A stretch of 41,388 bases of DNA from a virus. The position numbers and the translations under genes are program-made. How positions within the stretch are numbered: the first letter of the stretch is position 1; every line of letters begins with the position of its first letter. The notes beneath the pieces are model-generated. The model did no database searches, had not been told where the DNA came from, and was given only the letters and a program-made list of their open reading frames with translations. The stretch is taken from positions 1 through 41,388 of the IMG/VR virus record IMGVR_UViG_3300009593_000037; one strand, given 5' to 3'. Below, piece by piece: positions 1 to 41,388 of the stretch.

Positions 1-3000
1 ATAGATCCATTAGCGAGCTTTGCAGGTAATCCTATAGGTTCTGTAACTAATAAATTAGAAGATGCTATTACAGATTCTGGTGTTATTAGCGATAGGTGGA
101 AAGAGTTTGATTCAAACGATGATGGTTTCCTTGGTTTCTTTGAAGCCGTTGGCAACCCTGACTATGGTAAAGATTGGTTTGGTGGAGGCAAATTAGGTTG
201 GACAGCGCATCATATTATGGAACTAGGTGGGTTAATAGGTAGTGATCCAATTTCTATAGTTAGTCTTGGTGCAGGTCATGTAGCTAAAACTGCTATTAGG
301 CAGATGTCTACAGCTCTCGGTGTTTTAAATAAAGAGGCAGGGGGAGTGGCTAAATTATGGATAACTTTAGGAGATGATGCTGCATTAGCTCAATCTAAAG
401 CAGTTCGTGCTGCACAGCTTGTCGCACAAGGATTTAATAAAACACCTATAAAGAACGCTACTGCAATGGACAAGCAGATAATAAAGGATCTGCTACATTT
501 CGCAAGAGCTGGAGATGATGCGGTAGCTACGTTAGGTAGCAAAGGTGGTTATCAAAAGGTGCTGCTGGACGCTACCGCTAAACAAAATAAAAAGATAGCT
601 AGGTCTGCGGAACGTGTAATGAAACGAACAGGTGGCGGTATTTTTGCCACTTATCCAAGTGTTTTCGCAACAGGAAAAGGCATAGGGGTAGTAGACCATT
701 TGGTGCCAGGAACTAGAAGGTTGTATCAATGGACGAGATCAGCAGGCTATAAGCATGATACTTGGGAAGCTGTCGTAAAGTATATACCTTCAATAGGTAC
801 TGCTACTACAAGGGGAGTAGCTCACGGCGCAGCACGGATCCAAACAGGAGCTAAAGGATTCCATGATGTTCGTACTCAGTTTGATAAAGCTAATAAAATT
901 ATAGAGATTTTAAGAAAGGGAGCTAATCAAGAGGAAGTAATTGATGATTACATTTTCCAAACGTTAGGAGATGTACCAGTAACTGGCCCGCAATCTGTTA
1001 CTAGGGGAGTAAGCGACCTTGGACTACCTGAATCATTCGGTATAGAGGATTTCATAAAGGTAATTAAGACAACCGACGAAGAAGCTGCAAAAATATTAAG
1101 GTTCTTTGAAGACACTGGAATTATCACTCTTGACACACCAGTGATTGGTATTCAACGTGGTGCCAATGTTAAGTGGAGATGGGTAATGGACACAGGTGAG
1201 GTGACTACGTACAGCAATGCTTCTGATCGCCTGTTGGGTATGCGGAATATTATAGATCAGGCTCGTCGTGATGGATTTAATAGCCTTGATGAAGTAGCTA
1301 CGTCTTTAAACGCTGGGCTTGAAACTGCATGGGCTCCAGCGCATGTTGACACTGTTGTTGAAATGGGCTGGAGGCCTAGAGGCGCTCCAGAAACATGGAT
1401 ACAGCAACGTAACGCTGCATTTATGGAACGTGCTCCAATTAAAGCTTTAAAAAATATGCAGGAAAAGGTTTCAACTTTTCATAAAGCTGGTAGTGCGCAA
1501 GTATTTAACGCAGATGAAGCTCGTGCATATTCTTCGATGGCTGTCAAAACAGCACAAGCTAATGTAGAAACTACAAAACAAATCTTAACTCGCCATTTCG
1601 GTAAAGTTATATCTGCTTTAAAGAAAGCTCGTCCTGAATGGACAGACGAAGAGATACGTGAAGTTGCAGGGAGGATAGTCAATACGTATAAGAGCGCTGA
1701 TAATAGGAATAAAGCTATGTCGGCACTTAAGAATGAATACAGTCAAGGACCTCGTGATACTGCATTTTTAAATGAAGTAGAAGCTTTTAGCAGAAATCTT
1801 GATGTCATGTCGCAGGAATGGGATGACTGGTTAAGGATGGTGAAAGGGGCTGAGTACTCTAAGAAGGAACCTCGCAGGTACATGCCTCGAAGGGTTGATA
1901 CTGAAACAACTCAGATGGTTAATGATTGGCTGGCAGCAGGAAACGAAATAGGGCGTAAGTTATATAATGATTTGACAAATCGAGATGAAGTTTTCAGATA
2001 TATGCAAGAATCTGATGATTTCATAAAGATGTCTAAAACATTTGGTGGAAAAACAGAAGCAGAACAATTGGAGTGGATGCGTAAGCAAGCTGAAGCTTAC
2101 GTTAACTTTATTAAAGAAAACAAAAAGGTTGGTTTAGGACGATTCGGAAAAGCTAAAGCTGCTTTTGGAAGAATGCCTGACGAAAAGAAACTCACGACGA
2201 TGATAGATGCTAACAGCAGCGGACATTTAAGCGCTCGTGTTTTCTTAGCTGACGTTGAAAACGTTGTTGAAGTGAATAAAGTGATGCGTGAAATACTGGA
2301 AAAAGCTGCTGAACGGCACGTTAAAGCAGGCAATAGTGATTGGGCGATAACTAATTTTTATTCTGTTGATCCTGTGGATCAATGGATGCGTTATGTGCGA
2401 GGTAATAATGACGCTATTTTAATAAATGATTTAACTTTGAACTTGCAGAAACTTCAAATCATGGATGATGTGGGGTATGGGATAACTCATGGAGGAGCGT
2501 TTGATCCAATAGATGTTGTCCCTCCTCCTCCTAGGCCACCTGCTGGTCCTGCTGCTGGTCCTCCACCAGCTCCGCTTGTACCAAAAGGAGCTCCTACGTG
2601 GTCAGATGAACACCTTCCTCCACCGGCAAGAAAACTTACTCCTGAAGAAGAAGCAATGGATGCGTTTGATGCGGCGAAGTTTAGAGATGAAGTTGGTTAT
2701 GGGCCTCCAATGCCCAATACACAAGCAGGCGAAAGCGCAGCAAAAGCTATTAAATATTGGGAAGATGTAGTCGCTAAGACAGAAGTTCAATTAGAGAAAG
2801 CAATAGCAGAAGGTGGACCAATATATAAAAAAGGAACTAAAGGCGCAGCTAATATGAAAGCACTTGGCCTTAGAGACAAGCTCGCAAACTCTAAGAAAAA
2901 ATTAGAGACATACAAAGGAGCCACAAGGCGTGTTACTGAAGCTAAGAAAAGAGATACAGAACGTGTGGCTGAATTAACTGGTGTAGATACAACAACTGAT

Positions 3001-6000
3001 CCTGCTGTACTACGTGCGAAACAAGAAATAGAAGAAATAGAACTATATCAAAATACAGGGCACTTAATATATAAGAGGCCAGATAGCACTTTTGTTGACG
3101 ACTTTGACTTTGAAAGATTTGCAAATAGCGATACTCCATTCGCTAAAGAAGTTAGAAGGATGCTTGATGAATCGCCAGTTGAAGGTCATATAGCTGATCC
3201 TAATAAGACTTGGAGATCTAAAAACCTTAGAAAATTTTCAGAAAAACGTTTAGCTGACCTTGAGGAACAGTTAGAACAAGCTTCTAAAAAGTTACCTGAA
3301 ACGTTACCAGAACGTGAAGTAGTAGTTAAACAGCTCACAGCTAGACAAGAAGTCGGAACTAGAACAAAAGCAGCCGTTACTGATCTTGACCAACGAATAC
3401 CTACAGGCGCTAAGCTTCACGAGTTACCGCTTGAAGATAGAAAAATAATTGAACACTGGATTAGGAAAGCTCGATTCGCACTCTATAAAGAAAAACCAGC
3501 AGTCCTGTCAACTTCAGAACCTACCCCAGGTTCTTTGTTGAATGTACAACGTGGTACCACTCAGCCAAAAGGCGAACTAGTAACTTCAAAACAAATCGCT
3601 GCTGCTGATAAAGCAGCTAGAGGAACCGACGCTGATCTTGATCCTACAAAGCTGGTTGACATGGCGAAGGATGGGCGAGGCCAAACCTTCCCTTACATCA
3701 ATCATCCTGAAGCGCCAGAAGCTGCAATCACAATGCAATCACATTTGGACTTAGCTGACGATATTATAGAAACAAGTCAGTTAGGGCAATTGCCAGTTAA
3801 ACCAATTTTAGATGACGCATTCAAAGACATTAATGATCAGCTTGGCAGGATCGCTAGAGATTTAAAAATTGCCAAAGACACTACTAAGGAATTTAATCCA
3901 AGTTCTCTTTATCAAGGAAAACGAGGAACTCGCCGAGGTATTAATACGAAACAAGAAGCAGCAGGTACTGATGAAGCTCTACTCGCCATGGAAAAACAAA
4001 GGCTAGTTGACAAGATAAAGAACAATCTTATCCATAGCAAACCCATTGTTAAAGAAGCAGATGGCGTAGTTCAAGAAGCTACAGTTAATTTAAATGCGAC
4101 ACAAGCTGTAGCCAACAGGCAAACTCAGCTACATAAAAGTTACGCTAGAAGGTTCGGCACTGAAGAAGGTTCTCCTACTGCTATATGGACTCCAGATGAA
4201 CAAGCTAAAGGAGTTATCCCACAACGAGGGCATAAGGCATCTAATACGTTTGAAGGGCAAGAACTGGATCTTCGTGGGCCACAACCTAATATAAATGATT
4301 TAAGAGATCCGTTGCCGATATCTGACCATAAGTTAGATAGGGTAATATCGGGTGGTCAGACAGGTGCTGATCGTACAGGTTTAGAAGTGGCAGCAGAGAT
4401 GGGAATCCCTACTGGTGGGAATCCTTCGTTAAATGCATATGTTAAATCAACTGGGAAGCAAGTATTTAAAACTGGTGAAGATGTTTCAGTAGTGCCTTAT
4501 GTGGTGCATAAGGATACTGTTGGTAAGACTGTTCCAACTAGGAAAAATCTTTTTGGGGATAAAGGCCCTGAAAAATTTGTTCAAGTTACCAAGAATGCAT
4601 ATAACAACAGGGAGCAGATGTGGTTAACTGATCAGTCTTTAAAGCATTATATGGATCCGCCAAATACAAAATTAGGTTTTGGTTATCCTGCACGTACTGC
4701 AAGAAATGTTATTGATGCTGACGCTACTGTCATTATAGATTTGCAAGCTTTTGACCCAAGTCAAATTAGTAAATCACAGTTCTTTAATAAGATAACAGGT
4801 GGTCGTAAACAAGCAGAAAATTGGACTCCGACACACAAGAACAGTACTAATGTGGGTGTGGATACACGGACGCTTATTTCTCAAGAGGGATCAGAGTATT
4901 CAGGGTTGTATCCTGCTGGTTCAGGTTCGCAAGACACAATTAGGTATGCTAGGGGTGAATATGTAGATGCGAATTTTGATTATGGTGCAAGGAAAGCAGG
5001 AGTTACTGATCCGAGTACAGGCAAAGTAGGTAAGGAATTACCTACTGTTGGTAATATTCAAGCGAATGAATTAACTAGACCTGTCCTTGTATTGAAAGAT
5101 TCAGATCCTCAGTCTTTACGATGGTTTCATGAATGGTTAAAAGAACATAATGTTAAGACTTTAAATGTAGCTGGTAACGCAAACGTTGGGCAGAACGCAC
5201 GTGAAATTGTTCGTGTCACACGTGAAATTATGGAAAGTTTAGAGCCAGTTAAAGTAGCTGCTGTCAGGGAAGCAGATGTAATCCCTATTCGTCCTATTGC
5301 TAAGCCACAAGTTTCACGAAAGTTATTGCCAGATGTAGAAGTAAAACCAAATATAAAAACAACTTCAATTGGGGCGAAAATAAAGAAAGCTACTAAGCCT
5401 AAAGATAAGTCCAATTATAATTTTTGGGATGATTGGTTAGAAGATAAGTGGTTTAAAGATACGATTTGGAAAGGGGGAAGGCATCACTCAGCGTGGTTCG
5501 GTGATCAACCTTGGTCTTATGTAAAGGGTACTCCAGCGCATCCTGCAAGACCAATAGCTGGTTATCCAGAGCTGGTTGAGTTAGCTGATCAAGTTGGCGC
5601 ACAGATGGGCTACCCTAAAGGGTATTTCAACAGCGTTTTGGTCAATAGATACAAAGCAGGTATTGGCGAATTTGAATTAAAATCGGCAAAGGCTGGTGAA
5701 ACTGTTGAAGATTTGAGCAAAGGATTAAAACCTCATAGGGATGCTGATGAGATCTTTGAATTAGCTAAAGGTGATAAAGCTGCTGGTCATAGTCCAGTGG
5801 CAACAATAACGTTTGGTGGAGAAGCGAAGATAAATATTGGAAAAGAGAAAACCAAGAACCTTCATCGAATTAAGAACGTTGAAGATAGTTTTACTGTAGG
5901 CAATAACGATATCTATGTTATGCCAGGCGGTGATTTTCAAACCAAGTATTTGCATCAAGTGGATCATGTAAGCAAAGACCCAAGGATAAGTTTTACTTTC

Positions 6001-9000
6001 CGAAGGATAGGTGCTTGGGGTGAAGGTGGCGCTAAAGAGATAGTAGAAGGTCCTACTACTTACATGCCTCATACCTATTACATGAGCAAAAAAGCTGCGA
6101 ATGTCCCTACAGGTGGAGAGGCAGCTATCAAATGGGTGCAAGAGGGAAGCCGGAAATCAACAATACGTTCAAAAAGTTATTTAGATGAAAACTTTAAAGA
6201 CCTTGAAGTCGGAAGCGTGATCGCTATGGGCGATGAGAACAATCATGTTTTTGTTAAGGTCACTGAAGTCAGGAGATTGAGAGACGGCTGGACTAAAGAT
6301 AAGAGAGTATTGGCAGAACTTTCTGAAACCGAGCTTTGGAAACCAAATGAGATAGCAAGAAAAGTTTATAAAGGCGGAATTGAGAAACCTAATAACCCAC
6401 GTTATTATATTAAGTTTGAAAAGATTGGTGAAGATGCTGTACCGAGACAACCTGTAGAAACTAAGGCAGGGCGTTTAGAAGGCAAGGCAAAACCTGCTGA
6501 TAGAATGACTGCAGATGAAATAGAAATGGAATGGACTCAGTTAGGTGGGCATGTAAGCGACCTTAAATCAAGGGTAGCTGCGCCTAGAAGCCCATGGGAA
6601 AGCAGGGTAACTCAAGCTAGGCGAGAACTTGACCAAGCTAAAAAAACTAGAGACAAGCTTGTAATGGAAGCAGAGGAAGCAACCAATGAGGAACTTGCTA
6701 AGATTGCTGGTTTAAAATCGACTGATCTTGTTGACGGTAAATGGAAGATACGACCTAGCGAAGTAGATGTAGCTCCGCCAAACGCTAAAGAAATAGTTGA
6801 ACAAGCTCAACAAATGGGGATACCCAATACTAAAAAGTTAGGAGAACATTTACTTAAGGGCCAAGAAGGTACTGACGTTGTGCCTCTACTTAATAACGTT
6901 ATCGAATGGGTCACTAATAATTTTCCTGAAATCGCTAAGCAAGCTCCTAAGAAAGTCGTTAAACATGTAAAGGATGACGCACGTTTTGTGACACATAATG
7001 TTAATGCGAAGCCTATCAACATAGTAAAGGGAAAAAGAACTGGACGGTTCGCCCCCTTATCGCAGGAGGCTTATAGGCCCTTTAAATTTAAGCCACGTAG
7101 TATGCAGCATGGTGGTGAAATAGTGGAGAGAGAATTTTTAAGTGTTCAACATGCTTATCAATCATTAAAGTCAGGGCGTTTTAACGAAAAAATCTATAAG
7201 AAATACAACGGAGTTGGCGCTAGAGGAACTACGCCCGATAGTTGGCCTAAATATAAACCTACGGTAGATCAAAACAAACTTCTTAAGATGACATATCAAA
7301 AGAATGATTGGAACATCGAACTAATGGAAGACATTATGAGGGCTTCCATAAAACAAAATGATGATATAGCGAAACTCCTTGACGAAACAGGCGACTCTCC
7401 ATTGACTTACATACTTAAGAAGCAAGGCAAGCAAGTAAAGGAGAATATTTGGACTGAGAAATTTCCTGAAATACTACAAAAAATACGTGCAGAAAGAAGA
7501 CTAGATAAAGTACAAAAACAAACTGCAGAATCAGTAAAAGATCCATTAAAGATAGCTAAAGAAGAAGGGACAATTATTGGGGGTGGAAGTTTTGGTTGGG
7601 CTGACCCAATGCCTCCAATAAATGCAGAAGCAAGAGCAAGACTAAAAGCTACCTATGGGCAAGGAGGAAAACAACAACGAGCACTAGTAGCAAGGCCAGG
7701 CGCTGTAGAAGGTACCTTCACATACCCTCAAGGGGGCAAGGGTGACTTCGTATTCCAATGGAAATCTTATCGTGACAATACAGTCCAGACGTTAAAAGGA
7801 AGAAGCATGGAAGATCTTGAAAGATCGATACTTGCAAATGATGAACTTTCAAAGTACACCATTCACCACGTCGGAGGGGAAAAAGGCGCTGTCCTAATAG
7901 ATAGTGAAATATCTGAAATGATCACAAGAGATGTCTTGCCTCGTATCAAAGACGGCTACATGGCTGAAGGCATGGGAAATATCATGCATCAATTCAATAC
8001 AGCATGGGCAGCTTACGCAACCGTGCCGTTAGTAGCAGGCATTGGATTCCATGCTAGAAACCATGGGGGCAACTGGTTCAATATGGTGCTCGCAGGATTT
8101 AGAAACCCTAAGTACATTCATCAAGCAATGAAGTACCAACGGCTTAATTCTGTGGTACATGAACACCAAATAGAAAAATTTATTACCCAATACAATGACG
8201 CAGTTGATGATCTAGTTAGGGTAGGTGGTAGAAATGTTGGAAAAGAAAAAATAAAACTCACCAAACATGAAGCAAAGATACTCAAACAACTCAACCACAA
8301 TGCTGTATTAAATGGATCGTTCTTTAAGGACCTTCAATATGATAGGAACATCTTTTTAAGCGCAGCAGGAACAGCTAAAACAAAACGTGCAAGAAATCTA
8401 TTGGTAAACAATCCAGTTATTAGAACTGGTCAAAAATTTGGGCAAGCAATAGAAGACAATGCACGTATAGCATTGTACCTTGATGGTGTAGAAGCGAAAG
8501 CTTTAACTCCATTCTTGGCAGCTTCAAGAGTCCGTGAATTTCTTTTTGACTACGGAGATTTAACAGCGCAAGAATTAATGGTTAAGAATAACTTAAGTAG
8601 GTTCTATACATTCATGCGTAAAAACACAGAACTACAAGCACGAATGCTAATGGAAAGTCCAGGCAATACAATTAATTTACAACGCACTACTGAATCAATC
8701 GTTAAAGCCCTACTAGGACCTTCCGACGAGTGGAGAGAACGATTTCTCCCTGATTGGACAAAACAAGTAGGTCGTGTAATAGGTGCAGGAGGAGTTGTTA
8801 CCGGACGTTTTGAAACACCTGCGATTGCTGCTCTTGAAACCGTTGAACGCCTTGCTACTATACCTGCATTGTTACCGATAATAAAAGATGGGATGCCAGA
8901 ATACCTCACCGGATATGACCCTGCAACAGGGAAGCATGACTGGCGTGGGCGAGTTAACGAAATGACACAGATGCTTTCCGGCGGTACTGTATCAGCGGTT

Positions 9001-10350
9001 AATTATTTACAAGAATACCAGACAGGAAGAAGTCTATTCACTGGAGCAATACTAGAACCTGGCTGGCAGAACGAATTAATGCGGTTCGTTAACACAGGTA
9101 TCCCTATAGTTGGTAAGACAGTAAGCACGTTTGAAAAGTTAGGATTAATAGATTGGGCTAACAAACATACACCATTTGAGATAGATATTAGTGTCGTAGC
9201 AGACCATCAAAAACTTCAGGCAGAATTAGAATCTGAATTAACTGCAAGAGAGCGAGCTTACTTTAGAGCGCTTGGAGTATTTTTTGGTATAGAAACTTAT
9301 TTCTTAGATGCTGATCAACAAATGAGAATGGTCGGTAATTTCAGAACTGAATGGAACAAAGTATTAAACGAAGCTGAAGAACATGGCATTGACGTACCTA
9401 CAATGGAGGAACTTAGAGAACATGGAGCATACTCTGAAGCTGATTCTTTCTTAACAGCCATGTTCTACTCCGCAGATCCTATCCGTGCACTAGAACGTGG
9501 CCTTCCTGCAGAAGCTAGAAGGGTAGTTACTGAAGGGTTCGGTATAGATCTACTAGAAACATACAAAAATGCGAAAACAGATGAAGAAAAATGGGAAGAA
9601 GTGCAAACTGCTTTAGAGATGACTGAAATGATTATTAATAAAGACACCCCAGAAGGAGCGCCACGTAAAAAATTAAGTGATCAAGATATACTTAATATCG
9701 CTTTAGCTCATCCAGCTTTTGGATTTGGTGTTGATGAATTAGAAGCATTTGAAATAGAGGGCTTTAGAAAAAATGTTTGGGACAAAGACGAAACGTCCGA
9801 AGAAAACTTAAGAGTATCTGAACAGCATCTTAGCTACATGTTTGATCAACTAGGGATTAACTGGAGCTATGCTATGGATCTGCGTCCACGAATCACACAA
9901 GCTGAAAGATTCTGGAGAGATGGTGTAGAAAGAGGCTACTCGACCAACGAAATCTTCCTCGAATGGGTAGATGACATGTCAAGACAAACTAAAGGAGAGC
10001 TTTTTGGCACAGAAACACTTGACTACTGGAACTTAGATAAGTTCACAAGCAAAGAAGACCTTGACAAGTTAAACGATAGATTGCGAGAAGATATCGCTAC
10101 GGTAACAATCGCTTCGTTCATAATGGGAATCAACCCGACACAAGAAGACATCATGTACTTCATGGTTTACGGTAAAGATAGGTTAACAAACTCACAACGT
10201 AAAGCATTAGGACTTCCGCTTCCTAAACGCATACCAGATAGAGAAGATCCAAGAACTGCTAACGCAATTAACTTAGATACGCTATTAAAGACAGAAGCTA
10301 TTCAATCCTCAATGCCTTCTGCGCCACCAGCTTCGCTCATAGCAGGCTGA
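1..10350 (+). CDS. Giant multi-domain polyvalent phage protein (5' end outside window)
   Basis: The frame is open from base 1, so the start lies upstream; the first Met in the window is at 217. At least 3,449 residues are visible. Parts in order: an EF-hand-like loop (109-144, DSNDDGFLGFFE); long helical regions; a Pro-rich linker (2517-2600); coiled coil; a MoCo-carrier/SLOG-like domain (about 4325-5245) with GGQTGADRTGLE and NVIDADATVIID; an AlkB-like Fe(II)/2-oxoglutarate dioxygenase (about 5430-6025) with PHRDAD, LHQV and RISFTFR; a weakly supported ASCH/PUA-like segment (about 6178-6430); a NADAR-like domain (about 7045-7500) with SVQHAYQ and DETGDSPL; and a helical C-terminal third with FHARNHGGNWFN and FYTFMRKNTELQARM. 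Established: such fusions are known as polyvalent proteins of phages and conjugative elements, thought to enter the cell with the DNA. Inferred: an ejected virion protein that counters host defence. Its 3' end overlaps the convergent TerS-like gene by 49 bp. Confidence 0.85.
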   Translation: MDPLASFAGNPIGSVTNKLEDAITDSGVISDRWKEFDSNDDGFLGFFEAVGNPDYGKDWFGGGKLGWTAHHIMELGGLIGSDPISIVSLGAGHVAKTAIRQMSTALGVLNKEAGGVAKLWITLGDDAALAQSKAVRAAQLVAQGFNKTPIKNATAMDKQIIKDLLHFARAGDDAVATLGSKGGYQKVLLDATAKQNKKIARSAERVMKRTGGGIFATYPSVFATGKGIGVVDHLVPGTRRLYQWTRSAGYKHDTWEAVVKYIPSIGTATTRGVAHGAARIQTGAKGFHDVRTQFDKANKIIEILRKGANQEEVIDDYIFQTLGDVPVTGPQSVTRGVSDLGLPESFGIEDFIKVIKTTDEEAAKILRFFEDTGIITLDTPVIGIQRGANVKWRWVMDTGEVTTYSNASDRLLGMRNIIDQARRDGFNSLDEVATSLNAGLETAWAPAHVDTVVEMGWRPRGAPETWIQQRNAAFMERAPIKALKNMQEKVSTFHKAGSAQVFNADEARAYSSMAVKTAQANVETTKQILTRHFGKVISALKKARPEWTDEEIREVAGRIVNTYKSADNRNKAMSALKNEYSQGPRDTAFLNEVEAFSRNLDVMSQEWDDWLRMVKGAEYSKKEPRRYMPRRVDTETTQMVNDWLAAGNEIGRKLYNDLTNRDEVFRYMQESDDFIKMSKTFGGKTEAEQLEWMRKQAEAYVNFIKENKKVGLGRFGKAKAAFGRMPDEKKLTTMIDANSSGHLSARVFLADVENVVEVNKVMREILEKAAERHVKAGNSDWAITNFYSVDPVDQWMRYVRGNNDAILINDLTLNLQKLQIMDDVGYGITHGGAFDPIDVVPPPPRPPAGPAAGPPPAPLVPKGAPTWSDEHLPPPARKLTPEEEAMDAFDAAKFRDEVGYGPPMPNTQAGESAAKAIKYWEDVVAKTEVQLEKAIAEGGPIYKKGTKGAANMKALGLRDKLANSKKKLETYKGATRRVTEAKKRDTERVAELTGVDTTTDPAVLRAKQEIEEIELYQNTGHLIYKRPDSTFVDDFDFERFANSDTPFAKEVRRMLDESPVEGHIADPNKTWRSKNLRKFSEKRLADLEEQLEQASKKLPETLPEREVVVKQLTARQEVGTRTKAAVTDLDQRIPTGAKLHELPLEDRKIIEHWIRKARFALYKEKPAVLSTSEPTPGSLLNVQRGTTQPKGELVTSKQIAAADKAARGTDADLDPTKLVDMAKDGRGQTFPYINHPEAPEAAITMQSHLDLADDIIETSQLGQLPVKPILDDAFKDINDQLGRIARDLKIAKDTTKEFNPSSLYQGKRGTRRGINTKQEAAGTDEALLAMEKQRLVDKIKNNLIHSKPIVKEADGVVQEATVNLNATQAVANRQTQLHKSYARRFGTEEGSPTAIWTPDEQAKGVIPQRGHKASNTFEGQELDLRGPQPNINDLRDPLPISDHKLDRVISGGQTGADRTGLEVAAEMGIPTGGNPSLNAYVKSTGKQVFKTGEDVSVVPYVVHKDTVGKTVPTRKNLFGDKGPEKFVQVTKNAYNNREQMWLTDQSLKHYMDPPNTKLGFGYPARTARNVIDADATVIIDLQAFDPSQISKSQFFNKITGGRKQAENWTPTHKNSTNVGVDTRTLISQEGSEYSGLYPAGSGSQDTIRYARGEYVDANFDYGARKAGVTDPSTGKVGKELPTVGNIQANELTRPVLVLKDSDPQSLRWFHEWLKEHNVKTLNVAGNANVGQNAREIVRVTREIMESLEPVKVAAVREADVIPIRPIAKPQVSRKLLPDVEVKPNIKTTSIGAKIKKATKPKDKSNYNFWDDWLEDKWFKDTIWKGGRHHSAWFGDQPWSYVKGTPAHPARPIAGYPELVELADQVGAQMGYPKGYFNSVLVNRYKAGIGEFELKSAKAGETVEDLSKGLKPHRDADEIFELAKGDKAAGHSPVATITFGGEAKINIGKEKTKNLHRIKNVEDSFTVGNNDIYVMPGGDFQTKYLHQVDHVSKDPRISFTFRRIGAWGEGGAKEIVEGPTTYMPHTYYMSKKAANVPTGGEAAIKWVQEGSRKSTIRSKSYLDENFKDLEVGSVIAMGDENNHVFVKVTEVRRLRDGWTKDKRVLAELSETELWKPNEIARKVYKGGIEKPNNPRYYIKFEKIGEDAVPRQPVETKAGRLEGKAKPADRMTADEIEMEWTQLGGHVSDLKSRVAAPRSPWESRVTQARRELDQAKKTRDKLVMEAEEATNEELAKIAGLKSTDLVDGKWKIRPSEVDVAPPNAKEIVEQAQQMGIPNTKKLGEHLLKGQEGTDVVPLLNNVIEWVTNNFPEIAKQAPKKVVKHVKDDARFVTHNVNAKPINIVKGKRTGRFAPLSQEAYRPFKFKPRSMQHGGEIVEREFLSVQHAYQSLKSGRFNEKIYKKYNGVGARGTTPDSWPKYKPTVDQNKLLKMTYQKNDWNIELMEDIMRASIKQNDDIAKLLDETGDSPLTYILKKQGKQVKENIWTEKFPEILQKIRAERRLDKVQKQTAESVKDPLKIAKEEGTIIGGGSFGWADPMPPINAEARARLKATYGQGGKQQRALVARPGAVEGTFTYPQGGKGDFVFQWKSYRDNTVQTLKGRSMEDLERSILANDELSKYTIHHVGGEKGAVLIDSEISEMITRDVLPRIKDGYMAEGMGNIMHQFNTAWAAYATVPLVAGIGFHARNHGGNWFNMVLAGFRNPKYIHQAMKYQRLNSVVHEHQIEKFITQYNDAVDDLVRVGGRNVGKEKIKLTKHEAKILKQLNHNAVLNGSFFKDLQYDRNIFLSAAGTAKTKRARNLLVNNPVIRTGQKFGQAIEDNARIALYLDGVEAKALTPFLAASRVREFLFDYGDLTAQELMVKNNLSRFYTFMRKNTELQARMLMESPGNTINLQRTTESIVKALLGPSDEWRERFLPDWTKQVGRVIGAGGVVTGRFETPAIAALETVERLATIPALLPIIKDGMPEYLTGYDPATGKHDWRGRVNEMTQMLSGGTVSAVNYLQEYQTGRSLFTGAILEPGWQNELMRFVNTGIPIVGKTVSTFEKLGLIDWANKHTPFEIDISVVADHQKLQAELESELTARERAYFRALGVFFGIETYFLDADQQMRMVGNFRTEWNKVLNEAEEHGIDVPTMEELREHGAYSEADSFLTAMFYSADPIRALERGLPAEARRVVTEGFGIDLLETYKNAKTDEEKWEEVQTALEMTEMIINKDTPEGAPRKKLSDQDILNIALAHPAFGFGVDELEAFEIEGFRKNVWDKDETSEENLRVSEQHLSYMFDQLGINWSYAMDLRPRITQAERFWRDGVERGYSTNEIFLEWVDDMSRQTKGELFGTETLDYWNLDKFTSKEDLDKLNDRLREDIATVTIASFIMGINPTQEDIMYFMVYGKDRLTNSQRKALGLPLPKRIPDREDPRTANAINLDTLLKTEAIQSSMPSAPPASLIAG

Positions 10351-10766
10351 ACTTCTATAATTTCAGCTTCCATTAATTGATTCTGATCCCTGCGTTCTTT
10401 AAGGGTGCCTATAAGTTCACGGATAGTATCTGTAGCTTCAAGGACATGAGTGTGTGTAGTCTCAACCTCAAGCTTTGCAGTTCTAGCTTCACGAGCTTCA
10501 CGTCTACGCTTAAGAGAACGATACTCCTTGATCATAGAAGAATCACCAGCTACCGCCATCTCACGCATACGTCTCTCAACCTGATCAAAGGCAGCTTCTT
10601 CGGCATCTAACATTTGTTCAGCAAATTCAGGGTCACGTTTTTCATGACGGCGTAAAGTTTCTACCGTAATACCTGCCTCACCACAAGCCTCAGCTCTAGT
10701 TTTACCAATAGCAATTGCCATTAACAAAGTACTACGTGTCTTAGGATCATCTAAACGAGGTTTCAT
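10302..10766 (-). CDS. Terminase small subunit-like HTH protein
   Basis: The 154-residue product begins with a helix-turn-helix region (GKTRAEACGEAGITVETLRR) followed by an acidic helix (DPEFAEQMLDAEEAAFDQVE). This is the arrangement typical of phage terminase small subunits, which recognise packaging sites. A long charged coiled coil (EYRSLKRRREAREARTAKLE) and an acidic tail follow. The gene is the last of the minus-strand arm. Its start overlaps the primase-helicase stop by 4 bp (ATGA), and its 3' end overlaps the giant gene antisense by 49 bp. It lies about 17 kb from the large subunit, which is unusual. The HTH and terminase-like helix are visible; the terminase role is inferred, and another DNA-binding function is possible. 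Confidence 0.6.
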   Translation of the reverse strand: MKPRLDDPKTRSTLLMAIAIGKTRAEACGEAGITVETLRRHEKRDPEFAEQMLDAEEAAFDQVERRMREMAVAGDSSMIKEYRSLKRRREAREARTAKLEVETTHTHVLEATDTIRELIGTLKERRDQNQLMEAEIIEVQPAMSEAGGAEGIED

Positions 10767-13267
10767 TCCATCACCTTGCTATAGTCAACTACATATACTC
10801 TTCGTTGCTTACCATTATAGAATACACGTTCTTTACTAGCGCCAAGATGATCTTCTAGCCATCTACCAAAAGCTGTGTGTTTCTCAAAAGGCAACGGAAG
10901 CTTAGGGCCCCAAGGGGCATTTTGTATACGCATTAATTCAATAGTTGATATGCCTATTTTGTCTTCATCTTCTAATGTAAAGACAGCTCGTTCTTCTGAT
11001 TCATATGCCCAGCGTATTAATTCTAAAATAGGATTCTCTTCAGTAGCTACCTTTGCATCACGCAATGCAAGGTCCAACGAAAGCTCAGGCAATTCCCAAT
11101 TAGTATCTAGATCGTCAACAAAATGAGTTAACAATTCGTAACCATAATGTAATATTTGAAAGTTATGTCGCTGCCTAGGTGACAGATCTTCAGGCAAATC
11201 AACTGCAGGAAGCAACACTTCTGTGGTTAAATATTTTTTATGCAACCAAGAAAGATAATTAAATGCTATTGGGCTTTCCCAATCAAAGTAATCTTTTGCT
11301 GCTTTGTTCTTCCCCTTCATAGGGAGATTGAGAATGATTGATCTATCTACATGTGATTTCTCAGACAACGTATCTTCTCCTGTGATAATGATTGGAGTAT
11401 CAGTAAGGATTTGTGTCACTTCAGCTCGATTAGAACTCATAGAACCTTTTGTAGATACTTGACCTGTGTAAGCATCACGTAATAATTGATCTAAAGTTTT
11501 TCTTGTATCGTCTCTAGCGCCTGGCCTATACTCATCAAACCATACAGGGAATCCATTAGATGCCATAAAGTGGGCAGAGATAGCATATGGTGTGGTAGTT
11601 GTCAGGTTAGAAGTAATGTTAGAGCCACTAAAAATATACATCATGATATAAGTTAAAGTAGTTTTACCTGAACCACTTGTCCCAGAGATATGCAAAATAG
11701 GAAACTCTTTAAACAATGTTCGTAATGGTGCGACAGCAAGCCAACAAAGTATAGGCATAGTGACATCAGAAATGTGCAGCTCGGTTAATCTCTGAAGTGA
11801 CTGTGCAGTTTTGGAAGATGTCTTACCCGAAGGGAGGTTAACCTGTGAGGTATCTAATTTAAGCCCAGTTTCTCTCCCGATGTATTGCCAATCTTGATCA
11901 CCGATAGAACCATTTGACCAAACAAAATCTCCACGGTGCAAACCTACCCTAGTAGTCATTCTACCCACAGGTTTCATTGTAGCCTGACCAAGGAGATATG
12001 AACCTAACCTTTGAGCATCGGTAGTGTTACCAAAGAACTGGCGAGTATGTCGCTGCGACCAATCAATAAGTTTCTGAACTGATCTGAAAGTACCAGAAGT
12101 GATAGTAGTTTTTCTACCAGTCGGCAGGATAGTACCTTCTAAAGCCCAAGATTCAGAATCTTCCCCAATAAGAAACCTATTAATATCAAAAGCCCAATTA
12201 GTAAGTTCAGTACCATGAGAACCATCAGCAGTTAAACGACGATAGATAGTACCAACTTGAGCAACTTTCTGAGGTTCACCAAAAGGCATCTGCCACTCAT
12301 CAAAAAGATCTTTAATATCATCCTTCTGCATATCAGCAACATCTTTACCTTCAGGCAAAGGAGTTAACGTAACAGTAGCATTATGATCATACAACCACTC
12401 AGCTACCTGTGCCCTACCAGAAGTACCAGCAGCATCACCATCAAAAACAATAGCGATATACCTGCCACTCCAAACACTATTCTCATAAATGCCTAACAAT
12501 TCTTGAACACTTTGATTAGCGCCAGGAAATCCTACAACTACATACTCATCCCCATAAAGATAATCCATAACCCAAGTATCTGATTCACCTTCACAAATAA
12601 TAACAGGATCACGAGACTCCTTAAGCCTAGCTAAAGCATAGTTAGAACCATACAAAGCCATCTTGGAACCTACACCAGCCCTCTTACCACCACTCTTAGA
12701 TAACGTTTTATAACCAATGATCTTATGATCAACGTCATAGTAAGGCACCCAAACCATTTCGTTAGCCATAATATGTATACGAAAGGCGGACCGAAGGTAC
12801 CCTACAGGCGGAAGGCAAGGATGCGTCCGAGAGTAATAGTAATGCCAGCGCTGTGCTGCTACCTCATCGTGATTAGGGTTAGGCCACCTAAATTCACGTT
12901 GATTCATAGCAGCAGAAGTATCATACTCTATCCCAGATGCAAGCTGATTAGCGTATAAAACTTTAGCCAAGTCTATAGCTTGATCTGTCGTCCATTTTGG
13001 ATTGAATCTGAGTATTAAATCTATTGAAGATCCTTGAAAACCTTCAGCGAAATCTCCAACCCTCCACTCATGCGATAACCTACTCCTAAATATATCCAGT
13101 GAAGGGTTGGAGTCATTTCTAAAGGGTGAACTATAGCTCAACCTTAAACGTCCTACAATTTCTGGTTCATGACCAAAGTGACTAAGCACGACTGCCGGAT
13201 GTAACTCCTTCCGCAACGTCTTAGCATTGGCCTGTTTAGCTACGGAAGTTGCTACATCCGGTGTCAT
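10763..13267 (-). CDS. Primase-helicase (degenerate CHC2, TOPRIM and AAA+ helicase)
   Basis: The 834-residue protein combines priming and unwinding modules for phage replication. Residues about 40-90 resemble the DnaG CHC2 fold (YSSPFRNDSNPSLDIF, then WRVGDFAEGFQGSSIDLI), but the zinc-binding Cys/His residues are absent. A TOPRIM domain follows, with CEGESD at 225-230 and DGD at 276-278. The C-terminal half is an SF3-like or DUF927-like helicase with Walker A GTSGSGKT (529-536), Walker B VWFDEY (575-580) and a candidate arginine finger in HVDRSIIL. A GGGGGAAAGC ribosome-binding site precedes the ATG. It lies between the SSB-like gene and the TerS-like gene. Primase-helicase is the confident call; the helicase subfamily is less sure. 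Confidence 0.85.
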   Translation of the reverse strand: MTPDVATSVAKQANAKTLRKELHPAVVLSHFGHEPEIVGRLRLSYSSPFRNDSNPSLDIFRSRLSHEWRVGDFAEGFQGSSIDLILRFNPKWTTDQAIDLAKVLYANQLASGIEYDTSAAMNQREFRWPNPNHDEVAAQRWHYYYSRTHPCLPPVGYLRSAFRIHIMANEMVWVPYYDVDHKIIGYKTLSKSGGKRAGVGSKMALYGSNYALARLKESRDPVIICEGESDTWVMDYLYGDEYVVVGFPGANQSVQELLGIYENSVWSGRYIAIVFDGDAAGTSGRAQVAEWLYDHNATVTLTPLPEGKDVADMQKDDIKDLFDEWQMPFGEPQKVAQVGTIYRRLTADGSHGTELTNWAFDINRFLIGEDSESWALEGTILPTGRKTTITSGTFRSVQKLIDWSQRHTRQFFGNTTDAQRLGSYLLGQATMKPVGRMTTRVGLHRGDFVWSNGSIGDQDWQYIGRETGLKLDTSQVNLPSGKTSSKTAQSLQRLTELHISDVTMPILCWLAVAPLRTLFKEFPILHISGTSGSGKTTLTYIMMYIFSGSNITSNLTTTTPYAISAHFMASNGFPVWFDEYRPGARDDTRKTLDQLLRDAYTGQVSTKGSMSSNRAEVTQILTDTPIIITGEDTLSEKSHVDRSIILNLPMKGKNKAAKDYFDWESPIAFNYLSWLHKKYLTTEVLLPAVDLPEDLSPRQRHNFQILHYGYELLTHFVDDLDTNWELPELSLDLALRDAKVATEENPILELIRWAYESEERAVFTLEDEDKIGISTIELMRIQNAPWGPKLPLPFEKHTAFGRWLEDHLGASKERVFYNGKQRRVYVVDYSKVME

Positions 13268-13281
13268 GCTTTCCCCCTAAA

Positions 13282-13707
13282 TTAAAATTCCTCTACTCCA
13301 TTGTCATCAGCAGGAATATAAGTACAACGCAGCCAAGGACGATCACCATCACGGTTCTCTTCAAATGTTGTTTGTACTTTAAACTTTGAACCCATCAAGA
13401 TAGATTCAATAGCTGTTTCGTCTGGGTCTTTAGCCCAGAAAGTTTCACTAAGATCTGCATTAGCAGCTTCTAATTTAGCGAACGCCATAGAGTTAGCTCT
13501 ACTATTGGCTGAGAAATAAGTCCCATCCCAAAAACGTTCACCAACATCAGGGCTTGAACCTATTATTTCAAGCCATAAATTAACGGAAGGATAACCGTTC
13601 CGTGTTTCTCCGTTGCGAACTTCTACTACAACAACAGTGTAAACGCTACCCTCTTCGGGTTGCCACCGTTCTTGTGCTGTCGAACGCAAATTACTAAATG
13701 AAGGCAT
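13282..13707 (-). CDS. Single-stranded DNA-binding protein-like (copy 1)
   Basis: The 141-residue product is rich in beta strands, with an OB-fold-like pattern (VYTVVVVEV, YPSVNLWLEIIGS, RFWDGTYFSAN, LRCTYIPADD). It ends in an acidic tail with a terminal aromatic residue (DDNGVEEF), as bacterial SSBs do to recruit partner proteins. It sits directly between the primase-helicase and the Sak4-like ATPase, where a phage SSB is expected. A second protein in the window (22133-22636) shares the GYP, FW..YFS.N and R.FLRPTF/WLRCTY spacing, so the two look like distant paralogues. No family was confirmed; a DUF669-type ssDNA-binding protein is the nearest guess. Confidence 0.6.
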   Translation of the reverse strand: MPSFSNLRSTAQERWQPEEGSVYTVVVVEVRNGETRNGYPSVNLWLEIIGSSPDVGERFWDGTYFSANSRANSMAFAKLEAANADLSETFWAKDPDETAIESILMGSKFKVQTTFEENRDGDRPWLRCTYIPADDNGVEEF

Positions 13708-13710
13708 ATC

Positions 13711-14454
13711 TTACCTCTCACTTTCTTCTCTTGTATTGAGATTTTCTATTATATTTTTAATGGTAGGGTCTACAATGTAACCCTTGGGATGCTTTTCTGC
13801 AACTTGCCAAAGCCTACATTTTGCATCTATTAAATCAGTAGGTTCAAAGTGTAACAGAGTACGAAGCTCTCCTTCTTTATCCCTTTGCATTTTCATATAG
13901 CCATGAATATCAACAAGGCCAGGTAACCGTTTTCGAATCTGTCCTTCTAATAGAGGGCGCATGTAATGAGCTTCCCTATCAGTAGCAGATATCAGGCAAA
14001 CATTAATAGGCCTCTTTGCGTTAGGTTCTACTAATGAAAGCAGATCCTCGCATTGCATAAGCATATGATTAAGCACACGATTCCAAGCATGAAAAGTAAA
14101 CTCAGCATCAGGATTAAAAGCCTGATTAGGTTGCTGCAATTCACGTTTAAGTTTAGTTTGGTACAACGTTAAACTATCTAACGTAAATGTATTAAAAGGA
14201 TGATCTTCTGTCTTTAAATAATCAATGATGAACTTAACATCATCCTCAGTTTTAATCGGATAAACAACAGTATCCAATGGGGCCTCTGATTGGTCCCAAT
14301 CTTTCCAAAGCTGTTTACTGCCTCCGAATTTTGATTTGAAAGCAGCGCCCTCAACATCAGCTATTAATCTAGGGCTTGGACCAGTCAACCCGAAGGCTGT
14401 CTTACCTGATCCGAAGACCCCATGTATGTGTAAGTAAACTTTTAAGTCACTCAT
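13711..14454 (-). CDS. Sak4-like RecA-fold ATPase (recombination)
   Basis: The 247-residue protein has a P-loop at residues 12-19 (GVFGSGKT). LIADVEGAAF follows shortly after, and a Walker B-like strand appears later (TFTLDSLTLYQ). This is the architecture of phage AAA_24/Sak4 single-strand annealing-type ATPases, which work with an SSB. The adjoining SSB-like gene (4 bp downstream) and the Cas4/RecB-like nuclease upstream form a consistent recombination module. The start ATG overlaps the stop of the 48-residue upstream gene (ATGAGTGA). ATPase is certain from the motifs; Sak4 identity is inferred from size and context. Confidence 0.75.
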   Translation of the reverse strand: MSDLKVYLHIHGVFGSGKTAFGLTGPSPRLIADVEGAAFKSKFGGSKQLWKDWDQSEAPLDTVVYPIKTEDDVKFIIDYLKTEDHPFNTFTLDSLTLYQTKLKRELQQPNQAFNPDAEFTFHAWNRVLNHMLMQCEDLLSLVEPNAKRPINVCLISATDREAHYMRPLLEGQIRKRLPGLVDIHGYMKMQRDKEGELRTLLHFEPTDLIDAKCRLWQVAEKHPKGYIVDPTIKNIIENLNTREESER

Positions 14455-14593
14455 TAAGTTCCTTTCTTATTTTAGATTCATAACCCAGTACTTTTAATTC
14501 ATATTGCAAAGCCTTAGCTTCATCTAGTGTCAAATAATAATCGTTAGCTTCAAGACCGTCTTTAATCCAAACACTGTAAGTCGAACTACTCAT
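14447..14593 (-). CDS. Small 48-residue hypothetical protein
   Basis: A short frame bridges what would otherwise be a gap of about 130 bp. It starts MSSSTYSVWIKDGLEANDYY and ends KIRKELNE. It has a good ribosome-binding site (AAGGAACAG before ATG), overlaps the end of the upstream nuclease gene by 8 bp and overlaps the Sak4-like start by 8 bp. That is the tight coupling seen through the whole arm. A predicted beta strand is followed by an amphipathic helix (LDEAKALQYELKVLGYE). No function is recognised. Its support is positional: RBS, overlaps and full use of the gap. Confidence 0.65.
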   Translation of the reverse strand: MSSSTYSVWIKDGLEANDYYLTLDEAKALQYELKVLGYESKIRKELNE

Positions 14594-15476
14594 CTGTTCC
14601 TTTCTTGTGGTCAATTGACATTACATATTCCCAATCTTGGAGAGCACTCTTAGCCTCACATGCATCATAAAAGCTGCACATTGAGGCACAAGTCCAAGTA
14701 GGTGAAGGCAAGTGTAACACATCGTATTCTATACGTGTCATCAAAGAAATAATTTCATCCTTAGCATGTTGGATTCTTGCTTCGTCGAACCTCATCTCAT
14801 TAAGCTGAACGTAAGGAGGTTTACCCCTTGTGGACTTGATCTTTTTGATACGAAGATGACCGCCCCAAGCAACTGAAAGCCCTTGGTAAGTATCTAAGAC
14901 AACAGCCATAGCACGCATCTGCCAATCAGCATTCATCGGAGCTTGATCGATAGACGTACCAGTCTTGTAATCAACAATACCTAACGTGTCAGTGACCCGA
15001 TCACGTACAACAAGATCAGGACGACACCGCAACACGCCAACGTTGTTAATATGGAATGCAAAGTCTTCCTCCATTGACACTATCTCATAGCGATTAAAAA
15101 ATTTTTCTTGTTCAAACCAATTAAAAGTTTGCGAAGCCATAAACTTAGCATACGGAACGATGTCTGTGTATATCTCCGTCTGAACGTGTTCATTGTCTGT
15201 ATACCCAGCTATCCAAGAATCGATCTCTTTACTAGCGAGATATGTCGCAGTAGCAGGATCCACATGAGGTCTAGAAGATTTTAATGGCTCCACAAAAATG
15301 GGTAAGCCAGTTTCAATAAGGAAATGAACTAATGAACCCAAACACATAGCATTAGCCTTCTTAGGCCCATCATATTCCCAACGCTCTTCACGCTGCCAAT
15401 TAAACTTACGAGCACAACTACTATACGCAACTAACCCAGTAGCAGATACACTTAATTCATTTTTTATTGAGGACAT
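14586..15476 (-). CDS. Cas4/RecB-like PD-(D/E)XK exonuclease with Fe-S cysteines
   Basis: The 296-residue product begins LSVSATGLVAYSSCARKF, the usual first motif of RecB/Cas4-type nucleases. It has GSLVHFLIETG for the conserved His region and the catalytic core RPDLVV then GIVDYKTG (the D and DYK of PD-(D/E)XK). A cysteine near the N-terminus (SSCARKF) and three near the C-terminus (TCASMCSFYDAC) match the four-Cys iron-sulfur arrangement of Cas4/AddB-like enzymes. The ATG at 15476 is chosen because GGAAAAAT precedes it; a GTG at 15512 would extend it by 12 residues into the upstream zinc-ribbon gene. The likely role is 5' end resection for recombination with the Sak4-like and SSB-like proteins. 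Confidence 0.8.
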   Translation of the reverse strand: MSSIKNELSVSATGLVAYSSCARKFNWQREERWEYDGPKKANAMCLGSLVHFLIETGLPIFVEPLKSSRPHVDPATATYLASKEIDSWIAGYTDNEHVQTEIYTDIVPYAKFMASQTFNWFEQEKFFNRYEIVSMEEDFAFHINNVGVLRCRPDLVVRDRVTDTLGIVDYKTGTSIDQAPMNADWQMRAMAVVLDTYQGLSVAWGGHLRIKKIKSTRGKPPYVQLNEMRFDEARIQHAKDEIISLMTRIEYDVLHLPSPTWTCASMCSFYDACEAKSALQDWEYVMSIDHKKGTDE

Positions 15477-15612
15477 ATTTTTCCAAATCTTCCCAAGCTT
15501 CACGCTGTCCACATTCAGAACACACGCTTGTCTTATTATCTCTTCTACTTAACGCCACAAATGGGTGATTCATTTCACCACCACATGCAGGGCAATATCC
15601 AAACTCATGCAC
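15457..15612 (-). CDS. 51-residue two-CxxC zinc-ribbon protein
   Basis: This short frame starts at GTG, overlapping the stop of the upstream gene by 8 bp, and runs 20 bp into the nuclease gene. It encodes CPACGGEM near the start and ALSRRDNKTSVCSECGQREA near the end: two CxxC pairs about 21 residues apart. The ALSR-DN-T-CxxCG-EA signature is one I know from many small phage zinc-ribbon proteins, especially in actinophages, whose function is unknown. The GTG start is an inference from position, since no ATG exists before the first CxxC. The motif makes the coding call strong even though the gene is very short. Confidence 0.75.
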   Translation of the reverse strand: MHEFGYCPACGGEMNHPFVALSRRDNKTSVCSECGQREAWEDLEKYVLNKK

Positions 15613-15862
15613 CATCAGCAATCATTTCCTTTACATAATCGTTCATAGCAAGAATGCAATCATCATAATTGTCATAAAATCTACTACCACCTGTGACTAT
15701 CTTGACGTTGGTTTCTCCTGTGTCGTCCCACATGTGGCAATACTGCCATTTATATTCACCAAGCATCTCATTATGACAAATTTTCTTAACGTAAATGCCT
15801 ATTAAAAGACGTTGATTATGACAGAAATCTGTAGTACGCATTTCAACACCATCTATATCCAT
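15605..15862 (-). CDS. Hypothetical protein, 85 residues
   Basis: The frame begins MDIDGVEMRTTDFCHNQRLL behind a strong ribosome-binding site (AAAGGAGAAGAA before ATG) and ends EMIADGA. The sequence is mixed alpha/beta, with two Cys-His pairs (FCHN, ICHN) and a further YCH and DDC that could bind metal. It overlaps the start of the downstream zinc-ribbon gene by 8 bp, so it belongs to the same operon. I do not recognise a family. Confidence 0.7.
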   Translation of the reverse strand: MDIDGVEMRTTDFCHNQRLLIGIYVKKICHNEMLGEYKWQYCHMWDDTGETNVKIVTGGSRFYDNYDDCILAMNDYVKEMIADGA

Positions 15863-15898
15863 TTCTTCTCCTTTTTTTAACTCCCCTTTTTTTTCTTT

Positions 15899-16657
15899 TT
15901 AGGGAACGATATCTGGTTTAAAATCTTTATTAGCCAACCTAGTTCTGCTATAGCTTCGACAATCTGAACATTGCCATGACTGCCACACACTAGTTTTAGT
16001 TACTCGTCTGCCACGACGTTGCAAGTTGTGAGAACCACAAGTAGGACAAGCATGCTTCTTTGTGTAGAGATTAAGGTTAGGATGATTGTCCATCCAAGGA
16101 CGCAATGCAAGATAAACATCCCTTAGAAGAACCACATCTTGCTTGCAATACTTAATCATTCTACGCCAAGCTTTTACATCGCCACGCATACAGCCAGCCC
16201 ACGTAGAAAAACCACCAGTTTGTTCCTTCTTGCCCAGCCCTAAATGCTGACCCAAATTATTTAAATGGTTGGCATTAAAATAGAAATACTTTCTAGCAAC
16301 TTTCAAGGTGTCAATAGATTTGACAGGTGATATAGGGCCAAGCCCATGATATATAAAACGAGCATTGCACTTGCGCATGTCAAACTTATCACCGTTATGG
16401 GCAATAACAATATCAGCTTCATTAAGAAGCTCCCATACTTTCTTAACCACATGATAATCATTCTCAGGATCTTTCTCATAAGCTTCAGGAAAGTCTACGA
16501 GTGAACAAACTTTGGTATATTTCTGATGCTCCCACCTATAGCCAAAACACAACATGTACCATTCTCTCTCATGTTGAATAACGTTTTGATCGTATTGTCC
16601 CCACACATAAGAAAGATTCGGGGCCGTTTCAATATCGTAATAAAGAATCTTAGGCAC
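15899..16657 (-). CDS. DEDDy 3'-5' exonuclease with C-terminal zinc ribbon
   Basis: The 252-residue protein opens with ILYYDIETAPN (catalytic D8 and E10). It then has VIAHNGDKFD for the second acidic motif and YCKQDV for the Y-x3-D third motif, giving the complete DEDDy set of DnaQ/RNase T-type exonucleases. The last 45 or so residues carry CPTCGS and CSDCRS, a zinc ribbon resembling those of transposases and RNA polymerase subunits (NLQRRGRR, WQSWQCSDC). The likely role is proofreading or end trimming during replication or recombination, with the ribbon providing nucleic-acid binding. It lies between the SNF2 helicase and Cas4-like nuclease genes. Confidence 0.8.
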   Translation of the reverse strand: MPKILYYDIETAPNLSYVWGQYDQNVIQHEREWYMLCFGYRWEHQKYTKVCSLVDFPEAYEKDPENDYHVVKKVWELLNEADIVIAHNGDKFDMRKCNARFIYHGLGPISPVKSIDTLKVARKYFYFNANHLNNLGQHLGLGKKEQTGGFSTWAGCMRGDVKAWRRMIKYCKQDVVLLRDVYLALRPWMDNHPNLNLYTKKHACPTCGSHNLQRRGRRVTKTSVWQSWQCSDCRSYSRTRLANKDFKPDIVP

Positions 16658-16665
16658 ACTCTATT

Positions 16666-16893
16666 TTAATCGTCTTCTGGGAGTGTGTGCAAACGAACTA
16701 CAGGCCAACAAAAATCCCTAGCTTTATACTCTTCTAAAAGTTGATGGAATATTTCTTGATCTTCAGGGGCATGATAGAGATGATTAGAGCAGTATTGATC
16801 GCTGCAATACCCCTTTTGAATACCCATCTTTAACCAAGTTTCATAATCAGGAACAGGAATTAACTTCACATGTTCTTCTTCTGCTATAGACAT
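16666..16893 (-). CDS. Conserved actinophage-type small Cys-containing protein
   Basis: The 75-residue product contains GYCSDQYCSNHLYHAPEDQE and then DFCWPVVRLH. The pattern (G-x-C-x4-C-x-x-H, acidic middle, C-x-P-V-V-R-L) matches a small protein I know from many actinobacteriophages, of unknown function. It may be a small metal-binding protein. A strong ribosome-binding site (AAAGGAGACAA) precedes its ATG. The start overlaps the end of the SNF2-like helicase gene by 10 bp, so it is probably translated with it. Confidence 0.75.
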   Translation of the reverse strand: MSIAEEEHVKLIPVPDYETWLKMGIQKGYCSDQYCSNHLYHAPEDQEIFHQLLEEYKARDFCWPVVRLHTLPEDD

Positions 16894-18620
16894 TTGTCTC
16901 CTTTCATTTGCAACAAATACTCCCGAAGGAAATCTAATTTCAAACTCATTTTTCCAGCTAACTTATCCTCAACAGTGCCCCTAGAACGTAAAGAAATAAC
17001 AGGAACTACCACATTAGAACCTATCCTACGGACACGACCACGACACTGGATAAATTGCTGCATCGACGCAGGTTCCTGAGCAAAGATAAGAAGACCTGCA
17101 TTAGTAAGGGACACTGATTCAGACATCGTACCAGTAGTACATACAAGAACTTGCTTATTAGAAGAATCAGCTTGAAACTCACAGATATAAGCCAACCTAG
17201 TAGGTTGTCTAGTGTCACCAGTAATAATCCTTACAGTAGAATCTTCAAGCTTGTCATCAAGATACCTATAAAGCATCCCAGCTACCTTAGAATGCTCAGC
17301 AAAAACAACAACATTACAATCAGCATCATCAATAATTTCCTTACATGCCGTAGCTTTATTAGAAGGAACATCTAAACCAACAACCTTCATATCCTCAGTA
17401 GTAACAGGCATACCATTAGAAATCTGACGCAATTTAATAAACATATCCAAATGATTCTGCGCAATAGTCACACCATCCCAATCCTTCAAAGAAAGAATAA
17501 GATAATCCTTCATCTGCTTATACGCCTTCTCCTGCATCGGAGTTAACTCTAAATGACGGATACTTAATGGCCCTTCTTCAGGAATAATCATATCCCTCAT
17601 AGCATATTGAACTTCAGGGGATTCAAAAGTACGACGAACAGTACGCCAACCCATGATCTGCTGATAATGCATCTCACCATATTCTTTCCAACCCAAACAA
17701 TCCAAACCACCATGCTGGTTTTTCTCCATCCTTAAGAACCTGTCACGAAACTTACCAATAGAATTAAATTCTTTAGGAGAAAGAAAACGTAACTGCCCCC
17801 ACAAATCTTGAGGATCAACAGTAATAGGAGTAGCAGTCAAAGCAATACGCTTAACAGCATTATCAGAAATACGCCAAGCACAACGAGTCCTCAAAGCTTG
17901 AGGATTCTTAATACGATGAGCCTCATCAGCAATAACAGCATTCCACTTAATACCATCCAACTCACCTTCAGGTAAACGCTTAGAACCCTGCCAATGACGA
18001 CAACTAACATGCTTAATCAACAAATCATACGTAATAATCGTAAAATCAACATCAGTAACATGCTTAAGGCGCTTACGACGCTCATCAGCAGGACCAACAA
18101 TAGTAATATAATCAGAGCCTGGAAATAATACCTCAATCTCACGAGTCCACGCCTCAATAGCTATCTTCGGACAAATAATAAGATTAGGGCCCAACTTAAA
18201 ATTGTTATCAAGACAAGCCAAAGCACTACGAGTTTTACCCAAACCAGTACCATCATTAATAAACAAATGATCAACACCTGAAAACATACAACTTGTATGG
18301 TATTGATAACCAAACAAATCATCAGAATTAGGCATAGGTTTTTGCCTAACTTCACGAGCTCGACGTTGCGAACCCCACCAACTAATACGCTTTTCTGCAG
18401 CGTCAGATTGCTTCGCATGGTCATACCACTCAGAAGTAATCAAATCAAAAATAGTCGTATAATTATCAGACCAATAATAAACAGAGCCGTTAACACTAAC
18501 CTCAGAATCCTCCAACGTCTGATAAGGAATGCTTTCAATCTCAAAATCAAAAGTCTTACGAAATGGATTGCCAGCAGGTATCGTTAATTTAAACCTATCC
18601 AACGCATAATCAAGTAACAT
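16884..18620 (-). CDS. SNF2-type DNA helicase/ATPase
   Basis: The 578-residue protein carries a superfamily 2 helicase core: motif I DGTGLGKT (residues 123-130), motif II DEAH (232-235), motif III LTATP, and motif VI QCRGRVRRIGS near the C-terminus. SNF2-like phage helicases such as these remodel or unwind DNA during replication and recombination. The ATG at 18620 is chosen for its GGAGAAGG ribosome-binding site; an in-frame start nine codons upstream lacks one. It overlaps the 65-residue gene upstream by 11 bp and the 75-residue gene downstream by 10 bp. The N-terminal 100 residues are unassigned. Confidence 0.88.
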   Translation of the reverse strand: MLLDYALDRFKLTIPAGNPFRKTFDFEIESIPYQTLEDSEVSVNGSVYYWSDNYTTIFDLITSEWYDHAKQSDAAEKRISWWGSQRRAREVRQKPMPNSDDLFGYQYHTSCMFSGVDHLFINDGTGLGKTRSALACLDNNFKLGPNLIICPKIAIEAWTREIEVLFPGSDYITIVGPADERRKRLKHVTDVDFTIITYDLLIKHVSCRHWQGSKRLPEGELDGIKWNAVIADEAHRIKNPQALRTRCAWRISDNAVKRIALTATPITVDPQDLWGQLRFLSPKEFNSIGKFRDRFLRMEKNQHGGLDCLGWKEYGEMHYQQIMGWRTVRRTFESPEVQYAMRDMIIPEEGPLSIRHLELTPMQEKAYKQMKDYLILSLKDWDGVTIAQNHLDMFIKLRQISNGMPVTTEDMKVVGLDVPSNKATACKEIIDDADCNVVVFAEHSKVAGMLYRYLDDKLEDSTVRIITGDTRQPTRLAYICEFQADSSNKQVLVCTTGTMSESVSLTNAGLLIFAQEPASMQQFIQCRGRVRRIGSNVVVPVISLRSRGTVEDKLAGKMSLKLDFLREYLLQMKGDKCL

Positions 18621-18807
18621 CCTTCTCCTTCTTCCAAACAAAATCACGCAGCTCTACACGAGTCGCAAATATCTTAGTAAACGCAGTAGCCAAACCATCA
18701 GCAAGACTCTTTAAAACGTCCTCCATAATAAGAATAACTGCCAACCTGAATACAGGATCAGCAGCCTTCTCTTCAGCTTCAGTCTGAATATCTTTAAATG
18801 CACCCAT
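18610..18807 (-). CDS. Hypothetical protein, 65 residues
   Basis: A mostly helical small protein (MGAFKDIQTEAEEKAADPVF, then hydrophobic FRLAVILIMEDVLKSLADGL) with a basic C-terminus (WKKEKD). The middle helix is amphipathic rather than a clear membrane segment. It starts behind AAGGAACCTT and overlaps the helicase start by 11 bp. It sits 11 bp downstream of the RuvC-like gene. No family is recognised. Confidence 0.6.
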   Translation of the reverse strand: MGAFKDIQTEAEEKAADPVFRLAVILIMEDVLKSLADGLATAFTKIFATRVELRDFVWKKEKDVT

Positions 18808-18818
18808 AAGGTTCCTTT

Positions 18819-19286
18819 CTATACTTTAAGTGCCTCCAAATAAGCTTTAGAGACAGATGACTTAGGTAACTTATTCAAATGATGCCTCACAATATGACGC
18901 ATAGCATCAGTACCATGGCGCATAGCAGGGTTGTACAAACCCATCGCTTTTAAAGCGTCATTCTTGATAGTTTTACCTTCCGAAGGGGACTGAGGGTACA
19001 AACGTACACCAATCCAATCCCCAATTTCTATATTAATCCAACCTATTAAATTCAAAGCATCATGAACGCCCTTAGTGCCAGCCTTCAAAGTACGCTGCGC
19101 AATATAAAACGACTCATAAATCAACTCAACAAATTGACCTTCACAATGTTTCCGCAACCAATAAGCCACATTTTCAGGGTCAACTATTTGCTCATGAGAG
19201 GATATGTAACCGTCACCTGTAGTCCTTAGAACGGCAATACCAGTAGTAGAGCCAGGGTCCACTCCAACAAAAATTCTAGGGATCAT
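18819..19286 (-). CDS. RuvC-like Holliday junction resolvase
   Basis: The 155-residue product has the RNase H-fold signature of RuvC-type nucleases: VGVDPGSTTGIAVL with catalytic D10, ELIYESF with E58, and the C-terminal HGTDAMRHIVRH pattern with H124, D127 and H131. Such phage enzymes resolve branched DNA before packaging. Length is close to RuvC (about 170). The start has no clear ribosome-binding site (ATGTTTTT ATG). It follows directly after the structured non-coding block at 19287-19742, so translation may depend on that leader. The nuclease call is firm; Holliday-junction specificity is inferred. Confidence 0.78.
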   Translation of the reverse strand: MIPRIFVGVDPGSTTGIAVLRTTGDGYISSHEQIVDPENVAYWLRKHCEGQFVELIYESFYIAQRTLKAGTKGVHDALNLIGWINIEIGDWIGVRLYPQSPSEGKTIKNDALKAMGLYNPAMRHGTDAMRHIVRHHLNKLPKSSVSKAYLEALKV

Positions 19287-19742
19287 AAAAACATTGTATA
19301 GGCTTACGAAACAAAGTTGGCGTATCCGGCTAGCTGCAGAGCCTGAATCAGGGAGTGCTTTACCGAACTACCTTAGCCCCACCCTTAGACGCTTTGTGGG
19401 GTACCAACTTGTATAGGTTTGTCCTACTACTCGTCAGCGTGGCCTAACCTATAGTGAGCTGTCATCAGTCAAACTGGGCACACGTGATTAAGTACACTTC
19501 CCATTCCTGAGTATTCATTTAACCTATTACAGGCACTCTTGAGGGCATTTTTATGAGTGCCCAGCTCAGGTTGTTGTAAAGGAATGGCCTTTCCTAAATC
19601 AGCAGACTTCGGAGTGCCTGCTGATCACCCTTCAGCTCTAGGATTTACTACCATGCCGAATAATGAATCCTCACGGAGGTCAAATGACTTCATGGTATAC
19701 CCTGAATCGTCGGGGCGAAAATAGCAGGTCAGGGGGGACTTC
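19287..19742 (-). ncRNA. Candidate structured non-coding RNA, about 455 nt
   Basis: No convincing coding frame exists here, although every neighbouring gene is packed with almost no spacing. Complementary segments are dense: 19314-19320 with 19404-19410, 19377-19382 with 19396-19401, 19412-19419 with 19446-19453, 19532-19538 with 19555-19561, 19598-19605 with 19618-19625, and 19649-19655 with 19691-19697. Two further pairings (19455-19461 with 19562-19568, and 19474-19481 with 19557-19564) are mutually exclusive with each other or with the 19532 hairpin, suggesting a pseudoknot or switch. The minus strand is assumed from the flanking genes. It does not read as tRNA, tmRNA or RNase P RNA. It could be a long leader of the resolvase gene or a free RNA. 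Confidence 0.45.
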
Positions 19743-19753
19743 CTAACCTGCTA
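19718..19753 (-). terminator. Hairpin terminator after the DUF932-like gene
   Basis: On the minus strand an 8-bp perfect stem (TAGCAGGT at 19722-19729 with ACCTGCTA at 19746-19753), extended by an inner AGG/CCT, contains the stop codon and is followed by TTTT. The short T run makes it a weak intrinsic terminator. It could also be the 5' boundary of the structured block downstream. Confidence 0.45.
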
Positions 19754-20897
19754 AGATTGCGGCGTGCTCTAACGCAGAATCATCAAGATCCATAGCTAAG
19801 CTAGTGCTAATATTTCCACGTTGACTTGTTGAAGTAATTGCTTGAGCAACACCAAAAGCTGTAGTGTCGCCACCAGTTATAAAATCATTAAAAATGCTAT
19901 CAGCAACTTCAAGATCAAAAGCACTTTGTAAATACGTTTGAACAACTGTAGGTTTCATATCGACTTTAAGGCCCTCAAGCTCACGTACCTTAGCCTCAAG
20001 AAAATCAGGATTAGCGATCTCTCGAACTTTATCAACTGTCTGTGCAGTTATTAACTCCATTGTGGCTTGCATCGTCCTTTGAGAGACTTCGCCTGATTCC
20101 ATAGCAGAACCAAGATGTACCTTACGGAATATATCTTCTGTTAAGGTCATGCCATTATTACAAACCTCAACAATAACACTTGGGACTAGCGTAAATGAAC
20201 CAGACCCAACTTCAGAATTACGCACTTCAATACCCATAAAGACAATAGGGTTATCAGTACCTCGCTGTCCACTAAATGGAGAGACATAATCCCTTAGTAA
20301 GGCTTCCGAAACTGTTTTGAGTTGTGGCATGTTTATTCTGGCTCGCATGTGCGTATCGCTGATTGATGCTTCGCCTGGCTCAAATCCTATACCGTGTTCT
20401 TCTCTGCAGTTTTTAAGTCCTTCGAATACTGCAGTTAATACATCGTAGTTTTCTATGAAGCTGTAGCTTGGTGAGAGTACCGCACGGCATACATATTGAT
20501 CATCGTGCATTAAACCACGTAAAAGTATGCGTTTGTTCTCTACTGACATGTGAGTGCGCATGATTTCCATCGAGAGTTGGTTATATTCAACCCCTTCACC
20601 CCAGTCAGCTAATTTGGCTAGAAACTTGCTAGGGACGTTGAATTTAGCGCACCATTGCCTAAATGCGTGAGGTGTTAATTCCCACTCACGAGCAGACATG
20701 CCTACACCAGCAGAAGTTATTGCATCTTCGATGTAAGGGGTCTGTAATGCAGCAGGCGTAAGTACACCAATATCTTTACTGTCTAGTACAAGGTCAACCC
20801 TGCATTCTTTCATAAATTCTAAATTAGATTTTAAATCTGTAAAAGTGATAGAACGATTATTAACTCGTTTCATCAGGTTCGTCGATGACTCCATCAT
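19743..20897 (-). CDS. DUF932-like phage/plasmid protein
   Basis: The 384-residue protein resembles the DUF932/phage-plasmid-like TIGR03299 family. The signs are a central region with RAVLSPSYSFIENYDVL, a beta-rich section ending NSEVGSGSFTLVPSVIVEV and the family-like CNNGMTLTEDIFRKVHLG segment. A helical C-terminal part follows. Members are common on phages and plasmids and their function is not established. The start is taken at 20897 behind AAAGGAAC. It overlaps the upstream gene by 38 bp. The stop codon lies within a terminator-like hairpin, which fits an operon end before the structured block. Confidence 0.7.
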   Translation of the reverse strand: MMESSTNLMKRVNNRSITFTDLKSNLEFMKECRVDLVLDSKDIGVLTPAALQTPYIEDAITSAGVGMSAREWELTPHAFRQWCAKFNVPSKFLAKLADWGEGVEYNQLSMEIMRTHMSVENKRILLRGLMHDDQYVCRAVLSPSYSFIENYDVLTAVFEGLKNCREEHGIGFEPGEASISDTHMRARINMPQLKTVSEALLRDYVSPFSGQRGTDNPIVFMGIEVRNSEVGSGSFTLVPSVIVEVCNNGMTLTEDIFRKVHLGSAMESGEVSQRTMQATMELITAQTVDKVREIANPDFLEAKVRELEGLKVDMKPTVVQTYLQSAFDLEVADSIFNDFITGGDTTAFGVAQAITSTSQRGNISTSLAMDLDDSALEHAAILAG

Positions 20898-21216
20898 TGT
20901 TCCTTTCTTTGGACCATTCTTTCATTTGTATAACATCAGCTTCAGGATTTTCTATTAATTCCTCTGCGTCTTTCTTCATCATTTCGTATGCCTCATGCCA
21001 TCCTTTGACTAAGTTTGCATTTTCTACGTCAAGAACTTCTATGCAAGAGGCATATCTATCTATTAGATCAAACGTCATTTTTAATGTTTCTCCATCAACA
21101 GACGGATCTAACGATATTTGGCCGAAAATGTGCAATTGATCTGCAATAGCTATTTGCAATGCATGTATTTGATGCTCATCTAGGGCCACAGTATACGTTT
21201 CTACTTCATCATCCAT
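20860..21216 (-). CDS. Hypothetical acidic helical protein, 118 residues
   Basis: The product is acidic and mainly helical (HQIHALQIAIADQLHIF, FDLIDRYASCIEVLDV, EAYEMMKKDAEELIENPEAD). It has no transmembrane segment and no recognised motif. AAGGGAAAAA precedes the ATG. Its 3' end overlaps the DUF932-like gene by 38 bp, so the two are probably co-translated. Function unknown. Confidence 0.65.
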   Translation of the reverse strand: MDDEVETYTVALDEHQIHALQIAIADQLHIFGQISLDPSVDGETLKMTFDLIDRYASCIEVLDVENANLVKGWHEAYEMMKKDAEELIENPEADVIQMKEWSKERNNDGVIDEPDETS

Positions 21217-21231
21217 TTTTTTCCCTTCTTT

Positions 21232-21492
21232 TTACCCTCTTCTTTTTTTCTTTCTTATCGGTGTGTTCATGGCTTCATACCATTGAGTTTTGTCTACACT
21301 TTTTTTATTGAGCTTTAAAGCACGCTGATAATGGCTGTTGCAAAAACCCTTGGCGTAGACAATATTATCACAGATGGCGATTTCACACTGATCCGCAGGG
21401 GACTTCCGTAAAGGAGTGCGCTTCGGCAATATATATAATCGTTTTTTTTGTCCATAAATCTTAAATTTTGTCAACATTTTGTCTAGTCTCAT
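21232..21492 (-). CDS. Small basic Cys/His protein, HNH-like N-terminal half
   Basis: The 86-residue, strongly basic protein carries CEIAICDNIVYAKGFCNSHY: a CxxxxC then CxxH, a probable zinc site of the kind seen in small HNH-associated or DNA-binding phage proteins. The C-terminus is poly-basic (RKKKRRG). An excellent ribosome-binding site (AGGAGG) stands 5 bp before ATG, and an extended -10 promoter lies just upstream. No catalytic HNH histidine pair is evident, so nuclease activity is not claimed. Confidence 0.65.
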   Translation of the reverse strand: MRLDKMLTKFKIYGQKKRLYILPKRTPLRKSPADQCEIAICDNIVYAKGFCNSHYQRALKLNKKSVDKTQWYEAMNTPIRKKKRRG

Positions 21493-21511
21493 GAAAACCT
21501 CCTGACCTGCA

Positions 21512-21517
21512 ATTATA
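21512..21517 (-). promoter_or_regulatory. Extended -10 promoter (TGCTATAAT)
   Basis: Minus-strand TGCTATAAT is a consensus extended -10 element, ending 19 bp before the ATG of the 21232-21492 gene. The predicted transcript would start about 12 nt before the ATG, just upstream of AGGAGG. No good -35 hexamer is present; its place is taken by a trinucleotide repeat. Confidence 0.6.
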
Positions 21518-21524
21518 GCACCCT

Positions 21525-21550
21525 TACTACTACTACTACTACTACTACTA
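21525..21550. repeat. (TAC)8 microsatellite next to AT tract
   Basis: Eight perfect TAC units plus TA (GTA units on the minus strand), followed by an alternating AT tract to about 21571. It occupies the spacer and -35 zone of the adjacent extended -10 promoter. No other simple repeat of this length was seen in the window. Confidence 0.9.
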
Positions 21551-21572
21551 TAAATATATTATATATATATAA

Positions 21573-21620
21573 GTAACCCCCCTCTTGTTGCGGATGGGCC
21601 TTATTTAAGAGGGGGGTTAC
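21573..21620 (-). terminator. 14-bp perfect hairpin after the transglycosylase gene
   Basis: GTAACCCCCCTCTT at 21573-21586 pairs perfectly with 21607-21620 around a 20-nt loop. It lies 20 bp past the stop of the transglycosylase gene. On the minus strand it is followed by TTATATATAT rather than a pure T run, so it may terminate or protect the transcript. Confidence 0.6.
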
Positions 21621-21639
21621 AGAAATAGACATTTTTTGT

Positions 21640-22023
21640 CTAATAACATTCCCAATGCTTCCAACCACCTATATCAGGCAATGTTAAAAGCCAAAAAGAT
21701 ACCCAAATATTAGCGACAGGATCAAAAGGAGAATAACCACTAAAGCCAGCTTTCTCAGCACGCCAATCCCACCACTCAGGCATATGCTGCATCAAACCAG
21801 AAGCACCACTAGAACTATTAACAGCCCTAGGATCACCCCTACTTTCACAATGCATTACACGCATAAAAACATCAACCTGATCCTCAGCTCCATAAGATTG
21901 CGCAGCATCCACAACAATTGGATACCAACGATCAACTTCCCACCCCCACTGTTCATTAATTGGAGAATCAACAGGAGACACAGGAAACCAAGGAATACAA
22001 AACAACCACAATAAATTCCACAT
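21640..22023 (-). CDS. Secreted lysozyme-like transglycosylase (SLT family)
   Basis: The product has the lytic transglycosylase core: catalytic-glutamate motif MHCESRGDP (E60), SSGASGLMQHMP and a C-terminal Trp/Trp helix ending GGWKHWECY. The start at 22023 is preferred. It yields a hydrophobic signal-like N-terminus (MWNLLWLFCIPWFPVSP) and lies just after a repeated promoter-like motif. The longer frame to 22107 would begin inside a terminator. At 127 residues it is a minimal domain. It would cleave peptidoglycan glycan strands. Its place in the minus arm, far from the M15 endolysin, suggests an entry or cell-wall remodelling role rather than lysis (inference). Confidence 0.8.
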   Translation of the reverse strand: MWNLLWLFCIPWFPVSPVDSPINEQWGWEVDRWYPIVVDAAQSYGAEDQVDVFMRVMHCESRGDPRAVNSSSGASGLMQHMPEWWDWRAEKAGFSGYSPFDPVANIWVSFWLLTLPDIGGWKHWECY

Positions 22024-22033
22024 ACACACTCTC

Positions 22034-22052
22034 TTAGGGCCACAGTTAATAG
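22034..22052 (-). promoter_or_regulatory. Repeated promoter-like motif, copy B
   Basis: Minus-strand CTATTAACTGTGGCCCTAA is 17/19 identical to copy A at 25435-25453 and related to copy C at 23116-23133. It sits between a strong terminator (22076-22124) and the transglycosylase ATG, 10 bp before the start. Confidence 0.5.
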
Positions 22053-22075
22053 CAAGCTGCCATGGCTTACTAAAT

Positions 22076-22124
22076 AAAAAAAGTTGATTGGCCCGGGCGC
22101 TCATCACGCCCGAACCTACTCAAC
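22076..22124 (-). terminator. Strong intrinsic terminator after second SSB-like gene
   Basis: On the minus strand GGTTCGGGCG pairs with CGCCCGGGCC (two G-T pairs) around TGATGA. An outer GTTGA/TCAAC stem flanks it and TTTTTTT (22076-22082) follows immediately. It is the clearest intrinsic terminator in this part of the arm. Confidence 0.8.
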
Positions 22125-22132
22125 CTAGCTTG

Positions 22133-22636
22133 TTACCAAGTATCAGTATCTTCAACTTCGATAAATTCTGAATCTGGCAATAAACCATCGTCATCATTCA
22201 TTGGAGAAAATGTAGGGCGGAGGAATATCCTATCATCATCACCTTCTTGATGGCGTATTCTTACATTAACTGCTTCCATGCTTTTAATCTGATCAGCAAT
22301 TGCATCTTCATCATCTGGATTCTCTTCGAGAAATTCTGCAGTTACACCCCATACTGAGAGATTCTTCTGAGTAATAAGGTTTGAACTATCATTCTGTGAA
22401 AAGTAGAGGTTAGTCCAAAAGGAAATATTCTCTTCAGTTTGGCATTGAATACCAATATATGGATAACCTTTAGCTGTCTCATTAAATGAAACTTCAACTG
22501 CAGAAACGGCACCTTTAAAGCCATCTTTGGGAATTGTAAAACCTAGTGAATCTTTAATATAATCATCGCTGGGAACCAATTCGTCCCAGTCACCGTGCTC
22601 AACTGCACGAGCTACTAATTGAGATATGCTATTCAT
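22133..22636 (-). CDS. SSB-like protein (copy 2, divergent paralogue)
   Basis: The 167-residue protein shares with the 13282-13707 product the order KGYPYIGI, SFWTNLYFSQND, a DD..AI...KSM segment and RIFLRPTF. It likewise ends in an acidic tail with a terminal aromatic (EVEDTDTW). This points to a second OB-fold ssDNA-binding protein. The start at 22636 is preferred because AAAGGATTATGC precedes it; an ATG 15 bp further upstream has no ribosome-binding site. It is followed by a strong terminator. Function is inferred only from the similarity and tail. Confidence 0.5.
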   Translation of the reverse strand: MNSISQLVARAVEHGDWDELVPSDDYIKDSLGFTIPKDGFKGAVSAVEVSFNETAKGYPYIGIQCQTEENISFWTNLYFSQNDSSNLITQKNLSVWGVTAEFLEENPDDEDAIADQIKSMEAVNVRIRHQEGDDDRIFLRPTFSPMNDDDGLLPDSEFIEVEDTDTW

Positions 22637-22702
22637 GCATAATCCTTTCATTATTGAGGGTTTTTTTACCTTCTTTTCACCCTCTTCTTTTTTTCTTTCC
22701 TA

Positions 22703-23035
22703 CTAGCAAGTAACACGATGGGAAACCACAGTGGCTAATTGCCTACCATAATAATCACGACCTTGAAGTGAAATGCGAACATTTTTACCTCCAATATTAT
22801 TATCGAGACATTGCTTAGCTTCGTAGCCTCCAACTTCTCCTAACTCAGGAGCATCATAACCTGCAATTCTAACTCTTAAACCTGAACTTGTGACGAAGGT
22901 ATCTCCGTCTATAACTCTTGAAACTTTAACTTGACAAATAGGATCGCAATCCTTGTATTCTTGATAAGGTTCTTCTTGCCATAAAACCGCTGTATACACA
23001 ATGGCTACCACAATTAGAACATATACCCATTTCAT
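22703..23035 (-). CDS. Membrane-anchored thermonuclease-like (SNase) protein
   Basis: The 110-residue product begins with a hydrophobic anchor or signal (VYVLIVVAIVYTAVLW, residues 4-19) and continues into a staphylococcal-nuclease fold. It has VIDGDTF (D43, D45), VRIAGYDAPE (R56, E64) and DYYGR (R98), matching the calcium and catalytic residues D21, R35, E43 and R87 of the family. The C-terminal helix of the usual domain is missing or shortened. AAGGGGG precedes the ATG. An externally facing nuclease could degrade incoming DNA or extracellular DNA; that role is inferred. Confidence 0.8.
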   Translation of the reverse strand: MKWVYVLIVVAIVYTAVLWQEEPYQEYKDCDPICQVKVSRVIDGDTFVTSSGLRVRIAGYDAPELGEVGGYEAKQCLDNNIGGKNVRISLQGRDYYGRQLATVVSHRVTC

Positions 23036-23115
23036 AATCCCCCTTAATTTGTTAACACTTCATTGAATTTCCTTTCATTTTCATCAACTTCTTTTTTTCT
23101 TTCTAACGAATCATC

Positions 23116-23133
23116 TTAGGGCCACTGTAATGG
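23116..23133 (-). promoter_or_regulatory. Repeated promoter-like motif, copy C
   Basis: Minus-strand CCATTACAGTGGCCCTAA shares the GTGGCCCTAA core and the ATTA element with copies A and B but has one base fewer between them. It lies in the 152-bp gap 23036-23187, 80 bp before the SNase start. The rest of that gap shows only a possible 10-codon frame (MKMKGNSMKC) and AT-rich sequence. Confidence 0.4.
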
Positions 23134-23173
23134 CTTTCGATAATACTTTGTAAGGAGAACAATTTTTTTTATA

Positions 23174-23205
23174 GGTGAGATGGACCCTTACGAGTCCATC
23201 CCACC
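23174..23205 (-). terminator. 12-bp hairpin at the end of the Cys-rich gene
   Basis: GGTGGGATGGAC pairs with GTCCATCTCACC (one G-T pair) around the stop codon on the minus strand. It is followed there by an A run, not a T run, so it is not a standard intrinsic terminator. It may stabilise the mRNA end or act on the opposite strand. Confidence 0.4.
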
Positions 23206-23451
23206 TAATGCGATCAGCTCAACGATAACTTCATCTCTGTCGTCATTAAAGAGAGTAGATGAGCATCCAGTATTGAAGGTATGAAAGCTGTCGTTGGCTA
23301 CAATCCAGTCATATATACCACAACTGTAGTAACCAGGTCTATCTCCAACTAAGTATTTACATGCGGAGTTAGCTGGAGATATAGCTTTGCCGTGAATGCA
23401 AGGCGCTTGTTTACAACAAAAACCTGATCTCACGCATGGGGCATCAGCCAA
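23188..23451 (-). CDS. Small YkgJ-like Cys-rich metal-chelating protein
   Basis: The 87-residue protein starts at TTG behind AGGAG and opens ADAPCVRSGFCCKQAPCIHG. It has further cysteines in SACKYL, YYSCGIY and NTGCSS, seven in all. The CxxSGxCC start is typical of zinc/iron-chelating YkgJ-like domains, which occur as short forms in phages. No ATG exists in frame before the first Cys, which supports the TTG start. It overlaps the upstream 46-residue gene by 8 bp. Role unknown. Confidence 0.65.
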   Translation of the reverse strand: MADAPCVRSGFCCKQAPCIHGKAISPANSACKYLVGDRPGYYSCGIYDWIVANDSFHTFNTGCSSTLFNDDRDEVIVELIALGGMDS

Positions 23452-23584
23452 GTACCCTTCTCCTATTATCTAAATACTTAAGAGTAGGACTTACCTTAAC
23501 TTCTGCATTGAATATTCTATGAATGTACTTAGGATTCTTTGTTATCCTGTACATCCTATATAAATGAGTTGAACGTTTATTCAT
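23444..23584 (-). CDS. Small basic protein, 46 residues
   Basis: A frame fills the gap between two minus-strand genes. It starts at an ATG that overlaps the upstream stop (ATGA) and ends 8 bp inside the downstream gene. It begins MNKRSTHLYRMYRITKNPKY and ends NRRRVLG. The product is very basic with several aromatics, which would suit nucleic-acid binding. Support is from the perfect overlaps on both sides. No family is recognised. Confidence 0.6.
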   Translation of the reverse strand: MNKRSTHLYRMYRITKNPKYIHRIFNAEVKVSPTLKYLDNRRRVLG

Positions 23585-23763
23585 GGTTTCAACTTCCCTC
23601 TTTCTTCTCGTAGAGATCGAGCCATATAACTAATATTTCTACGTAATCGTCTAATCTCCATTTTTAATTTGGATATGTATAAAGGACCGATAAGTATCGT
23701 CATAAGAAAAACACATGTCATTATTGTGCTTAAGATACTCTGGTCAAATTCTGGATTACCCAT
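23581..23763 (-). CDS. Single-pass membrane protein, about 60 residues
   Basis: An N-terminal segment (ILSTIMTCVFLMTILIGPLY) is a clear transmembrane helix. It is followed by a highly basic helix (KLKMEIRRLRRNISYMARSL) that should stay in the cytoplasm. AAGGGAAA precedes the ATG at 23763; a GTG one codon earlier is possible. The arrangement resembles small phage membrane or holin-like accessory proteins, but no family is recognised. It is coupled by ATGA to the next gene. Confidence 0.6.
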   Translation of the reverse strand: MGNPEFDQSILSTIMTCVFLMTILIGPLYISKLKMEIRRLRRNISYMARSLREERGKLKP

Positions 23764-23774
23764 CACTTTCCCTT

Positions 23775-24971
23775 CTATATGTTATGGAGATCATCTATGT
23801 TCAGATGAGTCTCTTCATTATTAAAGAACACTGAATCAATGTCCTTATCCAACTCTGGAACCAGATCCTCAGTTTCACCCTGAGCATCTTCGAGTTCCTT
23901 CTCTTGAGCTTTACGTCGTCTAATAATGTCATGACGAGCCATTGGACGTTTATTAGTTGGTGCACGAAGATTGCGTATCATATCTTCTTCACTAATTAAC
24001 GGCTTGGGCTTGTTAGCCTCTACCACTTCGTCTGGTAAATCAGATTCAGATGCTGTACCATAACCGTCATCAAGATCAACTAACTCACGATAACATGCAT
24101 TAAGCTCAGATATATACCGCTTCCAACCACTATATCTAGCTGGCAATGAGAAATAACCAACATCAATATTAGTAAACTCAAAAGGCGGAATATGCTTAGG
24201 TTTAGGTGGACGCTTATAATTAATATCAAGCAAATTCATAATAACCGTAGCTTGTTTAGTAGCAGCAACACATTCAATAGTGCGACCATCTTTATCATCA
24301 ACATTGAAACCGTAATGAGGTGCTTTCTCATATATCATTGACTCAGGATCGAGCACTACTCTAACTTCATATGTCGAACCAGATTTCAGAGGTTTGAGTA
24401 CACCATAATCAATAAGATCTTGAACAGCAATATAAGCAGGCTTAGATATAGCAAGAATGTCAGATAACAAAACATCTGCTTTAACTCGGCGTAATGCACG
24501 AGGTCTTTGGATAGGCCTACGACTACCATCATTTGGTACAGTCGCTACAACAACAGCTACACCTTCTGGGTACAATTGTGATTCAATGACATTAATATCA
24601 AACCACAATGCATCATCAAAATCTTTAGCAATTTTGACTGGCCTTGGATCACCTAACCTAGCCCAACCGTAATCAATTTGGATACCTCGCATCCATTGAC
24701 AACTATCCAAGTTTCTGAAATTAGCCTTCAGTGATGAAAAGTGATAATTGATCTGTTGGTTGAGTGTTAGCTCTTCTTTAATCTGTTCATCTGTTAAATT
24801 AGTATCTCTTCTTATTTCATAAGCTTTACGCAATGAACCAACATCTGGCATAGGCATAGTTATTTCACGAATCTCATCTTCCAATGCTGACCATTGAATA
24901 ACGAGTTCACCTCCATAACCGCCTTCCCGATGCTGCATTGCAGTAGCTGCATCTACATGGTTATTATCCAT
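23775..24971 (-). CDS. Hypothetical protein, 398 residues
   Basis: I do not recognise this protein. It has a soluble mixed alpha/beta composition, with an N-terminal helical part (LTDEQIKEELTLNQQINYHF) and a middle region rich in strands (AVVVATVPNDG, YEVRVVLDPES). A basic segment (KRPMARHDIIRRRKAQEKEL) and a strongly acidic C-terminus (ETEDLVPELDKDIDSVFFNN) follow. A strong AAAGGAGAGATT ribosome-binding site precedes the ATG. Position among small early genes and the acidic tail would fit a DNA-transaction accessory protein, but this is a guess. Confidence 0.6.
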   Translation of the reverse strand: MDNNHVDAATAMQHREGGYGGELVIQWSALEDEIREITMPMPDVGSLRKAYEIRRDTNLTDEQIKEELTLNQQINYHFSSLKANFRNLDSCQWMRGIQIDYGWARLGDPRPVKIAKDFDDALWFDINVIESQLYPEGVAVVVATVPNDGSRRPIQRPRALRRVKADVLLSDILAISKPAYIAVQDLIDYGVLKPLKSGSTYEVRVVLDPESMIYEKAPHYGFNVDDKDGRTIECVAATKQATVIMNLLDINYKRPPKPKHIPPFEFTNIDVGYFSLPARYSGWKRYISELNACYRELVDLDDGYGTASESDLPDEVVEANKPKPLISEEDMIRNLRAPTNKRPMARHDIIRRRKAQEKELEDAQGETEDLVPELDKDIDSVFFNNEETHLNIDDLHNI

Positions 24972-24991
24972 AATCTCTCCTTTTTAAATAA

Positions 24992-25159
24992 TTAAATAGA
25001 GCAGTTTAGGCACATGCTCAGGTGGTTTATTTTTACACAACGAGGATCTCTTTCTGTTGCCACGACTTCACCTCTATGTATCGAGTCGCCGAATCTTATT
25101 CGCTTACCTTTTGGAACCTTCTTTTTTTTCTTTTTCCTGTAAGATTTGGGTAACCTCAT
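24992..25159 (-). CDS. Small basic protein with C-terminal CxxC, 55 residues
   Basis: The frame begins MRLPKSYRKKKKKKVPKGKR and ends CVKINHLSMCLNCSI, so it has a polylysine N-terminus and a possible metal-binding end. GGAA stands 7 bp before the ATG. It overlaps the end of the 25104-25409 gene by 56 bp in another frame, and the overlap includes an A8 run. It may be independently translated or reached by frameshift from the upstream gene. Coding is plausible but not certain. Confidence 0.45.
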   Translation of the reverse strand: MRLPKSYRKKKKKKVPKGKRIRFGDSIHRGEVVATERDPRCVKINHLSMCLNCSI

Positions 25160-25409
25160 CAGAATATTCCAGATCAGGTAATTGTGTTTGCCAGCAATCA
25201 TTGCACAAGTAATATGCATTCCACATGTTGTTACGTATGCGGTGATTATTTATTAATATCTCAGAATCTGAAGGGCACCAATCATCACCTAAAACTTCTT
25301 GAGTTGATATCTTCCCTTCAAAATATGAAACAGCTTTATAGGCATCAACATCGAGACTGTTCACAATATTGCAGTCATCACATTGAGCCGTAATGGTTAT
25401 CATAGACAT
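25104..25409 (-). CDS. Small two-CxxC zinc-finger protein, 101 residues
   Basis: The product has CDDCNIVNSLDVDAYKAVSY near the N-terminus and YLCNDCWQTQLP about 60 residues later, two CxxC knuckles that probably bind one zinc. The ATG at 25409 follows AAAGGAG at good spacing; an earlier in-frame ATG at 25424 has none. A repeated promoter-like motif lies 25 bp upstream. The C-terminus is EKEKKEGSKR. Small zinc-binding phage protein of unknown function. Confidence 0.65.
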   Translation of the reverse strand: MSMITITAQCDDCNIVNSLDVDAYKAVSYFEGKISTQEVLGDDWCPSDSEILINNHRIRNNMWNAYYLCNDCWQTQLPDLEYSDEVTQILQEKEKKEGSKR

Positions 25410-25434
25410 GTAAGCTCCTTTCATGGCTTACTAG

Positions 25435-25453
25435 TTAGGGCCACGCTTAATAG
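25435..25453 (-). promoter_or_regulatory. Repeated promoter-like motif, copy A
   Basis: Minus-strand CTATTAAGCGTGGCCCTAA, matching copy B at 17 of 19 positions. It lies between the terminator at 25482-25537 and the 25104-25409 gene, 25 bp before its ATG. It does not match sigma70 -35/-10 consensus. Confidence 0.5.
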
Positions 25454-25481
25454 TAAATCGATATCCGTAAGACCTAACAAC

Positions 25482-25537
25482 AAAAAAAATGTAGAGTCCA
25501 GTAGCTGCACAGCGGGGGAACTGTGCAACTACCGGAC
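25482..25537 (-). terminator. Strong intrinsic terminator
   Basis: A 17-bp stem (25496-25512 with 25521-25537, two G-T pairs) with an 8-nt loop lies directly after the 25544-26140 gene. It is followed on the minus strand by eight T residues (25482-25489). A textbook Rho-independent terminator. Confidence 0.88.
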
Positions 25538-25543
25538 ATTTGA

Positions 25544-26140
25544 CTAGATGATCGATGAGCCGTTTGACTCTAGACCTTCTAGGATGTTCACACCATTGAA
25601 CTGTTCGGTGTGAGCGTGTTGAGCAACCTTCTCATTGAAGAAGTCCAATGTAGGTGGGTTAGTGTACTGCTCAGATGCTTGTGATTGCTGAATTGCGTAC
25701 ACAATAGTTGCTGTGACATCAACGCCAGCATCAACAAGTCCACTGTAATCATCAAGGAACTTCTTCCAGGTAGCGCTTTCGCCACCGACAATTTTACCAT
25801 CGGAGCCTGAGCCATATACGACCTCATAAGTCGAAGGTGCCTCGTCGCCATATTGCCATTTGCAAAAACCACCACGGATATTCCAAGGGTTGTTGCTTGT
25901 ACCGTTGTAACGGTGATTATGAACTTCCAGTAGATCTTTGACCGTATGCTCAAAGCCGGATTGTCCAGTAGTGACGTAACCAATAGTACGGTCAACATCA
26001 GTACGAGCTAATTGACTAGTGAGCCAATCGCTAAGAGAACGGACAACAGCGCCGTAGTTACGAACGCCATCCGTTCTGGGTGAATCATCAGTTGATGGGT
26101 AGAAGTACCTACAACCAATAAAATATACAAGATGAATCAT
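25544..26140 (-). CDS. Hypothetical protein, first gene of the leftward arm
   Basis: The 198-residue product begins MIHLVYFIGCRYFYPSTDDS. The start at 26140 is chosen for the perfect AAAGGAGG ribosome-binding site 6 bp before it; a longer frame to 26191 lacks one. The composition is soluble, with YVTTGQSGFEHTVKDLLEVH and NNPWNIRGGFCKWQYGDEAP, and no recognised catalytic motif. As the first leftward gene with its own strong terminator, it is probably expressed early and at a high level, like many phage host-takeover proteins (inference). Family unknown. Confidence 0.7.
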   Translation of the reverse strand: MIHLVYFIGCRYFYPSTDDSPRTDGVRNYGAVVRSLSDWLTSQLARTDVDRTIGYVTTGQSGFEHTVKDLLEVHNHRYNGTSNNPWNIRGGFCKWQYGDEAPSTYEVVYGSGSDGKIVGGESATWKKFLDDYSGLVDAGVDVTATIVYAIQQSQASEQYTNPPTLDFFNEKVAQHAHTEQFNGVNILEGLESNGSSII

Positions 26141-26185
26141 GTCATCCTCCTTTATCCTCGTATCTCGAGAACTTAACAACAAAAC

Positions 26186-26586
26186 AGGCATGCGCCTGCA
26201 TTGCTGTCAAGTCGGCAGCTCTGCTGGTTGATCGTTGATAAAAGAATTTAAGAAAGTTTTCGACAGGCTTACCGCACCGCAGCGTCACACCGAGGGGAAG
26301 TGACGACACACTTTGCGTGTCGTGATATGGCGGAACTTTGGGGCGAGAGCAGCTCCGCTGCGAAGCAACAAAGTCAGTGCCATATTACGACATCGGAAAC
26401 TCAATGCAGTTTATTGAGTTTCCGTCCGCAGGCGCAACGTGTGGCGGCACTTACCCGACGCTGCCATCGCCCTAGTACGGCGATGGCAGACAGTGTGACC
26501 GAGGAGCTGGAAAGCCCGAGAAAAGTTTCTTAAATTGTTTTAGCGACGGTCAACAATCCGACTTGACGGCGGAAAGGCGTATGCCT
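26186..26586 (+). ncRNA. Candidate large structured RNA or cruciform element, 401 nt
   Basis: The ends pair over long range: 26186-26197 with 26575-26586 (12 pairs), 26206-26215 with 26558-26567 (10 perfect pairs), and 26227-26261 with 26520-26554 (32 of 35 positions, no bulge). GGCTT 26266-26270 with 26512-26516 and GTCACAC 26284-26290 with 26493-26499 continue the trunk. Branches are hairpins 26303-26323 (7 bp), an arm 26324-26386 with inner stems, 26394-26424 (12 bp perfect), 26426-26447 and 26461-26489 (11 bp perfect). Three differences between the two trunk strands are G-U pairs on the plus strand but would be A-C mismatches on the minus strand, which favours a plus-strand RNA. No plausible gene lies here. 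It resembles none of tRNA, tmRNA or RNase P RNA. A replication-origin or packaging DNA structure is the main alternative. Confidence 0.65.
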
Positions 26587-26591
26587 ATAAT
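26563..26591 (+). promoter_or_regulatory. Sigma70-like promoter for the rightward arm
   Basis: TTGACG (26563-26568), a 17-bp spacer and perfect TATAAT (26586-26591). The start would be near 26598, reading toward the endonuclease VII and terminase genes. The -35 lies inside the 3' strand of the structured element, so folding and promoter use could affect each other. Confidence 0.75.
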
Positions 26592-26639
26592 CTCGTGGCA
26601 ACACACGCTTACCAGAAAAGGTGGTGACGTATCACCAAC

Positions 26640-26713
26640 TTGAACCAGCGCAAACAAGACAGCGTTGCACTGTCCGGTGGAGTCGGCGCTGGTTCAAAGG
26701 GTGGGTGGGTGGG
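26640..26713 (+). other. Long hairpin followed by perfect G-quadruplex motif
   Basis: TTGAACCAGCGC (26640-26651) pairs perfectly with 26686-26697, with an inner GACAG/CTGTC stem (26658-26662 with 26670-26674). One base later comes GGGTGGGTGGGTGGG (26699-26713), four G3 tracts with single-T loops, the arrangement known to form very stable parallel quadruplexes. It would be in the leader of the rightward transcript. Beyond it, 26714-26815 holds only a small CCTATT/AATAGG hairpin and G- and C-rich tracts. Confidence 0.8.
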
Positions 26714-26815
26714 ATAGGCCCTGTACCTATTTAACGCTGAATAGGGGGGTATACTATCAACGTGTCTACCCAAGGGAGGGGTGTACAGCACTCTATCCCC
26801 CCTCTCCCTATATAG

Positions 26816-27304
26816 ATGCGTTTTGGTGTTGGGGTTGCTTTTTTTCTGTCCCTGAAGTATGTTCTAGGGGTGGCTACTTCTGATTTTCATAATAAGAAAT
26901 TAAAATTTTGTAGGTATTGTAAGGAGTGGGTAACTGAGTATAAGGATAATCAGACGTATTGTGATCCTTGTTGGAAGGTGTATAAGCGCCGTCAGTATCA
27001 TATTGCTAAGCATAAGCCTCGTTTGATGGCTGCTCAGGGGTCTAAGTGTGCTATTTGTGAGGCTGATTTTACGTATATGGCGACTGGGAAGATTCATGTG
27101 GATCATTTGCATGGTGATCGGTATTTGATTCGTGGGTTGTTGTGTTTGCATTGCAATTCTGTGTTGGGGCATTCCTTGGATCGCCCCGATGTTTTGCGGA
27201 AGGCTGCTGATTATTTGGAGGCTACTGAGGCTCGTCCTTTGGAAGATATTTTAGAAGAGCTTGATCGTAAGGAATCTATGAGTAAACTTAAGGGTGTATT
27301 CTAG
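26816..27304 (+). CDS. Recombination endonuclease VII-like HNH nuclease
   Basis: The product has a zinc-ribbon start (FCRYCKEW, TYCDPCWK) and an endonuclease VII/HNH core: CAICEADF, IHVDHLHGDRYLIRGLLC and LHCNSVLGH, followed by a helix (ADYLE). These enzymes cut branched DNA and are often encoded beside terminases, where they act in packaging. The ATG at 26816 has no clear ribosome-binding site, and a GTG at 26870 would start closer to the first CxxC. Codons are markedly G- and T-rich compared with late genes downstream. Nuclease call firm; start uncertain. Confidence 0.82.
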   Translation: MRFGVGVAFFLSLKYVLGVATSDFHNKKLKFCRYCKEWVTEYKDNQTYCDPCWKVYKRRQYHIAKHKPRLMAAQGSKCAICEADFTYMATGKIHVDHLHGDRYLIRGLLCLHCNSVLGHSLDRPDVLRKAADYLEATEARPLEDILEELDRKESMSKLKGVF

Positions 27305-27316
27305 TTAAGGAGAATT

Positions 27317-27604
27317 ATGGCCGTTCATGGCGAAGATAATGCGCTGAGTACTGCACGTGAGGTTGTTTGGACTGCTACGCAAGCTGCATCTATTGATCAT
27401 CCTAATCTTGTTTGGATTGAGAATAAAGATGGCTCTATTGAGATAACTGTTGGTGGCGCTGATGTTGCTGATGATTCTAAGGGTTTGACGTTAGCTGCTG
27501 GTGCGACATTGGGTCCTTTTACGTTGACTCAGCCAGGTGAAGAACTTTATGCTATTGCAGCATCTGGTACACCTAGTGTTAAAATATTTGTAACAGGAGT
27601 TTAA
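27317..27604 (+). CDS. Small beta-rich structural-type protein, 95 residues
   Basis: The product (MAVHGEDNALSTAREVVWTA, then SIEITVGGADVADDSKGLTL and SVKIFVTGV) looks like a short beta-sandwich rich in Ala, Gly and Thr, as in small virion decoration or fibre-base proteins. AAGGAGAATT precedes the ATG. It lies immediately upstream of the tiny basic gene and the terminase. The family is not recognised and a virion role is an inference from composition and position. Confidence 0.6.
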   Translation: MAVHGEDNALSTAREVVWTATQAASIDHPNLVWIENKDGSIEITVGGADVADDSKGLTLAAGATLGPFTLTQPGEELYAIAASGTPSVKIFVTGV

Positions 27605-27605
27605 T

Positions 27606-27710
27606 ATGCCTAAAGTCGGAGGAAAAAAATACCCTTATACAAAGAAGGGTAAAGCTCAAGCTAAAAAAGCTAGAAGCAAAATGAACAGTGGTAAGAAACG
27701 ACGATCTTAA
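27606..27710 (+). CDS. Tiny highly basic protein, 34 residues
   Basis: It begins MPKVGGKKYPYTKKGKAQAK and ends SGKKRRS, with about 40 percent Lys and Arg. The MPKVG-KK-PYT-KGK start is one I associate with a small protein common in marine phages, placed near terminase or structural genes and of unknown role. Nucleic-acid binding during packaging is plausible. It starts right after the upstream stop and overlaps the terminase start by 23 bp. Confidence 0.7.
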   Translation: MPKVGGKKYPYTKKGKAQAKKARSKMNSGKKRRS

Positions 27711-29436
27711 TTATGAGGAGCTTTTAGAGCTTCTTGACTATGCGACACCTGAAGAAACTAAGTATATTGAGCATTTGCTTTCGGCACGTGTTGCTCTTGC
27801 GTCTCCTTTGGATTATGCCTGCTATGTATCGCCTCAAACAATACGGTACAAGCATGTGCAGGTTGTGTCCGATTATATCCAAGCGCTTTGCGAGTTCAGA
27901 CTATATCACTCTGGTCCAGGCCCAAAGGCGGATTGGTTCTATCGAACGGAAGAAGGAACGTACCCAGTAGAAGGCCCTGATGAGCTTCGTGTTTTTTTAA
28001 GTGGCGAGGAGGGCGGTGGAGTCTTAGAATTTTTCGGGCTTCATCCTGACACTGGTGAGAGAGTTGTTTTTCGGCTGGGCCTTTCAGCGCCCCCTCGTCA
28101 CGGCAAATCTTGGATTACTACCTTACATACGCCTGGCTGGTATTTGTCTAGGTGGCCTGATCGAAAGCAGGCTATAGTTACGTACTCTGATGAGTTTTCT
28201 TGGGAATGGGGCGAGCAGATTAATCGTCAGTTGGATGAGAGGAATGGTTTTGTTAAAACAAAAGGAAACAGGCAACTTATCAGAGAAACCGAAAGGCTTG
28301 GTGAATTACGATTTGCTGGTGTGGGGGGTAAGCTTACTGGTACTGGGTATCATTTTGGGCTTATTGATGACCCTTTTAAAAACTCTGAAGAGGCACTTTC
28401 ACAAGTAGCTAGGGACTCTAAGGACAATTGGTATGGGTCTGTTTGGTTAACTCGTAAAGAACCTATGGCTGTCGAGGTGGTGATGTTTACTCGGTGGCAT
28501 GAGGATGATCTATCTGGTCGTAGGATCTATGAACCTGAATCGACTGTGCCTCGTGAGGATTGGTGCATTTTGGAAATGCCGGCTATTGCATTTGATACAG
28601 AGTATTTTCCTAGAGAAGATTATAAAGATGTTATTGACAGAAAGCCTGGCGAGGCTCTTTGCCCTGCTCGTAAGACGTTAACTGAGTTAGAGCAGATCCG
28701 TATTGACGATCCGTTGTGGTTTGAAGCCATGTATCAAGGAAATCCTTCTTTGGAAGCTGGCGGTATTTTATCTCCCCCTTATCACCATTGGACAGATGCT
28801 GGTTCTCAGTACCGTTTAGAGCTTATTGATGGCGAAGCTTTAATGATTCCTAAAAGACATTGTGAACGGTATGCCGTTATTGACTTAGCAGCATCGATTA
28901 AAACTTGGGCTGACTGGAGTGTGTTGTCAGTTTGGGATTGGCATAGGGATTCACAGAATTTAATCCTTGTCCATGTTGATCGTAGGCGTGTTGAGTCTTC
29001 TCGACATATTACGTGGGCGCAAGGATTGTGCAGGCAATGGGATGTCCAAATGTTGGGGATAGAAGAAAGGACTTTTGGCTTGACTCTTATTCAGCATTTT
29101 CAGCGTGCCGGTGGGTTTTACGTCAGGCCTCTTTTCCCGAAGGATCGAGATAAGGTCCAAAGAGCCATTCCTTATGGCGCTGGAATAACAAACCAGCAAG
29201 TTTGGTTTCCCAAAGCTGCTTCTTGGCTGTATATTTGGGAACAGGAACATAGGAACTTTCCAAATGCAAAACATGATGACATGGTAGATACTGGAGCGTA
29301 TGCGTGGGAGATGACTCGTTCGATGCCTGCGTATGCCCCTGCGAGGAAGAAAGCGCCTACAATCGAAGATCTATGCTGGCAACAGCTAGAAGAAAAAGCA
29401 AAAGAACCAGATAACTGGTCAATTATGATGAGGTAA
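27688..29436 (+). CDS. terL: Terminase large subunit
   Basis: The 582-residue motor and nuclease packages DNA into the prohead. Walker A is APPRHGKS (134-141) and Walker B is FGLIDD (223-228). The C-terminal RNase H-like nuclease shows VIDLAAS (D399), LGIEERT (E459/E460) and KHDDMVD (D530, D531, D534). The N-terminus (LNYEELLELLDYATPEETKY) is typical of these terminases, which supports the GTG start at 27688 inside the upstream basic gene, although no good ribosome-binding site is seen. Followed closely by a small gene and the portal. Confidence 0.95.
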   Translation: MVRNDDLNYEELLELLDYATPEETKYIEHLLSARVALASPLDYACYVSPQTIRYKHVQVVSDYIQALCEFRLYHSGPGPKADWFYRTEEGTYPVEGPDELRVFLSGEEGGGVLEFFGLHPDTGERVVFRLGLSAPPRHGKSWITTLHTPGWYLSRWPDRKQAIVTYSDEFSWEWGEQINRQLDERNGFVKTKGNRQLIRETERLGELRFAGVGGKLTGTGYHFGLIDDPFKNSEEALSQVARDSKDNWYGSVWLTRKEPMAVEVVMFTRWHEDDLSGRRIYEPESTVPREDWCILEMPAIAFDTEYFPREDYKDVIDRKPGEALCPARKTLTELEQIRIDDPLWFEAMYQGNPSLEAGGILSPPYHHWTDAGSQYRLELIDGEALMIPKRHCERYAVIDLAASIKTWADWSVLSVWDWHRDSQNLILVHVDRRRVESSRHITWAQGLCRQWDVQMLGIEERTFGLTLIQHFQRAGGFYVRPLFPKDRDKVQRAIPYGAGITNQQVWFPKAASWLYIWEQEHRNFPNAKHDDMVDTGAYAWEMTRSMPAYAPARKKAPTIEDLCWQQLEEKAKEPDNWSIMMR

Positions 29437-29438
29437 TT

Positions 29439-29759
29439 ATGTTTAGGTTAATAGAAGGTGGAGACTTTGGCATGGAAAGTGCTAATGTTGGGTTGTGCTA
29501 CGTGACGTTCTTGACAAAACAAGATGACGATGCTGGAATTTTTAGAGGTCCTGCAATAGAGGAAGAAGGTTTCTTAGATGTTTCTGTAAGTTGTATAACT
29601 GATGCTGCGCAACAAGTGGGGTGGAAATCACCGGAGTCAGTTGCAAAGTTAGAAATAGAATATCGTGATCTATTAAAAATCCATACAAAATTAACTAAAG
29701 ACTATACAAAGTTAGAAAAAGCGCTAAATTTAGTTAAGGAAGTTCAAAAGAGTAAATAA
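29439..29759 (+). CDS. Hypothetical protein with C-terminal coiled coil, 106 residues
   Basis: The N-terminal half is beta-like (SANVGLCYVTFLTKQDDDAG) and the C-terminal half is a coiled coil (EYRDLLKIHTKLTKDYTKLE). GAGG precedes the ATG. The stop overlaps the portal start (TAATG), so it is coupled to the portal. Position suggests a packaging or portal accessory factor; no family is recognised. Confidence 0.6.
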   Translation: MFRLIEGGDFGMESANVGLCYVTFLTKQDDDAGIFRGPAIEEEGFLDVSVSCITDAAQQVGWKSPESVAKLEIEYRDLLKIHTKLTKDYTKLEKALNLVKEVQKSK

Positions 29760-31705
29760 TGGCAAAACCTAAAACAGAGGTAGAAGAAATATACGAAGAG
29801 TCTGTAAAGCATATTATGGGCCCTCTTCGCAGTTACTGGTTAAATCATGCGTTTGTTCGTGGTTTACAATGGCTACGTTGGAATACTGCAGTAACTCGTT
29901 TAAGCGAACAGGTCGAAGATAGGGACAGGGTACAAGCTGTCTTTAATAAAATGCGAGCAAACCAACGTACAATAATAGCTAATTTGACTCAAAGAGAGCT
30001 TAAGTTCGAGATCACTCCTACAGGTCCAGATGACGAATCTATTAGAGCTTCACGTTTAGGAGAAGGGATTCTAAGAGATTTACATAATTCCCAAAGATGG
30101 GAAGTCATTAGAGAAGAACATATGGCTGGCGTTTGCAAAGGTGGGACTGGGGCACTAATGGTTGAAATAGATCCTGATTCTAAAATGCCTACTGTAAAGC
30201 CATTGTCTTTAGCTGAGTTTATGGTAGAGCCAGGCTCTAGAAATGCTGAGACAGCTCGTTGGTGTATCAAAGTTGAGGCTCTTCCTCCTAAAACTGTTAA
30301 AGCACTTTTTGGGATGCGGAAAGAGCCACCTGCTGATGCCCATGCAGGTTTAGCTCCTTTTCAACATAGGATGCTGCATCATAGTTGGGGCAGCAATAGC
30401 ACAATGCCAGAACTTACAAAAGTTCTTACGTATTATGAACGTCCAATAGGTAAAAGCAAAGGTGGTTTTCAAGTTGTCATTGATGGGAAAGTCGTGCAAA
30501 AAGGTGCATGGCCGTTTCCTTTTGAGGACCGTTTGAATATTACCGTTGCACGTGAAACTGTTGAGGAAAATCAATGGTGGGGCACTACCTACATGGATGA
30601 CGTGCGTAAGGTTCAAGTTATTTTAAATGGGATATGGTCAGGCATAGCTGAACATGCTAAAGAACTTGGCACTATTCGGGCTTTGTTCCCTGCTAGTGCT
30701 GAACCGTTTGTAGAGGAAATGACGGATAAGCCAGGTTTTCAACCTTGGCCTGATGGTGTGGATTTGCCCGAATACCTTGAACAGCCACAGATGCGACCTT
30801 GGTATGAACAAGTTATAGATAGAGCAAGTATGATGATTGATGACATCATGGGAGTGCATGATGTTTCTCGTGGATTAGCACCTCCTAACATTGAGTCGGG
30901 AACTGGATTATCCATCTTGGCAGAAAATGACACGTCTCCCACAGGTCGTCTGATAAAGGAGACGGCTCGATGTTGGAGGGAAGTAGCCCAAATGTCTTTG
31001 CAGATCTACCAAAAGACGCAAACCTCAACAAGAACGATTACTGTTGATACAGGTTTTGGGCCTGAAAGGTTTCCTCATAAAGGTTCTGATTTATCTGCAG
31101 AGTTTGATGTAAGACTCCCTCCAGAAGGAATTAGCCCTCGATCTCGTATAGGCATGATTCAGCAAGCTGATAAAATGCTTCAATTAGGGTTGATTCAATC
31201 CCCTGCGCAGTACATACGAATAGCGGAACTGCCAGGTTCTGAGGACCTAATTGCTGGGATTTCTCCAGCTACTCATAAAGCTCGTCGTGAAAATTCTGAT
31301 TTAGCTAGAGGGCAGATAACAAATCCTGAGTGGCACAAGGAAGATGATCATCAAGTACATATTGCTGAACATCGTGCCTTTATGTCTACTCAAAGATGGG
31401 AATTATTACCTGAACGTATCCAGAAGTTATATCAAGATCACGTTCAAATGCATCAGAACTTCCAAGCTGAAAATAGAGCTAAGGAAATTCAAATGGCTGG
31501 CATGGAAGCAAGGGCAGAACAAGCTAGCGGACCAATGGATATGAGCGCTATGGGTGGACCCCCTAATCAGCAAAGACAAGGACCTCCCCCTGCGCCTCCG
31601 TCCACACCCACAGGGGGAGGTCCGGCTGAAATGGCAGCAGGTATTCCTCCAGAAGGTGGCGGAGAAATGGGGATTGATCAAACAATAGAAGCAATGATGG
31701 GATAA
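29759..31705 (+). CDS. Portal protein
   Basis: The 648-residue protein follows the terminase and precedes the scaffold, the standard portal position. The N-terminus contains RDRVQAVFNKMRANQRTIIA and FEITPTGPDDESIRASRLGE, patterns typical of P22-like and related podovirus-type portals. SLAEFMVEPGSRNAETARW and IDDIMGVHDVSRGLAP lie in the core. The C-terminus is rich in Gln, Gly and Pro (MGGPPNQQRQGPPPAPPSTP), probably disordered. It forms the dodecameric DNA channel at one capsid vertex. Confidence 0.85.
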   Translation: MAKPKTEVEEIYEESVKHIMGPLRSYWLNHAFVRGLQWLRWNTAVTRLSEQVEDRDRVQAVFNKMRANQRTIIANLTQRELKFEITPTGPDDESIRASRLGEGILRDLHNSQRWEVIREEHMAGVCKGGTGALMVEIDPDSKMPTVKPLSLAEFMVEPGSRNAETARWCIKVEALPPKTVKALFGMRKEPPADAHAGLAPFQHRMLHHSWGSNSTMPELTKVLTYYERPIGKSKGGFQVVIDGKVVQKGAWPFPFEDRLNITVARETVEENQWWGTTYMDDVRKVQVILNGIWSGIAEHAKELGTIRALFPASAEPFVEEMTDKPGFQPWPDGVDLPEYLEQPQMRPWYEQVIDRASMMIDDIMGVHDVSRGLAPPNIESGTGLSILAENDTSPTGRLIKETARCWREVAQMSLQIYQKTQTSTRTITVDTGFGPERFPHKGSDLSAEFDVRLPPEGISPRSRIGMIQQADKMLQLGLIQSPAQYIRIAELPGSEDLIAGISPATHKARRENSDLARGQITNPEWHKEDDHQVHIAEHRAFMSTQRWELLPERIQKLYQDHVQMHQNFQAENRAKEIQMAGMEARAEQASGPMDMSAMGGPPNQQRQGPPPAPPSTPTGGGPAEMAAGIPPEGGGEMGIDQTIEAMMG

Positions 31706-31707
31706 AT

Positions 31708-32496
31708 GTGGCAGATTATGAAAGAGAAATAAAGAAACTACGTGAAGAAGCTGCTAGATATAGGACTCAATTAGCTCCTTATAAAAAAGCTTTTGGTAGT
31801 ATGGACAATGATGCGATAGAATGGTTATTACGTTCTGTCGAATTAGTTTCAGAAGATCCTAGCGAAGCAGGTAGAAGGTTTGCTACGCTAGCTTATGGAA
31901 ATCTTGGTGATAGAGAATTTAAAAACTGGATTCAAGATGTAGTCTATGACGGTGACGTTGTAGAAGAAGATTATGATCATAATGAAGATCATGAAGGAGA
32001 AGAAATGGAAATGGAAACAGATGAAAGCAACTCTAACGATATGCCTGAATGGGCAAAAAATTTAGAGGAACGTGTCACAGGAGTAGTTCAGGCTGTGGAG
32101 CAACAAAGTCAAGAACGTGTTGCTAGCGCTGAACGAAAAGAACAATTTAAAGTAATTAACGACACTGTTACACGACTTGGTTATGATTCAGATTCTTGGC
32201 AAGGAAAAATGCTTCTTCAAGTAGCAAGTAATGAAGTTGACGCTCAAGAAGATATTGTTACTCGATTAGAAAAAGCTGCTTCAATAGTTCAAGAGCGACT
32301 TGGGGATAAAGCTCCAAGTAACGATACTGTTCAAATCGGAGAAGCTTCGATACCAAATGAAGAGATTGAAGTTCCAGCCACTGGAGGTCAAGTAGGTGGT
32401 GGAGGTATCCCTAATGTAAATTCAGATACTCCTTCTACTTTTGGTGATGCTGACGAAGCTTTAATGAATCTTATGAAAAGTCAAGTCGGACAATGA
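31708..32496 (+). CDS. Capsid scaffolding protein
   Basis: The 262-residue, strongly acidic protein starts with a coiled coil (EREIKKLREEAARYRTQLAP). It has an acidic middle (YDHNEDHEGEEMEMETDESN), a second helical region and a Gly-rich linker, and ends with a helix (EALMNLMKSQVGQ). This composition and the place between portal and later capsid genes fit an internal scaffold for prohead assembly. It starts at GTG two bases after the portal stop, and its stop overlaps the endolysin start (ATGA). Confidence 0.75.
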   Translation: MADYEREIKKLREEAARYRTQLAPYKKAFGSMDNDAIEWLLRSVELVSEDPSEAGRRFATLAYGNLGDREFKNWIQDVVYDGDVVEEDYDHNEDHEGEEMEMETDESNSNDMPEWAKNLEERVTGVVQAVEQQSQERVASAERKEQFKVINDTVTRLGYDSDSWQGKMLLQVASNEVDAQEDIVTRLEKAASIVQERLGDKAPSNDTVQIGEASIPNEEIEVPATGGQVGGGGIPNVNSDTPSTFGDADEALMNLMKSQVGQ

Positions 32497-33254
32497 GTAT
32501 TCCTACCGCTGGCAACTGGGTGAGATTAAAAGAATTACATCCTAAGATGAAATATCGTCTTGAGAAATTCTTTGCCGACCCACGTATCAGGGGTAAAGTT
32601 GTGGTTAGTTCAGGTGTACGTACCTATGCTCAGCAAAAAGACTTATATCGACGCTACAAGGCAGGAACTTTCCCGAATCTCGTAGCGAATCCAGACCGAA
32701 AATTCGGCGGAGGATTCCAAGGGTCGTGGCATATGCAGCAGCCCCATCATCCTGAAGGGGCCTATGGGTTTGCTGTTGATTTTAGAGTAATTGGCAACAT
32801 TACCACAGGTACGATCAATAAAGTGGCTAAAGAGTATGGCCTAGTTAAAACTGTACCTTCAGAGTGGTGGCATCACCAAGCTTATGGATACCGTCATGAT
32901 ACTAAGAAGTATGATTGGTACCCAGCTCCTGCGCTTGAAGGAAAGAAAGAAAAGAAAGCACAAGTTGGAGCTACCATAATGGCGAAAACAGATCAACGTT
33001 CTGCTTTTGAATATATTGGTGAAGCCATGAAAACAGTGGTACGTAAAGGCGCTAAAGGGCCTGAAGTTGAGTTAATACAAAACCGCCTTGCTAACAAAGG
33101 ATATAGATTAACTAAATATCCATCTCGCAATACTGGCGTTGACGGCCACTTCGGATGGTATACTCTTAGAGCGTTAAAGCAATTTCAGAAAAAATCTGGA
33201 TTAAAGGCAGATGGAATATGTGGGCCGAAAACATGGAAGGCACTTATGTCATGA
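32493..33254 (+). CDS. Endolysin: M15 peptidase plus peptidoglycan-binding domain
   Basis: The N-terminal domain has SSGVRTYAQQKDLYRRY, then SWHMQQPHHPEGAYGFAVDF and WWHHQAYG, giving the His/Asp/His zinc site of VanY/L-Ala-D-Glu-type M15 peptidases. The C-terminal domain (VRKGAKGPEVELIQNRLANK, VDGHFGWYTLRALKQFQKK, DGICGPKTWKAL) is a classic PG_binding_1 repeat. It cleaves peptide cross-links in the host wall at lysis. There is no signal peptide, so release needs the holin encoded next, whose start overlaps its stop. Confidence 0.93.
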   Translation: MSIPTAGNWVRLKELHPKMKYRLEKFFADPRIRGKVVVSSGVRTYAQQKDLYRRYKAGTFPNLVANPDRKFGGGFQGSWHMQQPHHPEGAYGFAVDFRVIGNITTGTINKVAKEYGLVKTVPSEWWHHQAYGYRHDTKKYDWYPAPALEGKKEKKAQVGATIMAKTDQRSAFEYIGEAMKTVVRKGAKGPEVELIQNRLANKGYRLTKYPSRNTGVDGHFGWYTLRALKQFQKKSGLKADGICGPKTWKALMS

Positions 33255-33523
33255 AGAGAATAGATTATAAAGATATGGGCGAAAGAGTTGTAGCTACTTT
33301 TCTTCAAGCCTGTGGTGGTACTTTAGGCACTAATTCAGTGATAGATATGGGTGTAACAGAATGGAAACTTATACTTGCTAGTGGATGCGCTGCAGTATTA
33401 AGTTTGCTCAAAGGATACGCAGCATCAATTCTAGGGAAGGACGGATCTAGCTCGGTGTATACACGAGTGGAACCAGACGAGTCCGACTTGGAAGAGATGT
33501 ATGGCGAGGTTGACGCTTACTAA
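33251..33523 (+). CDS. Holin, r1t-type
   Basis: The 90-residue protein starts at the ATGA overlap with the endolysin stop; a longer frame from 33218 has no support. It contains [20 protein letters not shown] and the hydrophobic [20 protein letters not shown], with an acidic, charged tail ([17 protein letters not shown]). The ERVVATFLQ start and the LSLLKG helix end match r1t-like holins common in actinophages. It permeabilises the membrane to release the endolysin. Two membrane segments are likely. Confidence 0.82.
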
Positions 33524-34931
33524 AAAGCATTTTCAAATCCTAAGTAGAGCTTTATTAGCTGCATTACTTGGCGTTGTATGGTTTGCGCCTGTAGCTCAAG
33601 CTGAAACTGTTTGTGAAACAACTGATGATGGCTGGGAATGCACAATAGTTGTAGATACTGTTGGAGAAGGACCTGAATTTACTTTTGTAATATCAGAAAC
33701 TACTGAAGTTAGTATCACAACTTATACTAGCTTGACGTGCGATGACCATGGATTGGAGAGCGATAGTGCGGACCCTTATATCTACTTATATGACGATAAT
33801 GAAACGTTACTTTACCAAGATGACGATTCAGCTTCACATAACAATGGAACTAATTATTGCTGGGATTCCCACATACAAGAAACGTTAGAAGCTGGAACTT
33901 ACGTTCTTAGGGCGGATGCGTATGATGAGGACACAACTGGGACTTACTCTATGGATATATCCGGTGGGGAATGGACGGTTCCTTTACCAGAGCCTACTCC
34001 TACTCCCGACCCGACACCGACTCCAGAACCAACGCCAACGCCCGAACCAACGCCTATTCCTCCAACTCCGACACCGCAACCACCAACCCCAACACCAGAG
34101 CCAACACCAACACAAACACCTGAACCAGAACCAACATCTACTCCTCAACCCGATCCAACTCCTGAACCTGAACCTGAACCAACTCCTGAACCAACGCCAG
34201 AACCCACACCAATACCGGAACCCCCCACCCCACAACCAGAACCTGAACCCATCCCACCTCCACCCCCAACGCCATCATTACCAATATTTGAGATGCCGAT
34301 AATAGACATAGAGGAATTAGAAGAATACCCATATGAAGAGGATATCATCTGGGACGATTTAGAACTTGAGGAGTACGAAGATTATGAATGGGATTTTGAA
34401 GAAGAAGAAATTGAAATACTTGAGGAAGAAGAGATTGAATTTCTACCTGAAGACTATGACGAACGACCTTTTGAGGAGGAAGAAGAATATGAGATAATAG
34501 AAGATGATGAAATATTGGTGGAAGAACCCGAATACGAAAACCTTGAAGTGGATGACCTCTTCACGGAAGAGGCAGAACTTTTGGACGAAGTATTGTCGGA
34601 CCCAGAGGAAATTGAAGAATTTTTTGAGGATGTTATAGAAGACAATCCAGAATTTTTTGAAGAAGCCGAAGAAGAACAATTAGAAGAACTGTTTGAACGT
34701 GCTCCAGAAATATTCAACGAAGCACCTGATGAAGTCAAAGATGAATTTGAAGAATCAGTAAATATCTTTGAAGGTGGTTTTGACGATTACGTGGCAGAAG
34801 ATAGCACGATCACGGTAGAAGAAAGGCGTGTTGTTGTAGCAGCGACAACTATAAGCGCAGTAGCTGCAGCAAGACCATCAGTAGTATCTACTGGTGGACC
34901 ATCCATCACCACAGCAAGGAGAAGAACATGA
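33501..34931 (+). CDS. Secreted PPC-like, Pro/Thr-rich, hyperacidic protein
   Basis: The 476-residue protein has a signal peptide ([20 protein letters not shown] then AQA-E). A beta-sandwich similar to bacterial pre-peptidase C-terminal domains follows (about 36-155, with [18 protein letters not shown] and [20 protein letters not shown]). Next come a PTPEPT-type repeat spacer (about 160-265), a Glu/Asp/Tyr-rich region (about 266-425) and a short C-terminus with [16 protein letters not shown]. It overlaps the holin end by 23 bp and precedes a small membrane protein, so it lies within the lysis cassette. No family is known to me for the whole protein. It could bridge the wall during lysis, shield the surface, or be a host-derived morphogenetic moron gene; all are inference. 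Confidence 0.75.
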
Positions 34932-35104
34932 AATTCTTGAAAAAATTTATTCAAGAAACAACCATGCTCGGCTGGACTATCGGTGGAACAGGACTCGTCC
35001 TCATCACTTTAAGCGGTGAAACACGTGAGTACGGCATCTGGATTTCTATCGCTAGTTTTGTCGTGCATATGATCGGAGCCCTAATAAATTGGGACAATGA
35101 TTGA
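34928..35104 (+). CDS. Small two-pass membrane protein, 58 residues
   Basis: The frame starts at the ATGA overlap with the previous stop. It has a basic start ([10 protein letters not shown]), a hydrophobic segment ([18 protein letters not shown]), a short polar turn (ETREYG), a second segment ([17 protein letters not shown]) and ends NWDND. Small two-helix membrane proteins in a lysis cassette are often second holins or antiholins, which is the likely role here. Its TGA lies inside the -35 element of the capsid promoter. Confidence 0.7.
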
Positions 35105-35130
35105 CATATTACATTTAGATGACGTATATT
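35101..35130 (+). promoter_or_regulatory. Sigma70-like promoter for the capsid genes
   Basis: Perfect TTGACA (35101-35106), 18-bp spacer, TATATT (35125-35130). A 13-bp direct repeat, ATATTACATTTAG, occurs at about 35106-35118 and 35126-35138 across the promoter. It would give the major capsid gene its own strong transcript within the late arm. Confidence 0.75.
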
Positions 35131-35137
35131 ACATTTA

Positions 35138-35176
35138 GGTAGCAGGCTACCGAGTTGCGTCAAAGCAGGCTTTGAC
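35138..35176 (+). other. Twin hairpins with identical apical loops in the capsid leader
   Basis: GGTAG-CAGG-CTACC (35138-35151) and GTCAAAG-CAGG-CTTTGAC (35159-35176) are two adjacent perfect hairpins sharing the apex GCAGGC with a CAGG loop. They lie downstream of the promoter and 42 bp before the capsid start codon. They could stabilise the capsid mRNA 5' end or bind a protein. Confidence 0.65.
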
Positions 35177-35218
35177 TTACACGAAATGACATATTAATCA
35201 CTATCCACAGGAGTAGAA

Positions 35219-36472
35219 ATGGCATCAACGTCAACTACAACGCTGGACGCAGCTCTAAAGGAATACTATCTTCCTCCGGCTCGTGAACAGCTAAACAATG
35301 AAAACATGATGCTTGCTCAGATCGAACGGACTTCTCGTCACGTTGAAGGTCGCCGAGCCGTACTATCCTTGCATGTCAGCCGTAACAGCGGTGTTGGTGC
35401 TAGGGCAGAAGGTGGGCAACTTCCAACAGCAGGAAGCCAGGGATACGCAGAAGAGCGAGTATCTCTCGCATATAACTATCTGCGAATCAAAGTATCTGGT
35501 CAAGCAATGAAGGCAACAGCAAGTGACGCAGGTTCATTCGTGCGTGCGCTTTCATCTGAAATGACACAAGGTGTTAACGACCTCCGTCGTGACATCAACC
35601 GTCAAATCTTTAACGATGGAAACGCAGCAATCGCACAATGTGCATCTGTATCTACAGCGACAATTACACTTACCACCCCAACAACACAACAACTGAATCA
35701 ACTTCATGTTGGTATGTTGATTGACGTTGGTACAGTATCTGACGCTGACGCTAAAGGCGCTGGACTTGAGATTTCATCTATCGATAAATCAGCAGGTACA
35801 GTAACCTTCACATCGAACCCAACATCAGGAATTGGAGCCTCGCACTTCTTATTTAGGCAAGGTAACAAGAAAGATGCTGACGGTTCTGGAGCAGACGCTG
35901 CTGACGGCGCAGGAACCTACGAGCTTATCGGTCTAGCAAAGATCGTTGGAGCTGCAGGAACCTCCCTTCACAACGTAGACTCAAGTACACATGCCCCTTG
36001 GCATTCAACAATTAACAGCAACAGCGGTACTAACCGAGCTGCAACTGACACTCTCTTTGAGAAAGTCATTGACGACATTGACATAGAGTCGGCTAAAAGC
36101 CCGAACCTATGTGTCACCACTAAAGGTGTACGTCGTAACTATGCAGCTCAGTTGAAGAGCATGAAGCGATTCAATGACGGAGCCTCACTTACCCTTAAGG
36201 GTGGTTTTAAGGCTTTGACCATTGACTGCGGAGATGTTTCACTACCACTGGTAGCTGATCGTGATTGCCCAGCAAACATTGCGTACCTGCTTAATACCAG
36301 CCACCTGACACAACATGAAATGTCAGACTGGGAATGGGCAGATTATGACGGTGCTGTGCTAAGGAATACCTCTGGTTACGACCAATGGGAAGCCTTCATG
36401 TTCAAGTACCATCAACTCTGTACTGATCAGAGAAATACACACGGTAAAATCGCTGACCTATCGGAGAGTTAA
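35219..36472 (+). CDS. Major capsid protein (HK97-like fold)
   Basis: The 417-residue product follows the scaffold and lysis genes and has the composition of an HK97-fold capsid protein. It has an N-terminal arm (LKEYYLPPAREQLNNENMML), a long spine-helix region (GSFVRALSSEMTQGVNDLRR, DINRQIFNDGNAAIA), a beta-rich insertion (about 140-215, ATITLTTPTTQ through AGTVTFTSNPTSG) and an A-domain end (SLPLVADRDCPANIAYLLNT). Codons are noticeably richer in C-ending forms (AAC, GAC, ATC, ACC) than neighbouring genes, as expected for a very highly expressed protein. AGGAGT precedes the ATG, and the gene has its own promoter. Confidence 0.85.
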   Translation: MASTSTTTLDAALKEYYLPPAREQLNNENMMLAQIERTSRHVEGRRAVLSLHVSRNSGVGARAEGGQLPTAGSQGYAEERVSLAYNYLRIKVSGQAMKATASDAGSFVRALSSEMTQGVNDLRRDINRQIFNDGNAAIAQCASVSTATITLTTPTTQQLNQLHVGMLIDVGTVSDADAKGAGLEISSIDKSAGTVTFTSNPTSGIGASHFLFRQGNKKDADGSGADAADGAGTYELIGLAKIVGAAGTSLHNVDSSTHAPWHSTINSNSGTNRAATDTLFEKVIDDIDIESAKSPNLCVTTKGVRRNYAAQLKSMKRFNDGASLTLKGGFKALTIDCGDVSLPLVADRDCPANIAYLLNTSHLTQHEMSDWEWADYDGAVLRNTSGYDQWEAFMFKYHQLCTDQRNTHGKIADLSES

Positions 36473-36474
36473 TC

Positions 36475-36789
36475 ATGGCTCTAACGATATCCAACGAAGA
36501 CCGTAGAATTAGTGGTGACAGGGTAATTGTTGACGCAAAGATTGCGTTTGATGACAGTTACCCAACAAATGGTGAAGCTTTGGCTAATACTCAGTTTTCT
36601 GGGTTGCACCAAATAGATTCATTAATTGTTCACTCAACTAATCTTGCGTTGCACCGTGTTGTCTGGGATGACACCAATAGCAAACTTAAAGTATTCGTAG
36701 AAGACGGCACTACAGGTAAAGAAGCTGAAGTAGCCAACACTACTGACATAAATACTTTACGTTGCTTGGTTCAGGTAACAGGCAAATAA
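36475..36789 (+). CDS. Decoration or head-stabilising protein candidate
   Basis: The 104-residue product starts 3 bp after the capsid stop and is predicted to be all beta (RVIVDAKIAFDDSYP, QIDSLIVHSTNLALHRVVWD, SKLKVFVEDGTTGKEAEVAN). Small beta-rich proteins in this position often bind the capsid surface, so a decoration role is likely but inferred. A hairpin terminator follows the gene, marking it as the end of the capsid transcript. Confidence 0.65.
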   Translation: MALTISNEDRRISGDRVIVDAKIAFDDSYPTNGEALANTQFSGLHQIDSLIVHSTNLALHRVVWDDTNSKLKVFVEDGTTGKEAEVANTTDINTLRCLVQVTGK

Positions 36790-36801
36790 CCTCTAAACTA
36801 G

Positions 36802-36841
36802 AGCCAGCAGGGTTTTTATCCTTTCTTCCCTGCTGGCTTTA
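36802..36841 (+). terminator. Hairpin terminator after the capsid genes
   Basis: AGCCAGCAGGG (36802-36812) pairs perfectly with CCCTGCTGGCT (36828-36838), followed by TT, then AGGAGG of the next gene. The short T run means partial termination or mRNA end protection, limiting expression of genes downstream of the capsid. Confidence 0.65.
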
Positions 36842-36849
36842 GGAGGATT

Positions 36850-37281
36850 ATGAACACCAAACGAGCTGAGTTAACTCGACGAATACGAGAAACCAAACTC
36901 ATAGGTGGTGACCTATGCGATATTATTACTAAGGGATCACCAGCTATGGGATGGGAAGGTGATCCTTTCCTAATGGTTTGTTGGAATAAAGAGTTAAACA
37001 GAATCGAAATATGGGATGAAAGGAACGGAGCCGGTAGGGAAACCTTAGTCGGCTCCGCACCTTTTGATCCTCTTCCGAATCCTTATCAAATGGTTCAATA
37101 CCTTATGATGCGTGATATGTCACGCAAATCTATAGATCAAATTGTTAACGAGATCGATGATCATAACGATAAAATTTTTGAAGACAAAGCTAAAAAAGAT
37201 GCTGAACGATTAGAAGAAGCTGAAGACAGGATTGAATTAGCATACGCTAAGGAGATGGGATTTAAAGGAAGATTATACTAA
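36850..37281 (+). CDS. Hypothetical virion or assembly protein, 143 residues
   Basis: An N-terminal helix (KRAELTRRIRETKLIGG) leads to a compact middle (GDPFLMVCWNKELNRIEIWD) and a C-terminal charged coiled coil (DDHNDKIFEDKAKKDAERLE). AGGAGG stands 6 bp before the ATG. It lies between capsid and adaptor genes, so a head-completion or assembly-chaperone role is plausible, but no family is recognised. Confidence 0.6.
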   Translation: MNTKRAELTRRIRETKLIGGDLCDIITKGSPAMGWEGDPFLMVCWNKELNRIEIWDERNGAGRETLVGSAPFDPLPNPYQMVQYLMMRDMSRKSIDQIVNEIDDHNDKIFEDKAKKDAERLEEAEDRIELAYAKEMGFKGRLY

Positions 37282-37290
37282 GGTAGAAAT

Positions 37291-37668
37291 ATGGCAGAAT
37301 ACGATTCCAATACGCTTCGAGCACGTTTTCAGAGAAATAACGCTAATACACGTCAAACACGACGAAACAATCGTAAACCACGAAAACAAGCTCCACTTGT
37401 TCAACCACAGCAGCAAGCAAAAATGCCAACTCCTGTGACAGGTGCACAAGCCCTAACACCAGATGTTTCGCTTGATGAACAAGTAGAACGAATGCGACAA
37501 AGTACTTCTGCACCTACTTCTACCCCTACGGAAGCGACACCCGAAGCGAACCCTTTCGCAGGTGTGCCGACGATGTGGGAGGTGGACCCTAAAACTAGAG
37601 CAATGATGATGGCTGCTATTTTAAAAGAAATAATAAATAATCCTGAACTTCAAAAGGAGAATTGGTAA
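37291..37668 (+). CDS. Hypothetical Gln/Pro-rich protein, 125 residues
   Basis: The N-terminal half is basic and probably disordered (RFQRNNANTRQTRRNNRKPR, then QAPLVQPQQQAKMPTP). A Thr/Pro-rich stretch and a C-terminal helix (KTRAMMMAAILKEIINNPEL) follow. The stop overlaps the adaptor start (TAATG). The basic tail and helix would fit a minor internal head or assembly protein; this is inference. Confidence 0.55.
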   Translation: MAEYDSNTLRARFQRNNANTRQTRRNNRKPRKQAPLVQPQQQAKMPTPVTGAQALTPDVSLDEQVERMRQSTSAPTSTPTEATPEANPFAGVPTMWEVDPKTRAMMMAAILKEIINNPELQKENW

Positions 37669-38297
37669 TGACAACAGCAGCAAATTTAATAATATCAATT
37701 AGAAATAGGACTAACCTTGCTACTGATGACGCTAGAGTATCAGACGCTAATTTGTTAGATTTTATAAATGCAGCTATTCAGGATTGTGAATCACAAAAAG
37801 AATGGCCATGGAGAGAGCATATAGAAACTATCAGTATAACTAATGGAGATAATACATATACTCCTGCTGCTGATTGGAAAACTACTTTGTCCCTTACGCT
37901 GGATGATCCTCCAGCGGTATTACAACGACGAACATGGAAGTGGACAAGGAGATTAGCATGGAGCAACTTAAAAGGTACGCCAGTATATTATACAGATCAT
38001 GGAGGGCAATTTTACCTGTACCCAGTACCAGATGCTGCGTACACGATGAAGCATCGGTTTCTAAAAACTGTGGGTGTCCTTGCTGCGACAAGTTCAAGTG
38101 TTGCAAGTCCTGACTGGTTTGATCCAGTTATCGTAACAAAAGCGTCTTCGTATGTAGCGCAGAAACTACGTGATAGTGAATTGTATCAAATGCTTGAAAC
38201 ACAATATAAGCAGCAGATCAGAGGCTTTGCTGATGATGTAAGCAGAACGTATGAACCAGTAACAGTAAGTACACGTAGGGACTGGGAGTATGGATAA
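37668..38297 (+). CDS. Head-tail adaptor protein
   Basis: The 209-residue product has the pattern of podovirus-type adaptor or connector proteins. The N-terminus is helical (NLIISIRNRTNLATDDARVS, LLDFINAAIQDCESQKEWPW), a beta-rich middle follows (YTPAADWKTTLSLTLDDPPA, YYTDHGGQFYLYPVP), and the C-terminus is helical (YVAQKLRDSELYQMLETQYK). Such proteins form a ring under the portal and close the head. The ATG at 37668 is used rather than a TTG two codons earlier. It is coupled to both neighbours by TAATG overlaps. Confidence 0.7.
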   Translation: MTTAANLIISIRNRTNLATDDARVSDANLLDFINAAIQDCESQKEWPWREHIETISITNGDNTYTPAADWKTTLSLTLDDPPAVLQRRTWKWTRRLAWSNLKGTPVYYTDHGGQFYLYPVPDAAYTMKHRFLKTVGVLAATSSSVASPDWFDPVIVTKASSYVAQKLRDSELYQMLETQYKQQIRGFADDVSRTYEPVTVSTRRDWEYG

Positions 38298-40117
38298 TGC
38301 CTACAGAACAGCCAGAGGTTGTAACTTATAAAAATTGGAAGGCAGGCCCTTGGCATTCTTTAGGCCCTGACTATGGCCCTGAAAAAGGGTTTAATTACGA
38401 CTGTCTTAATATGCAAGTGTACGCTAATGGTTCGTTAGGGCCTAGACCTTGCCTTAAGTCAATGTTTAGTGATATTTATCTTATGAGTGGCGCTTATCAA
38501 TCCTTTGGTGCTGCTATTTGGTTTCAGGAAGATGATGCTGGAGGCCAAGCATTAAACACATCGTCAGATTCAGACGCTGCATTTATCCCTATTGAACTTA
38601 GTAGTGGCACAAAACGTTGGTACGACCATAGTGCTAATGCTGCTGTTGCTGCTAGTATCAGTGTTGATTTGGCCACTTTAAGAACGCCTTTAAAACCAAG
38701 TAGGTATTATCCAAGTGGTGGTGGTGGGGCTTGGGATGCGAGCACTGAAGCAGTAATTGCTTCTATGCCTTATTCAAAACTGGGAGATAAAAATGTCATA
38801 TTAGGAGGTGACGGCTATCTATATAACCTTGATGATGCAGGTTCAGATGGGTACCAAACTATAACTGCTGGCACAGCAGAAACAAATTATGAATACCCTG
38901 CTAATTGGGACCCAACGGCATTATTCGCATGGAGAGATAGATTCTGGTCATGGGGAGATTACGACGATGGATCTAACCATGCAGGAAATAGAATACATTA
39001 TTCTAAAGTAGGCGACATTAAACAATGGACAGCTTTAGGTTACATCGATATTGGAGCTGACGCAGATCTACCCATCGTTGGAGTATGGCCGGTATTTGAC
39101 AATTTATTGATAGCCATGGCTGATAGCAGATGGTACAGGTACACGTTTACCGACGATCCTGATTTTGGTGAAATACGTTACATAGGAACAAAAGTTGTTC
39201 CTGATTTTGGCGTAACTGCTGCAACTACAGGAAGCGCAATAATATTTATAACTAAACAAAGCGGAATAGTAGTAGCTACTAAAGACTCTATCGACGACCA
39301 AACTTTTGCCCACATCCAAGTGCCTCAAGATGGTGACGATTCCCAAGATGTCTTCTTTTTACGAGGGATGTCAGCACATGCGCATAACGCAATATGTTTA
39401 CCTTATATGGTTAAAACAGTAGGTGCCACAGTCCCAAATAACGTGCACAAGGGAGATAGATCTCTTGAGCTGGTTAACGGAGTGTGGACACAACATTTGT
39501 ATTTTGGGCCAGGCGATGACAGCGTGTTAGCTCCTGCGTTTGTAGATGCTGTCCCTATGGGGAATGATCATTGGGGCTTTTTTGCAGCTCCTATTTATAA
39601 TACTGCCAATTCGTCAACGAGTTTTGATGACAGATTCTACATGCGACCTGTTACATTAAATAGGCCGTCTAACAGTAACGATACATATACTACAAATACT
39701 GAAGTAGCTGATCATACTAACGATACTGATGATCGTTTTGAAGGTGCCGTATGGTTATCAACCTTCAGGCCAGAAGAAAAAAATAGTGCTGCTATAGAAA
39801 AAGTAATTATTGATTTTGATTTTTGGAACTCCTCTGGGTTCACAACTCCGGCATTTACTCTTAAAGCTGATTGTGTTCACGAAGGGGATGAGATAGCTAC
39901 TATCACCGTAGGTTCTCTTGATGCTAGTGAATTAAGTGCTACTGGTGGAACTGTTTATAAACCTAAACGAGGGCGTGTGGTTTTACGTCCAGCAAGAATG
40001 CCCCTATCTTCTCAGATAGATATCAGTATTACAGGAATAAAATCAGTAGCTTTTAAGGAAGTATCAGTAGTTTATGCAATACAATCACAAACTCCTCTAA
40101 CTAATATAAACACATGA
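38297..40117 (+). CDS. Tail nozzle or stabilisation protein, beta-propeller-like
   Basis: The 606-residue protein is almost entirely beta, with repeated blade-like segments (RIHYSKVGDIKQWTALGYID, LLIAMADSRWYRYTF, AIIFITKQSGIVVATKDSID). This resembles the propeller-type stabilisation or nozzle proteins of short-tailed phages, such as P22 gp10-type and T7 gp12-type. The place between adaptor and tail-fibre genes fits. The C-terminal part (about 480-600) is a separate beta domain. Family-level identity needs a profile search. Confidence 0.65.
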   Translation: MPTEQPEVVTYKNWKAGPWHSLGPDYGPEKGFNYDCLNMQVYANGSLGPRPCLKSMFSDIYLMSGAYQSFGAAIWFQEDDAGGQALNTSSDSDAAFIPIELSSGTKRWYDHSANAAVAASISVDLATLRTPLKPSRYYPSGGGGAWDASTEAVIASMPYSKLGDKNVILGGDGYLYNLDDAGSDGYQTITAGTAETNYEYPANWDPTALFAWRDRFWSWGDYDDGSNHAGNRIHYSKVGDIKQWTALGYIDIGADADLPIVGVWPVFDNLLIAMADSRWYRYTFTDDPDFGEIRYIGTKVVPDFGVTAATTGSAIIFITKQSGIVVATKDSIDDQTFAHIQVPQDGDDSQDVFFLRGMSAHAHNAICLPYMVKTVGATVPNNVHKGDRSLELVNGVWTQHLYFGPGDDSVLAPAFVDAVPMGNDHWGFFAAPIYNTANSSTSFDDRFYMRPVTLNRPSNSNDTYTTNTEVADHTNDTDDRFEGAVWLSTFRPEEKNSAAIEKVIIDFDFWNSSGFTTPAFTLKADCVHEGDEIATITVGSLDASELSATGGTVYKPKRGRVVLRPARMPLSSQIDISITGIKSVAFKEVSVVYAIQSQTPLTNINT

Positions 40118-41388
40118 CAACTTGGGACGAATACATCAATAAAGTCAACACTGATATTGACTTTGATAGTCCGATATATTCCGCTATAAGCGTAGGCACA
40201 GGCATGATTCTGAATGGGAATCTTCGCCAAATCGATGGAGAAATACAAGCTAAAGGCATTAAACTTGACAGTGTTTCTTTGACTACCATTCAAACAGGTA
40301 GCGAAAGTTTTGCCGATAATGACACTAGCCTAATGACTAGTGCTGCGATACAGGACAAAATAGAAGCGTATGGATATAGCACTACTACTGGTGATATCAC
40401 AGGTGTAACTGCTGGTACTGGTCTTTCGGGGGGAGGAGCAAGTGGAGCTGTCACTCTTAATGTATCTGGCCTTACACTATCTGAATTTGCTGGTGCTTCC
40501 ATCCAAACAGGTAGTGAGTCGTTTGCCGATAATGATACGACGTTAATGACTAGTGCTGCAATACAAGACAAGATTGAAGGATACGGATATACAACTGCTA
40601 CCGGAGATATTACTGGAGTGACAGCAGGTACCGGATTATCAGGTGGAGGAAGTAGCGGTGGTGTTACTTTATCCGTAGCTGATTTAGCTGTGTCTCATTT
40701 TGCTGGGGCCACTATCCAAACAGGTAGTGAATCATTCGCTGATAATGACACTACGTTAATGACCAGCGCTGCTGTTCAGGATAAGATCACTTCGTATGGT
40801 TATATCACTGGTGTAACAAATATTACTGGGAACGCTGCTACTGCTACAGCATTAGCGACAGCTCGCACTATTAATGGTGTGTCGTTTGATGGTACTGCGG
40901 ATGTTACTGGCAATACTTCTATTACAGGTTCGTTGACTGTTGGTGTTGATGATACTGGCCATGATGTTACTTTTTATGGCGCAACGGCAAATGCAAAGTT
41001 TTATTTTGACCAAGCAGGAGACGAAGTTGAACTTGAAAATGTAGGTCTAAAAGTTTGGAAAAATTCTGGCTCTCCTTATCTTAATATGGCTTCGCACCAT
41101 GACACTGAGTCTTCTTCAGGACAGTTAAATTTTAAAAAGTCTGATGGTTCTCGTAATTCTGCAGCGCTTGTTGATGATGATGCTGTATTGGGAAAGATTA
41201 CGTTCGCAGGCTATGACGGTAATTCTTACGCTTACGGCGCAGAAATAAAAGCAATGGTAAATGGGACTCCTGCTGATGGCAGTATGCCAACTGAGTTGCT
41301 TTTTTATACTTCTGCGGATGGTAGCGAATCTCCTACGCAACGTTATCGTATTGGCTCTGATGGGATACATAATTTTGGGAGTGGTCAA
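40114..41388 (+). CDS. Tail fibre protein (3' end outside window)
   Basis: The frame opens at the ATGA overlap with the previous stop and stays open to the last base: 425 codons in the window. After an N-terminal part (MTTWDEYINKVNTDIDFDSP), probably for attachment to the tail, come tandem 71-residue repeats (IQTGSESFADNDT, DITGVTAGTGLSGGG). The classic fibre motif ATARTINGVSFDGTADVT follows, then a beta-rich region. These repeat types are widespread in phage fibres that bind the host surface. The receptor-binding tip lies beyond the window. Confidence 0.85.
   Translation, partial: MTTWDEYINKVNTDIDFDSPIYSAISVGTGMILNGNLRQIDGEIQAKGIKLDSVSLTTIQTGSESFADNDTSLMTSAAIQDKIEAYGYSTTTGDITGVTAGTGLSGGGASGAVTLNVSGLTLSEFAGASIQTGSESFADNDTTLMTSAAIQDKIEGYGYTTATGDITGVTAGTGLSGGGSSGGVTLSVADLAVSHFAGATIQTGSESFADNDTTLMTSAAVQDKITSYGYITGVTNITGNAATATALATARTINGVSFDGTADVTGNTSITGSLTVGVDDTGHDVTFYGATANAKFYFDQAGDEVELENVGLKVWKNSGSPYLNMASHHDTESSSGQLNFKKSDGSRNSAALVDDDAVLGKITFAGYDGNSYAYGAEIKAMVNGTPADGSMPTELLFYTSADGSESPTQRYRIGSDGIHNFGSGQ
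40291..40905 (+). repeat. Tandem 213-bp repeats within the tail fibre gene
   Basis: Units begin at 40291, 40504 and 40717 (CAAACAGGTAG), exactly 213 bp (71 codons) apart. The first two are full length; the third diverges after about 30 codons into another fibre motif. Protein identity is high while many third codon positions differ, so the copies are old and held by selection rather than freshly duplicated. Confidence 0.9.

Follow-up and report, generated by a model that had tools for sequence, protein, structure and literature searches.

A paired element conserved in place but not in sequence within a phage group: a candidate non-coding structural RNA locus

GOLLD and ROOL are large, ornate, non-coding RNAs encoded by phages, of unknown function; covariance models with a conserved core exist for them, and they are often found close to tRNA islands (PMC12286853). 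The pRNA of phi29 conserves its structure while its sequence is highly variable, and has one small topology belonging to a phi29-type motor (PMC12670572). The cabRNAs are structured phage RNAs from the terminase region, ∼400 nt or <50 nt in length and without sequence homology between phages, which originate from the terS/terL coding sequence, are recognised through their double-stranded structure and trigger CBASS defence (PMC10686824).

The locus described here lies at positions 26186–26586 of the window, by which we mean the whole stretch of DNA analysed, a 41,388-base IMG/VR virus record. It resembles GOLLD and ROOL in being large, ornate, non-coding and phage-encoded, but differs in having no Rfam match, tRNA or conserved core. 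As with pRNA, structure is kept while sequence varies and packaging genes are near, but the topology and size of the element vary and the phage carries a TerS/TerL pair. The likeness to cabRNA is that of a structured phage sequence in the terminase region without homology between types; however, the element forms a non-coding locus of its own, located upstream of the endonuclease VII (EndoVII) gene and apparently selected for pairing.

The window had no match in Rfam at the gathering threshold, and searches with the gap at E ≤ 5 and with five relatives at E ≤ 2 gave nothing beyond eukaryotic models hit by chance and a single leader model scoring far short of its cut-off. A tRNA/tmRNA search of the window found none, and the element showed no DNA similarity to phages and plasmids. 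The elements of the different sequence types are as dissimilar as shuffled sequences (the window and locus L009 excepted), leaving no conserved core of the GOLLD, ROOL or OLE kind. The Rfam searches exclude membership of GOLLD and ROOL, and for all three classes covariance-model match, nucleotide core and tRNA proximity are lacking. The GOLLD/ROOL likeness raised by an earlier note on this DNA, which claimed no match, is not supported on these grounds. Likewise, we found neither a match to the Rfam pRNA model nor a phi29-type packaging ATPase.

Fold and genomic setting of the element

Folding of 26186–26586 gave minimum free energies of −221.5 kcal/mol for the plus strand and −190.7 kcal/mol for the minus strand, with z-scores of −16.2 and −11.1, respectively, and 0 of 100 shuffles folded equally well. 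The fold is thus beyond chance, as the earlier note had claimed, and is among the strongest folding outliers in the 41-kb window, with a hairpin region at 36801 scoring nearly equal. Structured non-coding sequence extends past 26586, with more hairpins up to ∼26800. The features of the element and its flanks are as follows.

25544–26140, minus strand: gene that opens the minus-strand arm (RBS AAGGAGG, with its start read as 26140), on the side where gene content differs among members
26186–26586, plus strand: main multi-branched element, 157 pairs of which 10 are G-U, with trunk blocks of 12, 15 and 32 pairs
26186–26197/26575–26586, plus strand: outer trunk block, 12 bp
26201–26215/26558–26572, plus strand: second trunk block, 15 bp
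26227–26261/26520–26554, plus strand: third trunk block, 11+5+11+5 = 32 pairs
26201–26261, plus strand: left arm of the trunk, partner 26520–26572
26520–26572, plus strand: right arm of the trunk
26284–26499, plus strand: apical multi-branch domain, closed by a 7-bp stem (GTCACAC/GTGTGAC) and holding hairpins 26319–26391, 26394–26424 and 26461–26489
26284–26290/26493–26499, plus strand: the bracketing 7-bp stem
26394–26424, plus strand: apical hairpin, perfect, 13 bp
26461–26489, plus strand: apical hairpin, perfect, 11 bp
26563–26591, plus strand: sigma-70-like promoter TTGACG-17-TATAAT (11/12), in the right foot of the trunk and pointing rightward, away from the element
26640–26697, plus strand: hairpin 2, perfect 12-bp stem, homologous to L009 4741–4798
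26785–26799, plus strand: conserved motif ACAGCACTCTAYCCC, present in the whole family with 0–4 mismatches, often with GGGG..CCCC flanks
26835–26863, plus strand: late-promoter-like TTGnnn-17-TATGTT with conserved spacer, in all members, its −10 ending 6–7 nt before the EndoVII start
26870–27304, plus strand: EndoVII gene, first gene of the late arm, adjoining the element in every member examined

The earlier note had described trunk blocks of 12, 10 and 32 pairs, and perfect hairpins of 12 and 11 bp together with a bracketing 7-bp stem. The 12- and 32-pair blocks, the 11-bp hairpin and the 7-bp stem were all recovered, whereas the second block has 15 bp and the other hairpin 13 bp. The plus-strand trunk of the window contains five G-U columns and no A-C, in agreement with its remark that trunk differences keep G-U pairing on that strand, and the large divergent gap it pointed to is where the element sits, between the minus-strand and plus-strand arms.

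The minus-strand arm encodes the terminase small subunit (TerS, matching phrog_4044), a primase, a Sak4-like protein, exonucleases and a helicase, followed by variable genes. The plus-strand arm begins with EndoVII and continues with TerL (matching phrog_38, 1.1 kb downstream of the element), the portal, an endolysin and the major capsid protein. The TerS gene (10302–10766) is on the opposite arm, 17 kb from TerL, in all members spanning both. The genes to the left of the element (23100–26140) are mostly swapped between members, forming an accessory region beside it.

To the right of the main element, hairpin 2 is followed by a stem at ∼26705–26780 and then by two sequence-conserved motifs before the EndoVII gene. 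The ACAGCACTCTAYCCC motif is possibly an operator or a loop motif. Hairpin 2 and motif B are joined by a linker whose plus strand carries the run GGGTGGGTGGGTGGG (26698–26714), a perfect G-quadruplex motif, and G-rich runs near this position are also present in L009, L012 and L020. The sigma-70-like promoter in the trunk foot occurs in the window and was not found in the other types, and no plus-strand promoter left of the element is common to the six types. A TATAAT at the left edge of L016/L017 was rejected as an RNA promoter, being the complement of the RBS of the minus-strand gene. Because the −10 of the late-promoter-like site ends so close to the start codon, EndoVII may be translated from a leaderless mRNA, one that need not include the element.

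Pairing and strand asymmetry among relatives

About 19 IMG/VR contigs form the phage group, with TerL mostly at least 85% identical and a common circular gene order. No close isolate relative of the group was found; the best capsid and portal matches were to Arthrobacter and Microbacterium phages and to uncultivated phages (∼22–31%), and a scan of prokaryote genomes gave one distant TerL only. A short-motif scan of viral contigs returned mostly unrelated contigs, and two pattern scans for further members of the L016/L017 type and the hairpin-2 type found none. We compared the locus across relatives whose contigs span the divergent gap, comprising just six sequence types: window/L025, L009, L014, L012/L013, L020/L245 and L016/L017.

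In all six types, this divergent gap holds a long element rich in base pairs, with plus-strand z-scores of about −6 to −17. No other region of most members is a stronger folding outlier, although the signal is weaker in L016/L017. Identity of the element to that of the window is 0.44–0.51 for L012, L014, L016, L017 and L020, the same as for shuffled controls, and 0.56 for L009 against 0.50 ± 0.01 when shuffled, a faint similarity. The flank (motif B plus EndoVII) is 0.84–0.88 identical across types. The size and topology of the element differ, from about 240 nt to ∼1 kb: L014 has one rod of 240 nt bearing a side hairpin, L012 has a long, sparsely branched rod, and the element of L020 is nearly 1 kb with many hairpins, some of them exact duplicates. 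In sister clades (TerL ≤60%), there was no comparable folding outlier, although the contigs of the 60% relatives end at the site and may lack one for that reason.

Exact 18–19-nt repeats form hairpin tips or bulges within single elements, at 4472–4489 and 4534–4551 in L009, and at 2931–2948/3140–3157 and 2943–2961/3308–3326 in L020, as if a module had been duplicated.

Between L016 and L017, the two-sequence consensus has 78 pairs, with 68 the same, seven changed on one side, three changed on both sides and none broken, the last figure being partly built in since RNAalifold disfavours broken pairs. All seven one-sided changes still pair on the plus strand, and in the hairpin that reads GAGGCTTTTGCCTC in one and GAGCCTTTTGGCTC in the other, the compensation is clear by eye. 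In hairpin 2, 6 of the 12 stem pairs differ on both sides between the window and L009, none is broken, and the inner strand AACRAGACAGCGTT is conserved. For the trunk of the window fold (47 pairs), L009 keeps 38 as standard pairs, 12 of them through two-sided changes, in a sequence-only alignment that needs low gap costs (MAFFT defaults place the left arm differently). Sliding the partner by 1–5 bases left 14–25 pairs, and 100 shuffled and realigned sequences gave a maximum of 26. Outside the trunk, the window fold mapped on L009 was no better than the null; the central part of the element could not be aligned, and a global structural alignment of the two was significant in the trunk and hairpin 2 only. 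The earlier note had named an absence of compensatory changes in relatives as evidence against an RNA; compensatory changes are present in L016/L017, hairpin 2 and the trunk, and compensation between relatives is a generic mark of structured RNA.

A second such mark is that G-U is tolerated and A-C avoided on one strand, and this too was found. We folded the sequences without G-U pairs, so that G-T and A-C were treated alike, and counted isolated mismatches within helices. The plus strand displayed 18 G-U versus 4 A-C, with 196 versus 199 in dinucleotide shuffles (p = 0.002), and an excess of purine-purine over pyrimidine-pyrimidine mismatches. The trunks of the window and L009 combined have nine G-U and one A-C. 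Folding of the plus strand, be it as RNA or as single-stranded DNA, would produce such a G-U excess. In the coding strands of the window phage, third positions are enriched in T and G, and a transcription-linked mutation bias could add to the G-U excess, the plus strand being the transcript in that case too.

Candidate readings of the locus

We favour a non-coding structural RNA locus on the plus strand, selected for pairing and not for sequence, to which we give a probability of roughly 0.5. The RNA hinted at by the earlier note is supported to this extent, by the compensation and by the preference for G-U over A-C, but not as kin of GOLLD and ROOL; an origin, a packaging site and a pRNA-like factor, which it named as alternatives, are each conceivable. 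Position, folding excess, compensation and strand asymmetry are shown by the sequences. The element most likely evolves very fast, through compensatory changes, remodelling and now and then the duplication of a hairpin, and we infer its transcription, either on its own or within a longer RNA.

The main rival to a plus-strand RNA is single-stranded-DNA folding. As a DNA element, the plus strand would act as folded single-stranded DNA or as a cruciform, serving as an origin or priming site or as a substrate for EndoVII or terminase, which we consider possible but unlikely. Its location in the divergent gap of a circularly ordered genome speaks for such a role, as do the adjacency of EndoVII in all members and the many contig ends at the element. 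About 10 contigs of the group, including the long G005 and G007, terminate inside the EndoVII gene or no more than roughly 650 nt upstream of it; short-read assembly was probably broken there by strong structure or strain variation. As the site lies in the interior of other contigs, it is unlikely to be a genome end. Single-stranded DNA likewise favours G-T over A-C, whereas a cruciform alone predicts equal numbers, in conflict with the observed 18:4. Long rods with many internal mismatches would be unusual for cleavage sites, and no iterons or repeats are common to the gaps of the members. Like the element, single-stranded origins of other replicons are folded, depend on orientation and show little sequence conservation; however, those of rolling-circle replicons belong to replicons with a single-stranded DNA intermediate, and the element resides in a tailed double-stranded DNA phage with its own primase and helicase.

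It is rather improbable that the element is a structured leader or control region, whether it heads the minus-strand early operon as a 5′ leader or is a UTR read into the late operon. In L020, ∼20 nt separate the minus-strand start codon from the element, which means that the early mRNA has to begin inside the element or run across it. The left trunk arm of the window contains a minus-strand TTGACA, accompanied by a very weak −10. However, a minus-strand leader predicts the opposite wobble asymmetry, and the element is too large for a leader. With the late-promoter-like site to the right of the element and the second promoter of the window pointing away from it, the late mRNA need not include it either.

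A packaging RNA working like phi29 pRNA has very little likelihood: pRNAs keep their 2D and 3D structure with widely variable sequence (PMC12670572) and TerL is 1.1 kb downstream, but pRNAs retain one topology where the element varies in size (about 240 nt to ∼1 kb) and branch number, the phage has a TerS/TerL set and not a phi29-type ATPase, and there is no Rfam match. We dismissed a mobile inverted-repeat (MITE-like) element or an assembly artefact, to which the palindromic ends and frequent contig breaks might point, as scarcely credible, given a single copy in the genome with none in phages or plasmids, an element of different sequence at the same place in every independent type, and two separate IMG/VR records (window and L025) that are identical base for base across their overlap.

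If the locus does encode a structural RNA, the RNA may act by offering long, nearly perfect duplexes, with paired RNA as such being what matters and not one fold. We propose a duplex-based action because size and topology vary while extensive pairing stays constant. It might, for example, titrate or act as a decoy for a host factor that binds double-stranded RNA, such as an RNase or an RNA-sensing defence. This is a weak suggestion; it would fit the turnover of the element and its place beside variable accessory genes. More speculative, and in our view doubtful, is an RNA class defined by pairing alone, its sequence and topology fully turned over among phages with 85–90% identical TerL, that would act as a double-stranded RNA decoy or immune-interaction RNA under an arms race.

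What is new here is that conservation is limited to pairing and place. RNA discovery builds covariance models from conserved sequence, and such pipelines would miss a locus conserved in pairing and position only. As a structural RNA, it would show with unusual clarity how very fast RNA can evolve by compensation in a DNA phage, and it would be a candidate interactor of bacterial RNA-sensing or RNA-degrading systems.

Elsewhere in the window, the protein encoded at 1–10350 is 3449 aa or longer and has both a circularly permuted YpsA/SLOG segment and a 2OG-Fe(II) oxygenase domain; the protein at this position in relatives is just 31–48% identical (best match). A second hairpin-rich intergenic stretch, with several perfect stems, is present in the accessory region of G004 (loci L277–L279, oriented positions 31740–32110). 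At 36800–36850, between the capsid gene region and the gene at 36850, a conserved 13–15-bp hairpin with a conserved 15-nt loop (TTTTTATCCTTTCTT) sits directly before the RBS of that gene, which suggests a cis-acting RNA hairpin or a terminator. In G006, the sequence of its stem differs and the pairing is intact.
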